Source: Pseudomonas leptonychotis
GTDB taxonomy: Bacteria; Pseudomonadota; Gammaproteobacteria; Pseudomonadales; Pseudomonadaceae
DNA length: 64,000 nucleotides
Direction of reading: 5' to 3'
NCBI RefSeq assembly: GCF_004920405.1
Contig: NZ_RFLV01000002.1
Coordinates: 734,013 to 798,012 of the forward strand
Below the pieces are notes generated by a model. It saw only the letters and a list, made by a program, of their open reading frames with translations, was not told the DNA's origin and made no database searches. The stretch's first letter is position 1. Every line of letters starts with the position of its first letter. This document shows, piece after piece, positions 1 to 64,000 of the stretch. The position numbers and the translations under genes were made by a program.

Positions 1-456
1 GACCGTACACAACTGCCGCTGTTCGATGCGTTTATGGCCTCGACAGTGCCACCATTACTTGCCGATAGCAGCGAACTGCCTTGGCAGGATAGCGAGGGCG
101 ATGCATTCAGTGAGTTGTCGCTACGCGGCCCCGCAGGGCATTGCCTCAATCTACTTGCACCCATATTGCGTGAGCTCAGCGAGAACCACGACGAGCGCTG
201 GCTGACCCTTGTAGCGCCGCCCTTAAGCCTGACTCAGAGCTGGCTTCGCGAGGCAGGCCTTAACCGCGAACGCATCCTGCTGCTGCACCCGCGCGGCAAG
301 CAGAGCGCATTAGAATTAGCGCAACACGCTCTGAAACTGGGGCGTAGCCACACGGTCGTCAGCTGGCTGCATCCGCTTGAGCGCCACGCACGTCAACGCC
401 TCGAGCACGCGGCCCGCCAAGGTACGGCGCAAAGCTTGAATATCAGCTTGGGATGA
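1..456 (+). CDS. sulA: SOS cell division inhibitor SulA (5' end outside window)
   Basis: SulA is induced by DNA damage and blocks FtsZ ring assembly. The reading frame is open from the first base of the window, and the residues before the first ATG at 34 (QLPLFDAF) look like the usual SulA N-terminus, so the true start lies upstream. The visible 151 residues include the SulA core: LTLVAPPLSLTQSWLREAGL, then an RILLLHPR strand, and HTVVSWLHPLERHARQRLE near the C-terminus. In Pseudomonas sulA follows lexA, which would be just outside the window together with its LexA operator. Weak hairpin at 470-486 after the stop, without a T run. Confidence 0.88.
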   Translation, partial: DRTQLPLFDAFMASTVPPLLADSSELPWQDSEGDAFSELSLRGPAGHCLNLLAPILRELSENHDERWLTLVAPPLSLTQSWLREAGLNRERILLLHPRGKQSALELAQHALKLGRSHTVVSWLHPLERHARQRLEHAARQGTAQSLNISLG

Positions 457-578
457 TTAGTCACAGAGGCGCACAAGGATTGTGCGTGTCAGCCGTCAGA
501 TAGAGTCAATATTTGCTGTGAGAAGGGTCTGCGTAAGGGCAGTAGCATTTTAAAGCAGCACTCAGCCGAACTCTGCAA

Positions 579-812
579 TCAATGCAGAACCCGCGGCCCT
601 TCTTCATGTTGAAAGTTATTTTCTGCCAAACGACCAGCCATCTGCACGCCTACGTTAAGCATGGCCTTGGCCACCTCGACATGCTGGCCCTGTAGGAACG
701 CTTTGGCGTCGGCAGAAAAATCCAGCACCACTAACGACTCTTCATCCTCTGCTCGGCGCAAAGCAATGCGCCCATCAGGCAGTTCGACAATTTCTAGGAA
801 GGATGTAGGCAT
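579..812 (-). CDS. Conserved hypothetical protein, 77 aa
   Basis: Small acidic protein without signal peptide or membrane segment. It begins with a strand-rich portion (FLEIVELPDGRIALRRAEDE) and ends with a helical half (AKAMLNVGVQMAGRLAENNF). The ATG at 812 has a GGAGAG ribosome-binding site about nine bases upstream. It lies in the same orientation as the following DUF6586-like gene and topA. In P. aeruginosa I remember a similar small hypothetical gene at this position (PA3009). Function unknown. Confidence 0.7.
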   Translation of the reverse strand: MPTSFLEIVELPDGRIALRRAEDEESLVVLDFSADAKAFLQGQHVEVAKAMLNVGVQMAGRLAENNFQHEEGPRVLH

Positions 813-890
813 TGGTTTAGCTCTCCACGTAAGACCACCATTGTAACAGCCGACCTAGGCTCCCCCTAGTCCGCCGGTCCAATCAGCGGC

Positions 891-1409
891 TTACCACTCG
901 CTCAATGTTTCCCGAAAGCGCTGCGCTAGAGCCTTCAACTGCTGCCGCCACGTCTCCAAAGCCTGATGAGCTAGAGGCTCAACTTCTTCGTCGAGGCTGA
1001 TCGCTGTGATTAGCGCTGTAGTCGGGTCAACTTTGCTTTTCTTGCCGGCTTGCGGTGGCTGAAAAAGCGCTGCATAGGCATTGAGCAACTCAGTTACCCA
1101 GCTACCGGGGGACTGCGCCAGCTCAACCAGCTCACCTAACTCCTGACTCGGCGCAGCGCTCAGCACCGCTGACGTGAGAAAGCTTTCAACGCGCGGGGCC
1201 GCACTGTCGGGCAAACGATAGTAACCAGCAATTTCATGGCACAACCCAAGCAGAGCACCATAAAGATGGAACAGCGCTGCTTCGCGCTCTGCCTGAATCA
1301 AAGCCAGCGCATTCATGCTTTGCGCTTGTTCGGCCTTACGCCAGGACTCCAGTGCCAAGCCTGCATAGAAAATTTTCTGATTGGTACGGGTATAGAGTTC
1401 ATTGGCCAT
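891..1409 (-). CDS. DUF6586-like conserved hypothetical protein
   Basis: A 172-residue cytoplasmic, mostly helical protein starting MANELYTRTNQKIFYAGLAL. The frame is open further upstream, but the ATG at 1409 is preceded by GGAGGG at a good distance, so I chose it. No enzymatic motif is visible; the C-terminal helix contains QALETWRQQLKALAQRFRE. It lies 66 bases downstream of topA on the same strand and probably shares its transcript. Matches the PA3010-type neighbour of topA in Pseudomonas as I remember it. Function unknown. Confidence 0.72.
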   Translation of the reverse strand: MANELYTRTNQKIFYAGLALESWRKAEQAQSMNALALIQAEREAALFHLYGALLGLCHEIAGYYRLPDSAAPRVESFLTSAVLSAAPSQELGELVELAQSPGSWVTELLNAYAALFQPPQAGKKSKVDPTTALITAISLDEEVEPLAHQALETWRQQLKALAQRFRETLSEW

Positions 1410-1475
1410 AGCGGCACCCTCCAAAACGGATCGAATAAACAAACGCGCGCCTGACAACAGGCGCGCTCAGCTCGA

Positions 1476-4088
1476 TCAGCTGTTCTTATCTTCGACCTTC
1501 CACTTACCGCCATCAAAGAACGCACGCCAGCCGGACGGTTTTCCGTCGACTTCGGTCTGTACGTACTGCTCCTTGGTCTTACGGCTGTAACGAATTACTG
1601 CAGCGCGACCTTGAGGATCCTTCTTTGGTGCATCACAGAGAAAATGATACTTGGGATCAATTTCATCGCGGTGCGGAATAATCTCAACAACCAATGGCGC
1701 GCGCGTTTCGCGGTTCTTGGGGAATTGACTGGCCGCGAGGAACAGGCCAGATGCGCCATCACGCAGGATGTAGGTGTCGTTGACCTTCTCACACTTGAGC
1801 TCCGGCATTTTCACCGGATCCATCTTCGGTGGTGCCGCTTCGCCGCTCTTCAGCAGTTTGCGGGTATTCTTACACTCGCTGTTGGTGCAACCAAAGAACT
1901 TGCCGAAGCGCCCGGTTTTCAACTGCATCTGACTGCCGCACTTATCGCAATCCAGGCTCGGACCTTCATAGCCCTTAATGCGGTACTGGCCCTGCTCCAC
2001 TTCATAACCTGGGCAATCCGGGTTATTGCCGCAAATATGCAACTTGCGGGTTTCATCGAGCAGGTAAGCATCCATGGCGGTCGAGCAGATCGGGCAACGA
2101 TGCTTGCCCAACAACACCAGCGACTCAGACTCACCTTCGTCGTCAGCGGCAATCTCATCACCCGGCACCAGGTTGACGGTCGCCTTGCAGCGCTCTTTAG
2201 GCGGCAATGCATAACCCGAGCAACCCAGGAACACCCCCGTAGACGCCGTACGAATAGTCATTGGCCGCGCGCAATCGCGACAGGCTATATCAGTCAGCGT
2301 CGGCGTGTTAGCACGCATACCGCCATCACTATCACCTGCGACCTCAAGCTTCTTCTTGAAGTCACCGTAGAACTCGTCCAAGACGTTTTTCCACTCACGC
2401 TGCCCTTGGGCCACGTCGTCCAGGTGCTCTTCCATGCCAGCGGTAAAGCCGTAGTCCATCAGATTGGAGAAGCTCTCGGATAGGCGCTCGGTAACAATGT
2501 CGCCCATTTTTTCGGAGTAGAAACGGCGGTTATGCAGGGCCACGTAACCGCGATCCTGAATGGTGCCAATGATCGCTGCATAGGTCGACGGACGACCAAT
2601 ACCGCGCTTTTCCATTTCCTTGACCAAGCTGGCTTCAGAGTAGCGCGCCGGCGGTTTGGTGAAGTGCTGGCTCGGGTCGAGCTTGATCAGCTTGAGCGCC
2701 TCGCCCTGCCCCATGTCCGGCAACACATCGTCATCGCCTGGCTTACTCATTTGCGGCAATGCGCGGGTGTAACCGTCAAACTTGAGGATACGACCTTTAG
2801 CACGCAACTCGAACTGCGCGGCAGTCACGGTCACGGTGGTAGACAGGTATTCGGCTGGCGGCATTTGGCAGGCCACAAACTGACGCCAGATCAGCTCATA
2901 CAGACGCTCGGCATCACGCTCCATACCGGACAACTGAGTCGGTTTGAGGTTGACGTCAGACGGACGAATCGCTTCGTGCGCCTCTTGCGCCCCTTCTTTA
3001 CTGCTGTAGGCAATCGGATCGGCCGGCAGATACTTCTTGCCGAACTCGCCCTGGATAAAGTCGCGCACCATGCTCACGGCGTCAGCCGAGAGGTTGGTCG
3101 AATCAGTACGCATATAAGTGATGTAACCCGCCTCATAAAGACGCTGAGCCATCATCATGGTCTTCTTCACCCCAAAGCCCAGACGGTTACTCGCCGCCTG
3201 TTGCAGGGTGGAGGTAATAAAGGGGGCCGAGGGCTTGCTGCTGGTCGGCTTATCTTCACGCTTGCTGATGCTGTAGCTGGACGCTTTAAGCGTGTTCAGC
3301 GCAGCCATGGCCTGGGCTTCGTTCAATGGTTTGAACGCAGCACCGTTTTCGCGGGCCACTTCGAAGCGCACGTTGGCGCCTTTGGTAGTACCCAGGTCAG
3401 CGTGCACTTCCCAGTATTCTTCTGGGACGAAAGCGCGGATCTCTTTCTCGCGCTCGACCACCAGCTTCACGGCCACCGACTGCACACGACCGGCGGACAA
3501 GCCACGGGCAATCTTGGCCCACAGCAGTGGCGAAACCATATAACCCACGACGCGATCGAGAAAACGTCGCGCCTGCTGTGCGTTAACCCGATTGATATCC
3601 AGCTCGCCAGGCTTGGAAAACGCCTCTTGAATGGCCTTTTTGGTGATCTCGTTGAACACCACGCGCTTATAGCGACTGTCGTCACCACCAATGGATTCGC
3701 GCAGGTGCCAGGCAATGGCTTCCCCCTCGCGATCCAAGTCGGTTGCGAGATAGATGGTGTCGGCATCTTTAGCCAAACGGCGCAATTCCTCGACCACCTT
3801 CTCCTTGCCTGGAAGGATCTCGTACTTGGCTTTCCAGCCGTGTTCGGGATCGACCCCCATGCGCGCAAACAGCTGACGCTTGGCTTTCTCCTTGGGCGAC
3901 AGCGCGGGCACTTCACCAGCTGCGGCCTTACCACGCTTAACGGGCTCTTTGGCGGTGCTTGCCGAGCCACTGGTGGGTAGGTCACGGATGTGGCCGATGC
4001 TCGACTTCACCACGTACTCGTTGCCCAAGTACTTGTTGATGGTCTTGGCCTTGGCCGGGGATTCCACGATGACCAGCGATTTGCCCAT
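1476..4088 (-). CDS. topA: DNA topoisomerase I
   Basis: Type IA topoisomerase that relaxes negative supercoils by a transient single-strand break. The 870-residue length is normal for Pseudomonas TopA. The N-terminal Toprim domain shows [14 protein letters not shown] and the metal-binding [13 protein letters not shown]. The catalytic tyrosine lies in [11 protein letters not shown], around residue 325. The C-terminal third carries several four-cysteine zinc-ribbon units ([26 protein letters not shown] followed by GCTNSECKN). The start [14 protein letters not shown] is the family start. The upstream segment 4089-4212 contains an AT-rich palindromic CTATATATAG that could serve as the -10 region. 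Confidence 0.97.
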
Positions 4089-4212
4089 GGATTGGAAAAT
4101 TCCTGAATTCGGTAAATAAATGCGGGAGGCGCTGTACTGCCTGCTAGCGCGGCACCGCTATATATAGTGGCGGTCCGGCCGAGGTCAAGCGCAGCTATGG
4201 CCCGGTGTCAGC

Positions 4213-4449
4213 TCAAGGCCGAGTAAACAGTGTGCTTTCAGCCTGAAGCAAAGCAAAGCGTGGAACCGTCTCGCCGTCCACTTCAACACTTTCACAGAAC
4301 ATCTCCAGCGGCCGCACCCAGAGGCCAAACTCGCCGTATAGCGCCTGATAGACCACCATCTGCTGCTCCGTCTCGGAGTGCTGGGCCACACCAAACACAC
4401 GGTATTCAGGCCCTTTGTAATGACGGTAAAGGCCAGGCTGTAATTGCAT
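4213..4449 (-). CDS. DUF1653 domain protein
   Basis: A 78-residue protein that is almost entirely one DUF1653 domain: MQLQPGLYRHYKGPEYRVFG at the start, then VVYQALYGEFGLWVRPLEMF. The open frame continues upstream but loses the family pattern, so I chose the ATG at 4449, which has AAGGA upstream. The gene sits between topA and fadA on the same strand, as I remember for P. aeruginosa. The biochemical role of DUF1653 proteins is unknown. Confidence 0.85.
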   Translation of the reverse strand: MQLQPGLYRHYKGPEYRVFGVAQHSETEQQMVVYQALYGEFGLWVRPLEMFCESVEVDGETVPRFALLQAESTLFTRP

Positions 4450-4551
4450 GGGTGAATTCCTTGAAGATTTTCTGCTGATAAAAAATTTCCGGGATAAATC
4501 TCTTACGCAACCTTGCGGCGACCCGAAAAGTGGCTGCCATAAATGGCTGGC

Positions 4552-4584
4552 CAAAAACAAAAACCGGGGCACTTGGCCCCGGTT
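4552..4584 (-). terminator. Rho-independent terminator of fadBA
   Basis: Nine-base perfect stem (AACCGGGGC at 4562-4570 with GCCCCGGTT at 4576-4584) and a five-base loop, followed on the minus strand by a T-rich tract (complement of 4552-4561). It lies 26 bases past the fadA stop codon, so it should end the fadB-fadA transcript before the DUF1653 gene. Confidence 0.85.
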
Positions 4585-4610
4585 CTTCCATCTCTTACAC
4601 CCTGTAAAGC

Positions 4611-5801
<1,191 letters not shown>

Positions 5802-5816
5802 CTAGTCTGTCCGCGA

Positions 5817-7964
5817 TTAACCGAAAAACTTCTGGCCGCTAGCAGCCATTTCGCGAAGCTTGGCAGTCGGGGTGTACAGCGCGCCCAGCTCGGCGTACTT
5901 GTCGGCCAGGGCAACGAACTCAGCTACACCGACGGTATCGATGTAACGCAGCGCACCACCGCGGAACGGCGGGAAGCCGATGCCGTAGATCAGGCCCATA
6001 TCGGCCTCAGCTGCGGTATCAACGATGCCGTCTTCTAGACAACGCACGGTTTCCATGCACAGAGGAATCATCATGAAGTTAATGATGTCTTCATCAGTTA
6101 CTTCACGCTGCTCGGTCACGATGGACTTCAGCAGCTCGTAAGCAACTGGGTCGATAACCTTTTTCGGCTTACCGCGCTTGTCCATTTCGTAGACGTAGAA
6201 ACCTTTGCCATTTTTCTGGCCCAGGCGATCAGCTTCGTACATCACGTCAACTGCAGTGCGACCTTCAACCGCCATGCGGTCAGGGAAGCCTTCAGCCATT
6301 ACGTCACGGCCGTGGTGACCGGTGTCGATACCGACCACGTCGGACAGGTACGCCGGACCCATTGGCCAGCCGAACTTCTCCATGACCTTGTCGATACGCA
6401 CAAAGTCTACGCCCAGCTCCAGGAGCTTGGAGAAGCCACCGAAGTAAGGGAACAGTACGCGGTTAACCAGGAAGCCCGGGCAGTCGTTGACGACTACTGG
6501 GGTCTTACCCATTTTCTTGGCGTAGGCAACGGTGGTGGCGACTGCCACTTCGCTGGACTTCTCACCACGAATCACTTCAACCAGCGGCATCATGTGCACG
6601 GGGTTGAAGAAGTGCATGCCGACAAAGTTTTCCGGACGCTTGAGGGCCTTGGCCAACAAGTTGATGGAAATGGTCGAGGTGTTGGAAGCAAGAATTGCAT
6701 CCTCCTTCACCACGCCTTCTACTTCGGCCAGCACGATCTGCTTAACCTTCGGATTTTCGACCACAGCCTCTACAACGATGTCGACAGCGCCGAAATCACC
6801 ATAAGACATGGTTGGACGAATTGCAGTGAGGGCTTCAGCCATCTTCGCCGGGGTCATACGACCTTTAGCAACGCGACCGCCAAGCAGCTTGGAAGCCTCT
6901 GCCAGCCCCATCTGGATACCCTCTTCACGGATATCCTTCATCAGGATCGGAGTACCTTTGGACGCCGACTGGTAAGCGATACCGCCACCCATGATGCCAG
7001 CGCCGAGCACGGCAGCCAGTTTCACGTCTTTAGCGATTTCGTCGTATTGCTTGGCTTTTTTCTTCAGGTCCTGATCGTTCAGGAACAGACCAATCAGGCT
7101 CGCAGCAACTGGGGTTTTGGCCAGTTTGACGAAGCCAGCAGCCTCAACTTCCAGAGCCTTGTCGCGCCCCATGTTGGCGGCTTTCTGGATGGTCTTGATC
7201 GCTTCAACTGGCGCCGGGTAGTTCGGGCCAGCCTGACCTGCAACGAAACCTTTGGCGGTTTCAAAGCACATCATCTGCTCAATCGCGTTGAGCTTGAGCT
7301 TTTCCAATTTCGGCTGACGCTTGGCCTTGTAATCCAGCTCACCGGAGATGGCGCGCTTGATCAGGTCCAAGGCAGCGGCTTGCAGCTTGTCAGCGGCAAC
7401 CACGGCATCCACTGCACCCATTTTCAGGGCGTCAGCCGCTTTGTTTTCTTTACCACCAGCAATCCACTCAACGGCGTTATCGGTACCGATAACCCGCGGC
7501 AGACGCACAGTGCCGCCGAAGCCTGGGTAGATGCCCAGTTTGACTTCCGGCAAGCCAACTTTAGCGCTTTCAGCCATGACGCGGTAATCCGCGGCCAGGC
7601 ACATCTCAAAACCACCGCCCAAGGCGATGCCATTGATCGCGACTACAGTCGGAACAGTGAGGTCTTCAAAATCACTGAAGATCTTGTTGGCTTCGAGGTT
7701 GCCAGCCACCAGTTCTGCGTCCGACAACTTGAAGTTGTCGACGAACTCGGTGATGTCAGCGCCGACGATAAATACGTCTTTGCCACTGGTGACAATCACG
7801 CCCTTGATCGAACCATCAGCCTTGATCGCATCAACAGATTGACGCAGTTCATTGAGGGTAAGACGGTTGAATTTGTTGACGGATTCACCCTTGAGGTCGA
7901 ATTTCAATTCGACGATGCCACTCTCAAGAGCCTTAACCGTGATGGCTTTACCTTCGTAAATCAT
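5817..7964 (-). CDS. fadB: Fatty acid oxidation complex alpha subunit FadB (enoyl-CoA hydratase / 3-hydroxyacyl-CoA dehydrogenase)
   Basis: Multifunctional beta-oxidation enzyme of 715 residues, the exact length usual for FadB. The N-terminal crotonase domain shows [11 protein letters not shown] and [18 protein letters not shown]. The dehydrogenase half begins with the NAD-binding [18 protein letters not shown] and later has [17 protein letters not shown]. The open frame extends about 50 codons upstream; the chosen ATG at 7964 gives the family start [13 protein letters not shown]. First gene of the fadBA operon. In P. aeruginosa this operon is repressed by PsrA, but I could not find a convincing PsrA box here. 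Confidence 0.96.
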
Positions 7965-8445
7965 CAACTGATCTCCACGGTATGGAAGCTGAACAGTACA
8001 CATCGGAGCCAACCAGCAAGCTACTCCACGGCATAGCCGTCTCAGAGTAGCCCCTATCAGCCTGGCACACCCACCGACGCGATAATCGGGCTGTAAAGGC
8101 GCTGCCTTTGGAGGCAAACGCTCAATTCATACGCCCGTTTGATTTGGGTGTGCACACCTTCAAGGAAAAGCATCTGCTTGTCAATTGGCCTGTAGTGTCT
8201 GCGAAGGCGTACAAAAAATTACGTTCGCGCTGACAGAGGTACAGCGATGACTGTGTCGCAAACAGGCGGACATTCGCGGCGATATTAGGCTTACACGTTA
8301 ACTTTATGCGCAAAAGTGTGATCCAGCGCATACCTAGCAAAATGATAAACCTACAGGTACAGTCGTCTCAATATCGCCGCCCCGGGCCGGCCGTAAGCAA
8401 AACAAAAACAATTAAAGCCCAACAAAGGGCGTACGGAGTTTTCCC
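7965..8445. other. Intergenic region between divergent fadB and the 8446 gene
   Basis: About 480 bases with no gene I can support. It must hold the fadBA promoter and the promoter of the rightward gene, which has a GGAG ribosome-binding site just before its ATG. A widely spaced inverted repeat (CAAACG near 8115 and CGTTTG near 8135) is visible. Short open frames here lack ribosome-binding sites and protein-like composition. Confidence 0.5.
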
Positions 8446-9264
8446 ATGTCGAGCCGCATGCTTGCCATTTTCTTGAGCACCCTGCTCGCAAGCACCCTCC
8501 CCCTGATCAGCACCTCTAGCCAAGCTGCAGATGCCGCTACTAATTTGCTTAAGCTGCATCAACTTCGTCTCGCCACACAAAAAACCCTTGGCGACTTTTA
8601 TATGTTCAACGGCATGGAAGGCGATCAACGCTACTCGCGGATGATCAGTGAATCGCTGACAGAGGTGAACACCCAGCTCAACGCGCTCACCGAGATGCCA
8701 GGCGAAGGATCAAAGGCCTTACGCTCGCAGCTTGACCAGCAATGGAAGGGTTATCAAATAGACCTCAACAACCTGACCAGTGCATTGAAAACCCAAGGTT
8801 ATACCGACCTACAACCGGTGGCCGACCTGGCTGCACGCAATCAGCAGTTGATGAGCCTGAGCCAAGAGCTGTATAGCAAGATCCAACAGGAAGGCAGTTA
8901 CAGCGTTCCTGCCCTGGCTCAGCGCAGCCGTGAGCAAAGCCTATTGATGCAAGGCATTGCAGTTGATTATGCCTCGCGCAGCGCCTCAGTCGGCGCAACC
9001 TTTATGGGCGGCGGCGATGCGCGCCCCATGGAAGAACTGGTCGCTGAGTTCGCCAGCAAGATGGCTACACTGCAGAAAGAGCCGACAAACACACCACAAC
9101 TGAAGCAGTCTTGGGACGGGGTAGGCACCAAATGGCGCTACATTGAAAAGTCGTTGATCAACTACAACGAGAACAGCGTGCCATTTCTGGTTAACAAGTA
9201 CTCCAACACCATTATTCAGGGAATCGAACAGATTTCCAGCCAATACGCGGCCGCCAACCTCTGA
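8446..9264 (+). CDS. Secreted helical protein of unknown function, 272 aa
   Basis: Starts with a clear Sec signal peptide (hydrophobic MLAIFLSTLLASTLPLIS, with probable cleavage after SSQA). The mature part is predicted to be almost entirely alpha-helical, with repeated heptad-like segments such as LTEVNTQLNALTEM and LKSWDGVG-like amphipathic stretches; no cysteines are seen after the signal. The first helix (LLKLHQLRLATQKTLGDFYMF) recalls the ligand-binding helical bundles of PilJ/NarX-type sensors, but there is no membrane anchor or signalling domain. GGAG ribosome-binding site at about 8435; terminator at 9315. Probably periplasmic. Function not recognised. Confidence 0.7.
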   Translation: MSSRMLAIFLSTLLASTLPLISTSSQAADAATNLLKLHQLRLATQKTLGDFYMFNGMEGDQRYSRMISESLTEVNTQLNALTEMPGEGSKALRSQLDQQWKGYQIDLNNLTSALKTQGYTDLQPVADLAARNQQLMSLSQELYSKIQQEGSYSVPALAQRSREQSLLMQGIAVDYASRSASVGATFMGGGDARPMEELVAEFASKMATLQKEPTNTPQLKQSWDGVGTKWRYIEKSLINYNENSVPFLVNKYSNTIIQGIEQISSQYAAANL

Positions 9265-9314
9265 TTGCGCGACCGTTTCTGCATTCGCTTTACCGGCCTG
9301 CCTGGCCGTACTCC

Positions 9315-9344
9315 AGCCCAGTGCTTGCACTGGGCTTTCTTTTA
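9315..9344 (+). terminator. Rho-independent terminator after the 8446 gene
   Basis: Nine-base perfect stem AGCCCAGTG / CACTGGGCT with a four-base CTTG loop, followed by TTCTTTT. It is about 50 bases after the stop codon of the secreted protein gene. Confidence 0.85.
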
Positions 9345-9397
9345 TAGGCCTGCCATCCGCTACGCGACGTTAAAAATTGCTCCAGGCAATTTTTTGC

Positions 9398-9835
9398 TCA
9401 GGCTTTGGCCTGGAGGAAATCCACAACTTGCTGCAACGCCTCATCAGCACCACGCTCGCCCCAGCATACCGATAGCATCTGATCAGTTGCCTCAACCTTA
9501 AATACATCCGCCGGCAATGCCTGCAGTTGAGCTAAGAACGCTTGATCGGTGCAGGGCTCACGCCATTTATTAACCCATTGACCGGGCTCCAGCTGCCAAT
9601 AACACCAACTGTCAACCTGACCCCGCCGCCTCCCCCGATGGTATTGCGGGCAGGTTTCTGGTGGTTGGCATGGTAACCAGTGCGGCCATTCCTGCCGCGA
9701 CAACTGCATGGCCACTCCCATGCGACGGGCCTGCAAACGTACATCCATTTGCCCGCGCTGACGCCGCGACGGAGCCAACCACGCCAAAGGACTTAACATT
9801 ACAGCCAGGAGCAAAACCACAAACCAAGGACTCAT
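9398..9835 (-). CDS. Hypothetical membrane-anchored protein, 145 aa
   Basis: Begins MSPWFVVLLLAVMLSPLAWL, a single N-terminal membrane segment, followed by an arginine-rich stretch (APSRRQRGQMDVRLQARRM) that should face the cytoplasm. The rest is soluble, with paired cysteines (LPCQPPETCPQY, SWCYWQLEPGQW). I chose the ATG at 9835 rather than the upstream in-frame ATG at 9871 because the membrane segment then lies at the N-terminus; no strong ribosome-binding site distinguishes them. Conserved-looking but no family recognised. Divergent from the UspA gene. Confidence 0.6.
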   Translation of the reverse strand: MSPWFVVLLLAVMLSPLAWLAPSRRQRGQMDVRLQARRMGVAMQLSRQEWPHWLPCQPPETCPQYHRGRRRGQVDSWCYWQLEPGQWVNKWREPCTDQAFLAQLQALPADVFKVEATDQMLSVCWGERGADEALQQVVDFLQAKA

Positions 9836-9919
9836 ATCATTATCTCGCAGGCAAAAACCTGTCATATGCACTCAAGAAGGCCATACTAAAACCATCGATA
9901 CACTTGTAAGGAGCTAGCT

Positions 9920-10360
9920 ATGCCCTACCTGCACATATTGGTCGCTGTCGACCTTACCGAAGAATGCGACCCGGTCATGCACCGCGCGCAAAAACTGGCC
10001 ACCAGCAGTGGGGCCAAGCTGTCTGTGGTGCATATTGTCGAACCCATGGCGATGGCCTTTGGTGGCGACGTACCCATGGATTTGTCGATGTTGCAACAAC
10101 AACAGTTTGATCAGGCTCGCGAACGCCTGGGCAAATTTTCCGCAAGCTACCCGGAATTGGGCACTGACCACTGTCATTTGGCATATGGTCAGCCGCGCCA
10201 GGAAATTCACCGCTTAGCCGAAGAGCAGCAGTGCGACCTGATCGTCGTCGGCAGCCACGGGCGCCATGGCCTGGCTTTACTATTGGGCTCAACCGCCAAT
10301 GATGTGCTGCACGGCGCGCCTTGCGACGTGCTGGCGGTACGCCTGAAAAAAGCGGAATGA
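9920..10360 (+). CDS. Universal stress protein, UspA family
   Basis: 146-residue single Usp domain. It opens with HILVAVDLTEECDPVMHRA and contains the nucleotide-binding GSHGRHGLALLLGSTANDVLH pattern (G-x2-G-x9-G-S/T) near the C-terminus, so it is of the ATP-binding UspF/UspA-like type. Ribosome-binding site AAGGAG at about 9907. In P. aeruginosa a UspA-like gene lies at the matching position (PA3017, from memory). Its physiological role here cannot be read from sequence. Confidence 0.9.
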   Translation: MPYLHILVAVDLTEECDPVMHRAQKLATSSGAKLSVVHIVEPMAMAFGGDVPMDLSMLQQQQFDQARERLGKFSASYPELGTDHCHLAYGQPRQEIHRLAEEQQCDLIVVGSHGRHGLALLLGSTANDVLHGAPCDVLAVRLKKAE

Positions 10361-10367
10361 CAAGGAT

Positions 10368-10401
10368 GGCGACGAATAACGCGCCTGCGTTATTCGTCGC
10401 C
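10368..10401. terminator. Perfect 15-bp hairpin between convergent genes
   Basis: Arms at 10368-10382 (GGCGACGAATAACGC) and 10387-10401 (exact reverse complement) around a four-base GCCT loop. It sits between the uspA stop and the end of the leftward gene and overlaps that gene's last codons and stop (10390-10392). There is no long T run, so it is either a bidirectional transcription barrier or an mRNA 3'-stabilising structure. Confidence 0.6.
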
Positions 10402-11076
10402 GTCGCCGGGAATCATGACTAGAGGGCGGATCTTCTGCAGCTGGGTTTCCAGCGAGTAAGTCATGCTCGATGCCATGGAGAAGAAGGTCAGGAACGCTTT
10501 GAGGTTAGAGTCCCCTTCACAGGTCGCATGAATACGCTGCCAAAACGCCTGATTGACCAGCTGCAGTTGTTGAAACATGCGCACCAGCCCCTTCAGCTCC
10601 CAGTCAGCTGCATGCCCTTCGCGAAGATTGAAGTACTGCTGCGTCAGGTATAACGACACCGTACGCAAAATGAACTCTTGGCTGTTGGCAAATGGCAGAT
10701 GATGCTGGGCCATGGGCTTGAGTTTGCCCAGAACAGGGCAGGCGCTGGTCGCCATAATGACGCCAAGCAGCGCCCGCAAGCCCTCCTCCAGACCTACCTG
10801 CTTGTTGTACTCACGCTCCGGCGTACGCACCCATACAGAGACTTTCTTGAAGGCTGGCAAGCCTTGGAAGTCCTCGATCACCCGATGCAGATCGACTGCC
10901 GCCGGACAATGACTGAAATTGTCCTTGCTTAGTGGGCAGTTACTGCACTGCTGGTATTCAAGCCGGGTCCAGGCCGGCGCGCGTTGCGCCGCCTCGGCCT
11001 CATACACTCGGTCCAGCTCGATCCTGTAGCTGAACTGATGATTGTCGTCGAGAGTAATGCGGTACTCGATGGCCAT
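10390..11076 (-). CDS. Conserved hypothetical protein with N-terminal cysteine cluster, 228 aa
   Basis: Starts MAIEYRITLDDNHQFSYRIE; an upstream in-frame start at 11100 is possible but gives an unusual leader. Around residues 50-65 there is a cysteine pattern CSNCPLSKDNFSHCP that could bind a metal. The remainder is helical (ANSQEFILRTVSLYLTQQYF, LKGLVRMFQQLQLVNQAFW). No signal peptide or membrane segment. Similar Pseudomonas proteins occur between uspA and uup as I remember, but I know no function. Confidence 0.68.
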   Translation of the reverse strand: MAIEYRITLDDNHQFSYRIELDRVYEAEAAQRAPAWTRLEYQQCSNCPLSKDNFSHCPAAVDLHRVIEDFQGLPAFKKVSVWVRTPEREYNKQVGLEEGLRALLGVIMATSACPVLGKLKPMAQHHLPFANSQEFILRTVSLYLTQQYFNLREGHAADWELKGLVRMFQQLQLVNQAFWQRIHATCEGDSNLKAFLTFFSMASSMTYSLETQLQKIRPLVMIPGDGDE

Positions 11077-11179
11077 GAATGTCTCCGCCTGAAGTCTCAA
11101 AAATCCTGTTTGAGCGTATTACCTGCTTAGCACGCCTGGCTAAACACCGATTTACGAGTTGCTGCGTTTAAACACGCTG

Positions 11180-13090
11180 TTACTCTTCCAGCTCAGCCCA
11201 ACGTTCAACCAGCTGTTCCAACTCATGCTGCACCACCTGCAATTTAGCCAGCACTTCAGCCGTCTTTTCCGCAGACTGCTGATAAAAACTCGGCGCACCA
11301 ATCTGCTCTTGCAAACTGGCAACCTGCGTCTCCAGCACATCGATCTGCCCAGGAATCGCTTCCAGCTCGCGCTGCAGCTTGTAACTGAGCTTTTTCTTGC
11401 TTGCAGCCGCTACCGGCTCTGCTGCAATCGGCGTAGGAACCACTGCTGAGGCTAGTTCAGGCTTTCCAGCTTTGCTTTCGCCCACACCAAGCAAACGTGG
11501 CGAACCACCCTGGCGCAACCAATCCTGATAGCCGCCAACATACTCACGCACCTTACCCTCGCCCTCAAAGACCAGCGTGCTCGTCACGACGTTGTCGAGG
11601 AAGGCTCGGTCGTGGCTAACCATCAGCACGGTGCCAGGGAAGGTCAGCAGCACTTCTTCCAGAAGCTCCAGGGTTTCTACATCGAGATCGTTGGTCGGTT
11701 CGTCCAGCACCAGCAAGTTAGCTGGCTTACTGAACAACTTAGCGAGCAAGAGACGTGCCCGCTCACCGCCGGACAGCGCTTTGACTGGTGTACGTGCACG
11801 TTGCGGACTGAACAAGAAGTCGCCCAGGTAGCTAAGTACGTGGCGGTTCTGCCCGTCGATCTCGATAAAGTCGCGGCCTTCGGCAACGTTGTCGATAACG
11901 GTTTTTTCCAAATCCAGCTGGTGACGTAATTGGTCAAAATACGCCACATCAATGCGTGTGCCTTCAGCCACTTCACCGCTGGTGGGCTGCAAACCACCTA
12001 GCATCAACTTGAGCAAGGTGGTCTTGCCGGTGCCGTTTGCACCGAGCAGGCCGATGCGATCGCCGCGCTGCAGCACCATGGAAAAATCTTTAATCAGGAA
12101 CGGCCCGCCTGGATGGGCGAAGCTGACGTTATCCAAAACCATTACCTGCTTGCCGGATTTCTCCGCAGTATCCAGCAGGATGTTGGCTTTACCCGTACGT
12201 TCACGGCGTTCGCTGCGCTCGACGCGCAGAGCTTTAAGAGCGCGTACACGGCCTTCGTTACGGGTGCGGCGCGCCTTAATACCCTGACGAATCCACACTT
12301 CTTCCTGGGCCAGTTTTTTGTCAAATAAAGCGTTGGCGGTTTCTTCAGCCGCCAACGTGGCCTCTTTGTGCACCAAGAAGCTTGCGTAGTCGCCATTCCA
12401 GTCGATCAAGCCGCCACGATCCAACTCGAGGATGCGCGTGGCCAGATTCTGCAGAAAGGAACGGTCGTGGGTGATAAACAACACCGCGCCCTGAAAATCG
12501 GTCAACGCTTCTTCCAGCCAGGCAATCGCACCGATATCCAAGTGGTTGGTCGGCTCATCGAGCAGCAGCAGGTCCGGCTCAGAGACCAGCGCTTGCGCCA
12601 GCAGCACACGGCGACGCCAGCCACCAGAGAGTTCGGCCAGGGTTTTGTCGGCCGGCAACTGCAAACGGCTCAGGGTGCTGTCGACCAGCTGCTGTAAGCG
12701 CCAGCCGTCACGGGCCTCAAGGTCCTGCTGCACGTGCATCAGTTTATTAAGGTCATCTTCAGTGACGCAGTTTTGCGCCAAATGGTGATATTGCGCGAGC
12801 AGCTCACCGACACCGTCCAGCCCTTGGGCAACCACATCGAACACTGTGCGGTCGTCTGCCAGTGGCAACTCCTGCGGTAACTCACCGATCTTTAATCCCG
12901 GCGCGCGCCAGACGGCACCGTCATCGGCTTTCTGGTCGCCCTTAACCAGCTTCATCATGCTCGACTTGCCGGTGCCGTTACGGCCGATGATGCACACCCG
13001 CTCGCCACGGGCGATTTGCCAAGACACCTTGTCCAACAGCGGCATTGCGCCGTAGGCCAGGGAAATATCGGTGAACTTGAGCAGTGTCAT
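11180..13090 (-). CDS. uup: ABC-F family ATPase Uup
   Basis: Soluble tandem ATPase of the ABC-F translation/ribosome-associated family; Uup of E. coli affects transposon excision and ribosome function. 636 residues with two nucleotide-binding domains: Walker A GRNGTGKSSMMK and GANGTGKTTLLK, signature LSGGWRRR and LSGGERAR, and Walker B LLLLDEPTNHLD and LLVLDEPTNDLD. The typical charged C-terminal coiled-coil extension starts at about residue 550 (KKKLSYKLQRELEAIPGQID) and distinguishes Uup from shorter ABC-F members. The start was placed at MTLLKFTDISLAYG. Confidence 0.95.
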   Translation of the reverse strand: MTLLKFTDISLAYGAMPLLDKVSWQIARGERVCIIGRNGTGKSSMMKLVKGDQKADDGAVWRAPGLKIGELPQELPLADDRTVFDVVAQGLDGVGELLAQYHHLAQNCVTEDDLNKLMHVQQDLEARDGWRLQQLVDSTLSRLQLPADKTLAELSGGWRRRVLLAQALVSEPDLLLLDEPTNHLDIGAIAWLEEALTDFQGAVLFITHDRSFLQNLATRILELDRGGLIDWNGDYASFLVHKEATLAAEETANALFDKKLAQEEVWIRQGIKARRTRNEGRVRALKALRVERSERRERTGKANILLDTAEKSGKQVMVLDNVSFAHPGGPFLIKDFSMVLQRGDRIGLLGANGTGKTTLLKLMLGGLQPTSGEVAEGTRIDVAYFDQLRHQLDLEKTVIDNVAEGRDFIEIDGQNRHVLSYLGDFLFSPQRARTPVKALSGGERARLLLAKLFSKPANLLVLDEPTNDLDVETLELLEEVLLTFPGTVLMVSHDRAFLDNVVTSTLVFEGEGKVREYVGGYQDWLRQGGSPRLLGVGESKAGKPELASAVVPTPIAAEPVAAASKKKLSYKLQRELEAIPGQIDVLETQVASLQEQIGAPSFYQQSAEKTAEVLAKLQVVQHELEQLVERWAELEE

Positions 13091-13468
13091 GGCGCGCCTC
13101 AACAAAAAACGACGGGTATGTTTGGGTTAACCGGGGTTTGCCAACGCACCTCGTTGCCTCAAACGCACAGCGGTAACCCCACACACCCAAAAAATCATCT
13201 GCAGCTGCCCAGAGGCACCCGCAAAACAGGGCGCGCATTCTAACCGAGAAGCGCGCTGGCATCGCGGCCAATTTTTTCCGCAGGCGCAGTAAATCCTGAC
13301 GTATCCAACACCTATTGAGATAGCAAGCGCTCTAGCGCGGCGGCCAACGCACAACCAAGCGCGCTAATGATGAATACCGTCAATTACCCTCTGAAACGCA
13401 TTGAGCCTTCACCCTACATAGGCAAACGACTAAGCTAGGGCCATACGCACTATTTGCCTGGAAGTGTC
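13091..13468. other. Intergenic region between divergent uup and slt
   Basis: About 380 bases between two divergent genes. No protein-coding or RNA gene could be supported. It presumably contains both promoters; the slt ribosome-binding site GGAAG is at its right edge. Confidence 0.5.
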
Positions 13469-15394
13469 ATGCGCGGTCCCCTGTTCAGCCTGTTGTCCTG
13501 CCTATTGGTTTCCACCCTGGGTTTCTCTGCGGCACAAGCCGCCACCCTGACGCAACAACGTCATTATTATGATCAAGCCAAAGCAGCATTGGCCAAAGGG
13601 GACAAAGGTCCTTACCAGCTTCATGCCAATGCACTGCGCGATTACCCACTGGAACCGTACCTGGCCTATGACGAGCTGACCGCGCGGCTGAAGTGGGCGA
13701 GCAACGACGAAATCGAGAAATTCCTCGCCGAACATGGCGACCTGCCGCAAATCAGCTGGATGAAGCTGCGCTGGCTACGCTGGCTGGCAGAACGCGGTGA
13801 ATGGCAGACCTTTATCAACTATTACGACCCGGCACTGAACTTCACCGAGCTCGACTGCCTGTATGGTCAATATCAGCTGAGCCACGGCATGCGTGCCGAA
13901 GGGTATGCCACCGCCGAAAAGCTCTGGCTTGTGGGTAAATCGCAACCTAATGCGTGCGATCCGCTGTTTGAGCGCTGGGCTGCAGAAGGCCAACTCACTG
14001 AACAAAAACGCTGGCAGCGTGCCAAGTTAGCGGCCGAAGCCCGCAACTATGGTCTGCTCACCCACTTGATTAAAAACCTGCCAACTCTAAGCAGCCAAGG
14101 TCAGGCCTTGCTTCAGATCGCGCAGAAGCCAGAACTGCTCAAACAAACCTCACGCTTCAGTCAAACCGACCCCGCCATGGCGGATGCCGTAGGCCTTGGT
14201 CTGCGCCGCCTGGCCCGCCAGGACCCCGAAGTGGCCCTGAAACTGCTCGACAGTTATGCACCGCGCATGAAGTTCTCCAGCGATGAAAAAGTCGCCATCG
14301 CCCGTGAAATCGGTTTGACCTTGGCCAAGCGCTTCGACCCTCGCGCCTTGCCAGTCATGGCCAAGTACGACCCGCAGCTGCGTGACAATACCGTCAGCGA
14401 ATGGCGCGCCCGCCTACTGCTGCGCTTGGGCCGCTGGGAAGAGGTCAACCAGTTGACCCGCAAGATGCCCGCCGATCTGGGCAACACCAACCGCTGGCGT
14501 TACTGGCAAGCGCGCAGCATGCAACTGGCACAACCCAACAGCCAGGAACCAAAAGCGCTTTACCAGAGCTTGGCCAAAGAACGCGACTTCTACGGTTTTA
14601 TGGCCGCCGATCAGGTGCAAGCGCCTTATCAGCTAAACAACAAACCACTGGCCCTGAGCCCACAAACCATCAAAAAAGTACGGGACTCGGCAGCTATTCG
14701 TCGTGCATTAGAGTTCCATGCCCGTGGCCAGATCGCCGACGGGCGGCGCGAGTGGTACAACGTCACCCGCCTGTTCAGCCGCGATGAAATGGTCGCCCAA
14801 GCCCGCCTGGCTTATGACATGGGTTGGTACTTCCCGGCCATTCGCACCATCAGCCAGGCTCAGTACTGGGATGACCTGGATGTACGCTTCCCCATGGCTC
14901 ACCGCGATCAGCTGGTGCGCGAGGCGCGTAACCGCGACATCCATTCGAGCTGGGTGTTTGCCATCACCCGCCAGGAGAGCGGGTTTATGACCGATGCCAA
15001 GTCCGGGGTTGGGGCTATGGGCCTGATGCAGCTGATGCCGGCCACCGCCAAGGAAACAGCCAAGCGCTTCGGCATTCCGCTGTCATCGCCGCAACTGGCG
15101 TATAAGCCGGACATCAACATCCAGCTGGGGACGGCTTACCTGAGTCAAATTTACGGTCAATTCAACGGCAACCGCGTCCTGGCGTCTGCCGCCTACAATG
15201 CCGGACCAGGTCGTGTCCGCCAGTGGCTGCGTGGCGCGGATCACCTGTCGTACGACGTGTGGATCGAGAATATTCCGTTTGATGAAACCCGCCAGTACGT
15301 GCAAAACGTGCTGTCCTACTCGGTGATCTACGGCGATAAACTCAACGCTCCGCAACCTCTTGTAGCCTGGCATGAACGCTACTTCGATCAATAA
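13469..15394 (+). CDS. slt: Soluble lytic murein transglycosylase (Slt70 type)
   Basis: Periplasmic enzyme that cleaves peptidoglycan between MurNAc and GlcNAc with formation of anhydro-muropeptides. A Sec signal peptide (LFSLLSCLLVSTLGFSAAQA) is followed by the long alpha-superhelical U domain, a linker domain, and the C-terminal GH23 catalytic domain. Catalytic glutamate near residue 500 in ITRQESGFMTDAKSG, followed by GAMGLMQLMPATAKE and ASAAYNAGPGRVRQW. 641 residues from the ATG at 13469, which has GGAAG upstream; an in-frame TTG at 13454 is less likely. Matches the PA3020 position. Confidence 0.95.
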   Translation: MRGPLFSLLSCLLVSTLGFSAAQAATLTQQRHYYDQAKAALAKGDKGPYQLHANALRDYPLEPYLAYDELTARLKWASNDEIEKFLAEHGDLPQISWMKLRWLRWLAERGEWQTFINYYDPALNFTELDCLYGQYQLSHGMRAEGYATAEKLWLVGKSQPNACDPLFERWAAEGQLTEQKRWQRAKLAAEARNYGLLTHLIKNLPTLSSQGQALLQIAQKPELLKQTSRFSQTDPAMADAVGLGLRRLARQDPEVALKLLDSYAPRMKFSSDEKVAIAREIGLTLAKRFDPRALPVMAKYDPQLRDNTVSEWRARLLLRLGRWEEVNQLTRKMPADLGNTNRWRYWQARSMQLAQPNSQEPKALYQSLAKERDFYGFMAADQVQAPYQLNNKPLALSPQTIKKVRDSAAIRRALEFHARGQIADGRREWYNVTRLFSRDEMVAQARLAYDMGWYFPAIRTISQAQYWDDLDVRFPMAHRDQLVREARNRDIHSSWVFAITRQESGFMTDAKSGVGAMGLMQLMPATAKETAKRFGIPLSSPQLAYKPDINIQLGTAYLSQIYGQFNGNRVLASAAYNAGPGRVRQWLRGADHLSYDVWIENIPFDETRQYVQNVLSYSVIYGDKLNAPQPLVAWHERYFDQ

Positions 15395-15406
15395 AGGCTA
15401 ACTCTG

Positions 15407-15433
15407 CACGCTCAACAGCCACTGTTGAGCGTG
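15407..15433. terminator. Hairpin between convergent slt and MOSC genes
   Basis: Eleven-base perfect stem CACGCTCAACA / TGTTGAGCGTG with a five-base loop, in the 50-base gap between the two stop codons. No strong T run on either side, so termination strength is uncertain. Confidence 0.6.
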
Positions 15434-15444
15434 AATTACCCGCC

Positions 15445-16251
15445 CTACTCCAGCACCTGCACCGGCATGTCCAGACGCAAGTACCCCTCGCCGCAGGCAA
15501 TCAGGTTCTGCCCGAAATACACCTCGCCCTCACGCTCACGATAGGTTTTCAAGGTCGTCAGCGGCTCACGATCCGGGCTGCGCTCGCCGGTTTGCGGGTC
15601 AAGAGTGGTCATGATGCAACGCGAGCAGCCCTTGACCACGCGAAACTCCAGCTCACCAATGCGAATACGTTTCCAACTGTCTTCAGCATAGGGTTCGGCC
15701 CCCCTGACCACCAGATTCGGACGGAAGCGTAACATCGGCAACGGCCGGCCGACCCGAGCCGAGAGGTCATCCAGCGACGCCTGACCAATCAGCAACAAAG
15801 GAAAACCATCGGCAAACGCCACCTTGTCACCGATCTCGGCATACGCCGTATCGACCTGCCGCGCGTAAGGTGACGACACCTGTACCAGGCGGCACGCACG
15901 GCCAAGCCACTGGCTCAGCCACTGCGCCGCCTCATCGCCGGCATCCGGCACCTGCAGGCTGTCGCGCCAGATCGTTACAGCACGCAACGGCGCGTGTTCA
16001 TCGGGCACCGCCACCTGTAAATCGGCCATGCCCGGTGCACTCAACTGCAGGTGCGTACTACCCAACCAACGCGCCTGCAACTGGGTCAACTGCGCCAACA
16101 AACGCTGAGTCAGGAAGCGTCCTGTTTGCGCATCGACTACCATCCAGCGACGATCGCCTTGCACACCCAAGGCGTCCAGCGCTGTTTCGCGCAAGGCTTC
16201 ACCCGCCGCTGACTTCAGTGGATAACGATACAACTCAGAGAGATGCAACAT
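15445..16251 (-). CDS. MOSC domain protein (YcbX-like, without ferredoxin domain)
   Basis: 268-residue protein with an N-terminal beta-barrel MOSC_N domain (LSELYRYPLKSAAGEALRE) and a C-terminal MOSC domain with the conserved cysteine in VVKGCSRCIMTTLDPQTGER. MOSC proteins bind a molybdenum cofactor and act in N-hydroxylated base reduction (YcbX, YiiM). E. coli YcbX has an extra C-terminal 2Fe-2S domain that is absent here. The ATG at 16251 gives the family start; AAAGGA lies about 12 bases upstream. This start codon overlaps the start of the divergent gene at 16250. Confidence 0.88.
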   Translation of the reverse strand: MLHLSELYRYPLKSAAGEALRETALDALGVQGDRRWMVVDAQTGRFLTQRLLAQLTQLQARWLGSTHLQLSAPGMADLQVAVPDEHAPLRAVTIWRDSLQVPDAGDEAAQWLSQWLGRACRLVQVSSPYARQVDTAYAEIGDKVAFADGFPLLLIGQASLDDLSARVGRPLPMLRFRPNLVVRGAEPYAEDSWKRIRIGELEFRVVKGCSRCIMTTLDPQTGERSPDREPLTTLKTYREREGEVYFGQNLIACGEGYLRLDMPVQVLE

Positions 16252-16729
16252 GAGCCCAGCTTTCCTTTGGCAAAACGCACTTATACGAGCAACCCGCCTC
16301 ACTCACAAGCCCGCCTTAACCCTACCCATATTGCTACTGCTCAGCGCCTGCAGCGGCAGCCCGCCAGACAACCTGGGCATTCAAGACGGGCATTTGACTG
16401 CCTGCCCGGACTCACCGAACTGCGTGAACAGCCAGGCCAGCGATACCAGACACGCCATCGAGGCTCTGCCGCTCAAGGGTTCTGCCGAACAAACCCAGGC
16501 GCGCCTCAAGGCGCTGCTCAGCGAAGAACCACGGGTAATTGTGGTTGAGGACACGCCAGGTTATTTACGTGCAGAGTTCAGCAGCTCGCTGATGCGCTTT
16601 GTCGATGATGTGGAATTTATGATCGGCACAACTGCCGTGGATGTGCGGTCCGCATCACGCTTGGGTTATGCCGACTTCGACGTCAACCGCGAGCGCATTG
16701 AGCAAATACGCAAGCGTCTGAACGAATAA
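16250..16729 (+). CDS. DUF1499 lipoprotein
   Basis: 159 residues. N-terminal hydrophobic segment ending in the lipobox LLLSAC, so probably a lipoprotein with a long charged n-region. The DUF1499 domain follows: TACPDSPNCVNSQASD, then IEALPLKGSAEQTQARL and LGYADFDVNRERIEQIRKRL. The two cysteines in CPDSPNC are characteristic. Its ATG shares two bases with the ATG of the divergent MOSC gene. Family function unknown. Confidence 0.85.
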   Translation: MSPAFLWQNALIRATRLTHKPALTLPILLLLSACSGSPPDNLGIQDGHLTACPDSPNCVNSQASDTRHAIEALPLKGSAEQTQARLKALLSEEPRVIVVEDTPGYLRAEFSSSLMRFVDDVEFMIGTTAVDVRSASRLGYADFDVNRERIEQIRKRLNE

Positions 16730-16765
16730 CCCAACGGTGCCAGCCAGCCTGACTTTCCGTCAGGC

Positions 16766-17701
16766 CTATTCGCTCGAATGCAGCATCGCCAGACGCTCAC
16801 GCACTACATCCACCAGCTTGTCCGGCTGAAATTTGGAGAGGAAGTTGTCACACCCCACCTTCTTCACCATGGCTTCGTTGAAGCTGCCGGACAGCGAAGT
16901 ATGCAGCACCACGTACAGGTCTTTGAGACGCGGGTCATTGCGAATTTCGGTGGTCAAACGATAGCCGTCCATCTCCGGCATTTCCGCATCGGTAATCACC
17001 ATCAGCAGCTTCTCATGCACATCGGTGCCGGCATCGGCCCAGCTTTTCAGCAGGTTGAGTGCGCGCAGGCCATCGCTGGCGCAGTGACAACGGATATCCA
17101 GCTGCGCCATGGTGCCCTTGAGTTGGCTCATGGCCACATTAGAGTCGTCCACCAGCAACACCTCACGTCCCTTGGCGAACTCCAACATCGGGTCGGCCAG
17201 TTTTTCAGGCGAGACCTTAGTGCTCATCGGGGTAATTTCCGCCAGCACCTTTTCCACGTCGATCACTTCGACAATATGGTCTTCGACCTTGGTGATCGCG
17301 GTCAGGTAATGCTGACGCCCCGCGCCCCCTGGCGGCGGCAGGATGGATTCCCAATTGAGGTTGAGGATGCGTTCGACACCGCCGACCAGGAATGCCTGCA
17401 CCGAGCGGTTGTATTCGGTCACGATAATGGTGCTGCGCTCATCCGGCACAATCGGCCGCATGCCGATGGCTTGGGACAAGTCGATCACGGGCAAGGTCTG
17501 CCCGCGCAGATTGACCACGCCGCAGACAAATCGATGGCGCTGCGGCATCAGGGTCAATTTGGGCATCTGCAGGACTTCCTGCACTTTGAACACGTTGATC
17601 GCAAACAACTGCCGACCCGCCAGACGGAACATCAAAATTTCCAGGCGGTTCTCACCCACCAGCTGGGTGCGTTGGTTCACTGAGTCGAGAATGCCGGCCA
17701 T
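16766..17701 (-). CDS. cheV: Chemotaxis coupling protein CheV (CheW domain + receiver)
   Basis: CheV couples chemoreceptors to CheA and carries a phosphorylatable receiver. The CheW-like half (residues about 20-160) contains MFRLAGRQLFAINVFKVQE and GVVNLRGQTLPVIDL. The receiver half has VLLVDDSNVAMSQLK and phospho-acceptor aspartate in VITDAEMPEMDGY, with lysine in DNFLSKFQPDK. 311 residues, the normal length. Chosen start MAGILDSVNQRTQ; an extra ATG directly precedes it. A second CheV-type gene lies at 38804-39688. Confidence 0.93.
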   Translation of the reverse strand: MAGILDSVNQRTQLVGENRLEILMFRLAGRQLFAINVFKVQEVLQMPKLTLMPQRHRFVCGVVNLRGQTLPVIDLSQAIGMRPIVPDERSTIIVTEYNRSVQAFLVGGVERILNLNWESILPPPGGAGRQHYLTAITKVEDHIVEVIDVEKVLAEITPMSTKVSPEKLADPMLEFAKGREVLLVDDSNVAMSQLKGTMAQLDIRCHCASDGLRALNLLKSWADAGTDVHEKLLMVITDAEMPEMDGYRLTTEIRNDPRLKDLYVVLHTSLSGSFNEAMVKKVGCDNFLSKFQPDKLVDVVRERLAMLHSSE

Positions 17702-17827
17702 CATGCGCTCCTGTTCACTTATCGATCTAGCCTAGCTCAAATAGCCATGACCTGGTGTATCGGCCATGTGCCACGCATCTGAAGGCAGATGGCGCGGCGC
17801 CATCATGCGACAAGCGCACCGCCGAGG

Positions 17828-18760
17828 CTAGCCGGATGGCAGCAGCCGTACCAGTTCTTCGGCCAGAAGCGGCGAATATTCCGGCAAATGCACGCGCAAA
17901 GCTGCCGGCATTGCAGCAAAACGCAAATGACGACTTTCCATGGGTTCTCCGTCCAGATTGAGATCCAAGCCTTGCGGTGCCTCGACCTCCAACCAGGGCA
18001 AGCGCGCACTCAGCGCCACGCTCTGCAAGCCATTGATGCCGCCAGACAATAGCGTGCCCAGCGTGCCGACCACGTCGGGCGCGGCAGGCACAATGCAAAT
18101 ATCCAACAAACCATCGTTGACGCGCGCCTCGGGGCACAGCACATGCCCTCCGCCTGCCTGACGGCCATTGCCGATACCCAGGGCCAGAAACTCGCCCTCC
18201 CACTGAAAATCCGGCCCAGTGAAACGGCCAAACGATGACTGCACCTCGGCAAACCGAGACAACCCCGTTAGAAAGTAAGCCGCCCCGCCGAGCACACGCT
18301 TGAGCTCTTCCGACGTATTAGCCGTAACGCTGCAACCAAAACCGCCGGTGGCCATGTTAAGAAACACCTGACCGTCGGCTTCACCCAGATCAATCGGCTG
18401 CGCCGGCGTATCCAACAAAGCCAATGCAGCCAAAGGTTCGAGCGGCACACCGGCGGCACGGGCAAAATCATTGGCGGTACCTAGGGGTAACAGCGCGAGG
18501 CTGGCCTGGGTTTTAGCCAATGCCATGGCCTCGCTGACATCACGCAAAGTGCCATCGCCCCCGCCAGCAATCAGCGTCGGGTAGCCCGCCTGTAACGCCT
18601 CACTCACCAGCCGTTGCGCATCGCCGGCCTCCCAGGTCAGACGCACGTCGATCTGCCAGCCCTCTTGACGACGCGTCTCTACAGCAGCGCGCACCTCGGC
18701 GTTAAGCGCTTGTTTGCCGTGCAGAATCAACAGTGCTTTGCGCTCGTGGATTTCTAACAT
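17828..18760 (-). CDS. yegS: YegS-like lipid kinase (diacylglycerol kinase catalytic family)
   Basis: 310-residue member of the DAGK/YegS family, which phosphorylates lipids such as phosphatidylglycerol or diacylglycerol. Visible motifs: KALLILHGKQALN at the N-terminus, the nucleotide-binding GGGDGTLRDVSEAMA, LPLGTANDFARAAGVPLEP, and a C-terminal LDLNLDGEPME. The upstream extension to 18793 was discarded because MLEIHERKALLIL is the natural start. In P. aeruginosa the equivalent gene (PA3023, from memory) is followed directly by the FGGY kinase gene, whereas here a 10-kb block intervenes. Confidence 0.9.
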   Translation of the reverse strand: MLEIHERKALLILHGKQALNAEVRAAVETRRQEGWQIDVRLTWEAGDAQRLVSEALQAGYPTLIAGGGDGTLRDVSEAMALAKTQASLALLPLGTANDFARAAGVPLEPLAALALLDTPAQPIDLGEADGQVFLNMATGGFGCSVTANTSEELKRVLGGAAYFLTGLSRFAEVQSSFGRFTGPDFQWEGEFLALGIGNGRQAGGGHVLCPEARVNDGLLDICIVPAAPDVVGTLGTLLSGGINGLQSVALSARLPWLEVEAPQGLDLNLDGEPMESRHLRFAAMPAALRVHLPEYSPLLAEELVRLLPSG

Positions 18761-18981
18761 CCTTTTCCCCAACACCAGATGGACCAAACACATGAGAACT
18801 AGAGACCACAGCAGCAGTATTTTGGTTGCTCGGCGAACAGGCGCCTAACAAACATCTAATTATTAGATTACTTAGCTCAATAAATGCGCATTTTTAATCG
18901 CAATGCATTGTTAGATCATCCTCACATCGATAACCAAGCGCTCCAGCTAACCGGCAGGCGTTGCTTAATGAGGACAAGCAG

Positions 18982-19680
18982 ATGATCGAAGTACGCCCTT
19001 TCGTCGAACTCGGCGGCGCTAATCATGGCTGGCTGAACGCCCGCCATCACTTTTCCTTTGCCGAATACTATGATCCGGCGCGGATGAACTGGGGCCCGTT
19101 GCGGGTGTGGAACGACGATGAAATCGCACCGCACACCGGCTTTCCAACCCACCCACACCGCGACATGGAAATCATCACCTATGTACGCCAGGGCGCTATT
19201 ACCCACAAGGACAACTTGGGTAATCAGGGCCGTACCGAAGCCGGTGATGTGCAGGTCATGAGCGCCGGCACGGGTATCGCCCACAGTGAATACAACCTGG
19301 AAGACAGCACGACCAAGATTTTCCAGATATGGATTCAACCTAACCAAGTGGGTTTACCACCATCCTGGGGAGCCAAGCCGTTTCCCAAAGGCGAACGCGT
19401 CGGTACATTCGTCACCTTGGCCAGCGGCTTTGCCGAAGACCAAGATGCCTTGTCGATCCGCGCCCCTGCACGGATGGCTGCTGCCACCCTACAAGCCGGA
19501 CAAAGCACTGAGTACCCGATCGGCGCGACGCGCAAGGCCTATCTGGTCGCTGCCAGCGGCAGCATCGAGGTCAACGGCGTTCGCGCACAGACCCGCGATG
19601 GCGTGGCGGTCAGCAATATTGAGGTGATCACGGTTACGGCTATCGAGGACAGTGAAGTCATTCTGGTGGATGTAGCCTGA
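18982..19680 (+). CDS. Pirin family protein
   Basis: 232-residue bicupin of the pirin family. Metal-ligand motif of the N-terminal cupin: HPHRDMEIITYVRQGAITHKD, preceded by FPTHPH; then GDVQVMSAGTGIAHSEYN. Some bacterial pirins have quercetin 2,3-dioxygenase activity, others are regulatory; sequence does not decide. ATG at 18982 has AGGA about eight bases upstream, better than the upstream TTG. It sits at the left edge of the chemosensory block. Confidence 0.92.
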   Translation: MIEVRPFVELGGANHGWLNARHHFSFAEYYDPARMNWGPLRVWNDDEIAPHTGFPTHPHRDMEIITYVRQGAITHKDNLGNQGRTEAGDVQVMSAGTGIAHSEYNLEDSTTKIFQIWIQPNQVGLPPSWGAKPFPKGERVGTFVTLASGFAEDQDALSIRAPARMAAATLQAGQSTEYPIGATRKAYLVAASGSIEVNGVRAQTRDGVAVSNIEVITVTAIEDSEVILVDVA

Positions 19681-20063
19681 ATCCTGATGAGGTGGGTAAC
19701 AGTCAGCCCCTTATTTGCTGATGACATCGGCTAAGAGCGAGCTGGCGACAACCCACCTCTGCCCCATCTAGGGGCCTCTCGCTGCCAATTGCGCGTTATC
19801 CAAGGCCCTTAAACCGAGCCAACCACACACTGTCTTGGCATCCACGGCAGCTCATACCGGGCAGTGGGTGCTATGCACTGGCCCCGCCTAAGCGCCCAGC
19901 CCCTCGGTTACGCCACCCCACAGGGGCCAGCCCTGCATTAACCCCGCGCTAGCAAGGCACTAAGGTGCACCTTAGCTGTGCCTAGGGGAAACCCTGAGTT
20001 CGCAGTTGGCAATTGCGCCCTACCATTTACAGATGACCTTCACTGCCCGTGACCGGAGCCAAC
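19681..20063. other. Intergenic region upstream of the chemosensory operon
   Basis: About 380 bases with no supportable gene. It must carry the promoter of the chemosensory operon. It contains a 16-bp perfect palindrome at 19960-19975 (listed separately). No clear FliA-type (TAAAGTTT / GCCGATAA) promoter was seen. Confidence 0.5.
19960..19975. promoter_or_regulatory. 16-bp perfect palindrome, possible operator
   Basis: CTAAGGTG CACCTTAG is a perfect dyad about 90 bases upstream of the first gene of the chemosensory operon. It has no spacer, so it is more like a protein-binding site than a terminator. The binding protein is unknown; the LuxR-type regulator at the end of the operon is one candidate. 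Confidence 0.4.
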
Positions 20064-21143
20064 ATGGTTTTCGCCTACTGCGCCCTCTGGATAGCCATCA
20101 CCACCACCTTTGCCGGCCTTGCCTTGGGACAAACCTGGCTTGCCGTTTGCGGCACGGCTCTGGGCGCAATAACGGCTTTTTTTCTGCGTCCCCAATCAGC
20201 AGCGCCCATCCCGACTGAGCAACCCATCGAAGAGGACACACCTGCACCAGCAGTAGAACCGCTATTGCTTGAGGTTCTGCCGATGTGGAAGCAGAACATC
20301 GGTCAAGTCCGTGACGTGGTTCAGGACAACATCCGTCAGCTGTTCAATAGCTTTGACAGCCTCAGCCAACGTTTAGGCCAGACGCTGGCCAAATCCGAAC
20401 ACGTGATTGGCGGCGACGGCATGGGCACTAGCCTGCGTCAGGCTCAGGAGCGCCTGAATGAAGTGGTTCAGGCCTTCCACGAAGCCAGCGGCCACAAAAC
20501 CCAATTGCTCGCCACTATCGAACATCTCAATGACTATGCCAGTGAGCTGCAGGCCATGGCCAAGCGCGTGCAAGATATTGCCAGCCAAACCAATCTACTG
20601 GCCCTAAACGCTGCGATTGAGGCCGCCCGCGCAGGTGAACATGGCCGCGGCTTCTCGGTAGTCGCTGACGAAGTGCGCAAGCTCTCTACCCTGTCTGCCG
20701 AAACCGGCCAGCGCATGGGCGACAAGGTCGGGGAAATAAACCAAGCGATTCACTCGACCGTCAGCGCCGCCCAGCAAATGGCGGGCAACGAGCAGAGCAA
20801 CCTTGAGTACCTCGACCAGATTGCCGGCAAGGTCATGCAAAGCCTCAACCTGAACCTCACCGAGCTGTCCGATACCTCTGCATTGCTGCAACAAGACGCC
20901 CGGACCACACAAACCGACATTGAGCAAATCGTGGTCGGCCTGCAGTTTCAGGATCGCACCGACCAGATGCTTGACCATTTGCAAAATGACCTGCAGCGCC
21001 TGTGTCAGGCAGTCCAAAACCAGGACCCCTGCATTGCCGATCCGCAGCGCTGGCTCACTGAGCTGCGTCAACATTTCACCACCGACGAAGAACGTCATGG
21101 CCAACGCATCAAGGCTGTTGTCAGTGACGTCACCTTTTTCTAA
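20064..21143 (+). CDS. Short methyl-accepting chemotaxis protein without sensor domain
   Basis: 359 residues. Two closely spaced N-terminal membrane segments ([21 protein letters not shown] and [15 protein letters not shown]) with almost no periplasmic loop, a proline-rich linker, and then a cytoplasmic signalling domain. The receptor tip is [20 protein letters not shown], which contacts CheA and CheW. No HAMP domain is seen. C-terminal [19 protein letters not shown] is typical of this class of short transducers. ATG at 20064 has GGAG seven bases upstream. First gene of the chemosensory operon; 21 bases separate it from cheY. It may sense membrane state or a cytoplasmic signal. Confidence 0.88.
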
Positions 21144-21164
21144 GCGTTCGCCAGGAGTCCCTTA

Positions 21165-21533
21165 ATGAGCGGCAAAACCATACTTATCGTCGATGACTCG
21201 CAGTCCATGCGCCAGCTGATAAAGATGACCCTTACCGGCGCCGGCCACCAAGTAATTGAGGCCGTAGATGGTCGCGATGCCTTAAGCAAACTCAACGGCC
21301 AGAAGATCAACTTGATCATCAGCGACGTGAACATGCCCAATTTGGATGGCATCGGTCTGGTTAAAGAGGTCAAGACCCGCAGCGAATACCGCTTCACCCC
21401 CATTGTCATGCTCACCACCGAAAGCGAGCAGGGCAAGAAAGCTGAAGGCCAAGCGGCCGGCGCTAAAGCCTGGATCGTCAAGCCATTCCAGCCGCGGCAG
21501 CTGCTTGCAGCCGTTGACAAGTTGGTCGGCTGA
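21165..21533 (+). CDS. cheY: Chemotaxis response regulator CheY
   Basis: 122-residue single receiver domain. Acidic pocket ILIVDDSQSMRQ, phospho-acceptor aspartate in LIISDVNMPNLDG, switch threonine in VMLTTESEQGKK, and lysine in WIVKPFQP. No output domain. It is immediately followed by the STAS gene, one base after its stop. Its partner may be the operon's CheA; whether it acts on flagella or on something else cannot be read here. Confidence 0.93.
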   Translation: MSGKTILIVDDSQSMRQLIKMTLTGAGHQVIEAVDGRDALSKLNGQKINLIISDVNMPNLDGIGLVKEVKTRSEYRFTPIVMLTTESEQGKKAEGQAAGAKAWIVKPFQPRQLLAAVDKLVG

Positions 21534-21534
21534 T

Positions 21535-21858
21535 ATGTTCCAGCTGAGCCACGACCCCAGCTGCCAGCCTGCTCAAATGCGCCTTGGTGGCAGCCTGACC
21601 ATCTACGAAGTCGCAGCGGCCCATGCCGAGCTGCTGCAACTGCTGGGTGAGCATCCTGACCACTCCTGGCAACTTGACCTAGCTGAGTTGGAAGAGCTGG
21701 ACACCGCAGGTGCTCAGCTGCTGCTTGCCGTGCTGCATCACCTAGAGCAGGCCGCGGCCACGCTGCAAGTGTGCAACGCGAGTGGTGCGGTCCTCGAGCT
21801 GCTGGAACTATTGCGCCTGCAGGCGCTGTATCCGGCGGTGATGCCGGCTAACCGCTGA
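21535..21858 (+). CDS. STAS domain protein (anti-sigma factor antagonist-like)
   Basis: 107-residue single STAS domain: QMRLGGSLTIYEVAAAHAEL, then QLDLAELEELDTAGAQLLL. In SpoIIAA-type proteins the regulatory phosphorylation site is the serine of a DSSG motif; here it reads D56-T57-A58-G59, so a threonine is available. It starts one base after the cheY stop and ends 11 bases before cheA. No anti-sigma kinase is encoded nearby, so its partner may be a component of the chemosensory array. STAS genes inside che operons are known but poorly understood. Confidence 0.88.
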   Translation: MFQLSHDPSCQPAQMRLGGSLTIYEVAAAHAELLQLLGEHPDHSWQLDLAELEELDTAGAQLLLAVLHHLEQAAATLQVCNASGAVLELLELLRLQALYPAVMPANR

Positions 21859-21869
21859 GGACCCTCGCA

Positions 21870-24104
21870 ATGCTCAATGGCGATCAATGGACACAGCTAC
21901 TGCAAAGCTTCATAGATGAAGCCCGAGACCTTACTCAGCAGGCTGAACAATACCTGCTGCTGCTCGACCAAACGCCGGACGATGAGGATGCGATCAACGC
22001 TCTGTTCCGGGTCATGCACACCATCAAGGGCTCGGCCGGCCTGTTCTCGCTAACGCCACTGGTGAATTTCACCCACCACCTAGAAAACCTGCTAATGGCC
22101 GTGCGTGATGGTGAAGCCAAGCTGTCCTCAGCGCTGATCTCACTGATGCTGCGCTGCCTTGATGAAATCGGTTCGATGGTTGAACTGATCGATGTCGACA
22201 GTGGCGCTCTGCAGGTTGATGTCGCCCATCAGAATGAACTGGTGAGCGCACTGGCCAAGCATGGGGTTCATGCCGCGCCCATAGAAAGCCAGGGCCTTCA
22301 GGCCTCAGAAAGTTTGCCACGTGGCCAGTTAGAAAAAGTTAGTCGCAGCAGTGGCGACGGTACGTGGCATATCTCCCTGCGCTTCCATGCTGAACTGCTG
22401 CGCAACGGTTTTGACCCAGCCGCGTTCCTGCGCTACCTGGCACGCCTAGGTGATATCAACCAGTTGCAGGTGGTCGACGAGGCGCTGCCTAGCCTGGTGG
22501 AAATGGACCCGGAACGCTGCTACCTGGGCTTAGAGATTGATCTGTACAGCGCCGCCAGCAAAACCGAAATCGAAGACGTATTTGAGTTTATTCACGACTT
22601 TTGCACCCTGCGTATTCTGCCGCCGGACAGCGTTGTAAACGACTACATCCAGCTGATCCATGAGCTCCCAGAAAACGAAGAGCGCATCGGCCAAATCCTG
22701 GTTGCCAGTGGCCTGCTAACGGAACTGGAACTGGCCACCGGCCTGGCGTTACAGCAGACGCAAACAACCGAGCCCAAGCCGCCCATCGGCACCTTGCTGA
22801 TAGATGAAGGCATAGTACCGCCGCAGGCGGTCAATGCTGCGCTGAACAAACAGCAGGCTGCGCGCGACAAGCGCAGCCATGAAAGCAGCCAGATTCGGGT
22901 AGCGGCACACAAGCTTGATGAACTGATCAACCTTGTCGGCGAACTGGTGATCAGCGCTGCCGGTGCTCAGTTGCGTGCTCGCTCCCACGGCGATGAGGGT
23001 TGCATTGAGTCGACTCAGACCGTCAACCAGCATGTCGAGCAAATTCGTGAGGCCGCCCTCAAGCTGCGCATGATCGAAATTGGTGACACTTTCAGTCGCT
23101 TCCACCGCGTGGTGCGCGATGTCAGCCAGCAGCTCGGCAAAGAGATCCGCCTGGAAATCCGTGGCGCAGAGACTGAACTGGACAAGTCGGTGATCGACAA
23201 GTTAGCCGATCCCCTCACCCACCTGGTGCGCAATGCCATCGACCATGGCATTGAATCCGGCGAAGAGCGCCAGTTGGCCGGTAAAAGCCGCGAAGGCCTG
23301 TTACGCCTCAATGCTTATCACGAGTCGGGGATGATCGTCATCGAAGTCGGCGATGACGGTGCAGGCCTGAATACCGCCAAAATCCGTGAGAAAGCCATAG
23401 CCCGTGGCCTTATCGATGCCCAGGCCAATCTCGACGAAGCTGATATTCACGCGCTGATTTTCGCCGCCGGCTTCTCCACCGCCGACAGCGTGTCCGACCT
23501 GTCCGGCCGCGGTGTCGGCATGGATGTGGTACGCAGCACCATCGATGCGCTGCGCGGCAATATCGAAATCGAGTCACGCCTAGGACATGGCAGTACCTTT
23601 CGTGTTCGCCTGCCGCTAACACTGGCCATCATCGACGGCTTTCTGGTCAGCCTGGGCGATGAGAACTTCGTCATTCCGCTTGATATGGTCACCGAGTGCA
23701 TTGAGCAGGACGATGCCCAGCTCGATGGAACCTACGGCTACTTAAACCTGCGCGGCAAGCCATTGCCGTGCCTGTCTCTGGCCGCGCATTTTTGCCTGCC
23801 GCCCAGCTCCAGCAAGCGCCGCAACATAGTGGTCGTTAACCATGGTCGCCAGCAGATTGGCTTAATCGTCGACCACCTCCACGGCGAACTGCAAACCGTT
23901 ATCAAGCCCCTCGCTCCCCTGTTCCAGCACCTACAAGGAATCGGTGGCTCCACCATTCTGGGCACCGGGCAAGTTGCCCTGATCCTGGATATCCCAAGCC
24001 TGTTCCGTGATCTGCAAAACCACGTCGAAGCGAGTGCAGCCGAATCCCGTATGGGCCAGCAACGCCAGGACACCAGCGGTAAACATGGAGAAATCTCAGT
24101 ATGA
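21870..24104 (+). CDS. cheA: Chemotaxis histidine kinase CheA with an MshEN-like insert
   Basis: 744 residues. P1 phosphotransfer domain with the phospho-histidine H50 in [14 protein letters not shown]. Residues about 160-255 form a conserved region ([18 protein letters not shown] ... YLGLEIDL). Residues 272-328 hold two tandem 24-residue motifs matching MshEN ([12 protein letters not shown]...Q and [12 protein letters not shown]...Q). P3 starts near 340 ([15 protein letters not shown]). ATPase boxes: [29 protein letters not shown]-terminal CheW-like domain with [16 protein letters not shown]. It overlaps the following MCP gene by four bases (ATGA). All kinase residues appear intact. Confidence 0.95.
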
Positions 24105-25747
24105 ACTTCTTTAGCAATATGAAAATTGGTGTGCGTCTTGGCATTGGTTTTGGCCTGCTTACGGTCCTGCTGGGCCTGATAGGCGTGCTTGGCATCCGCG
24201 AGACCTCAGCCATCAACAACTCGATTAACGAGGTGGTCGGTACCCGTTGGCCACGCGCCGAAATCGGCTTCAAAATGATCGGTGACTTGCACAGCATTGC
24301 CCGTCGCGCCTACACCACAGTAGCAATTACTGACCCAGTTAGTGCCGCCGAAGACACCAAAATCGCCTACGAGCACGCGGCAGACCTCGACGAAAAACTG
24401 CAGCAGATCCTTGCCATGCAGCTCAATGAGCAAGGCAAGGCGATCATGTCAGAATTCACCGTGAACCGAGATGCCATGCTCGTGGCGCTGAAAAAGACCA
24501 TTGATCTGAACAGTAGCGACCGCGAAGAAGCCGTGCAGTTTATGGTTTCTGACCTGCGTCCCTCGATTAATCGCGCCCAGCTCTCTTTGCAGAAATACAT
24601 CGACCTGCAGAGCGGCATGATGAATGCCGCTGGCAAAGAAACCGATGATATTTATCAGAACGCCTTCAACTCGATCATGGCCATCAGCCTGGCTGCTTTG
24701 GTGATGTCGGCTCTGATCGCCTTTTTTGTCACCCGCAGCATCACCCGTCCACTCAACCGCGCGGTCAGCGTGGCCGACAGCTTGGCCGCAGGTGACCTTG
24801 GCATCGAGGTACTGGTCGATCGTAAAGACGAAACCGGTAAGTTGCTCGCATCCATGAAGCATATGACCGAACGCCTACGCTCGATCATGGGTGATGTGCG
24901 TAGCGCCGCCGATTCGCTGTCCTCGGCGTCTGAAGAAGTCAGCGCTACTTCGCAATCGCTGAGCCAGGCGGCCAGCGAGCAAGCCGCCAGCGTCGAGGAA
25001 ACCAGCGCTTCGGTTGAGCAGATGTCCGCCTCGATTACCCAGAATACCGAGAGCGCTAAAGTCACCGACGGTATCGCCGGTAAGGCCGCAGGGGACGCGG
25101 TCGAAGGGGGGCGCGCCGTACAAGAAATGGTCTTGGCCATGAAGCAGATCGCTGACAAGATCGGCATCATCGACGACATTGCCTACCAAACCAACCTGCT
25201 GGCCCTGAACGCCGCCATCGAAGCCGCCCGCGCTGGCGATCACGGCAAAGGATTTGCCGTGGTGGCTGCAGAGGTGCGCAAACTGGCCGAACGCAGCCAA
25301 GTAGCCGCTCAAGAAATCGGCGGCGTAGCCGGCAACAGCGTGCACTTGGCCGAACAGGCCGGCAAGTTGCTCGATGCCATCGTGCCAAATATTCAGAAAA
25401 CCTCTGACCTGGTACAGGAAATCACGGCAGCCTCGCAAGAGCAGAGCACAGGCGCCACGCAGATCAACATTGCCATGGGTCAGATGAATCAGATCACCCA
25501 GCAGAACGCCTCTGCCTCTGAAGAGCTGGCCGCCACCTCTGAGGAAATGAACGCCCAGGCTTCGCAGCTGCTGGAGTTGATCAGCTACTTCCGCCTCGAT
25601 GAAAAAGCCAAGGCCAAGGCCAATCACGCGAGCAAAAGTTCGCACGAAACTACGCACAATATGCCACAGCGCCAAAACCGCATAATTCGTGGGGACTCGT
25701 CCGGCAGTGGCATGGTCGATGACAGCCAGTTCGTTAATTTCCACTGA
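24101..25747 (+). CDS. Methyl-accepting chemotaxis protein (4HB sensor, HAMP)
   Basis: 548 residues. TM1 near residues 9-30 ([20 protein letters not shown]), a periplasmic helical-bundle sensor of about 160 residues, TM2 near 190-210 ([20 protein letters not shown]), HAMP, and an MCP signalling domain with tip [19 protein letters not shown] and glutamine/glutamate-rich methylation helices ([28 protein letters not shown]). After a polar linker of about 40 residues it ends SQFVNFH, which fits the aromatic-x-x-aromatic CheR-tether pattern. Its start overlaps the cheA stop (ATGA). The sensed signal is unknown. Confidence 0.94.
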
Positions 25748-25758
25748 GGAGTTCGTCC

Positions 25759-26271
25759 ATGAACCTGCCTCAAGTTATAAATAGCGAGAGCACGCCTACC
25801 AACGTGCAGCATCTCTCCTTTCGGGTGCGTAAAGCTCGCTATGCGCTGCCGATCGAACTGGTCAGAGAGATTATTGAATACGGCCAGATCACCACAGTGC
25901 CGATGATGCCCGCCTGCATCCATGGGGTTATCAACCTGCGCGGCAATGTTGTGCCGGTGTTGGACCTGGCTGCGCGCCTGGGTGCAGAACTGACACAACC
26001 CAGCAAACGGACCTGCATCATCATCATTGAACTGGAACTCAATGAGCAGCAGCAACGCATCGGCCTGGTGGTCGATGCGGTGGATGCGGTGCTGGACATA
26101 GAAGCAGCGGACGTCGAAACCGCGCCGACCTTCGGCGCGGGCATTCGCACCGACTTTATTGCCGGCATGGCCCGCGACGAGCGCGGTTTCACCATCATGC
26201 TCGATGTACGACGGGTGCTCTCACTGGAAGACATCCTCGAACTCAACCGTGCTGTGGCGCGGGCAAACTGA
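25759..26271 (+). CDS. cheW: Chemotaxis coupling protein CheW
   Basis: 170-residue CheW domain: LSFRVRKARYALPIELVREI at the start, GVINLRGNVVPVLDLAARLG in the middle, and QQRIGLVVDAVDAVLDIEAAD later. It bridges the MCPs and CheA. A GAGGAG sequence overlapping the end of the MCP gene provides the ribosome-binding site. The next gene (cheR) starts one base after the stop. Confidence 0.94.
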   Translation: MNLPQVINSESTPTNVQHLSFRVRKARYALPIELVREIIEYGQITTVPMMPACIHGVINLRGNVVPVLDLAARLGAELTQPSKRTCIIIIELELNEQQQRIGLVVDAVDAVLDIEAADVETAPTFGAGIRTDFIAGMARDERGFTIMLDVRRVLSLEDILELNRAVARAN

Positions 26272-26272
26272 A

Positions 26273-27082
26273 GTGACCGTAGCCAGCCTACCTATTCTCG
26301 GCGACCGCGAGTTTCAGCAATTGCAGCAACTCATGGTCGAGGCCTCCGGCATTCACATGACCGAGCACAAGCGACCATTAATGGCCGGGCGCTTGTTGCG
26401 CCGCCTGCGCGTACTGGGCCTGTCCAGTTACAGCGAGTACATGGCGCTGCTCAACAACAAGCAGCACGTTGAAGAACGTCGACTGGTCATCGACCTACTC
26501 ACTACTAACGAGACATTCTTTTTCCGCGAACCGCAACATTTCGCCTTCTTATTGCGCTGGCTGGCCACACGTCAGGGCCAAGTGCGCCTATGGAGTGCAG
26601 CCTGCTCATCTGGAGAAGAAGCCTACAGCCTGGCCATGGTGATGGCCGAACATGCACGCACTAAAGACTGGTCGATTCTGGCCAGCGACCTCAGCCAGCG
26701 CATGCTGGAAAAGGCGCGCGAGGCGATTTATCCCATGGATGAAGCCAAGACATTTACCCCCGGCTGGCTTAAGCGCTATTGCCGCCGTGGTGTCGGTGAC
26801 TATGAAGGGCAATTTCGCGTTGAGCCTGAATTGCGCAACCGGGTAACAACCCGGGAGGTCAATCTGATGCGTCCATTACCGGCGGATATCGGCCAGTATG
26901 ATGTGATTTTCCTGCGCAACGTCCTCATCTATTTTTCGCCTGAGGATAAACGCAGCATTGTCGCCCGCATACTTGAGCAGCTGCGTCCGGAGGGCATGCT
27001 GTTCATCGGTCATGCCGAAAGTCTGCATGGCCTTGATTTACCCATTCGTACCTTGGCCCCTTCGGTGTATCAAACCCGATGA
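26273..27082 (+). CDS. cheR: Chemotaxis methyltransferase CheR
   Basis: Transfers methyl groups from S-adenosylmethionine to receptor glutamates. 269 residues from a GTG at 26273, one base after the cheW stop. N-terminal helical domain (FQQLQQLMVEASGIHMTEHK), then TTNETFFFREPQHF, the SAM-binding LWSAACSSGEEAYSLAM, and the catalytic-domain motif DVIFLRNVLIYFSPEDK. Ends four bases into cheD (ATGA). No ATG start fits without losing conserved N-terminal residues. Confidence 0.93.
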   Translation: MTVASLPILGDREFQQLQQLMVEASGIHMTEHKRPLMAGRLLRRLRVLGLSSYSEYMALLNNKQHVEERRLVIDLLTTNETFFFREPQHFAFLLRWLATRQGQVRLWSAACSSGEEAYSLAMVMAEHARTKDWSILASDLSQRMLEKAREAIYPMDEAKTFTPGWLKRYCRRGVGDYEGQFRVEPELRNRVTTREVNLMRPLPADIGQYDVIFLRNVLIYFSPEDKRSIVARILEQLRPEGMLFIGHAESLHGLDLPIRTLAPSVYQTR

Positions 27083-27558
27083 GTAATCAGCAATTTCTTA
27101 TGCCGGGCGATTACTTTTTTGGTCAATACGATGGCAATTTGCTGACCCTGCTGGGCTCCTGCGTGGCCGTCACACTCTGGCACCCGCGCTTGCAGTTGGC
27201 GGCGTTGACCCACTTTTTACTGCCACGCGGGCAACGCTTCGATCCTCAGGACACCCACTACGGCGAGGCTGTCTTTAACCAGTTACAAGCCGACATGGCA
27301 CGTTTGGGCACCCAACCCAGCGAGTACCTCAAGGGGTTATTCGGGGGGGGGACACAAATGGAATCCAAGCGTGGAAGCGACCTTAATGTTGCCGCCAAGA
27401 ATGTAAGTTTTTCCTGCGAGCAGTTTGAGTTGCTGGGCTGGCGCATTGACCAGCAAGCGCTGGGGGGGAGCTACAGGCGTCTGTCCCTTGATGCACGCAC
27501 TGGCAAAGTCACTTGTAAGGACCTGCAAGACTGTAACCAGCTGAGGATACGCGAATGA
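27079..27558 (+). CDS. cheD: Chemoreceptor glutamine deamidase CheD
   Basis: 159 residues. Catalytic cysteine in [13 protein letters not shown] and histidine in ALTHFLLP are present. The conserved glycine stretch LFGGGTQM is encoded by a run of nine G bases at 27343-27351. It deamidates receptor glutamines so they can be methylated. Overlaps both neighbours by four bases. A second seven-G run occurs at 27462-27468. Confidence 0.92.
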
Positions 27559-28622
27559 TCAAGGTGTTCATCGTTGACGACTCAGCCCTGGTGCGCCAGG
27601 TGCTTAGCGCCTGCCTGCAAAGCCATCCGGGCATCCAAGTAATTGGTCAGGCTGCTGATCCGCTCTTTGCCCTGGAAAAGATGCAGCGCGATTGGCCGGA
27701 TGTATTGGTATTGGATGTGGAAATGCCCCGCATGGACGGACTGACCTTCCTGCGCAAAATCATGAGCGAGCGGCCAACGCCCACGCTAATTTGCTCAACA
27801 CTCACTGAAGCGGGTGCGCCGATTACCCTGGAAGCCTTAGCGGCTGGCGCCGTGGGTGTTTTCACCAAAGCCCAAGTGGGGTTAAAGGACAGCTTACACG
27901 CGCTATCAGCAGAGCTTATCCGGCAGATCGAGATCGCCGCACGCAGTCACCCCCGTGCGTTACCAGACCCAACGGCAAAGCTGCAGCGCCCGGAACCAAG
28001 CCCGCCACCCGCGACGCCGCTATTTACCACCACCGAACGAATTGTCGCGCTGGGTACCTCCACCGGCGGTACCCAGGCCTTAGAGCAGGTTTTGCGCCAG
28101 CTCCCAACCGACTCACCGGGCATTGTCATTGTTCAGCACATGCCTGAAAAATTTACCGCAGCCTTTGCCCAACGCCTAAACAGCCTCTGCCAGATTGAAG
28201 TGCGCGAAGCACGTCATCTTGACCGGGTTCATCCTGGGCTGGCTTTAGTTGCTCCGGGCGGCCGGCATATGCAGCTCAAGCGAAACGGCGCGCAGTACTG
28301 TGTTGAAATCCTGGATGGCCCGCCGATCAACCGGCATAAGCCCTCAGTCGACGTACTGTTCCGCTCCGTGGCGCAACAGGCTGGAGCCAATGCCTTGGGC
28401 GTTATCATGACCGGTATGGGTGATGATGGTGCCCGTGGCTTGCTAACCATGCGTGAGGCAGGAGGCAAAACTGTGGCGCAAGACGAAGCCAGTTGCGTGG
28501 TCTTTGGCATGCCCAAAGAAGCGTTAAACCTTGGCGCGGCCCAACGCAGTGTATCGCTCGGTAACATAGCGGCACTGATCACCCAGTATGCCCGCAGCGA
28601 TTTGTCTACAAAAGCCCGTTAG
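27555..28622 (+). CDS. cheB: Chemotaxis protein-glutamate methylesterase CheB
   Basis: 355 residues: N-terminal receiver ([14 protein letters not shown], aspartate in [14 protein letters not shown]) and C-terminal methylesterase with serine in [16 protein letters not shown], histidine in [15 protein letters not shown] and aspartate in [13 protein letters not shown]. Removes methyl groups from receptors after phosphorylation by CheA. Start codon overlaps the cheD stop (ATGA). Last gene of the tightly coupled run; 260 bases separate it from the LuxR-type regulator. Confidence 0.95.
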
Positions 28623-28882
28623 GGCGCAGAACAATTCATCAATAAGCCGTTAGCCACTCCCAGTCGCTGACCCGAACCTATGCGCCCAAGTGAGAAAAAC
28701 TGCTGGGCTTAGAATGGATGCGTCTTTGCGGCGCTGACAAATAGCACCTAACCTAAAAATCAACCAATAACTCAAGAGGCATCCCTTCTGCGGCCTTGCT
28801 GTCTTCCGTCAATGAATGACGGTTGCGCCGCCAACCGAGGTGCATTAACGACCTTGGAAACCTTACGATAAAGGACATCGCT

Positions 28883-29521
28883 ATGGGCCACAGCTTACTG
28901 CTTGCCGATGATCATGCGCTGATACGAGCGGGGGTGCGCATGATGGTCGAGCATATCGACGGCTTCTCGGTAGTGGGGGAAGCCGAAGACGGCGGCCAAG
29001 CCATTGCTATGGCGGCTAAGCTGAACCCGGATATCGTACTGCTGGATATCACGATGAAGAACGTCAGCGGTATCGATGCCCTGCAGGTGTTCAAACGCGA
29101 CTCACCGCACATTAAGGTCTTGATGCTTTCTATGCACGGCGAGGCCGATGTGGTGCTTGATGCCCTGCAAAAAGGGGCTGACGGCTACCTGTTGAAAGAT
29201 ACCACCCTCGATGAACTGCCTCTGGCACTTACAGCCATTAGCCGGGGTGACCACTACCTCAGTTCGGCGGTGATGTGGCCGGTTATCCAGCAAGCAGTGA
29301 CCCGCAGCAAGCCAGACCATGAACTCACCCAACGCCAGCTGGAAATTCTGCGTTTAATCGCTCGATGTGAATCAACCCGTTCCATCGCCTTGGGGCTTGG
29401 CCTCAGCGTGAAAACAGTTGAAGCGCACCGAGCGCAAATCATGAAACGCCTGGACATTCATGACGTGGCTGGCTTGGTGCTGTATGCAGTGCGCCACGGA
29501 ATCGTTGATATAGACGACTGA
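28883..29521 (+). CDS. Response regulator, NarL/FixJ (LuxR-HTH) family
   Basis: 212 residues: receiver (LLLADDHALIRAGVRMMVEH, phospho-acceptor in DIVLLDITMKNVSGID) and a C-terminal LuxR-type helix-turn-helix (LTQRQLEILRLIARCESTRS, LSVKTVEAHRAQIMKRLDI). ATG at 28883 has AAGGA eight bases upstream; the longer frame has no start signal. No sensor kinase gene of the usual NarX type is adjacent, so CheA of the operon is a plausible phosphodonor. It is followed by a convergent gene. Confidence 0.92.
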   Translation: MGHSLLLADDHALIRAGVRMMVEHIDGFSVVGEAEDGGQAIAMAAKLNPDIVLLDITMKNVSGIDALQVFKRDSPHIKVLMLSMHGEADVVLDALQKGADGYLLKDTTLDELPLALTAISRGDHYLSSAVMWPVIQQAVTRSKPDHELTQRQLEILRLIARCESTRSIALGLGLSVKTVEAHRAQIMKRLDIHDVAGLVLYAVRHGIVDIDD

Positions 29522-29533
29522 CCTGTTAGCGGT

Positions 29534-31114
29534 TTAGGCCGGGTATCCAGTGATTTTGCGAATGCTCTGATACAAAGGCTTAAGCTGTTTGTACATACGC
29601 TGATAGACCTGCGTGTACAGCTGCTGATAGGTGTGTTGCGCCTCTGGATTAGGCACAAACACTTGGCCGACGCGGGTCATGGCGGCAATGGCTGTGGGGT
29701 AATCCGGGTATAGACCCAGCCCTACCGCACAATTAATCGCTGCGCCCAAACCGCTGGTCTCATACAGGTGCGGGCGCTCGGCTGGCAGGCCAAAAATATC
29801 GGCCGTGAGTTGCATTGCCGCATCACTCTGCGAACCACCACCAGAAACGCGCAAACGGGTGATTTTTGTGCCCGAGCGTTTCTCGATTTTCTCTTTGCCT
29901 TGGCGCAAGGCGTAGGCCAACCCTTCCAGAATCGCCCGATAGATATGCGCCCGTGTGTGCACATCGCCAAAACCGATGATCGAGCCCTTGGCCTCCAGGC
30001 CCGGCTCGCGGATACCCGGCGACCAATACGGCTGCAGCATCAGCCCCATGGACCCGGCTGGCACGCTGTTAACCAGCTCATCAAACAGCGCCTCGGGCTC
30101 AACGCCCAGCGCATCGGCCCGCTGCGTCTCACGCAGGCCGAACTCTTGCTTGAACCAGCTAACCATCCAGAAGCCGCGATAAATCATCACCTCAGTATTG
30201 AAATGATCGGGAATGGCCGAGGGGTAAGGCGGAATCAGCGGCACGGTTTCCAGATAGCGGCTGCGCGTGGTGTTGATCGTTGCCGTGGTGCCATATGACA
30301 AACAGGCAGTGGACGGCTCAACGCCGCCCGCGCCGAGCACTTCGCAGGCTTTGTCCGCACCCGCCGCAATCAGCGGCAGCCCTTCGGGAATACCGGTGTG
30401 GCGACTGGCTTCGGCGCTGATATGGCCGAGCAATTCTCCGGGTTTGCACAGCTCCGGCAACTGTTCACGGCGCACGGGGATGGCCTGCCATTTCCAGTCA
30501 CTTGGCTTAGCCCATTGCAGGCGTTTGTAATCGAACGGCAGATAGGCCACACAACTGGTCAAGGAATCAACAAACTTCCCACACAGGCGATGGGTGAGAA
30601 AGCCCGAAAGCAATAATACCTTATGCGTCTTGGCCCAAATTTGCGGCTGGTTCTGCGCGATCCAATTGACCTCGGCCTGGGCGCGAAAGTGATCCACCGT
30701 GCCTTGCAGCCCGGCCAGCTTGAACAGCCAGCCCCACGGCCCCTTGATCGGTTCACGCACTTCGGCCTGGCGCTGATCCAGCCAGAGCATTGCCGGGCGT
30801 AGCGGCTGGCCTTGCTCATCGACATTGATCACGCTGCCGCGCTGGGTGGTCAACGCCACACCCTTGATCAAACGCCGGTCGATATCCACTTGTTGCCAGA
30901 GCTGCGCGCAGGCCTGACCCAGACTGGCCCAGTAATACTCCGGGTCCTGCTCAGCCCAGCCTGGCTGAGTGGCGTAATACGCTTCAAGCTCGACTTTGCC
31001 CTTGGCGAGCAGATTGCCCTGCAGATCGAACAGCAACGCGCGAATGCTTTGGGTGCCGTTGTCGATGGCCAGTAGGTAGCTTTGCTCATTCAAGGCACTG
31101 TCCTTTCTATTCAT
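29534..31114 (-). CDS. FGGY-family carbohydrate kinase
   Basis: 526 residues with the FGGY fold: LLAIDNGTQSIRALLFDLQG (ATP-binding, N-terminal), LTTQRGSVINVDEQGQPL, LWLDQRQAEV, and C-terminal GLAYALRQGKEKIE followed by LRVSGGGSQSDAAMQ. Family substrates are glycerol, xylulose, ribulose or other polyols; the exact substrate is not clear. The start ATG at 31114 overlaps the glpD-like stop as TGATG, so the two are translationally coupled. Third gene of the operon with the GlpD-like and AGPS-like genes. PA3024-like position from memory. Confidence 0.88.
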   Translation of the reverse strand: MNRKDSALNEQSYLLAIDNGTQSIRALLFDLQGNLLAKGKVELEAYYATQPGWAEQDPEYYWASLGQACAQLWQQVDIDRRLIKGVALTTQRGSVINVDEQGQPLRPAMLWLDQRQAEVREPIKGPWGWLFKLAGLQGTVDHFRAQAEVNWIAQNQPQIWAKTHKVLLLSGFLTHRLCGKFVDSLTSCVAYLPFDYKRLQWAKPSDWKWQAIPVRREQLPELCKPGELLGHISAEASRHTGIPEGLPLIAAGADKACEVLGAGGVEPSTACLSYGTTATINTTRSRYLETVPLIPPYPSAIPDHFNTEVMIYRGFWMVSWFKQEFGLRETQRADALGVEPEALFDELVNSVPAGSMGLMLQPYWSPGIREPGLEAKGSIIGFGDVHTRAHIYRAILEGLAYALRQGKEKIEKRSGTKITRLRVSGGGSQSDAAMQLTADIFGLPAERPHLYETSGLGAAINCAVGLGLYPDYPTAIAAMTRVGQVFVPNPEAQHTYQQLYTQVYQRMYKQLKPLYQSIRKITGYPA

Positions 31115-32700
31115 CACTTCTCTACCGGCAAGCTGTAGCACTGCTGCCATAACGCCAGATAGCGCTGTTCTTCCTGCTGCCAGCGTGCGTCATCCCAGCC
31201 CAACCGGGCTTGGCACAGCGCACGTATACGTGGCAGTTCGGCGGCAGCGCCGCTTGCCAACAACAGGCCTAGGCGAGTGCGCCGTAGCAACAGGTCATCC
31301 AGGTGCAGCACCAGCTCATGCTCGGCCGCAAAAGCCAGTTCGGCCCACAGCGTGTTAGTGCCCACCACAGTCTCGCTGCCAAGCTGTTCAACCAGCGCCA
31401 ACAACTGCGGCAGCGCGCGGCCATGACGACCGGCCAAACGCTTTTGCTGCGCGGGACTTAATTGCGGCATGGGCGGATTAGTGACCGCCGCAAAAGTGGC
31501 GGCGCCATGGTCTGCCACGCTACGCCCAATCATAGGCGCGCAAGCGTGCAGCACCTCCAACGCCAGCAAGCGGAAGGTCGTCAGCTTGCCGCCAGCCAAG
31601 GTCACGCAGCCGGGCTCAATCCACAGTGCATGTTCACGTTTTTCATCCGAAGGTTTGCGCCCTGCCACGCCATCACTGACCACTGGGCGTACACCGGCCC
31701 AGGTCGACAGCACATCCGCCGCTTTGATTGCTGCGGTTGGGAACTGCTGAGCGCAGGCAGCCAATAGGTAATCGACTTCTTCAGGGCTGATCCGCGCCTC
31801 CTCACTCAGTGGCGCTGAATGATCGAGATCAGTGGTGCCGATCACCGTCGCACCTTCCCAGGGGAAAACAAATACCGGTCGTTTGTCCGCGCCGTGCATA
31901 AAGCTGAAGGCATGCGCCACCGGCAAACGCCAAGCGGGTAACAGCAAGTGGCTGCCGCGCAGCGGGCGAATATGTTCCAGGCCCGTTTTGCGGCGCAATT
32001 GATCGGCCCATACGCCAGTGGCCTGCACCACCACACGGGCCTTGAAACCGTAGCGCAGCCCGGTTTCAACATCCTTGGCGAGCAGCCCGGTCACTCGGCC
32101 GTCCTCTCGCAGTAACTCGGCCACGCGCATACCGTTGAGTGCTTCGCCGCCCTCACCACGCGCCTCACCGAGGACCCGCTGGACCAAACGGGCGTCATCG
32201 GTCACTGCGTCGAAAAACCGCGTGCCGCCTAACAACCCGTCTTCTTTCAGACCAGGCGCCAGGTAGCGCAATTGCTGCAAGGAATAGAACAAATGATTGC
32301 GCTTGCCGGCCAGGGCGTCATACACCGCCAGCAGGCTGCCAAATACTTTGGGGCCAGGAAAACCGCCGCGGTAATGCCCCATGATAAAGCTCAGCGGATC
32401 GACCAAGCCCGGCGCTTCTTGGAGCAGACGCTGACGCTCGCGCACTGAGTCGCGGGTCAGGCCAAACTGGCCCTTGGCGATATAGCGTAGGCCGCCGTGC
32501 ACCATCTTCGACGAACGACTAGAGGTGCCCCAGGCAAAATCACGCTGCTCCAACAACAGGCATTTCCAGCCACGCCGCGCCGCTTCACGCAAAATGCCGG
32601 CGCCACTGATGCCACCGCCGACCACGATCAAATCCCAGTCGCGTTCTGCCAGTTCAGGCAAAGCCTGTTCGCGCCAGGCGGCGTTCCAGTTAGTCATCAT
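31114..32700 (-). CDS. FAD-dependent glycerol-3-phosphate dehydrogenase (GlpD paralogue)
   Basis: 528 residues. FAD-binding LIVVGGGISGAGILREAARR, the family motif RSSKMVHGGLRYIAKGQF, and a C-terminal DAO domain. It oxidises a glycerol-3-phosphate-type substrate to a dihydroxyacetone-phosphate-type product at the membrane. Start at 32700 overlaps the upstream stop as TGATG. The partner genes (kinase, AGPS-like) suggest a dedicated pathway distinct from glycerol catabolism by the classical glp regulon. Corresponds to the gene called glpD2 in P. aeruginosa, as I remember. Confidence 0.9.
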   Translation of the reverse strand: MMTNWNAAWREQALPELAERDWDLIVVGGGISGAGILREAARRGWKCLLLEQRDFAWGTSSRSSKMVHGGLRYIAKGQFGLTRDSVRERQRLLQEAPGLVDPLSFIMGHYRGGFPGPKVFGSLLAVYDALAGKRNHLFYSLQQLRYLAPGLKEDGLLGGTRFFDAVTDDARLVQRVLGEARGEGGEALNGMRVAELLREDGRVTGLLAKDVETGLRYGFKARVVVQATGVWADQLRRKTGLEHIRPLRGSHLLLPAWRLPVAHAFSFMHGADKRPVFVFPWEGATVIGTTDLDHSAPLSEEARISPEEVDYLLAACAQQFPTAAIKAADVLSTWAGVRPVVSDGVAGRKPSDEKREHALWIEPGCVTLAGGKLTTFRLLALEVLHACAPMIGRSVADHGAATFAAVTNPPMPQLSPAQQKRLAGRHGRALPQLLALVEQLGSETVVGTNTLWAELAFAAEHELVLHLDDLLLRRTRLGLLLASGAAAELPRIRALCQARLGWDDARWQQEEQRYLALWQQCYSLPVEK

Positions 32701-34295
32701 CAATCCTGCAACAACACGCCGGGCGCCAGACGCTGTTCAGGGTCGAAGTGCCCCGCCAAGCTTTTGAGTGCGGCCATGCCCAGCTCGCCCTTTTCCACCG
32801 CCAGGTACGGCGCGTGATCGCGACCGACGCCATGCTGGTGGCTGATGGTGCCGCGGTTCTCGGCGATGGTCAGGCAGGCGGCATGCTTGAGCTTCTGCCA
32901 GCGCGCCATGGCCTCGCTGTAGTCGCTGCCAGGACGAAACACGTAGGTGGTGTAGATGCTCGAGCCTTCGTTATAAACATGCGACAGGTGAGTAAACACG
33001 TGTACCTGCTCGCCCTCTTCACTCAGGCCATTGCGCAGGCTGGTTTCGAGCTTATTCAACAGGTTGTCGACATTGCTCCAGTCAGTGGCGGTTTCCAGAG
33101 TGTCCACCGCGTAACCGGCTGCCCACAGACCATGGCGCAAGTACGGGAAGCGAAAGCGGTTCTCTGCCCACTTTTTACCAAGCAACGTACCGGTAAAAAT
33201 GCCGCCAAAGCCTTTGAGCAATTTCTTTGCCTGCCTCAGCGAAGCAGCGTTCTGCGTACGGCTGCCGGTGACGCCGAAGGTCAACATGCATTTGCCCTCG
33301 CGGGCGCCGCGCAGAGCCAGGTACTTTTCGAGCCAGGCAATTTGCTGTGGATGGCCAGCCAGGGCCAACTGGGTTTTGGTTTCAATGGCATTGGACAAGC
33401 GCAGCATCGATAGCGGCACCCGCGCCTGCGCCAGGTTGCGAATGGCCTCCAAGGCCTGCTGCCAATTAGGCAGGAACACCGCGTAGAAGCTTTCTTGCTC
33501 GGCCAAACGGGTGATGCGTACCTTGACCTCGGAGATAATGCCGAAACGCCCTTCCGAGCCCATCAGCACTTCTCGCAAATCTGGCCCAGCAGCGGATGCC
33601 GGGAAGGTCGGAATCTCTAAGGTGCCGGCGAAGGTTTCAACCTTGCCGCCAGCGAACAACTGCTCAATACGGCCGTAACGTAATGACTGCTGACCGCTGG
33701 AACGGCTGGCCACCCAACCGCCGAGGGTCGACAACTCCCAGGACTGCGGAAAGTGGCCAAGGGTATAACCCTGGGCGCGCAGCTGGCTTTCCACTTGCGG
33801 GCCGTTGGCGCCGGGCTCGAAGGTGGCGATCAGGCTGGCGTGATCAATCTCGACCAGCTTGGTCATGCGTTCCAGCGACAGGGTCAGCACCGGTTTGCCG
33901 CCCGCTTGCGGGTTGATGTGCCCAGCCACCGAGGTGCCGCCGCCGTAGGGAATCACGATCAAATCCTGCGTGCTGGCCCAGGCCAGTAACGCGGCGATCT
34001 GCGCGGCGCTTTCCGGGTAGGCCACGCCGTCCGGGAACACACCAAAATCACCCGAGCGCATGGCCAACCAGTCCGGCAAGCTCTGACCACGGGCATGACG
34101 CACACGGTCTTCGGCGTCCAGACTGATAAGCGGATGAGCCTGTAAACGCGAGGCTGGCACTTGGGCTACCACTTGCTCCAGACTGGCATCGGCAAGCAGC
34201 TGGCCCGGCCCGACCAACTCAGCAAGAAAAGCCTCGCCATGGGCCGGCAGTTCCACCACTGTTGCTTCATCACCCCAGCCATTCCAACGTCGCAT
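32700..34295 (-). CDS. FAD-binding oxidase, alkyldihydroxyacetonephosphate synthase-like
   Basis: 531 residues of the vanillyl-alcohol-oxidase fold: FAD-binding VIPYGGGTSVAGHINP, then GHFPQSWELSTLGGWVASRS and GSEGRFGIISEVKVRI. The C-terminal HGVGRDHAPYL is like the histidine motif of AGPS, the enzyme that makes ether lipids in peroxisomes. Bacterial homologues have unknown substrates. First gene of a three-gene operon; divergent from the AraC regulator at 34416. Confidence 0.87.
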   Translation of the reverse strand: MRRWNGWGDEATVVELPAHGEAFLAELVGPGQLLADASLEQVVAQVPASRLQAHPLISLDAEDRVRHARGQSLPDWLAMRSGDFGVFPDGVAYPESAAQIAALLAWASTQDLIVIPYGGGTSVAGHINPQAGGKPVLTLSLERMTKLVEIDHASLIATFEPGANGPQVESQLRAQGYTLGHFPQSWELSTLGGWVASRSSGQQSLRYGRIEQLFAGGKVETFAGTLEIPTFPASAAGPDLREVLMGSEGRFGIISEVKVRITRLAEQESFYAVFLPNWQQALEAIRNLAQARVPLSMLRLSNAIETKTQLALAGHPQQIAWLEKYLALRGAREGKCMLTFGVTGSRTQNAASLRQAKKLLKGFGGIFTGTLLGKKWAENRFRFPYLRHGLWAAGYAVDTLETATDWSNVDNLLNKLETSLRNGLSEEGEQVHVFTHLSHVYNEGSSIYTTYVFRPGSDYSEAMARWQKLKHAACLTIAENRGTISHQHGVGRDHAPYLAVEKGELGMAALKSLAGHFDPEQRLAPGVLLQD

Positions 34296-34415
34296 GTGTT
34301 TCTCCCGGATATTTCAGTCACCCTCAATGGCTGCCTATACTAGCTGGCCGCTTCGATGCGTCACTGTCGAATCAAGCCAGGCGCTATCGCCAATCAAGAC
34401 ATTCAGAATAAGAAG

Positions 34416-35441
34416 ATGACCGACAATCTCGGCTACACCTCAGTCCCTGCCTTGCTCAAGTATTTGCGCCACGCCGAACAACTGGGTCTGGATATTGACC
34501 AGGCCTTGAGCGCTGCCGGGCTCAAGGCTGAAGACCTGACTGACAATGGCAAGCGCATCCCCAGCGAAACCCACGAGCGCTTACTTGCACACCTGCTAAA
34601 GGCGTCTGATGACCCATTGTTCGGCCTGCATTGCGCGCGTTTTGTGCAGCCGGGTTCCTGGAGTGTGCTGGGTTACATCACCATGAATTGCGCCACCCTA
34701 GGCGAGGCCATGAGCCGCATCGTGCCCTATGAAAAACTGGTGGGCGACATGGGCGTTAGCCGAGTCGAGGCCGCCAACGAGCAGGTCAAACTGATCTGGA
34801 GCTGTCGCCACCAGGCCGAACCGATCCGCCGGCATATGGTGGAAAACGTGCTGGCGTCCTGGCTGCTGTATGCACGCTGGATTGCCGATATGGACCGCTC
34901 ACCCAAGGAAGTCTGGTTCGAGCATGCCCAGCCTGAAGGCGCAGCAATTGAGGAGTACCAGGCGATTTTCGATTGCCCGATTCGCTTCGAGCAGAGCTGC
35001 AATGCCTTGATCGTGCCGCTGGAGTACCTCGCGGTGCCGCTGCGCCAGGCCGACGCCAACCTGCTGCGCACCTTGGAAGAACATGCACTGACCCTGATGG
35101 CCGGACTGGACGGCAACGAGCCGCTGCCGCAACGGGTGAAAAACGCGCTCAGGTTGCTGCTCAAGGATGGCTTGCCGCGCAAAGAACGCGTGGCCGAGAA
35201 ATTCAACATGACGGTGCGCACGCTGCAACGGCACCTGCAATTGGCCGGCACCAGCTACCAGCAGATTCTCGATGAACTGCGCCAAGAGCTGGCTGAGCAT
35301 TACCTACTGCGCAGCGACCTGGCGATTCAAGACATCGCCAGCTACCTGGGCTTTACCGAGTCGCGCTCGTTCCACCGCAGCTTCAAAAGCTGGACAGGGC
35401 AGACTCCGGGGGAATTTCGCGAAAGCCGGCGCAAAACGTAG
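34416..35441 (+). CDS. AraC family transcriptional regulator
   Basis: 341 residues. N-terminal arabinose-binding-type sensor domain of the OruR/ArgR-like group (VLGYITMNCATLGEAMSRIV, IFDCPIRFEQSCNALIVPL) and a C-terminal double helix-turn-helix (FNMTVRTLQRHLQLAGTSYQ, IQDIASYLGFTESRSFHRSF, then GQTPGEFRE). Transcribed away from the AGPS-like/GlpD/kinase operon, so it is the likely local activator. Start placed at MTDNLGYTS, 34416. Confidence 0.9.
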   Translation: MTDNLGYTSVPALLKYLRHAEQLGLDIDQALSAAGLKAEDLTDNGKRIPSETHERLLAHLLKASDDPLFGLHCARFVQPGSWSVLGYITMNCATLGEAMSRIVPYEKLVGDMGVSRVEAANEQVKLIWSCRHQAEPIRRHMVENVLASWLLYARWIADMDRSPKEVWFEHAQPEGAAIEEYQAIFDCPIRFEQSCNALIVPLEYLAVPLRQADANLLRTLEEHALTLMAGLDGNEPLPQRVKNALRLLLKDGLPRKERVAEKFNMTVRTLQRHLQLAGTSYQQILDELRQELAEHYLLRSDLAIQDIASYLGFTESRSFHRSFKSWTGQTPGEFRESRRKT

Positions 35442-35457
35442 GATGGATGGATTAAAG
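35438..35457. repeat. Partial copy of an intergenic GTAGGGTGGAT-type repeat
   Basis: GTAGGATGGATGGATTAAAG overlaps the end of the AraC gene and matches one end of the larger repeat at 58956-59039 (GGGTGGATGGATAAAG). Only a half is present, and it borders the AT-rich segment that follows. Confidence 0.4.
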
Positions 35458-35519
35458 TTCGAGATGAAATATTGAACTATGTTCACGACAATCCATATAG
35501 CCCTTAGATAAATATTCAT

Positions 35520-35777
35520 ATGGCTCCGATACAAAGAAAACATAAAAATTATCTGTTTTTATTTATTATTGTTTTATTCGCAATATTATATCACTACCCA
35601 TTTGAGACAGATAAGAAATGCGGAGAATCTTATTTATGCTGGATTAAGCTAGGTGTTTATACTTATGACTACAACTCTGAATCAGGTGAAACATATTTTG
35701 GCAAAGACATTCAATTTGGAGAAAAAGTTGGTGGCATAGCTGAATACCTAGGCTTAAAGAAAGTTAACTGTAGGTAG
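35520..35777 (+). CDS. AT-rich orphan gene, putative membrane or secreted small protein
   Basis: 85 residues. Basic N-terminus followed by one hydrophobic segment (YLFLFIIVLFAILYHYP), then a short polar domain with cysteines in KKCGESYLCW and a C-terminal cysteine. The whole 35,450-35,840 stretch is clearly AT-rich compared with all neighbours, and codon use is unlike theirs, which suggests recent transfer. No clear ribosome-binding site precedes the ATG. No family recognised; it could be a remnant or an expressed orphan. Confidence 0.45.
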   Translation: MAPIQRKHKNYLFLFIIVLFAILYHYPFETDKKCGESYLCWIKLGVYTYDYNSESGETYFGKDIQFGEKVGGIAEYLGLKKVNCR

Positions 35778-35848
35778 TAATAATGTAAATTACTTAAACA
35801 AAAATTTTTGCAAACAAAGTAACTCAATGGCCTAAAAGCAGCACTGCC

Positions 35849-37063
35849 CTACCCAAGAATCTCGCTCAACGGGATAAAGCGCAGGCTGTCACCCTCGGTC
35901 AGGGTTGTATCCTCCAACACTTCGGCAAACCCTTCGGCCCAAGCGGCGCTGCGCAGCACCCCGGAGCTCTGGTTCGGATAAGGCACCACACGGCCATTCT
36001 CCAAGCGCGCACGCAGGTACTCGCGGCGCTTGCCGGCTTTATTCCATACGAAGCCAGCCGGCATCGGAAAGCCCAACGGCTCAACCCGTTGCACGCCTAA
36101 ACGGCGCAGCAAATAAGGCCTTGCGAGCAGGCCGAAAGTCACCAAGGTCGAGGCCGGATTGCCCGGTAGACCAATCACCGGCACGCCACGAAATTGGCCG
36201 CAAGTCAGCGGCTTGCCAGGCTTGATCGCCAGTTTCCACAGCGCCAGCTCGCCTTCTTCGCGCAAGGCCATGCCGAGAAAATCCGCCTCTCCCACCGACA
36301 CACCGCCGGTGGACAAAATCAGATCAACGTCGCTCAGTGCAGCCAATGCCGCGCGGGTCAACTCAAGATCATCGAGCAGAATGCCGCCATCTATCACTTC
36401 GCAGCCCAGACGCTGCAGCCAAGCAATCAACAAACGACGATTACTGTTGTAAATCTGCCCCGGCCCAAGCGGCTGACCCGGCTCGACCAACTCATCACCG
36501 GTAGACAAAACCGCGACCCGAGGTCGACGGCGCACCAGCAACTCAGCCGCGCCGAGGGAGGCAGCCAAACCCAATTCAATCGGACCTAACCGTGTGCCGG
36601 CAGGCAGTACGCTGTCGCCAATACGGGTTTCCTGACCTTGCGCACGCACGTTCTGGCGCAGCTTCAACGGCTCGCGGAAAGTAACGTGGCCGTCGTCAGC
36701 GAGCGCGGCGTTTTCCTGCATTTCCACGGTATCGGCGCCAGCTGGCAGCGGCGCTCCAGTGAAGATGCGCGCGCAGGTGCCAGGCTGCAAAGATTCGGGC
36801 GCGCTGCCGGCCTGAATCCGTTGGCTGACGACTAGGGGCTCACCCGTCCAGTCGGCCAGACGCAGGGCATAACCGTCCATGGCGCTGTTGTCCCAAGGCG
36901 GCAGATCCAGCTCGGCCAGCAGTGGCTCAGCCAATACTCGGCCAGCGGCGTCAGCCAAGCTGACGCGCTCAGTTTCAACAATTGCTGAGGCTTCAGCTAA
37001 CGTCAGCAGGCGCGCCAGCGCAGCCTCTACGGGCATCAAACCAGGCTGATCGCAGCCACTCAT
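35849..37063 (-). CDS. moeA: Molybdopterin molybdenumtransferase MoeA
   Basis: Inserts molybdate into adenylylated molybdopterin. 404 residues with the usual MoeA domains: LPPWDNSAMDGYALR, IFTGAPLPAGADTVEMQE, the MoCF-biosynthesis motif VAVLSTGDELVEPGQPL, ILSTGGVSVGEADF, and GLPGNPASTLVTF. The start ATG at 37063 overlaps the moaB stop by four bases. Partner genes moaB and mobA are adjacent. Confidence 0.95.
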   Translation of the reverse strand: MSGCDQPGLMPVEAALARLLTLAEASAIVETERVSLADAAGRVLAEPLLAELDLPPWDNSAMDGYALRLADWTGEPLVVSQRIQAGSAPESLQPGTCARIFTGAPLPAGADTVEMQENAALADDGHVTFREPLKLRQNVRAQGQETRIGDSVLPAGTRLGPIELGLAASLGAAELLVRRRPRVAVLSTGDELVEPGQPLGPGQIYNSNRRLLIAWLQRLGCEVIDGGILLDDLELTRAALAALSDVDLILSTGGVSVGEADFLGMALREEGELALWKLAIKPGKPLTCGQFRGVPVIGLPGNPASTLVTFGLLARPYLLRRLGVQRVEPLGFPMPAGFVWNKAGKRREYLRARLENGRVVPYPNQSSGVLRSAAWAEGFAEVLEDTTLTEGDSLRFIPLSEILG

Positions 37064-37599
37064 CCCCGGCTCTCGCAGGCAACCACAGGCTTCAAATGCG
37101 CGACGAAATTGCACGGGCGGTGACGGTTATCCAACTGCTCGGCAAGGATGCCATCCCAAGCGGTACGACAAGCGTTGGTCGAGCCCGGCAAGCAACAGAC
37201 CAACGTGCCGTTAGCCAAACCGGCCAAGGCCCGCGACTGGATGGTGGAGGTGCCAATGTCGGGGACGGAAATCTGCCGGAACAGCTCGCCAAAACCATCC
37301 ACATGCTTATCCAGCAAACAGCTCACCGCTTCCGGCGTACTGTCACGGCCGGTGAAACCGGTGCCGCCGGTGATCAACACCACCTGCACCTGCTCTTCAG
37401 CAATCCAGGTGGCAACCTGAGCGCGGATTTTGTACAGATCATCCTTCAACAAAACCCGTGCTGCGAGCTGGTGGCCGACGGCCTGCAAGCGGTCAACAAA
37501 CAGCTGACCGGAGGTATCGGTGTCCAGGCTGCGGGTGTCACTGACGGTCAACACCGCGATATTCAAGGGCACGAAATGTGCCTCGGCCTTGTGATTCAT
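37060..37599 (-). CDS. moaB: Molybdenum cofactor biosynthesis protein MoaB
   Basis: 179 residues; adenylylates molybdopterin (MogA/MoaB family). Motifs: IAVLTVSDTRSLDTDTSG, VVLITGGTGFTGRDSTPE, ALAGLANGTLVCCLPGSTNA. The long upstream extension of the frame is not protein-like; the ATG at 37599 has GGAAG upstream. Coupled to moeA and divergent from mobA. Confidence 0.94.
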   Translation of the reverse strand: MNHKAEAHFVPLNIAVLTVSDTRSLDTDTSGQLFVDRLQAVGHQLAARVLLKDDLYKIRAQVATWIAEEQVQVVLITGGTGFTGRDSTPEAVSCLLDKHVDGFGELFRQISVPDIGTSTIQSRALAGLANGTLVCCLPGSTNACRTAWDGILAEQLDNRHRPCNFVAHLKPVVACESRG

Positions 37600-37666
37600 G
37601 GCAGGCTTCCAGTAATGGGCGATAATGCCCGCCGTTATATCACAGGCCACCTTTGGAGGCTCCGCG

Positions 37667-38245
37667 ATGCCCGCTCTCACTCCCCTACCTGCTTGCTCTG
37701 TGCTGCTACTTTCAGGCGGTCGCGGACAACGCATGGGCGGCGCAGACAAAGGCCTGCTCGACTGGCACGGCCGCCCGCTGATTGCCTGGCTGCACGAGTT
37801 GGTGCGGCCACTGACTGACGACCTGATCATCTCATGCAACCGCAATACCGAACGCTATGCAGCCTTTGCTGACTGCCTGGTTAGTGACGACGATGCCGAC
37901 TTTCAGGGTCCTTTGGCAGGCATTCGCGCCGGTTTGCGCGCAGCGCGCCAGCCCTTCCTATTGGTACTGCCGTGCGACGCCCCGCAACTCGATAGAGCCC
38001 TGCTGCATGAGCTGCTGAGCCAGGCCGGTGAACGCCCCGTGGTGGTGCGCCAGGGTGAATTTCTCGAACCGCTCTTCAGCGTTATCCCGTGTGCGCTACA
38101 ACCGGCTCTCGAGCTGGCCTGGCAGACGGGCGAACGCAGCCCACAGCGCTGGCTAAGAGGCCTCACACCAGTGACTGTCGAATGTCCACCCGGTGACCCG
38201 CGCCTAGCCAACTTCAATACGCCGCAGCTGCTGGCTAATCATTGA
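37667..38245 (+). CDS. mobA: Molybdenum cofactor guanylyltransferase MobA
   Basis: 192 residues; attaches GMP to the molybdenum cofactor to give the MGD form. N-terminal nucleotide-binding [19 protein letters not shown], then [29 protein letters not shown] and [16 protein letters not shown] ribosome-binding site ahead of the ATG at 37667. Divergent from moaB-moeA with a 67-base shared promoter region. Confidence 0.94.
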
Positions 38246-38322
38246 TTGAAGGCATCAGGGAACTTGGCCGGCAAAAACCCGTCACACAGTGGGTAAAACC
38301 TCTATTAATCAAGGAGAAACCC

Positions 38323-38544
38323 ATGACTCAGCGGACTATTCCAGCATTGCTGCTTACCTTGGGCCTAGTTGCGTTGGCCGGTTGCGCATCCCCAACGGTG
38401 ATCACCCTCAATGATGGCCGTGAGATCCAGGCTGTGGACGAGCCAAGCTTTGACGAAGACTCGGGCTTTTACGAGTTCGAACAACTCGATGGTAAGCGCG
38501 CCAAGATCAACAAGGATCAAGTGCGCACCGTCAAAGAGCTGTAA
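38323..38544 (+). CDS. YgdI/YgdR family lipoprotein
   Basis: 73-residue small lipoprotein. Signal with lipobox LVALAGC, then the YgdI/YgdR SH3-like domain SPTVITLNDGREIQAVDEP and YEFEQLDGKRAKINKDQV. AAGGAG lies seven bases upstream of the ATG. Family function unknown; probably in the outer or inner membrane periplasmic face. Directly follows mobA, as in P. aeruginosa (PA3031, from memory). Confidence 0.9.
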   Translation: MTQRTIPALLLTLGLVALAGCASPTVITLNDGREIQAVDEPSFDEDSGFYEFEQLDGKRAKINKDQVRTVKEL

Positions 38545-38595
38545 GCCCATAACCCAGGTGTCGCCACGCTTATCAGGCACGACACCTGGGTTCTG

Positions 38596-38703
38596 CTATA
38601 CGTCGCAGAAAAACGTATCCTCAATAAAGCGCTCCCTGATTCGATCAACACCTCTCAGCACAACCTCGGCCGACTCGGCATACAGCGCTGCTTGGTAGTG
38701 TGT
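38596..38703 (-). pseudogene. Possible C-terminal remnant of a protein-coding gene
   Basis: On the minus strand a 35-codon open stretch encodes ALYAESAEVVLRGVDRIRER followed by FIEDTFFCDV and a stop, with protein-like composition. An in-frame TAA bounds it at the N-terminal side (38704-38706), and no start or ribosome-binding site is present. An overlapping frame continues upstream to an ATG, as if a frameshift had occurred near 38703. No family recognised. It may be chance. Confidence 0.25.
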
Positions 38704-38758
38704 TTACTCGAGACGAGACAGTCACAGATTCCAACTCTGCCTCTCGACCAAATTCCAT

Positions 38759-38788
38759 AAAAAAGCCCGCATAAACGCGGGCTTTTTT
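38759..38788. terminator. Strong bidirectional Rho-independent terminator
   Basis: Twelve-base perfect stem AAAAAAGCCCGC / GCGGGCTTTTTT with a six-base loop, giving T runs on both strands. It lies 15 bases past the stop of the leftward CheV gene and ends that transcript. Confidence 0.93.
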
Positions 38789-38803
38789 ATAACCGTAGAA
38801 CAG

Positions 38804-39688
38804 CTACTGAAGGCTCTCGAACGCCCGCACTAACGACTTGCTCAGGTCCACGATGGAGAACTTGGTCAACACATCATTAGCCCCGACTGCCTTGGCTTTT
38901 TCGGTATTCATGGTGCTGTCTAATGAGGTGTGCAGCAGCACATAGAGCTGTCCAATATCGGGTTTCTTGCGCAGTGTGCGCACCAAGTCGTAGCCATCCA
39001 TTTCCGGCATTTCAATATCCGATACCAGCACCTCGATCGGTTGTCCCGCCTCGTACTGCGCTTGCAGCAATTCAAGCGCCTCGGCCGCACTGCGCACCAT
39101 CTGGCAGTCCAGTTGCAGTTTGCGCAGGGTAATCATGGTTTGGTGCAGCGCGACGTGTGAGTCATCCACGACCAACACCCGGCGGCCCTTGAGCAGCGCA
39201 CGCTCGCGCTCTGACAACATCTGCTCATCCAATTCTTCGATAACCATGGGGGCCAGCTCATGCAGCACTTTCTCGATATCGAGAATTTGCACGATCTTGC
39301 CGTCGATCTGCGTAACCCCGGTGATAAAGGCTTTGCTACCCGAGCCTGCCGGTGGCGGGCGAACATCGCGGGTATAGCACTGCACAATGCGCTCCACACT
39401 TTGCACATGCAGGCCCTGCCGCGAGCGACTGAGCTCGGTAACGATCAGGCAACCATCATTGTTACTAGGCACTCCTTGCTCGCCAATGGCCTTGGCCAAA
39501 TCGATTACCGTCAACGCCGATCCGCGCAGAGTGGCCACGCCACGCACATGGGGATGGCGGCTGGGTAGCTTGGTCAGCGTCGGGCAGGGAATGATTTCCT
39601 GGACTTTGAGCAGGTTGATACCCAGCAGGCGACCACTGTGCAAACGGAACAGCAGAAGCGACAGGGCGTCTCCAAGCACAAGGCTCAT
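38804..39688 (-). CDS. Second CheV-type coupling protein (CheW domain + receiver)
   Basis: 294 residues with the same layout as the CheV at 16766: CheW-like half (LLFRLHSGRLLGINLLKVQE, GVATLRGSALTVIDLAKAIG) and receiver half (VLVVDDSHVALHQTM, phospho-acceptor in LVSDIEMPEMDGYDL, lysine in NDVLTKFSIVD). The two proteins are related but clearly divergent. Monocistronic, ended by the terminator at 38759. In Pseudomonas several CheV paralogues commonly occur. Confidence 0.92.
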   Translation of the reverse strand: MSLVLGDALSLLLFRLHSGRLLGINLLKVQEIIPCPTLTKLPSRHPHVRGVATLRGSALTVIDLAKAIGEQGVPSNNDGCLIVTELSRSRQGLHVQSVERIVQCYTRDVRPPPAGSGSKAFITGVTQIDGKIVQILDIEKVLHELAPMVIEELDEQMLSERERALLKGRRVLVVDDSHVALHQTMITLRKLQLDCQMVRSAAEALELLQAQYEAGQPIEVLVSDIEMPEMDGYDLVRTLRKKPDIGQLYVLLHTSLDSTMNTEKAKAVGANDVLTKFSIVDLSKSLVRAFESLQ

Positions 39689-39737
39689 CTGTTTTCTTCC
39701 TTCAATCGATCATTGATCGCCTCACGCTCATCGAGCA

Positions 39738-39980
39738 TCAGGCGTTACCCAGGAACGCGACAATGTGCTCAGCGTCAAATGGCCAATTTAGCTCGGCCCC
39801 AGTGTCACGACGACGCAGCACGGGGATGCGCAAGCCGTAGTCCTCGACCCAGTCTTCATACTCGGCAATATCGACCAACTCGACCAACAAACCGTGTTCG
39901 ACAAAAGGCATCAGCAACGCTTCTGCCACCTCACACAGGTGGCAGCCGAGCGTACCGAACAGTTGGCATTCCGGGAGCAT
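39738..39980 (-). CDS. Glutaredoxin-like family protein
   Basis: 80 residues. Redox motif CHLC in LFGTLGCHLCEVAEALL, then ELVDIAEYEDWVEDYGLRIP with the cis-proline of the thioredoxin fold, and WPFDAEHIVAFL at the end. Belongs to the small DUF836-type glutaredoxin-like family. Substrate unknown. Confidence 0.85.
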   Translation of the reverse strand: MLPECQLFGTLGCHLCEVAEALLMPFVEHGLLVELVDIAEYEDWVEDYGLRIPVLRRRDTGAELNWPFDAEHIVAFLGNA

Positions 39981-40030
39981 CTGCGCACCTCCACTGGCTA
40001 CTGGAGATGCAGTTTAGCACTGCCTCGAAC

Positions 40031-41185
40031 TCAGGCGTCCGTAGACTTGCTGCTGTCTAACGCGGGGTTCAGTAGGTTTTGCAGGCCATCCAGCAGACGG
40101 CTATTGAGCTGCTCAGCTTTGTCCAAGCGGCCGCTGTCGAAGCGCTCATCCAGCGAGAAGCCACCTTTAAGCAGATCCAGCAGACTACCCTTGGCGCTGC
40201 CCTGCTCGGCGACCTGATTAGCGCTACGCAGCGCATCGAGTAGACCTTGAGCGTAATCGATCAACGAGCTATTAACCGCACTGGCAGCCTGGCCACCGTC
40301 TTGCGCCACGGCACTGTAGGCATCGGTGGCCTGACGCACTGTGGTTTGGGTCAGACGCAAGGACATCGACGCCAACTGCTCGCCATCCATTTCTAGAGCC
40401 ATGGCGCGATCGAATGCGCCAGACAGATCACCGGCATAGAACTTGTTGGACAGCTCCTGCACCTGGCCGAAGAGTTTCTCCAGCGCAGCGCGCTCTTCGT
40501 CATCCAGCTCGCCTTCGACACTGACCTGCCAGGTACCAATCTGCAGACTGCCGGACTGGCTACTGGCAACCACCGAGCTGCCGTTGCCATTGCTGCTGGC
40601 GACAACGCCACTCTGCGACCAGTTAGCCGACGCCTGGGCAATGGAAATACGCAGGCGATCACCATCACGGGTGGTCACTTCCATATCAAAGGTTTCGGCC
40701 TGGGCGGCAAAGCGCTCGCTGTAGGCGGCGATATTGGTTGAACCCTCAACCAGCGCCGCATCGGGATTAAAGCGCTTGTTCAGGTCGCTGAAACCATCCT
40801 GAATTTTCTGGTAGGTGTCGTCGATATCACTCGCCACCTTGCCTTGCAACACGCCCATACCGTCGAGAATCTTGCGCGCTTCGGCAAAGCCTTTCTCCAC
40901 GCCGCTGCGGGCTTGGTCGAGAAGCTTTTGCAGCTTACCGGTATCGGCACCGCCGGCTTGTTCGCTTTGCAGGCGCTGCTCGATAAAGCTGAGAATGCGC
41001 CCGGCGACTTTCTCCGGGGTGTAGTCATTGGCCTTGCCGGCCAGTGCGCCCGGCTCGAGGCCCAAGCGTTCAGCCAGACGATTGGCAAGAGTCGCCTGCG
41101 CGTCAGCAGCATTGCGCACAACAGGCTGAGCGGCGGCGGCAGTAGGACGTGATGCGGATGATAAATTTGAGGCCAGGGGGTTCAT
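40031..41185 (-). CDS. DUF5610 domain protein
   Basis: 384 residues. Alanine-rich start, then VRNAADAQATLANRLAERLG and YTPEKVAGRILSFIEQRLQ, the opening of DUF5610. A central acidic repeat region contains a serine/glycine-rich loop (VVASSNGNGSSVVASSQSG). No signal peptide. I chose the ATG at 41185 because the longer form from 41227 has no ribosome-binding site. Function unknown. Confidence 0.75.
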   Translation of the reverse strand: MNPLASNLSSASRPTAAAAQPVVRNAADAQATLANRLAERLGLEPGALAGKANDYTPEKVAGRILSFIEQRLQSEQAGGADTGKLQKLLDQARSGVEKGFAEARKILDGMGVLQGKVASDIDDTYQKIQDGFSDLNKRFNPDAALVEGSTNIAAYSERFAAQAETFDMEVTTRDGDRLRISIAQASANWSQSGVVASSNGNGSSVVASSQSGSLQIGTWQVSVEGELDDEERAALEKLFGQVQELSNKFYAGDLSGAFDRAMALEMDGEQLASMSLRLTQTTVRQATDAYSAVAQDGGQAASAVNSSLIDYAQGLLDALRSANQVAEQGSAKGSLLDLLKGGFSLDERFDSGRLDKAEQLNSRLLDGLQNLLNPALDSSKSTDA

Positions 41186-41444
41186 AGCAAAATACCTAGG
41201 CGGTGTATCTGACTGGTTGACGGCCATGCGCGATGAAACTTTAGTCTAGCAACCGATAACCCGATCAACGGCACGCTGCACCTGCTAGAGCGATCGCGGC
41301 TGCAACAGCCGTTTTCCTGCGCCAATCGGGCCGCCCGCGAGCAGACCAAAGTCTAAAGGCTAAGCGCGCGTGCGCATGCTTTATTGCGCCTCGCTGTAAC
41401 AGATCGGCCACAAGCCGACCCGCACACACGAGGAGCTAACAATA

Positions 41445-42692
41445 ATGACTCAATCTCCCCTCGCTCGCGCTGTGGCACTCGCCACACTGGGCACCTGCCT
41501 CATCCTGCCATCACTGGCGCAGGCAGAATTTATCAAAGACAGCAAAGCCACCCTTGAGCTGCGCAACTTCTATATGAACCGCGACCTGCGCGAGACTACT
41601 TCGGCGCAGCAATCCAAGCGAGAAGAGTGGGCCCAGGGCATTCTCTTTAAAGCCGAATCGGGCTTTACCGAGGGCACCGTGGGCTTTGGTCTGGATACCT
41701 ATGCCGGACTGGGTTTGAAACTCAGTTCATCTGATGAACGCGCCGGCACCAACCTGCTACCCAATTCGTTTGGCGATGAGGGGCCAGGCGAGTATTCCGA
41801 AGCCACCGCAGCGGCCAAAGTGCGGCTGTCCAAGACCATCGGTAAAGTCGGCGGCCTGATGCCCAAGCTGCCTATCGTGGCCTCCGGCGATTCACGCCTG
41901 CTGCCTCAAGTGTTTACCGGCGCCATGCTCACTTCCCAGGAAATTGAAGGCCTAACCTTCAATGGCGGGCAGCTGCGCGAAGTGAACTTCCGCAACTCCA
42001 CCGACAGCCAGGACATCACCGCCAGCAACGTCGGCGGTGAGAGTGACCGCTACAACTTCGCCGGTGGTGATTATAAATTCAACGCAGGTAACACCACTGT
42101 CGGCCTGTGGTACGGCGAGCTGGAAGACATCTACGACCAGAAGCTCTACAACCTGATCCACGTGCAACCCATCGGTGACTGGAAACTGGGCGGTAACCTG
42201 GCCTATTTTGACTCCCAGGATAACGGCAGCCGACTCGGCGGCAAGCTGGACAACGACCTGACCTCGGTCAATCTCTGGGCAGCGACCGGCGCACACACCT
42301 TCCGCCTGGGTTACCAAAAGGTTGATGGCGACAATGCCTTCCCATTCCTGACGGAAACCGACCCCTATATCGTCAACTACCTGCAAATTCTCGACTTTAC
42401 CCGTAAAGACGAAAAATCCTGGCAGGCACGTTATGACATCAACTTCGCCAGCTACGGCGTGCCGGGTCTTGGTGCCTTCGTCCGCTACGTAAAAGGTGAT
42501 GGTTTCGACGGCACTCGCGGCCGTGACGGCAAAGAATGGGAACGCGACTTCGATGTCAGCTACACCATTCAGGAAGGCACCTTCAAGAACCTGGCACTGC
42601 GCTGGCGTAACGCGATGGTGCGCTCCAATGCCAGCATCGGCGACCTCGACGAGAACCGCCTGATCGTCAGCTACACCCTGCCACTGCTCTAA
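41445..42692 (+). CDS. OprD-family outer membrane porin
   Basis: 415 residues with a cleavable signal peptide ending SLAQA. The mature part is a predicted 18-strand beta barrel with OprD features: KDSKATLELRNFYMNRDLR at the start, GFGLDTYAGLGLKL, LPNSFGDEG, and a C-terminal NRLIVSYTLPLL ending in a hydrophobic residue. OprD porins take up small molecules such as basic amino acids or organic acids; the substrate is not clear. By position it resembles OpdQ of P. aeruginosa (from memory). Terminator at 42718. Confidence 0.9.
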   Translation: MTQSPLARAVALATLGTCLILPSLAQAEFIKDSKATLELRNFYMNRDLRETTSAQQSKREEWAQGILFKAESGFTEGTVGFGLDTYAGLGLKLSSSDERAGTNLLPNSFGDEGPGEYSEATAAAKVRLSKTIGKVGGLMPKLPIVASGDSRLLPQVFTGAMLTSQEIEGLTFNGGQLREVNFRNSTDSQDITASNVGGESDRYNFAGGDYKFNAGNTTVGLWYGELEDIYDQKLYNLIHVQPIGDWKLGGNLAYFDSQDNGSRLGGKLDNDLTSVNLWAATGAHTFRLGYQKVDGDNAFPFLTETDPYIVNYLQILDFTRKDEKSWQARYDINFASYGVPGLGAFVRYVKGDGFDGTRGRDGKEWERDFDVSYTIQEGTFKNLALRWRNAMVRSNASIGDLDENRLIVSYTLPLL

Positions 42693-42717
42693 ATCTCACC
42701 ACCTAAACGACTGCAAT

Positions 42718-42747
42718 AAAAAGGCCCGGACACTGTCCGGGCCTTTT
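42718..42747. terminator. Bidirectional Rho-independent terminator between porin and amtB
   Basis: Stem AAAAGGCCCGGA / TCCGGGCCTTTT with a five-base loop. It lies between the convergent porin and amtB stop codons and serves both. Confidence 0.92.
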
Positions 42748-42764
42748 GCATTCAGTGCGTGCAA

Positions 42765-43973
42765 TCAGTCCTGACTGACGGCACCGATTTTGTGGATCGA
42801 CAGGTCAGCACCGTAATACTCCTCTTCCTGGCTGAGGCGGATGCCCACAGTAACTTTCAGCACGCCGTACACCAGCACGCCGCCAATCAGGGCCACCAGC
42901 ACACCCAACCCAGTACCGATAAACTGACTGGCCAAGCTCACGCCACCCAGACCACCCAGCGCTTGCTGACCAAAAATACCGCAGGCAATCCCGCCCCATA
43001 CGCCACACAGACCATGCAACGGCCAGACGCCGAGCACGTCGTCGATTTTCCATTTCACCTGGGTTGCGGTGAATGCCCAAACAAACAACGCACCGGCAAT
43101 CGCGCCAGTGGCCAGGGCGCCAACCGGGTGCATCAGATCCGACCCGGCGCACACAGCCACAAGACCTGCGAGCGGGCCGTTGTGCAGGAAGCCCGGGTCA
43201 TTGCGCCCGACAAACAAGGCCGCCACCGTACCGCCGACCATCGCCATCAAGGTATTGACGGCTACCAGGCCACTGACGCTGCCGAGGGTCTGCGCGCTCA
43301 TCACGTTAAAGCCGAACCAGCCGATTATCAGAATCCACGAGCCCAGAGCGAGAAATGGAATATTCGACGGTGCAAAGGCCACTAAGCGGCCTTCACGGTA
43401 ACGACCGTCACGACGACCCAGCAGGATCACCGCACCAAAGGCCAGCCACCCCCCCATCGCATGCACCACCACCGAACCAGCAAAGTCATGGAAGTTTGCG
43501 CCAAACTGCGCTTGCAACCAGGCCTGTACGCCGTAATTACCGTTCCAGATGATGCCTTCGAAGAACGGGTAGATGAAGGCGACAATCAACACCGTGGCAC
43601 ACAACTGGGGGCCGAACTTGGCACGTTCGGCAATACCGCCAGAAATGATCGCCGGGATGGCTGCAGCGAAGGTCAGCAAGAAGAAGAATTTCACCAAGCC
43701 ATAACCGTGACCTTCAGTCAGCACACTGGCGGGCTCAAGAAAGGTCACGCCATAGGCGATCCAGTAACCGACAAAGAAGTAAGCCAGAGCCGACACAGCA
43801 AAGTCGGAGATGATCTTCGACAAGGCGTTGACCTGATTCTTCTGCCTGACTGTACCCACCTCAAGAAAGGCAAAACCGGCGTGCATGGCCAGCACCATTA
43901 CGGCACCGAGCAGGATAAACAGAGTATTGGAGCCGTGAATCAGGGTTTCCACAGCACTGTTGATGTTTTCCAT
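42765..43973 (-). CDS. amtB: Ammonium transporter AmtB
   Basis: 402 residues, eleven hydrophobic segments. Family motifs: LMHAGFAFLEVGTVRQKN-type start (VMVLAMHAGFAFLEVG), FHDFAGSVVVHAMGGWLAF with the pore histidine, and HPVGALATGAIAGALF and GVWPLHGLCGVWGGIACG with the second pore histidine. No glnK gene is adjacent, unlike the usual glnK-amtB pair. Chosen start MENINSAVETLIHG at 43973. Confidence 0.95.
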   Translation of the reverse strand: MENINSAVETLIHGSNTLFILLGAVMVLAMHAGFAFLEVGTVRQKNQVNALSKIISDFAVSALAYFFVGYWIAYGVTFLEPASVLTEGHGYGLVKFFFLLTFAAAIPAIISGGIAERAKFGPQLCATVLIVAFIYPFFEGIIWNGNYGVQAWLQAQFGANFHDFAGSVVVHAMGGWLAFGAVILLGRRDGRYREGRLVAFAPSNIPFLALGSWILIIGWFGFNVMSAQTLGSVSGLVAVNTLMAMVGGTVAALFVGRNDPGFLHNGPLAGLVAVCAGSDLMHPVGALATGAIAGALFVWAFTATQVKWKIDDVLGVWPLHGLCGVWGGIACGIFGQQALGGLGGVSLASQFIGTGLGVLVALIGGVLVYGVLKVTVGIRLSQEEEYYGADLSIHKIGAVSQD

Positions 43974-44350
43974 CTGCGAAGAAAACTCCGTCGCGGGGAA
44001 AAAGCACCAAAGCGGATCACAAACCGGCAAATGCGCACCATATAGCAGCATTCATCCTCACCCACTTTGCCTATACCGGGCTTATGCAGCACCAAACCAG
44101 TGCTGCCTGAACCTTGCATTGAGGTACTTATTCCATAGTTATTAAGAAGTTATTGGTGCACCACGGCGTCCAGGCCAGAACCCTTGCAGCCCTATAAAAG
44201 AGCATATTTGCAAGAGTGCGCACCAGCTTAATGCAAGCGCTGTACCAGCCGTCACTGCCCTTTCAGCTGCCGGTCTACCGAAGAAAAAAGGAACCACGGC
44301 CCCGTAGTGGACTCGAACCCCCTACACTGCCTCGTTATAGGAGAGACACC
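43974..44350. other. Intergenic region between divergent amtB and the DUF883 gene
   Basis: About 380 bases. I searched by eye for a sigma-54 promoter (GG and GC ten bases apart) facing amtB and found no good match. No gene supported. Confidence 0.45.
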
Positions 44351-44668
44351 ATGGCTCGTAAAACCCCCGTATCGTCCAACTCTGATCAATTACTAAACGA
44401 ATTCCAGGCACTGGTTCGCGACACTGAAAGCTTGCTGCAGCATTCCGCCAGCCTCGCCGGCGAGCAGGCTGAAGAACTGCGCGAGCAAATCCGTAGCAGC
44501 CTAGGCCGTGCGCGCAGCACCCTGCACAATGCCGAAGATGCCCTGCATGCACGTGGCAAAGCAGCTATTGAAGCCACCGAGGGCTATGTACAGACTCATC
44601 CCTGGCAGACACTTGGCATTGCTGCCGCCATTGGCTTACTGCTGGGTATGCTGATCACCCGCCGTTAG
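44351..44668 (+). CDS. DUF883 (ElaB/YqjD) family membrane-anchored protein
   Basis: 105 residues. Long amphipathic helix (LLNEFQALVRDTESLLQHSA ... LREQIRSSLGRARS), then HPWQTLGIAAAIGLLLGML, a single C-terminal transmembrane segment ending with ITRR. ElaB/YqjD proteins sit in the inner membrane and bind ribosomes in stationary phase in E. coli. AGGAGA upstream of the ATG at 44351. First of three genes with YqjE- and YqjK-like neighbours. Confidence 0.9.
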   Translation: MARKTPVSSNSDQLLNEFQALVRDTESLLQHSASLAGEQAEELREQIRSSLGRARSTLHNAEDALHARGKAAIEATEGYVQTHPWQTLGIAAAIGLLLGMLITRR

Positions 44669-44820
44669 TCGGTTATTGAAAAACTATCTGCGGCGCCGAT
44701 ACTGCGATCAAGCAGGCACAAAATGCCCACTTACAACACGTAAACTGCGCTTCTGGCCTGCTTTGCCCTGTATCGGCTGCCTCGCTTAAATTTTTCAACG
44801 GCTTGCAAAAGAGAACATCA

Positions 44821-45204
44821 ATGGACGCAACACCGCCCACCCCGCCAAGTCGCGGCAGTTCGCCCCGGCGATTTGCTGGCGCCTTGCTGGGTTTACTGCA
44901 GGGCCACATCGCGCTGTTTGGTGAGGAACTCAAAGAGCAGCAAAGCCATACGCTGAACTTGCTGGTGCTGACCAGCCTGAGCCTGTTGTTTGGCCTGCTG
45001 TTGATCATCGGTTTGTCCGCCGCGCTGCTCATTGCCTTTTGGGAAACTCACCGCCTGCTGGTCATCAGCGGCCTGTGCGGTTTTTATGCGCTGGGTTTGC
45101 TAAGCGCTCTGATTACGCTGTTGCAGCGCGTACACAATGCCCCTGCACCTTTCAGTGCCAGCCTTGAAGAGCTAGCGCGCGACCGGGAGCAACTGCTGCC
45201 ATGA
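44821..45204 (+). CDS. YqjE family (holin-like) inner membrane protein
   Basis: 127 residues. Proline-rich cytoplasmic start, helix FAGALLGLLQGHIALFGEEL, and two adjacent transmembrane segments (LLVLTSLSLLFGLLLIIGLS, then LVISGLCGFYALGLLSALIT). Belongs to the YqjE/phage-holin-III family but is chromosomal, so holin function is not implied. Overlaps the next gene by four bases (ATGA). Confidence 0.87.
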   Translation: MDATPPTPPSRGSSPRRFAGALLGLLQGHIALFGEELKEQQSHTLNLLVLTSLSLLFGLLLIIGLSAALLIAFWETHRLLVISGLCGFYALGLLSALITLLQRVHNAPAPFSASLEELARDREQLLP

Positions 45205-45557
45205 CCATGCCCGAATTACCCGCTAAAGCATCGCGCCGCGAGCTGCGCAAAACCTTGCTGCGCATGCGCCTGCAAATGCACCGTCAAGAGCTGCGCCACG
45301 AAACCTTGGTGATGCTGCAGCCACTGCGTCAGGCTCAGTACTGGCGTAACCACTGGCGTGAAGAAATGGGCAATAGCAACGCACCACTTTGGGTCGCAGG
45401 CGGTTCGCTGCTGCTGGCCACTATTGGTATTCGCCGCGGCCATTGGCGTCGCTGGCTGCGCATCGCTCTTGTCGCCTTCCCCCTGCTTAGACGTAATCCG
45501 CCGCGGCGCTCGGACACGCCAGCAGGAACGAGTAACGATTCACGCACAGAGGATTGA
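45201..45557 (+). CDS. Small YqjK-like hypothetical protein
   Basis: 118 residues, basic. Arginine-rich helix RELRKTLLRMRLQMHRQELR, a hydrophobic segment APLWVAGGSLLLATIGIR, and a basic tail. Position and coupling (ATGA overlap with the YqjE gene) are those of the yqjD-yqjE-yqjK group. Function unknown. Confidence 0.72.
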   Translation: MTMPELPAKASRRELRKTLLRMRLQMHRQELRHETLVMLQPLRQAQYWRNHWREEMGNSNAPLWVAGGSLLLATIGIRRGHWRRWLRIALVAFPLLRRNPPRRSDTPAGTSNDSRTED

Positions 45558-45631
45558 GCTGGCTACAATCTTGCTTAGTCACCTAGCTTCGCCGCCCACG
45601 AGGGCGTCTTGCTTGGCTAAGGAACTGCGCA

Positions 45632-46795
45632 GTGTTCGACGGTCAACCGCTTGCGGTATTCCAACCTTTTATTGATACCGCCACGGGCCGCATCGCCGGT
45701 GTCGAAGCGCTCGCGCGACTGCGCCGCGATGATGGCCGGCTGCACTCTGCAGGCCCGCTGTTCAACGATCCGAAAACCCCGCTCACGCCTCTGCGCCGCC
45801 TCGACCGAGAGGTACGTGAACAAGCCTTGGCACGCTTTCATGAAGCCCCGCCGGATTGGTTTCTGAGCCTGAATATCTCACCGCGCTGGATCAGCCGGCT
45901 ACGCCCAGAGCAAGCCTTACCCAGCTTGAAACAGCTGGAACGCAGCGGTATCGACCCGACGCGCATTGTTTTTGAAATCACCGAACTGGGAGGCGCCAGT
46001 AGTCGCTTACCCGGCGTCGTCGAACGCTATCGACAAGCCGGTGCTCGCATCGCGATTGACGATTTTGGCGCGGGCTACTCGCAGCTTGATCGTGTGCTGG
46101 CTTTACAACCCGACATCCTCAAACTGGACATGCGTTTGTTTCAGCAAGCGGCGCGTGGCGGCCCCAGCAGCGAAGTGGTCAAAGCCCTCGCGCAAATGGC
46201 CGAAAAGACCGGCTGCTGGATCATTGCCGAGGGTGTGGAAACTGAGGCCGAGCTGGACTTCGCCCTGGAGTGCGGCGCGCGCTATGTACAGGGTTATCTG
46301 TTTGCCAAACCTGAAGAGCGCTTTTTCAACAGCAATGCATTCGTCAACCGTTTTGCCCAGCTGCGCGATCATTACGTGCAACAAAAACTCGCCGAACGTG
46401 CGCGTTTGATGACCTTGCGCCAGCAGCTGGGCGAACTGATGAACAGCTTCAAGGATTGGATCGAAAACGGTGCGCACGCTGACCAGCAGCCGCAGCCACA
46501 CACCTCGCCTTGGTTGCTGCGCATCTTCCAATGCGACCGATACGGCACCCAGCTGACCGCCAACCTAGAGTGGCGCGAGCCACATTGGCACAGCGATGCA
46601 CGCTATGTCGGGCATAACTGGTCATGGCGGCCGTACTTCTATCAGCTGTTAGCCGAAGGCTGGGAAGAACGTCGGTTGATTCTCTCCAGCACCTACCGCG
46701 ATGCCACCACCAACCAGTACTGCATGACCGCAGGACAATTTATCGACAATGGTAAAAAGCTGTTGTTGATCGATATCGACGCCGCCGGGTTTTAG
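45632..46795 (+). CDS. EAL-domain cyclic-di-GMP phosphodiesterase
   Basis: 387 residues from a GTG at 45632 with AAGGA upstream. All catalytic elements are visible: GVEALARLRR (EAL), FLSLNISPRW, VFEITELG, DDFGAGYSQLDR, DILKLDMRLF, IIAEGVETEAE and YVQGYLFAKP. After about residue 240 comes a C-terminal region of roughly 145 residues (WLLRIFQCDRYGTQLTANLE, WSWRPYFYQLLAEGW) resembling a cytoplasmic Cache-like sensor. No GGDEF domain, so it should only hydrolyse cyclic di-GMP. Confidence 0.92.
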   Translation: MFDGQPLAVFQPFIDTATGRIAGVEALARLRRDDGRLHSAGPLFNDPKTPLTPLRRLDREVREQALARFHEAPPDWFLSLNISPRWISRLRPEQALPSLKQLERSGIDPTRIVFEITELGGASSRLPGVVERYRQAGARIAIDDFGAGYSQLDRVLALQPDILKLDMRLFQQAARGGPSSEVVKALAQMAEKTGCWIIAEGVETEAELDFALECGARYVQGYLFAKPEERFFNSNAFVNRFAQLRDHYVQQKLAERARLMTLRQQLGELMNSFKDWIENGAHADQQPQPHTSPWLLRIFQCDRYGTQLTANLEWREPHWHSDARYVGHNWSWRPYFYQLLAEGWEERRLILSSTYRDATTNQYCMTAGQFIDNGKKLLLIDIDAAGF

Positions 46796-46889
46796 CTGCA
46801 CAGCGTATAAGCCGCCCTCTACGCCTTGCATCATCGGCATATAACCCCGAAGCTAGTTGGCTATAGCCAGGTAACGGCGAGGATATACC

Positions 46890-48221
46890 TTGGATTGGCA
46901 AACCCTGCTCAACCGTGAACGGCTCGGCAAGCCGACGCACAGCGTCGCCGAACTGGGCCGCACACCGTTTCATAAAGACCATGACCGCATCATCTTCTCG
47001 GGTGCCTTCCGCCGCCTGGGGCGCAAGACCCAGGTGCATCCGGTTTCCAGCAACGACCATATCCACACCCGCCTGACCCATTCGTTGGAGGTCAGTTGTG
47101 TGGGCCGGTCCCTGGGCATGCGTGTGGGGGAAATGATCCGTGATGCGCTGCCCGATTGGTGCGAGCCAAGTGACATGGGCATGGTTGTACAGTCTGCCTG
47201 CCTGGCTCACGACATCGGTAACCCGCCCTTCGGTCACTCCGGCGAAGATGCCATCCGCCATTGGTTTCAGCAGGCTGCCGGGCGTGGCTGGCTGGACTCG
47301 ATGAGCGCGGCCGAGCGCGGCGACTTCCTTAGCTTCGAGGGTAACGCTCAGGGTTTTCGCGTACTCACCCAACTGGAATACCACCAGTTCGACGGCGGCA
47401 CACGGCTGACCTACGCCACACTCGGCACTTACCTGAAATACCCCTGGACGGCGCGCCATGCCGAAGCCCTGGGTTACAAAAAACACAAGTTCGGCTGCTA
47501 CCAGAACGAGTTGCCGCTGCTGGAGCAGATCGCCGGCAAACTGGGATTGCCGCAACTGGAAGAACAGCGCTGGGCGCGTCACCCGCTGGTGTATCTGATG
47601 GAAGCCGCAGATGACATCTGCTACGGCCTGATCGACCTGGAAGACGGCCTGGAAATGGAGCTGCTTGAATACAGCGAAGTCGAAGCACTGCTGCTCAATC
47701 TGGTCGGCGATGACCTACCGGAAACATACCGTCAATTGGGCCCGGACGATTCCAAGCGGCGCAAATTGGCGATTCTGCGCGGTAAAGCCATCGAACACCT
47801 GACCAATGCCGCCGCCGAGGCTTTTGTCGAACAGCAGGACGCCCTGCTCGCCGGCACGCTGCAAGGCGATCTGGTTGAGCATATGCATGGCCCAGCCAAA
47901 CAGTGCGTGCAGAGCGCAAAAGACATGGCACGCCAGAAAATTTTCCAGGACAAACGCAAAACCCTGCACGAGATTGGCGCTTACACCACCTTGGAAATCC
48001 TCCTCAATGCCTTCTGCGGCGCTGCGCTGGAACAGCATGGTGGCCGTACACCGTCCTTCAAGAACCGCCGTATCCTCGATCTACTCGGCAACAATGCGCC
48101 CGACCCGAGTTGGCCGCTGTACACCTCATTTCTGCGCATGATCGATTTTATCGCCGGCATGACCGACAGCTACGCTACAGAAATGGCCCGCGAGATGACG
48201 GGCCGTTCGAGCCCGGTATAA
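46890..48221 (+). CDS. dgt: Deoxyguanosinetriphosphate triphosphohydrolase-like protein
   Basis: 443 residues from a TTG at 46890 with GAGGA upstream. HD-domain metal ligands: [14 protein letters not shown] (first histidine), [18 protein letters not shown] (HD pair), and [17 protein letters not shown]. The start [14 protein letters not shown] is the usual one for this family. Hydrolyses dNTPs to deoxynucleoside and triphosphate. Four bases from the FUSC-like gene start. Confidence 0.93.
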
Positions 48222-48224
48222 GCC

Positions 48225-49301
48225 ATGAGTAACGTACTGCGACAAACCTTTAGCTGGCATGCCGGGCCACCCGCCTGGGGCCCCGCCGTGGTCGCCGGTT
48301 TGGGCTGTGCACTGCCCTTGTTGCTGGGGTTATTCAGCGCTCACCCGGGGTTTCTGTGGGCCTCGGCAGGTGCTTTTCAGGCAGCCCAGGCCAACCCGTT
48401 GCACCGCCTCGGCATGTTGCGCATGCTCATGCTGTGCGGTCTGGGAGCCTGTAGCGCCGGCCTGGGTTTCTGGTCGGCCAGCCACCCTTACACCAGCTTT
48501 ATGATCTTTGCCGCGTTCGGCTTTCTCCTCGCCTGGTTGCAGCGTTTTGGCAGCGAAGCCGGCAAGCTGGGCATTGGCCTGGCCATCTGCCTGTGCCTGG
48601 GTCAAGGCCAGCAAGGCCTCGGTACGCTGAACAACCCATACGCCATTGCCATGTTGTTTATCCTTGGCGGGCTCTGGGTAATGCTGCTGGCCTTCGGCTT
48701 ACGCGGCATGCATGGCCTACGTATGTGGCCGTACATGCCGCGGTTTATCAGCATTTTCAAAGTGCTTAAACGCCACGCCAAGCGCCTGCCACAACAAAAA
48801 TGGCGGCTGCATGCGCTGGGCTGCACCCTGGCTTTTGCCCTCTCCGGCCTGATCGTCAACCTGGCAGAACTGCATCGCGGCTACTGGCTGACGCTGACGG
48901 TGGTGACCACCCTGCAGCTGGACTTCCAGGGCAGCCTGGTGCGTGCCGTGCAATCGATTCTGGCCAGTTTTGGCGCAGCAGCACTGCTACTTCTGCTCGG
49001 GCACAGCCTGCAGAACCCGGCGCTGATGGTGGCCACATTGCTTCCGCTGATCGCCCTTAGCCGCGCCCTACAGGCCAACCACTACGGTTTGTTTGTACTG
49101 CAGACCACGGTGTGTTTCGTACTGTTGGCAGAAAGCCTGGCGAATGACTGGCAACTGCCGCAAGTACGTCTGCTCAATAGCCTGATTGGCGTTGCGCTAG
49201 CACTGCTGGTGGCCTTGCTGATCTATGGTTTGGAGCACTGGTTGCAGCATCGACAGTTACTGCGCAAGCCCCGCACCACCAGCCCTACTGCACCGGACTA
49301 A
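48225..49301 (+). CDS. FUSC family (fusaric acid resistance-like) membrane protein
   Basis: 358 residues with about ten transmembrane segments in two blocks, separated by a basic cytoplasmic loop near residue 180 (FKVLKRHAKRLPQQKWRLHA). The second block carries the FUSC-like motif YWLTLTVVTTLQLDFQGSLV. Substrate unknown; FUSC proteins are aromatic-acid efflux pumps or components. It begins 3 bases after the dgt stop, so they are likely co-transcribed. Confidence 0.8.
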   Translation: MSNVLRQTFSWHAGPPAWGPAVVAGLGCALPLLLGLFSAHPGFLWASAGAFQAAQANPLHRLGMLRMLMLCGLGACSAGLGFWSASHPYTSFMIFAAFGFLLAWLQRFGSEAGKLGIGLAICLCLGQGQQGLGTLNNPYAIAMLFILGGLWVMLLAFGLRGMHGLRMWPYMPRFISIFKVLKRHAKRLPQQKWRLHALGCTLAFALSGLIVNLAELHRGYWLTLTVVTTLQLDFQGSLVRAVQSILASFGAAALLLLLGHSLQNPALMVATLLPLIALSRALQANHYGLFVLQTTVCFVLLAESLANDWQLPQVRLLNSLIGVALALLVALLIYGLEHWLQHRQLLRKPRTTSPTAPD

Positions 49302-49415
49302 GGCGCAACAAGCACCGCCGCCGCCCCCCCTTTAAAACCACACCCGTTAGCCAGGCACAACGCTTCAGCCTTCACTATGCTTGGGCCTTGGCTATAGCAT
49401 TTAGGGGCATGCGGG

Positions 49416-52373
49416 ATGCAGCAGAAACCACGGTCAAGGGAACGGCGTGTTCCGCTCCACATTCATATCAGCGTGCTATTTACCCTGCTGCTGCTGGGCT
49501 CAGGGGTGGTGCTGGGCTTCTTCAACTACCAGCAGACCAGCAACATCATCCTCACCAGCAGCGACCAGCTGTTCGGCCAGATGCGCAAAGAAGTGCAAAC
49601 AGACCTGCACAACACTTACCAACCGATACGTAACATGATCAACCTGCTCGCGCGCAACGAGCAGATCAATGGCCGTGACCGCCATGAACGCATGGTCATG
49701 CTGCCGATTTTCAGCCAGGCCCTGCATGACAACCCCAAGCTGGCCTCAATCTATGTCGGCTACGGGGATGGTGGCTTTTTTATGGTGCGGCCGCTGCGCA
49801 GTGAGAAACTGCGGCAGATCTTCTTTGCACCCGCCAATGCGGCCTATCAGGTGTGGAGCATTGACCGTATTAGCGAACAGCGGCTGGATTCCGAATACCT
49901 GTTCTTCGACGCTCAGCTGCAGCTCATTAGCCGCCGGCAGAACCTCAAGGAAACCTACGACCCGCGCAGCCGTCCCTGGTACAACAGCGCACTGCAAAGC
50001 CAGAAGCACTTCACCACCGCGCCTTATGCCTTCTTTTCCACCCAAGAAATCGGCACCACCATTGCGCGTAAAAGCAGCGATACCGCCGTTGTCGCAGCCG
50101 ACCTGACCCTTGACGACCTGTCCGCCACCCTGGCTGAACACCGCCTAACGCCCTCCACCGAAGTGGTGCTGTACAGCCCCGATGGCAGTGCCGTTGCCTA
50201 TCCAGACAGCTCGCGCTTGATTATTCCCGGGGAAAAACTGCAACTGGCGCAGGTCAAGGACCTCAGCCCGGTGTTGGCCGAATTTCTCAACCTCGGCCTG
50301 GATCAGGATCGCCAGGGCGCTGTGCAGTTGGGCAAGCAACGCTGGCAAATCGCCTATAGCCAATTCAGTGAAGGCGGACCGCAAGGGTTGCGCTTGGCTT
50401 TGCTGGCCCCGGAACGCGAGCTGCTGGCCGATGCATATCGCATCCGCTGGCAGGGTGCGGTATTGACGCTGGGCATCTTGCTGTTGTGCATCCCGATTGG
50501 CTGGCTACTGTCCAATATCCTGGTCAAGCCCTTGCGTCTGCTGGTGGCCGAAGCCGAAGCCATCCGCAGTTTCAACTTCGACTACCCGGCCAGTGGTCGC
50601 TCCTTCGTCAAGGAGGTCGATCAACTGGCAGTGTCCATGGGTCGCATGAAAGAGACCATTTCCAGTTTTCTCGATATTGCCGCCACATTGTCCGCAGAAA
50701 CCCGCTTCGATGCTCTACTACGCCGGGTATTGCGCGAAACCGTCGACCTCAGTGAAGCCAGCGGCGGCTTGCTCTACCTGCGCGACAGCAGCAGCGGCCG
50801 CCTGGAACCGTACGGCCTGTTTATCGACGAGCAGCAGCAAAACCTGCAAGAGCACCGCATCCCCAGCTTCGACCCCGACGACGCTGAGCTGCCCAGTTGG
50901 CTGGCGCAAACAGCAACGGGTGGCGCCAGCCTCACCGTGGCGCTGGGCTTCGAACATGCGCAGGGTTTCCAGAGCCTGCTGCACACCCTCGACAGCCCAC
51001 GCGCGCACCTGGTGTGTACCGGCCTGCATAACCGCCAGGGCCAGACCCTGGGGGTGCTTGTACTGCTGCACCGCGACACCGGCGATGAGGACGACTTAGC
51101 CATGCTGCGCCCGGAGCGGATTGCCTATGTCGAAGCCGTCTCCGCAGTCGCCGCCCTGTGTATCGAGAGCCAGCGCCTGCTTGATCAGCAGAAAAAATTG
51201 CTGGATGCCTTTATTCAGCTAATCGCCGGGGCTATCGACGCCAAGAGCCCCTACACCGGGGGTCATTGCCAACGCGTACCGGAAATCACCCTGATGCTCG
51301 CCCGCGCCGCAGCCACAAGCGACGAAGCTGCGTTCAGTGATTACCAGCCCAGCGACGAAGAATGGGAAGCCCTGCATATCGCCGCCTGGCTGCATGACTG
51401 CGGCAAGGTCACCGTACCCGAGTATGTGGTGGACAAAGCCACCAAACTGGAAACCATCAGCGACCGCATTCATGACGTACGTATGCGTTTCGAGGTACTC
51501 AAGCGTGATGCGTGGATCAGCTACTGGCAACACCTCAGTCAAGGCGGCGATGCCGCAACCCTGGGCCAGGTGCGCGATGAACTGCTCGTTACCCTAGATA
51601 ATGAGTTTGCCTTTATCGCCCGTTGCAACCTGGGTGGCGAAGCGATGGCCGAGGCCGACCTGGCGCGCTTGCGCAGCATCGCCGCACGCACGTGGACGCG
51701 CACGCTGGATGATCGCCTTGGGGTTTCTTGGGAAGAGAACCTGCGCCAGTCACGTACGCCCGCGCCGCCATTACCGGTGCAAGAGGCGCTACTGAGCGAC
51801 AAACCTGAGCACCTGATTGAGCGGCCGGACAGTGAGCTGATTGCCGAAGATAATCCGTGGGGCTTCAAGCTGGACGTACCCGCCTACAAACATAACCGCG
51901 GCGAGCTGTATAACCTGAGTATTGGCCGCGGCACCCTGACCAACGAAGAACGCTTCATCATCAATGGGCACATGGTGCAAACCATCCGCATGCTCAGCCA
52001 CCTGCCCTTCCCACCGCACCTGAGCAACGTGGCCGAGATCGCTGGCGGCCATCATGAAAAGATGGACGGCACCGGTTACCCGAAACGGCTGAAACGCGAG
52101 GACATGAGCCTGCCGGCACGGATAATGGCCATTGCCGATATTTTCGAAGCGCTGACTGCCGTGGATCGCCCCTACAAGAAAGGCAAGCTGTTGTCTGAGT
52201 CACTCAACATCATGGCGAGCATGTGCAAAAGCGCGCACATCGATCCGCAGCTGTTCAGTTTGTTCGTACGGGAAAAAATCTACCTGCGCTACGCCGAACG
52301 TTTTTTACGTCCTGAGCAGATTGATCTAGTCGATCACGATGCGCTGCTGGCCAAGGCTGGCCTGAGCGAATAG
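49416..52373 (+). CDS. Membrane HD-GYP cyclic-di-GMP phosphodiesterase with Cache, HAMP and GAF domains
   Basis: 985 residues. TM1 near 20-40 (HISVLFTLLLLGSGVVLGFF), a large periplasmic double-Cache sensor (YDPRSRPWYNSAL is diagnostic), TM2 near 350, HAMP, a GAF-like domain around 440-590 (ASGGLLYLRDSSSGRLEPYG), and a C-terminal HD-GYP domain. Catalytic residues: HCQRVPEI, H660-D661 in WLHDCGKVTVPEYVV, and HHEKMDGTGYP at 879-889. An insertion of about 160 residues separates the HD and GYP halves. Probably converts cyclic di-GMP to GMP or pGpG in response to an extracellular ligand. Confidence 0.93.
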   Translation: MQQKPRSRERRVPLHIHISVLFTLLLLGSGVVLGFFNYQQTSNIILTSSDQLFGQMRKEVQTDLHNTYQPIRNMINLLARNEQINGRDRHERMVMLPIFSQALHDNPKLASIYVGYGDGGFFMVRPLRSEKLRQIFFAPANAAYQVWSIDRISEQRLDSEYLFFDAQLQLISRRQNLKETYDPRSRPWYNSALQSQKHFTTAPYAFFSTQEIGTTIARKSSDTAVVAADLTLDDLSATLAEHRLTPSTEVVLYSPDGSAVAYPDSSRLIIPGEKLQLAQVKDLSPVLAEFLNLGLDQDRQGAVQLGKQRWQIAYSQFSEGGPQGLRLALLAPERELLADAYRIRWQGAVLTLGILLLCIPIGWLLSNILVKPLRLLVAEAEAIRSFNFDYPASGRSFVKEVDQLAVSMGRMKETISSFLDIAATLSAETRFDALLRRVLRETVDLSEASGGLLYLRDSSSGRLEPYGLFIDEQQQNLQEHRIPSFDPDDAELPSWLAQTATGGASLTVALGFEHAQGFQSLLHTLDSPRAHLVCTGLHNRQGQTLGVLVLLHRDTGDEDDLAMLRPERIAYVEAVSAVAALCIESQRLLDQQKKLLDAFIQLIAGAIDAKSPYTGGHCQRVPEITLMLARAAATSDEAAFSDYQPSDEEWEALHIAAWLHDCGKVTVPEYVVDKATKLETISDRIHDVRMRFEVLKRDAWISYWQHLSQGGDAATLGQVRDELLVTLDNEFAFIARCNLGGEAMAEADLARLRSIAARTWTRTLDDRLGVSWEENLRQSRTPAPPLPVQEALLSDKPEHLIERPDSELIAEDNPWGFKLDVPAYKHNRGELYNLSIGRGTLTNEERFIINGHMVQTIRMLSHLPFPPHLSNVAEIAGGHHEKMDGTGYPKRLKREDMSLPARIMAIADIFEALTAVDRPYKKGKLLSESLNIMASMCKSAHIDPQLFSLFVREKIYLRYAERFLRPEQIDLVDHDALLAKAGLSE

Positions 52374-52575
52374 AAGAGGTGTGGCGAGGAAAACAACAAC
52401 GGGGCATGCGCGATGCATACCCCGTTTACAGCAGCAGAATCGATTCACGATCTCGCGAGCTAGAGCCTGACAAGGTGAAAATGGCCGAGGGAGCAGAGTT
52501 TACGTGGTGTAAATAAGCATCTCGAGGCCATTTGCAACGCTGCCAGGCCAACGCGCAGCAGATCGTGGACGATTC

Positions 52576-52917
52576 TTAGGCCTGCTTGATCTGATTGTCT
52601 GGGTACCAGACATCAATCAGCGGGCTGGCGGTGAAGTCCACCAGCTCGTCACGGCCTTTGAGCCAGGCTTCTACGGCTGCGCGCTGCTCTTCGTTGACCG
52701 AGCCACGCTTGGCCAGACACACCAGACCGAAGTCATCGCCGCCAACATAACCCAGACCGTTGGCAGTCATGGCATCCAGCAGGAACTGCTCAAGGAAGGT
52801 ATCGATAGCTGCATCAGCCAGGTCTTCCTTGAAGTTCAGGTTCAGCTCAAAACCCAACTCCTGGAATTCATCCACGCAGAGTTTTTTGCGCAGACGGCGG
52901 GAACGATTAGTAGCCAT
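52576..52917 (-). CDS. yggL: YggL family 50S ribosome-associated protein
   Basis: 113 residues of the DUF469/YggL family: TNRSRRLRKKLCVDEFQELG at the start and a middle acidic part (FKEDLADAAIDTFLEQFLL), then LGYVGGDDFGLVCLAKRGSV. The frame extends upstream, but MATNRSRRLRKK is the natural start. YggL binds the large ribosomal subunit in E. coli. Follows the expected order before dacB. Confidence 0.9.
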   Translation of the reverse strand: MATNRSRRLRKKLCVDEFQELGFELNLNFKEDLADAAIDTFLEQFLLDAMTANGLGYVGGDDFGLVCLAKRGSVNEEQRAAVEAWLKGRDELVDFTASPLIDVWYPDNQIKQA

Positions 52918-53150
52918 GGAACAATCCTCAAGAGTGATAACGCGCGGCACTCTAGCAGTTTCGCGGCCTGCGCGCCCGTTTCGAAGACGACAGGTCGGCC
53001 AACGAACCACAGAAAAGCCTTATCTATGGCAATTACAGGCACTCCGACGGCCCTGTCTTGGGGCATAATTGCCACCCTTATCCAACCCGCGATGGCACCT
53101 CTTTATCTGCTTCGCGCCATTTCTCCCCTCAGCTGGAGGGTCATCACCCC

Positions 53151-54599
53151 ATGATCAAAATCCTGCGTAACCTGGCCATTGCCGGCCTGCTACTGCCTGT
53201 TTGCCTACCGCTGGCCGCCGCCACTAGCGGTATATCCAACAAAGTCCAACAGTCGCTCAAAGCCAACAAGATCAACAGCCAATCGTTGTCGGTGGTCACC
53301 GTGCCACTCAACGGTCCCGGCAGCAGCACCTTTTTTAATGCCGACATCTCCGTTAACCCAGCCTCCACCATGAAGCTGGTCACCACCTATGCGGCGCTCG
53401 AATTGCTCGGGCCGACTCACCAGTGGAAAACCGAATTTTTTACCGACGGCCAACTGAAGAATGGTGTGCTTAACGGCAACCTGTACCTCAAGGGCGGCGG
53501 CGACCCCAAACTGAACATGGAGAAACTCTGGCTACTGCTGCGTGACCTGCGCGCTAATGGCGTGCAGCAGATCAACGGCGATCTGGTGCTTGACCGCAGC
53601 CACTTCGTGCAACCGCAGTTGCCTAGCTTCAACGACGACAGCGGCGACGGTAACAAGCCCTTTCTGGTGACCCCTGACTCGCTGCTGGTCAACCTCAAAG
53701 CGCTGCGCTTTATCGCCCGTACCGACGGCGGCAAGGTGCATATTGTTGCCGAGCCGCCGATCGCCAGTATTCGCATCGATAACCGCGTTAAAGCCCTACC
53801 CGCGGCCAAGTGCCCAGGTTGGCCGGATGTGCGCTACAACCCGGTGACCGAGTTCGATGGCACCACAGTCATTGTCAGCGGCAAGTTGGCTGAAGGCTGC
53901 AGCTCGCAGACCTACCTGTCGCTACTCGATCACCCGAGCTACGCCGCAGGTGCCATCCGCGCCATCTGGCAGGAACTGGGTGGCAGCATCATGGGCAAGG
54001 ACCGCCTCGCTCCGGCGCCGGAGAAAGCGCGCTTGCTGGCCCGCGCCTATTCCCCAGACTTGACGGAAATCATCCGCGACATCAACAAATACAGTAACAA
54101 CACCATGGCCCGGCAGTTGTTCCTTAGCATCGGCGCGCAGTTTCGCAACTCTGCTGACCAAGACGACAGCAAGGCGGCGCAACGGGTTATTCGCAGCTGG
54201 TTAGCCCGCAAAGGCATCACCGCACCGCACCTGGTGATGGAGAACGGTTCAGGGCTATCACGCGCCGAGCGCGTCAGCGCCCGGGAAATGGCCGCCCTGT
54301 TGCAAGCCGCTTGGAAGAGCCCTTATGCCGCCGAATTTATGGCCTCGCTGCCGTTGGTGGCCATGGACGGCACCATGCGCAAACGCCTGCACCGCACTCC
54401 GCTGGTAGGTGAGGCGCGGATCAAGACCGGAACCCTCAACAACGTGCGCGCTATCGCCGGCTTCAGCCGCGACAGCAACGGTAATAGCTGGGCCGTGGTG
54501 GCGATCCTCAACGATCCGCGCCCGTGGGGTGCCTCGTCGATTCTCGATCAGGTGTTATTGGATTTGTATAAGCAGCCCAAAATCAGCGCCAAACGCTAG
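53151..54599 (+). CDS. dacB: D-alanyl-D-alanine carboxypeptidase/endopeptidase (PBP4, DacB)
   Basis: 482 residues with a Sec signal peptide (ILRNLAIAGLLLPVCLPLAA). Penicillin-binding motifs: SxxK in NPASTMKLVTTYAALEL, SxN in NKYSNNTMARQLFL and KTG in ARIKTGTLNNVRAI. Periplasmic class C low-mass PBP that trims peptidoglycan cross-links. GGAGG before the ATG at 53151. Corresponds to PA3047 in P. aeruginosa (from memory). Confidence 0.95.
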   Translation: MIKILRNLAIAGLLLPVCLPLAAATSGISNKVQQSLKANKINSQSLSVVTVPLNGPGSSTFFNADISVNPASTMKLVTTYAALELLGPTHQWKTEFFTDGQLKNGVLNGNLYLKGGGDPKLNMEKLWLLLRDLRANGVQQINGDLVLDRSHFVQPQLPSFNDDSGDGNKPFLVTPDSLLVNLKALRFIARTDGGKVHIVAEPPIASIRIDNRVKALPAAKCPGWPDVRYNPVTEFDGTTVIVSGKLAEGCSSQTYLSLLDHPSYAAGAIRAIWQELGGSIMGKDRLAPAPEKARLLARAYSPDLTEIIRDINKYSNNTMARQLFLSIGAQFRNSADQDDSKAAQRVIRSWLARKGITAPHLVMENGSGLSRAERVSAREMAALLQAAWKSPYAAEFMASLPLVAMDGTMRKRLHRTPLVGEARIKTGTLNNVRAIAGFSRDSNGNSWAVVAILNDPRPWGASSILDQVLLDLYKQPKISAKR

Positions 54600-54640
54600 C
54601 GGGCCAAGCCGAGCGGCGCGCAGCAGTGGCCGCCCAGCTT

Positions 54641-55114
54641 TTATTCCATCTCGCCGCACAGCTGCGCTGCGCGTAATAGCGCAGCTGTCAGGCTGTAGCG
54701 CTCCCACTCTTCGAGTCCTGCAAAGCGTGCAACAAACTCCGGCGGCAGTAGGCTGGGCGCTTGTTGCAACAATGCGCGGCCCTGCTCGCTGAGTAGCAAC
54801 CACTGTTTACGGCGATCCTGATCATCACGTTGGCGCTGTAACAGCCCCCGCTCTTCCAACCGATCCAGCATGCCCGACAAGGTCGCCGCCGTCAGGCTGA
54901 CGCGGCTACTTAGGTCACTGGCCGTCAAGCGCGCTTCCCCCGCCAACACCTGCAAAATCATCAGTTGCATCGGTGTTAATCCGCCAAATCGACTGAGGCG
55001 CTTGGCATGCACTTCACCCGCTTGCTGCAGGCGCCGTAATGCCTGAAACAATGGCAATTCGAACGCACAAACAGATGAAAATTCAATTTCAGTAGAAACC
55101 TTTTTATCTAACAT
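54641..55114 (-). CDS. MarR family transcriptional regulator
   Basis: 157 residues. Winged-helix core: LTPMQLMILQVLAGEARLTA, SRVSLTAATLSGMLDRLEER with the recognition helix, and the wing LLQRQRDDQDRRKQWLLL. Chosen start MLDKKVSTEIEF at 55114, which has AAGG six bases upstream; longer starts (55147) are possible. The N-terminal coding part is AT-rich. Divergent from asnO, so it probably controls the osmolyte locus. Confidence 0.88.
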   Translation of the reverse strand: MLDKKVSTEIEFSSVCAFELPLFQALRRLQQAGEVHAKRLSRFGGLTPMQLMILQVLAGEARLTASDLSSRVSLTAATLSGMLDRLEERGLLQRQRDDQDRRKQWLLLSEQGRALLQQAPSLLPPEFVARFAGLEEWERYSLTAALLRAAQLCGEME

Positions 55115-55226
55115 ATAGGCCTTATAAGCAGCATTAAACTTTGACATCAAAGCATTTTTTTGTTCTCCTGTAAAACGCTTGGCAATCTCGAGCCTCTCCC
55201 CAACGGCCACACCGGTAAGGAAAATT

Positions 55227-56996
55227 ATGTGCGGAATAGCTGGAGAACTACGCTTTGACCAACGACCGGCCGACCTGGCTGCAGTCGAGCGGATCACCCA
55301 TCACCTAGCCCCGCGCGGTCCCAATGCGCATGGCTTTCACAGTCAAGGGCCGATTGCCCTTGGCCATCGCCGGCTGAAGATCATGGATCTCGCCGAAGCC
55401 TCAGGCCAACCGATGATCGACAGCGATCTGGGCCTATCCATGGTGTTCAACGGCGCCATCTATAACTACCCGGAACTGCGCGACGAGCTGAAAGCGCTGG
55501 GTTATCGCTTCTTTTCCGGCGGCGACACCGAGGTTCTGCTCAAGGGCTATCACGCCTGGGGCAAAGACCTGCTGCCCAAGCTCAACGGCATGTTTGCCTT
55601 TGCGATCTGGGAGCGTGACAGCCAAGAGTTGTTCATTGCCCGCGACCGCCTTGGCGTTAAGCCGCTGTACCTGTCACGTACTGGCCAGCGTCTGCGCTTT
55701 GCTTCCAGCCTGCCGGCGCTGATGGCCGGTGGCGATATTGGCAAAACCCTCGACCCCATCGCGCTCAACCATTACCTGAACTTCCATGCGGTGGTGCCTG
55801 CGCCGCGCACCCTGCTGGCGGGCGTGGAGAAACTGCCACCAGCAACCTGGATGCGCATCGACGCAAAAGGTAACTGCGAGCAGCAAACCTGGTGGAACCT
55901 GGAGTTCGGCCCGCAGCGTGATGAAATCAGCTTTGGTCTGGACGAATGGAAAGAGCGCGTGCTGGACGGCATGCGTGAAGCGGTGTCGATCCGTCAGCGT
56001 GCGGCTGTAGATGTTGGTGTGCTGCTGTCTGGCGGAGTCGACTCGAGCATGCTGGTTGGCCTGCTGCGTGAAGCCGGGGTGGAAAACCTCTCGACCTTCT
56101 CCATCGGTTTTCAGGATGCCGGCGGCGAGCGCGGCGACGAGTTCCAGTATTCCGACCTGATCGCTGAACGCTTCGCCACTCAGCATCATCAGCTGCGCAT
56201 CGGCGAGCATGAGATTCTCGAACAGCTGCCGGCGGCCTTCCGCGCCATGAGCGAGCCGATGGTCAGCCACGACTGCATCGCCTTCTACCTGCTGTCACGG
56301 GAAGTGGCCAAGCACTGCAAAGTGGTGCAAAGCGGCCAGGGCGCCGACGAGCTGTTCGCCGGCTACCATTGGTACCCGCAGGTGGATGCCGCCGACGATG
56401 CCTTTGCTGCCTACCGCGCCGCCTTCTTCGATCGTGACTACGACGAATACGCCGCCTGCGTACAACCTGCCTGGCTGACTGGCGATGCCGCGGGTGACTT
56501 CGTCCGTGAGCACTTCGCCCAGCCCGGCGCAGTCGCTGCAGTGGACAAGGCGCTACGCTTGGACAGCACGGTGATGCTGGTCGATGACCCGGTTAAGCGG
56601 GTCGACAACATGACCATGGCCTGGGGCTTGGAAGCGCGTACGCCGTTCCTCGATTACCGTCTGGCCGAGCTTTCCGCACGCATTCCTGGGCGTTTCAAGC
56701 TGCCCGACGGCGGCAAGCACGTGCTCAAGGAAGCTGCGCGCCAGGTCATCCCCAGCGAGGTGATTGATCGGCCCAAAGGCTACTTCCCGGTACCGGGCCT
56801 CAAGCATCTGGAAGGCGCTACGCTGGGTTGGGTACGTGACCTCTTGCTGGACCCCAGCCAGGATCGCGGCCTGTTTAACCCAGCGATGCTTGACCGCTTA
56901 CTGAGTGACCCACATGGCCAGCTGACCCCGCTGCGTGGCTCCAAGTTGTGGCAGATGGCGGCGCTCAATCTGTGGTTGAACGAACACGGCCTGTAG
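55227..56996 (+). CDS. asnO: N-acetylglutaminylglutamine amidotransferase (AsnB-like)
   Basis: 589 residues, asparagine-synthetase-like. N-terminal glutaminase with Cys2 in MCGIAGELRFD and the class II signature LAPRGPNAHGF, GHRRLKIMDL. C-terminal synthetase with PP-loop VLLSGGVDSSMLVGLLRE. It makes the terminal amide of the compatible solute N-acetylglutaminylglutamine amide (NAGGN). AAGGA lies six bases upstream of the ATG at 55227. First gene of the osmolyte locus; matches the PA3459 position (from memory). Confidence 0.93.
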   Translation: MCGIAGELRFDQRPADLAAVERITHHLAPRGPNAHGFHSQGPIALGHRRLKIMDLAEASGQPMIDSDLGLSMVFNGAIYNYPELRDELKALGYRFFSGGDTEVLLKGYHAWGKDLLPKLNGMFAFAIWERDSQELFIARDRLGVKPLYLSRTGQRLRFASSLPALMAGGDIGKTLDPIALNHYLNFHAVVPAPRTLLAGVEKLPPATWMRIDAKGNCEQQTWWNLEFGPQRDEISFGLDEWKERVLDGMREAVSIRQRAAVDVGVLLSGGVDSSMLVGLLREAGVENLSTFSIGFQDAGGERGDEFQYSDLIAERFATQHHQLRIGEHEILEQLPAAFRAMSEPMVSHDCIAFYLLSREVAKHCKVVQSGQGADELFAGYHWYPQVDAADDAFAAYRAAFFDRDYDEYAACVQPAWLTGDAAGDFVREHFAQPGAVAAVDKALRLDSTVMLVDDPVKRVDNMTMAWGLEARTPFLDYRLAELSARIPGRFKLPDGGKHVLKEAARQVIPSEVIDRPKGYFPVPGLKHLEGATLGWVRDLLLDPSQDRGLFNPAMLDRLLSDPHGQLTPLRGSKLWQMAALNLWLNEHGL

Positions 56997-57008
56997 GACT
57001 CGTAGTGC

Positions 57009-57034
57009 ATAGGGTGATAGCACATCCACCCTAC
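57009..57034. repeat. Short inverted repeat of the GTAGGGTGGAT type, between asnO and ngg
   Basis: ATAGGGTG (57009-57016) and CATCCACCCTAC (57023-57034) form an imperfect hairpin in the 142-base gap after asnO. The same sequence family occurs in the ngg/peptidase gap at 58956-59039. Such elements are common intergenic repeats in Pseudomonas. Confidence 0.55.
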
Positions 57035-57138
57035 GCGTATCTGCGCACAGCCTAACCCGGATCTAATCCGTGGTGTCACGGCACAACCCACGCCCCTGCA
57101 GACCGGGGGCGTAGCGATAGAGGACGAGGGACATTCCC

Positions 57139-58875
57139 ATGCGCGCCAACGCCATCAACCAACGCCTGCTGCGCGGCCAGACGCCCTCCTACGAGCGTCT
57201 ACAGGCGCGCTTTGCCGAAGCACCCGGCAGCCAGTTGGGCCAGCCGAAAGCCGTGCACTGCGGCTGGGGTCGTCTGTTGCTCGGTCACACTTACCCAGAC
57301 CCCGCCACCCTGGCCAGTGATCTGCTGAATGAGCAAGCCGGCGAGCGCGACATTGCCTTATATGTGGCCGCCCCACACCAAGTACTGGCCCAGGCGCCGC
57401 AGCAGTTATTTCTTGACCCCTCCGACACCTTGCGCCTGTGGTTCACCGACTACCGCCAGGCGCGCCGTGGCTTTCGTGGCTATCGGGTGCGCCGGGCGCA
57501 GAACGAAGCGGATTGGCAGGCAATCAACACCCTCTACCAGCTACGCGGCATGCTGCCCATCGAGCCTGAAAAACTCACCCCGCGCCATCTGGGAGGCCCG
57601 GTGTATTGGCTGGCCGAAGATGAAGACAGCGGAGCAGTGATCGGCAGCGTCATGGGCCTTAATCATCACAAGGCCTATCAGGACCCGGATCACGGCAGCA
57701 GCCTCTGGTGCCTGGCGGTAGACCCGCACTGCAGCCGACCGGGTGTTGGCGAGGTGTTGGTGCGCCACCTGATTGAGCACTTTATGAGCCGAGGCCTCAG
57801 CCACTTGGACCTGTCCGTATTGCACGACAATGACCAAGCCAAAGGGCTCTACGCCAAGCTGGGCTTTCGTGAACTGCAGACCTTCAGCATCAAGCGCAAA
57901 AACGGTATCAATGAAGCACTGTTTATCGGCCCGGGCCCGCATACACCGATGAACCCCTACGCTCGGATCATCGTCGATGAAGCCCTGCGCCGTGGCATCG
58001 ATGTGCAGGTGGACGATGCCGAAGCCGGTCTCTTCACCCTCAATCATGGCGGTCGACGCATCCGCTGCCGCGAGTCGCTGAGCGACCTGACCAGTGCGGT
58101 GAGCATGACCCTCTGCCAGGACAAGCGCCTGACCCACCGCGCCCTGGCCCAGGCAGGTCTGCTTCTGCCCGCCCAGCGTTTAGCGGGCAGCGCCGAAGAA
58201 AATGCGGCGTTTCTTGCCGAACACGGCAGTGTGGTGGTCAAACCGGTGGACGGCGAACAAGGCCAAGGCGTAGCCGTGGACCTGCGTACATCGCTGGATA
58301 TGCAGGACGCCATCGAGCGCGCCAGCACCTTCGACAGCCGTGTGCTACTGGAAAGCTTTCATCAGGGCGATGACTTGCGCATTCTGGTGATCGGCTTTGC
58401 CGTGGTGGCCGCCGCCATTCGCCGCCCCGCTGAAGTGATGGGCGACGGCCAACACAGTATCGGCGAGTTAATCGATGCACAGAGCCGCCGCCGGCAAGCC
58501 GCTACCGAAGGTGAAAGCCGCATCCCCAAGGACGCCGAAACCCTGCGCACCCTGCATGCCGCCGGGGTCGACTACAGCAGCGTGCTCCCAGCCGGGCAAC
58601 GTCTGGCTGTGCGCAAAACCGCCAACCTGCACACCGGCGGCAGCCTGGAGGATGTCACCGACATCCTCCACCCAGTACTGGCGGATGCCGCAGTTAAAGC
58701 AGCCCGCGCCCTGGACATTCCCGTGGTTGGCCTCGACCTGCTGGTACCCGCTGCCGACCAGCCCGAGTACGTATTTATCGAGGCCAACGAGCGCGCCGGC
58801 TTGGCCAATCATCAGCCGCAACCGACGGCCGAACGCTTTATCGACCTGCTGTTTCCACTCAGCCGTGTGGATTGA
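57139..58875 (+). CDS. ngg: N-acetylglutaminylglutamine synthetase (GNAT + ATP-grasp fusion)
   Basis: 578 residues. N-terminal half is a GNAT acetyltransferase (GSVMGLNHHKAYQDPD, LWCLAVDPHCSRPGVGEVLV). C-terminal half is an ATP-grasp ligase (VVVKPVDGEQGQGVAVDLR, then VFIEANERAGLANHQPQPT). Together they acetylate glutamine and join it to a second glutamine, the step before AsnO in NAGGN synthesis. GAGG ribosome-binding site. Second gene of the locus. Confidence 0.93.
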   Translation: MRANAINQRLLRGQTPSYERLQARFAEAPGSQLGQPKAVHCGWGRLLLGHTYPDPATLASDLLNEQAGERDIALYVAAPHQVLAQAPQQLFLDPSDTLRLWFTDYRQARRGFRGYRVRRAQNEADWQAINTLYQLRGMLPIEPEKLTPRHLGGPVYWLAEDEDSGAVIGSVMGLNHHKAYQDPDHGSSLWCLAVDPHCSRPGVGEVLVRHLIEHFMSRGLSHLDLSVLHDNDQAKGLYAKLGFRELQTFSIKRKNGINEALFIGPGPHTPMNPYARIIVDEALRRGIDVQVDDAEAGLFTLNHGGRRIRCRESLSDLTSAVSMTLCQDKRLTHRALAQAGLLLPAQRLAGSAEENAAFLAEHGSVVVKPVDGEQGQGVAVDLRTSLDMQDAIERASTFDSRVLLESFHQGDDLRILVIGFAVVAAAIRRPAEVMGDGQHSIGELIDAQSRRRQAATEGESRIPKDAETLRTLHAAGVDYSSVLPAGQRLAVRKTANLHTGGSLEDVTDILHPVLADAAVKAARALDIPVVGLDLLVPAADQPEYVFIEANERAGLANHQPQPTAERFIDLLFPLSRVD

Positions 58876-58955
58876 ACCTCACAGAACCGCGATATACGGC
58901 GCAATCCGGGTCACTACCGACCCGGTGCACCAGGCCTTATCGGGACCAGAACTGT

Positions 58956-59039
58956 GTAGGGTGGATCGGGGCGCATAACTGACGCCTTTCTCATCCACCA
59001 TCGCGATTGGGTGGATGGATAAAGCCTCATCCACCCTAC
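58956..59039. repeat. Nested inverted repeat (GTAGGGTGGAT...ATCCACCCTAC)
   Basis: Outer arms GTAGGGTGGAT (58956-58966) and ATCCACCCTAC (59029-59039) are perfectly complementary; an inner pair CATCCACC (58992-58999) and GGTGGATG (59010-59017) forms a second hairpin. The element fills most of the gap between ngg and the M42 peptidase. Related partial copies at 35438 and 57009. Confidence 0.75.
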
Positions 59040-59082
59040 GAGATCGCAGACCGCCCAGACAATTTTCGCCAGGAGAACTTAT

Positions 59083-60273
59083 ATGCAGCAACTCCCTGAA
59101 CCTGATCTCGATTATCTGCAAAAGGTATTGCTGGAAATGCTCGCCATTCCCAGCCCTACCGGCTTTACCGACACCATCGTGCGTTATGTAGCCGAACGCT
59201 TAGAAGAGATTGGCATCCCCTTCGAGATGACCCGCCGCGGCACCATTCGCGGCACCCTCACAGGTAAACAGAGCAGCCCCGACCGCGCCGTATCGGCGCA
59301 CTTGGATACGATTGGCGCCATCGTCCGCGAGCTGCAAGACAACGGTCGCCTGGGTCTGGCGGCAGTGGGTTGCTGGTCAAGCCGTTTCGCCGAAGGCAGC
59401 CGCGTCAGCGTATTTACCGATCACGGCGTGATTCGCGGCAGCGTGCTGCCATTGATGGCCTCAGGGCACGCCTTCAACACCGCCGTGGACCAGTTGCCAA
59501 TCAGTTGGGACCATATCGAGCTGCGCCTGGATGCGTATTGCAGCACCCGCGCCGACTGCGAGTCGCTGGGCATTTCGGTGGGTGATTTCGTCGCGTTTGA
59601 CCCGCTGCCGGAGTTCACCGAAAGCGGCCATATCAGCTCTCGCCATCTGGACGACAAGGCTGGCGTTGCGGCCCTGCTCACCGCGCTCAAAGCCATCAAG
59701 GATAACGACCTTGAGCTGGAGATCGACTGTCACCCGCTGTTCACCATCACCGAGGAAGTCGGTTCCGGAGCCGCTGCCGCCCTGCCTTGGGATGTCAGCG
59801 AGTTTGTCGGCATCGACATCGCCCCGGTTGCACCGGGCCAGCAATCCAGCGAACACACCGTCAGTGTGGCCATGCAGGACTCTGGCGGCCCGTACGACTA
59901 TCACCTGTCGCGCCAGCTGCTGCGTTTGGCCAGCGAGCATGAAGTGCCGGTGCGCCGCGACCTGTTCCGCTACTACCACAGCGACGCACAATCAGCCGTG
60001 ACTGCCGGCCATGACATCCGCACGGCCTTGCTGGCCTTTGGTTGTGATGCCACCCACGGCTATGAGCGCACACATATCGACAGCCTCAAGGCTCTCAGCC
60101 GCCTGCTCACCGCCTACATGCTCAGCCCGCCGGTATTTGCCAGCGATGCTCAACCGGCACAGGGCTCGCTAGAGCGCTTCAGCCATCAACTGGAACACGA
60201 TGCACAGATGGAAAGTGACACCCGCGTACCCACTGTCGACAGCTTGTTGCGCCCACGCGATCAGGACGCTTGA
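59083..60273 (+). CDS. M42-family peptidase of the NAGGN osmoprotectant locus
   Basis: 396 residues, M42/M20-like metallopeptidase. Metal ligands: histidine and aspartate in SAHLDTIGAIVREL, aspartate in SSRHLDDKAGVAALL, catalytic glutamates in TITEEVGSGAAAALP, and SEHTVSVAMQD toward the C-terminus. In Pseudomonas it always accompanies asnO and ngg and may process or recycle the dipeptide. GGAGAA ribosome-binding site. It precedes the hybrid kinase gene by 82 bases. Confidence 0.9.
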   Translation: MQQLPEPDLDYLQKVLLEMLAIPSPTGFTDTIVRYVAERLEEIGIPFEMTRRGTIRGTLTGKQSSPDRAVSAHLDTIGAIVRELQDNGRLGLAAVGCWSSRFAEGSRVSVFTDHGVIRGSVLPLMASGHAFNTAVDQLPISWDHIELRLDAYCSTRADCESLGISVGDFVAFDPLPEFTESGHISSRHLDDKAGVAALLTALKAIKDNDLELEIDCHPLFTITEEVGSGAAAALPWDVSEFVGIDIAPVAPGQQSSEHTVSVAMQDSGGPYDYHLSRQLLRLASEHEVPVRRDLFRYYHSDAQSAVTAGHDIRTALLAFGCDATHGYERTHIDSLKALSRLLTAYMLSPPVFASDAQPAQGSLERFSHQLEHDAQMESDTRVPTVDSLLRPRDQDA

Positions 60274-60355
60274 AGGGCTGCGCGCATCCGGGCAAAGTGA
60301 TGGCATGACGCGGAGCCAACTATCAGGCCCCAGATAATAATAATGAGGTTGGTGA

Positions 60356-63109
60356 ATGCCTCGGATATGGCTGGCATTGGTATTGTTCTGGCTCTGCGGC
60401 CCGGCGTGGGCGCTATCGCCTGCAACGCTGGACAGCAGTGACCTACGCCTGTCGCTGGGGCCGTCCATGGCCTACTTGGAAGACCCACAGGGCAGCATGA
60501 GCATCGAACAGGTCGGTGCACTGGCTGACCAGCGCTTTACCCCGGTGCAAGGCCCGCACGCGAACCTCGGCAAGAATGAATCGGTCTGGTGGTTCAAGCT
60601 CAAACTCAATAACAGCCTGACGCATAGCCTGGCCGGGTATCTGGAAGTCAACTATCCGCTGCTTGATCACCTGCAGGTGTATATCCGCACGGCCGATGGC
60701 CCGTGGCACATGCAGGAAAGCGGTGACCGCTACGCCTTTTCCCAACGCCCCGTGCAGGTGCGTAATTTCTGGTTCCCACTCGACGTAGCCAGCGGAGAAA
60801 GCACGCTGCTGATACGGGTCAGCACCAGCAGTACGATCTTTATGCCGGTGTTCTTCAGCACCTACCAAGCCAGCGCCGCCGCCCAGGAAAACCTCATGGG
60901 TTTTAACGGTGCGTTCTACGGCGTGCTGTTCGCGATGTTCTGCTACAACCTGTTCCTGTTTATCTCACTGCGTGAATCCGCCTACCTTTGGTACCTGGCC
61001 TACAACCTCAACGTCGGCCTGCTGGCCGCCTGTTTCGACGGCATGCTGTTCAAGCTGTTGCCCGAACATGTGGCGTTCCAATCGGTGAGCATCTACATCC
61101 TGATGTACTTGCACTGCCTGACCGCTATCCAGTTCAGCCGTCACTTCCTGCATGCCCCACAATACTTCCCGCGCCTGGATACCGGCCTGCGCCTATTAAT
61201 GCTGGTCTGCGCTGGCTGCCTACTCTCGGTGCCGCTGATCGGCTTCAGCGCGTGGAACATCCTGGCCAGTGTGACGGTGTCGCTGGTTTCACTGACCCTG
61301 CTGCTCACCGGTCTGTATATCTGGCGTCGCGGCGTACGCTACGGCTCTTACTACACCCTGGCCTGGGCCATTTTGCTGTTCGCCTTTATCCAGGCCACCA
61401 CCGGCTCGTTAGGTGTGGAAGTGTTTGGCGTGTTTGGCGCCACGGCGGTGAAGATCGGCGTCACTATCGAGCTAATCACCCTGTCCATCGGTCTGGCCGA
61501 CCGCATCAACCTGCTCAAAGAAGAAGGCTTCCAGTCACGCCGCGCCGCCGAGCAGGCGGAAATCGAGAACCTGGCCAAGAGCCGTTTCTTGGCCAAGATG
61601 AGCCACGAAATCCGCACGCCACTCAATGGCGTGCTGGGCATGCTGCAACTGCTCAAAGAAACGCCACTGGACCGTAGCCAGCGTTTTTACGTCGACACCA
61701 TTTCCAGCTCCGGCAGCTCGCTGATGGCGGTGATCAACGACATCCTCGATTACGCACGGATCGAATCCGGCAAGCTCAGCCTTGAGCACATTGAGTTCGA
61801 CCTGGAAGAGCTGATTTCCGAAACCCTCAGCTTGTTCACCGGGCAGGCCTTGGATAAACGCCTGCGCCTCTATGTCAGCCTGGAAAGCGGCGTCCCCTGT
61901 CGGGCCCAGGGCGACCCAACCCGGCTCAAGCAGGTGTTGATGAACCTGCTCAGTAATGCCCTGAAATTCACCGCCGAAGGTCACGTAGCGCTCAACGTTT
62001 GCCGGCGCAACGATTCCCAAGGTAAGCCGCACCTGGTGTTCGCCATCAGCGACAGCGGTATCGGCATCAGCGATCAAGCCCTGACTCAGTTATTCGAATC
62101 CTTTGCGCAGGGCGACTCCAGCACCACCCGCCGTTATGGCGGCAGCGGCCTGGGCCTGTCGATCAGTAAGGAGCTGGTGGAGATGATGGGCGGACGCATC
62201 GAAGTACAGAGCACACCGGGCCAGGGCACGCGCTTCGCCTTCGACATCCCGCAAGCCGACGAGCCTCTGCCCGGCGACCCACTGTACGAGTTATTAAAAG
62301 GCCGTACTGCTCTGCTCACGTCCCTGGACGGCCTCGGTCTGGACGCACTGAGCCGACTGCTAGGACGTTGGGGCATGCGCACTGAGCGCTGTCAGAACCC
62401 GGAATCCCTGCTTGGTTATTTAGAAGATTTCGTCACGCCACCGCTGCTCGTGCTGATGGCGCCTTGGCCGGGTAGCATCCAGCACTGGCTGGATTCACTG
62501 CGCCCGCTGTTGCTGCCCGGTCAGCGCGTGCTGTTACTCTGCGCACCCGAGCAATGCCAGCAATTGCCCAACCCGACAGGCTTACGTTTGCTGGGTCTGC
62601 CACAACCGCTGGCGATTAATGCACTGCGCAGTGCACTGCTAGAGCTCTATGAAGAGCCACGCGTTGCCGAGATAAAACCACCTGTGAAAACCTACAACGA
62701 CACTGGCAACGCACCGTGCATCTTGGTGGCCGAAGACAACCCGGTAAACCAGTTGGTGGTTCAGGGCTTTCTGAAGAAGCGCGGCTACAATGTGCGCCTG
62801 GTAACCAACGGTTTGGCCGCGCTCAATGAATACCAACGTGACCCGAGTGCCACGCACTTGATCCTGATGGACTGCGAAATGCCGGAGATGGATGGCTTCG
62901 AAGCCACCCGGCAGATCCGCCGCCTGGAACGTGCGCACAACCTGCCAGCCGTGCCAATCATCGCTCTGACCGCGCACATTCTTGATGAGCATCGCCAGCA
63001 CGGGGCCGAATCAGGGATGAATGATTTTCTCGGCAAACCGCTGGACAGCAGCAAACTCTACAGCACGCTAGAAGCCTACCTGCAGCCAGCCACACCCCCC
63101 ACCCAATAA
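60356..63109 (+). CDS. Hybrid sensor histidine kinase with 7TMR-DISM input
   Basis: 917 residues. Signal peptide ([14 protein letters not shown]), a periplasmic 7TMR-DISMED2 sensor ([20 protein letters not shown]), seven transmembrane segments (about residues 180-385), HisKA with the phospho-histidine in [17 protein letters not shown] near residue 417, HATPase ([28 protein letters not shown]), a degenerate receiver-like segment, and a true receiver with [23 protein letters not shown] upstream of the ATG. It follows the NAGGN genes, as PA3462 does in P. aeruginosa (from memory), suggesting osmotic sensing. Confidence 0.93.
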
Positions 63110-63178
63110 GTGCTCAGCAAGCATGGCCAGCCAGGGCTACGCGCGTTAGCATCGCCGCTGCGCTCTGGAGGCTACCCC

Positions 63179-63427
63179 GTGCTGATCCCTTACCACCTGC
63201 TCGAAGCTGACACCCTGACCCGCTTGATCGAAGACTTCGTCACCCGTGACGGCACCGATAATGGTGATGAAACCCCGCTCGACACACGTATCGAACGAGT
63301 ACGCCACGCGCTGAGCAAAGGCCAGGCAGTAATTGTCTTCGATGCGGACAGCCAGCAATGCCAGCTGGCGATGAAACGCGATGTGCCTAAAGAATGGCTG
63401 GATGCGCTGGAAGGGCTTGAGGATTAA
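63179..63427 (+). CDS. YheU family protein
   Basis: 82 residues from a GTG at 63179 with GGAGG seven bases upstream. The frame is open from 63110, but LIPYHLLEADTLTRLIEDFV is the family start, and RVRHALSKGQAVIVFDADSQ follows. UPF0270/YheU; function unknown. 70 bases downstream of the hybrid kinase. Confidence 0.87.
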   Translation: MLIPYHLLEADTLTRLIEDFVTRDGTDNGDETPLDTRIERVRHALSKGQAVIVFDADSQQCQLAMKRDVPKEWLDALEGLED

Positions 63428-63435
63428 CTGGCCTG

Positions 63436-63864
63436 CTAACCGCGCAGGCCGCCCTCGCGCTCCCAGGCACAGCGCACGCGCAATTCACCTTCTTGCGGGC
63501 TGTGAAAGCCATTGTCTGACTCCCAGCGGAAGGTGTGCGTACCGTTCAACTCTGTTTCCAGGTGCACCACTGCACTGGCCCAGTACAGGCGCTTGAGCAG
63601 CGCTTCGAACTGCTTGATCCACAGGCTCCACTCATACTCCACGGTGCGGTAACTGGCGCCAAAGTGGATCACTTGAGTCTGGTACAAGCCATCGCCCGGC
63701 TGTTCACAGCAGGCAAACATCTCCCGCCCAAGAAAACTCCAGGCATCACCTGCCGGGAGCTGATCAAGCACCTGACGGTTTATTTCACGGCGCAAACGGC
63801 TCTCCGCCGGACTCTCTGAGGGCCAGTCACGGATGCAACCATAAACGATGGATTCGGACTCCAC
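63436..63864 (-). CDS. Conserved hypothetical protein next to an IS element
   Basis: 142 residues from the GTG at 63864 (SESIVYGCIRDWPSESPAES), or longer if the original start has been lost. The composition is protein-like, with conserved-looking LPAGDAWSFLGREMFACCEQ and EYEWSLWIKQFEALLKRLYW. The frame runs into IS sequence at 63875, ten bases upstream of the GTG, so the native start region or promoter has been disrupted. It is convergent with the YheU gene, with 8 bases between stops. Function unknown. Confidence 0.6.
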   Translation of the reverse strand: MESESIVYGCIRDWPSESPAESRLRREINRQVLDQLPAGDAWSFLGREMFACCEQPGDGLYQTQVIHFGASYRTVEYEWSLWIKQFEALLKRLYWASAVVHLETELNGTHTFRWESDNGFHSPQEGELRVRCAWEREGGLRG

Positions 63865-63874
63865 GCAGGCACTC

Positions 63875-64000
63875 TGAATCGCCCCTGGTTTTCTAGACAC
63901 TCTCCAACCTCTGGAAATAGCGCTTTTCAAACTCTACAGGCGACAGCTGATTGTTGAAACCGTGTCGGCGTTTTGGGTTGTAGAACATCTCGATGTAATC
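63875..64000 (-). mobile_element. End of an IS3-family insertion sequence (continues past window)
   Basis: The terminal inverted repeat begins TGAATCGCCCCTGGTTTTCT at 63875, an IS3-type end starting with TG. The rest of the window is transposase coding sequence on the minus strand. The other end and the target-site duplication lie outside. Confidence 0.82.
63893..64000 (-). CDS. IS3-family transposase OrfB, C-terminal end only
   Basis: The last 35 residues of an IS3-type integrase-core transposase are visible: MFYNPKRRHGFNNQLSPVEF followed by EKRYFQRL and a TAG stop. The N-R-R-R-H-G pattern after the DDE core is typical. The frame continues beyond the window end. Confidence 0.88.
   Translation of the reverse strand, partial: DYIEMFYNPKRRHGFNNQLSPVEFEKRYFQRLESV

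Follow-up and report, generated by a model that had tools for sequence, protein, structure and literature searches.

A tandem MshEN-type motif pair with conserved cyclic di-GMP contact residues between P1 and the kinase core of a CheA of Pseudomonas leptonychotis

Does a CheA kinase carry its own receptor for cyclic di-GMP (c-di-GMP)? This question is raised by the cheA gene in the window, i.e., the whole stretch of 64,000 nucleotides that was analysed. The initial annotation had described, between P1 and the kinase core of the encoded protein, two tandem motifs of the kind that defines MshEN domains. Pfam detected Hpt, dimerisation, HATPase and CheW domains, identifying the protein as a CheA; the NCBIfam CheA model matched it as well, with a score below the cut-off of that model. 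The gene and its parts are as follows:

21870..24104, + strand: cheA, 744 aa (ORF list; Pfam domains), with the domain order P1 (Hpt), P2-like, MshEN_N, P3, P4, P5
21894..22169, + strand: P1 Hpt domain, aa 9-100 (Pfam Hpt, E 1.2e-16)
22362..22619, + strand: P2-like conserved region, aa 165-250 (predicted b-a-b-b-a-a-b, AlphaFold secondary structure)
22683..22754, + strand: MshEN motif I, aa 272-295, predicted contacts R272, I273, G274, L288, L292 and Q295
22755..22781, + strand: spacer of nine residues, aa 296-304 (5-13 aa across 43 CheA segments)
22782..22853, + strand: MshEN motif II, aa 305-328, predicted contacts P305, I306, G307, V321, L325 and Q328
22887..23063, + strand: P3 dimerisation domain, aa 340-398 (Pfam H-kinase_dim)
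23208..23621, + strand: P4 ATPase, aa 447-584 (Pfam HATPase_c)
23637..24014, + strand: P5 CheW-like domain, aa 590-715 (Pfam CheW)

The region of aa 165-250 is strongly conserved (WHISLRF...DPxxFxRYLxxLGDI), with a predicted ferredoxin-like topology. A Pfam scan of the window protein and its relatives returned no P2 match for this region, and a PDB sequence search at E up to 1 returned no relative. Named from its topology alone, it is probably a divergent P2 domain. The location given before, between P1 and the kinase core, is correct and can be narrowed to the interval between this P2-like region and P3, the start of which is a low-confidence hinge (aa 339-343; AlphaFold pLDDT).

The tandem 24-residue pattern, with its contact glycine and glutamine residues, was found again at CheA residues 272-295 and 305-328, and the coordinates 22683-22853 were exact. 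The strict motif form occurred in none of 20,000 shuffles of the CheA protein, and in all six frames of the window the two CheA copies were the only ones. The two departures noticed at the outset, proline instead of the leading arginine of motif II and a spacer of nine rather than five residues, are both real. Thus, the original 2016 MshEN consensus (Arg1 in motif II, five-residue spacer) is not matched at these two points.

Identity was assessed by family profiles, the PDB and structure prediction. The NCBIfam model NF053729 (c-di-GMP_motif, MshE-related) spanned CheA 272-328 end to end, with E 2.4e-7 and 30.4 bits for the full protein and E 4.8e-9 and 35.9 bits for the segment, both scores being below the curated cut-off of 38 bits. 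This cut-off was passed by 2 of 10 full-length relatives. NF053729 matched all of 43 CheA segments, and the NfrB model also matched 32 of these 43. With Pfam-A at E up to 10, neither the window protein nor the segment cut out of it matched an MshEN model, and the Pfam MshEN/T2SSE_N model matched none of the 33 proteins of set A3 at E 0.01. The miss is probably due to the Pfam model covering both subdomains; in CheA, the C-terminal MshEN subdomain is absent, and P3 begins about 12-18 residues on. When a profile of the CheA segments was run against the PDB, the N-domains of PilF, PilB and MshE were retrieved with E 3.5e-22 to 0.009, and 14 pilus-ATPase chains followed one another in the match list. 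The AlphaFold model of the segment is a four-helix bundle and aligned with the c-di-GMP-bound structures of PilF GSPII-B and MshE at 1.4-1.8 Å. Foldseek placed MshEN-type structures at ranks 1, 3, 7 and 22 (E 1.8 or worse), and re-examination with VIA-align set the c-di-GMP-bound structures apart from the other Foldseek matches. The N-domain of X. citri PilB, solved in complex with PilZ, was also among the fold matches. Of the checks proposed by the initial annotation, structure prediction agreed with an MshEN fold, and the profile search did so in part, with the end-to-end NF053729 match and the PDB matches on one side and the missed cut-off and the Pfam result on the other. Taken together, family profile, PDB profile, structure model and conservation strongly support the assignment of the CheA segment to the MshEN N-subdomain.

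The published systems closest to this segment are compared here. GSPII-C of Thermus thermophilus PilF (PDB 6f8l; PMC11731258) was the top-scoring PDB sequence relative. Its motif II likewise starts with Pro-Leu-Gly (P335) and has Val at position 17, and its spacer comprises seven residues in the alignment, compared to nine in CheA. In contrast to the CheA segment, GSPII-C belongs to a pilus ATPase, is accompanied by a third motif and a C-subdomain, and its binding of c-di-GMP was measured (PMC11731258). The N-domain of Vibrio cholerae MshE (5htl; PMC5013675) shares the tandem 24-residue motifs, the four-helix bundle and the Gly/Gln contacts, and it aligned with the CheA model at 1.8 Å across 59 residues, but it has Arg at both motif starts, a five-residue spacer and a C-subdomain. 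NfrB, a glycosyltransferase-MshEN protein of E. coli, resembles CheA in being an enzyme with a fused MshEN, although it is a different enzyme with its MshEN at the C-terminus. The MshEN of NfrB binds c-di-GMP, and NfrB is a precedent for an MshEN acting on the enzyme to which it is fused (PMC8669469).

We favor the explanation that CheA contains an MshEN_N domain, that this domain binds c-di-GMP and that the kinase is tuned by c-di-GMP, and we assign it a probability of about 0.6. The MshEN_N domain would be a four-helix bundle of the two motifs, placed between the P1/P2-like half and the P3 helices, and one c-di-GMP molecule would be bound between motif I and motif II, bridging both. At the P2-P3 junction, beside the P3 hinge, the ligand would order, stiffen or turn the bundle, and the change in the bundle may alter the access of P1 to P4 or the packing of CheA in the array. 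As an outcome, the second chemosensory kinase would answer cytoplasmic c-di-GMP as well as its receptors. We infer the effect of c-di-GMP on CheA kinase activity at even odds.

Bound c-di-GMP may instead act on location or array assembly, for example by bringing CheA to the pole or array or by keeping it out, rather than by changing catalysis. Judging by their PDB molecule names, solved MshEN/GSPII domains sit in large pilus or secretion assemblies. In addition, the CheA of P. aeruginosa was reported to recruit, directly or indirectly, a polar c-di-GMP phosphodiesterase (PMC10212136, PMC9061725), so chemotaxis and c-di-GMP systems meet at the pole in that organism. This alternative deserves weight but is on the unlikely side; the domain of the window protein lies close to P3, separated by a short hinge only, and this position suits an action on the kinase.

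In MshE, c-di-GMP is contacted by motif positions 1, 2, 3, 17, 21 and 24 (PMC5013675). Conservation of these positions was determined for the 43 CheA segments, i.e., CheAs fitting a loose pattern (hydrophobic at 2, Gly3, hydrophobic at 6, Gln24), excluding near-identical rows and loci below L033; the counts at the pattern positions are biased by this choice, most of all in motif I, which leaves 17 and 21 as the contact positions free of this bias. Mean entropy was 0.36 bits at the twelve contact positions and 1.51 bits at the remaining 36 (permutation p 0.00015). Gly3, Leu21 and Gln24 were invariant in both motifs (43/43), Gly3 and Gln24 of motif I being positions of the row selection. Position 17 was always Leu in motif I and Val in 42/43 segments in motif II. 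At position 1, motif I had Arg in 32/43, and motif II had Pro in 35/43 and Arg in 0/43. All of 26 further CheAs of the family contained the pair, with motif II starting with Pro (18), Ala (5), Gln (2) or Arg (1). Thus, the survey of orthologues suggested earlier found the contact positions to be the most conserved ones, and the only marked deviation from the contact set is the arginine missing at the start of motif II.

The same deviation is known from PilF, where GSPII-C departs from the consensus solely by the proline P335 at this place, and both GSPII-B and GSPII-C bind c-di-GMP (PMC11731258). GSPII-C is the weaker site, with a KD of 324 nM in the full-length protein and 460 nM in PilF1-482 (PMC11731258); one sentence of PMC12002112 gives the two values in reverse order and agrees that GSPII-C binds. 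For GSPII-B, in which both arginines are replaced by Lys and Leu, the binding value is 6 nM (PMC11731258/PMC12002112), and the N-subdomain of MshE binds c-di-GMP by itself. The initial annotation had cautioned that the proline and the long spacer could mean a loss of binding. The departures stand, and the caution is largely answered by GSPII-C, which combines c-di-GMP binding with the proline and a spacer of more than five residues (7 aa). Given the conserved contacts and this analogy, binding of c-di-GMP by the CheA domain appears likely.

Alternatively, the MshEN fold may have been kept and nucleotide binding lost, so that the domain would merely separate P2 from P3 or serve there as a docking site for proteins. 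This would fit the replacement of Arg by Pro and of Leu by Val in motif II, the PilZ-complexed X. citri PilB N-domain among the fold matches, and the precedents of XpsE and PilF GSPII-A, which retain the fold without binding (PMC5013675, PMC12002112); binding was absent from a GSPII-A construct with its native serine at the start of motif II and alanine at position 3 (PMC12002112). However, those documented non-binders have changed glycine or glutamine contacts, whereas the CheAs keep their contact glycines and glutamines throughout and GSPII-C binds with the same proline. A loss of binding is, therefore, improbable, somewhat more so than an action on location.

The ligand could also be a different nucleotide, for instance a guanine dinucleotide like cGAMP, and weak binding of cGAMP by MshEN (KD of 0.33 mM) has been described (PMC5013675). 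Its affinity is several hundred-fold lower than that of c-di-GMP, c-di-AMP and the tested mononucleotides were not bound (PMC5013675), and GGDEF genes abound in the genome (52 matches), leaving little room for this possibility. A chance resemblance, for which only the sub-threshold NF053729 score and the Pfam miss could be cited, is refuted by the shuffles, the 43 matching relatives and the PDB profile (E 3.5e-22).

The kinase gene is embedded in a chemosensory cluster with the following further genes:

20049..21143, + strand: methyl-accepting chemotaxis protein (MCP) with signalling domain, gene 1 of the che cluster (Pfam MCPsignal)
21165..21533, + strand: CheY-like single-domain response regulator (Pfam Response_reg)
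21535..21858, + strand: STAS-domain protein (Pfam STAS_2; start set by eye, scanned as 21529-21858)
24101..25747, + strand: MCP with 4HB sensor and HAMP (Pfam)
25759..26271, + strand: CheW (Pfam)
26159..27082, + strand: CheR (Pfam; ORF as listed, true start probably further downstream)
27079..27558, + strand: CheD (Pfam)
27555..28622, + strand: CheB (Pfam)
28823..29521, + strand: LuxR-type response regulator (Pfam; tblastn synteny)

The order MCP, CheY, STAS, CheA, MCP, CheW, CheR, CheB is common to Pseudomonas clusters with and without the domain, the sole exception being locus L094, where tblastn did not detect STAS; the LuxR-type regulator is often the final gene in Pseudomonas relatives (tblastn synteny). 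In P. putida-type CheAs (L053-L057, L094, L107), encoded in nearly the same gene order, a Pro/Ala-rich linker replaces MshEN. Thus, a natural control exists in related clusters that lack only the MshEN domain in CheA. The CheA dimerisation domain is matched four times in the genome, three times above the cut-off, and the window cluster is therefore probably an accessory chemosensory system. The accessory cheA3 cluster of P. fluorescens F113 is required for swimming under denitrification (PMC4498747), and a possible link to it is attractive because that cluster, like the window cluster, has two MCP genes. A motif search placed a c-di-GMP enzyme beside the cluster at 2 of 80 loci, i.e., local linkage is essentially nil. 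Elsewhere in the window, two CheV-type proteins (CheW plus receiver) are encoded on the - strand (16766-17704 and 38804-39688). The + strand at 49416-52373, about 25 kb from cheA, encodes an HD_5 (HD-GYP-like) protein that also matches dCache_1 weakly (39.1 bits against a cut-off of 45) and is a candidate c-di-GMP phosphodiesterase.

The distribution of the domain was determined by profile searches. At a threshold of E 1e-12, profile A2 had matches in 57 of the 298 family genomes, which belonged to 8 of 19 genera, and the 26 new loci listed from this search were all CheAs with the motif pair. Of 398 genomes drawn from the phylum, 105 matched at 1e-6; the 30 loci listed comprised 14 CheAs (L117-L128, L130, L133), 13 loci with a pilus-type ATPase P-loop and 3 with neither. 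The more distant pair-bearing CheAs L128 and L130, from another family of the phylum, have a Pro-first motif I as well (PIG...). Within the genus, a single-segment search had counted 93 of 149 genomes. This tally was inflated; 20 genomes had strong matches, with E no higher than 2.4e-11 and frames 725-838 aa long, and every one of these, within L003-L022, was a CheA. The weaker hit L025 is a pilus-type ATPase, not a CheA, and L024, L028 and L030 are apparently frames over other genes. A stand-alone MshEN protein of 257 aa with the full pair followed by a probable membrane segment was observed at L002 (G000:C1:466864), and L146 of a related genome is a similar frame of 238 aa. A plasmid search for MshEN-type CheAs gave 3 distant matches.

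Pair-bearing CheAs occur in Pseudomonas, Stutzerimonas, Tolumonas, Thiobacillus, Thiomonas, Methylomonas and relatives, Azoarcus, Dactylosporangium and one spirochaete MAG. The Dactylosporangium (Actinomycetota) CheAs of this lineage (L087, L093, L096) suggest inter-phylum transfer. Of the 524 CheAs ranked by whole-protein similarity, the top 80 were taken, which do not form a random sample; 62 of them had the pair and 18 did not, the latter being P. putida-type, Chromobacteriaceae-type and one degenerate case (L072). A re-count of 115 CheAs from 146 loci gave 94 with the strict pair, 2 with one strict motif (L011, L126) and 19 with none; L127, one of these 19, does have a pair on manual reading, its motif II being shorter by one residue. 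Among the 115, the window gene is counted three times (L003, L114, L118), and some relatives are duplicated as well. In a tree of P3-P5 only (75 rows; a quick, unrooted build with several long branches and open forks, the partial rows L011, L072 and L126 being scored as domain-bearing), absence of the domain required two changes. Most simply, the domain would be old and twice lost, and repeated losses in the CheA lineage are probable.

In print, Wang et al. 2016 devoted one sentence and a supplementary table to the occurrence of MshEN with CheA and CheX. In the literature covered, which mostly leaves out subscription journals, no experiment on such a CheA was found in a search for MshEN with CheA or histidine kinases, and among the accessible texts mentioning both MshEN and CheA, the fusion in a single protein appeared only in Wang et al. 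2016. Berry et al. 2023, on CheA architectures, named P2, receiver and CheC/CheX as auxiliary domains; the abstract presents CheA as having no sensor domain, and Msh, T2SSE, c-di-GMP and GSPII are absent from the main text as available. MshEN-CheA seems to have escaped notice in chemotaxis research and, as far as could be seen, is known in print and uncharacterized. New here are the solid assignment, the conserved CheA-type signature, the spread and the probable repeated losses.

Both c-di-GMP and chemotaxis bear on the choice between swimming and settling. In the sources covered, the known links between them use separate proteins, such as CheY-like regulators and a c-di-GMP-binding methyltransferase adaptor. 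We tentatively propose, at slightly less than even odds, that the CheAs of one lineage, spread over Pseudomonas, other proteobacteria, Dactylosporangium and a spirochaete, contain a c-di-GMP receptor next to the dimerisation domain and that this receptor directly sets kinase output. If so, CheA, usually described as lacking a sensor domain of its own, would have one, and no link between c-di-GMP and chemotaxis could be more direct than a receptor within the kinase. The control of swimming may then read the internal c-di-GMP signal directly.
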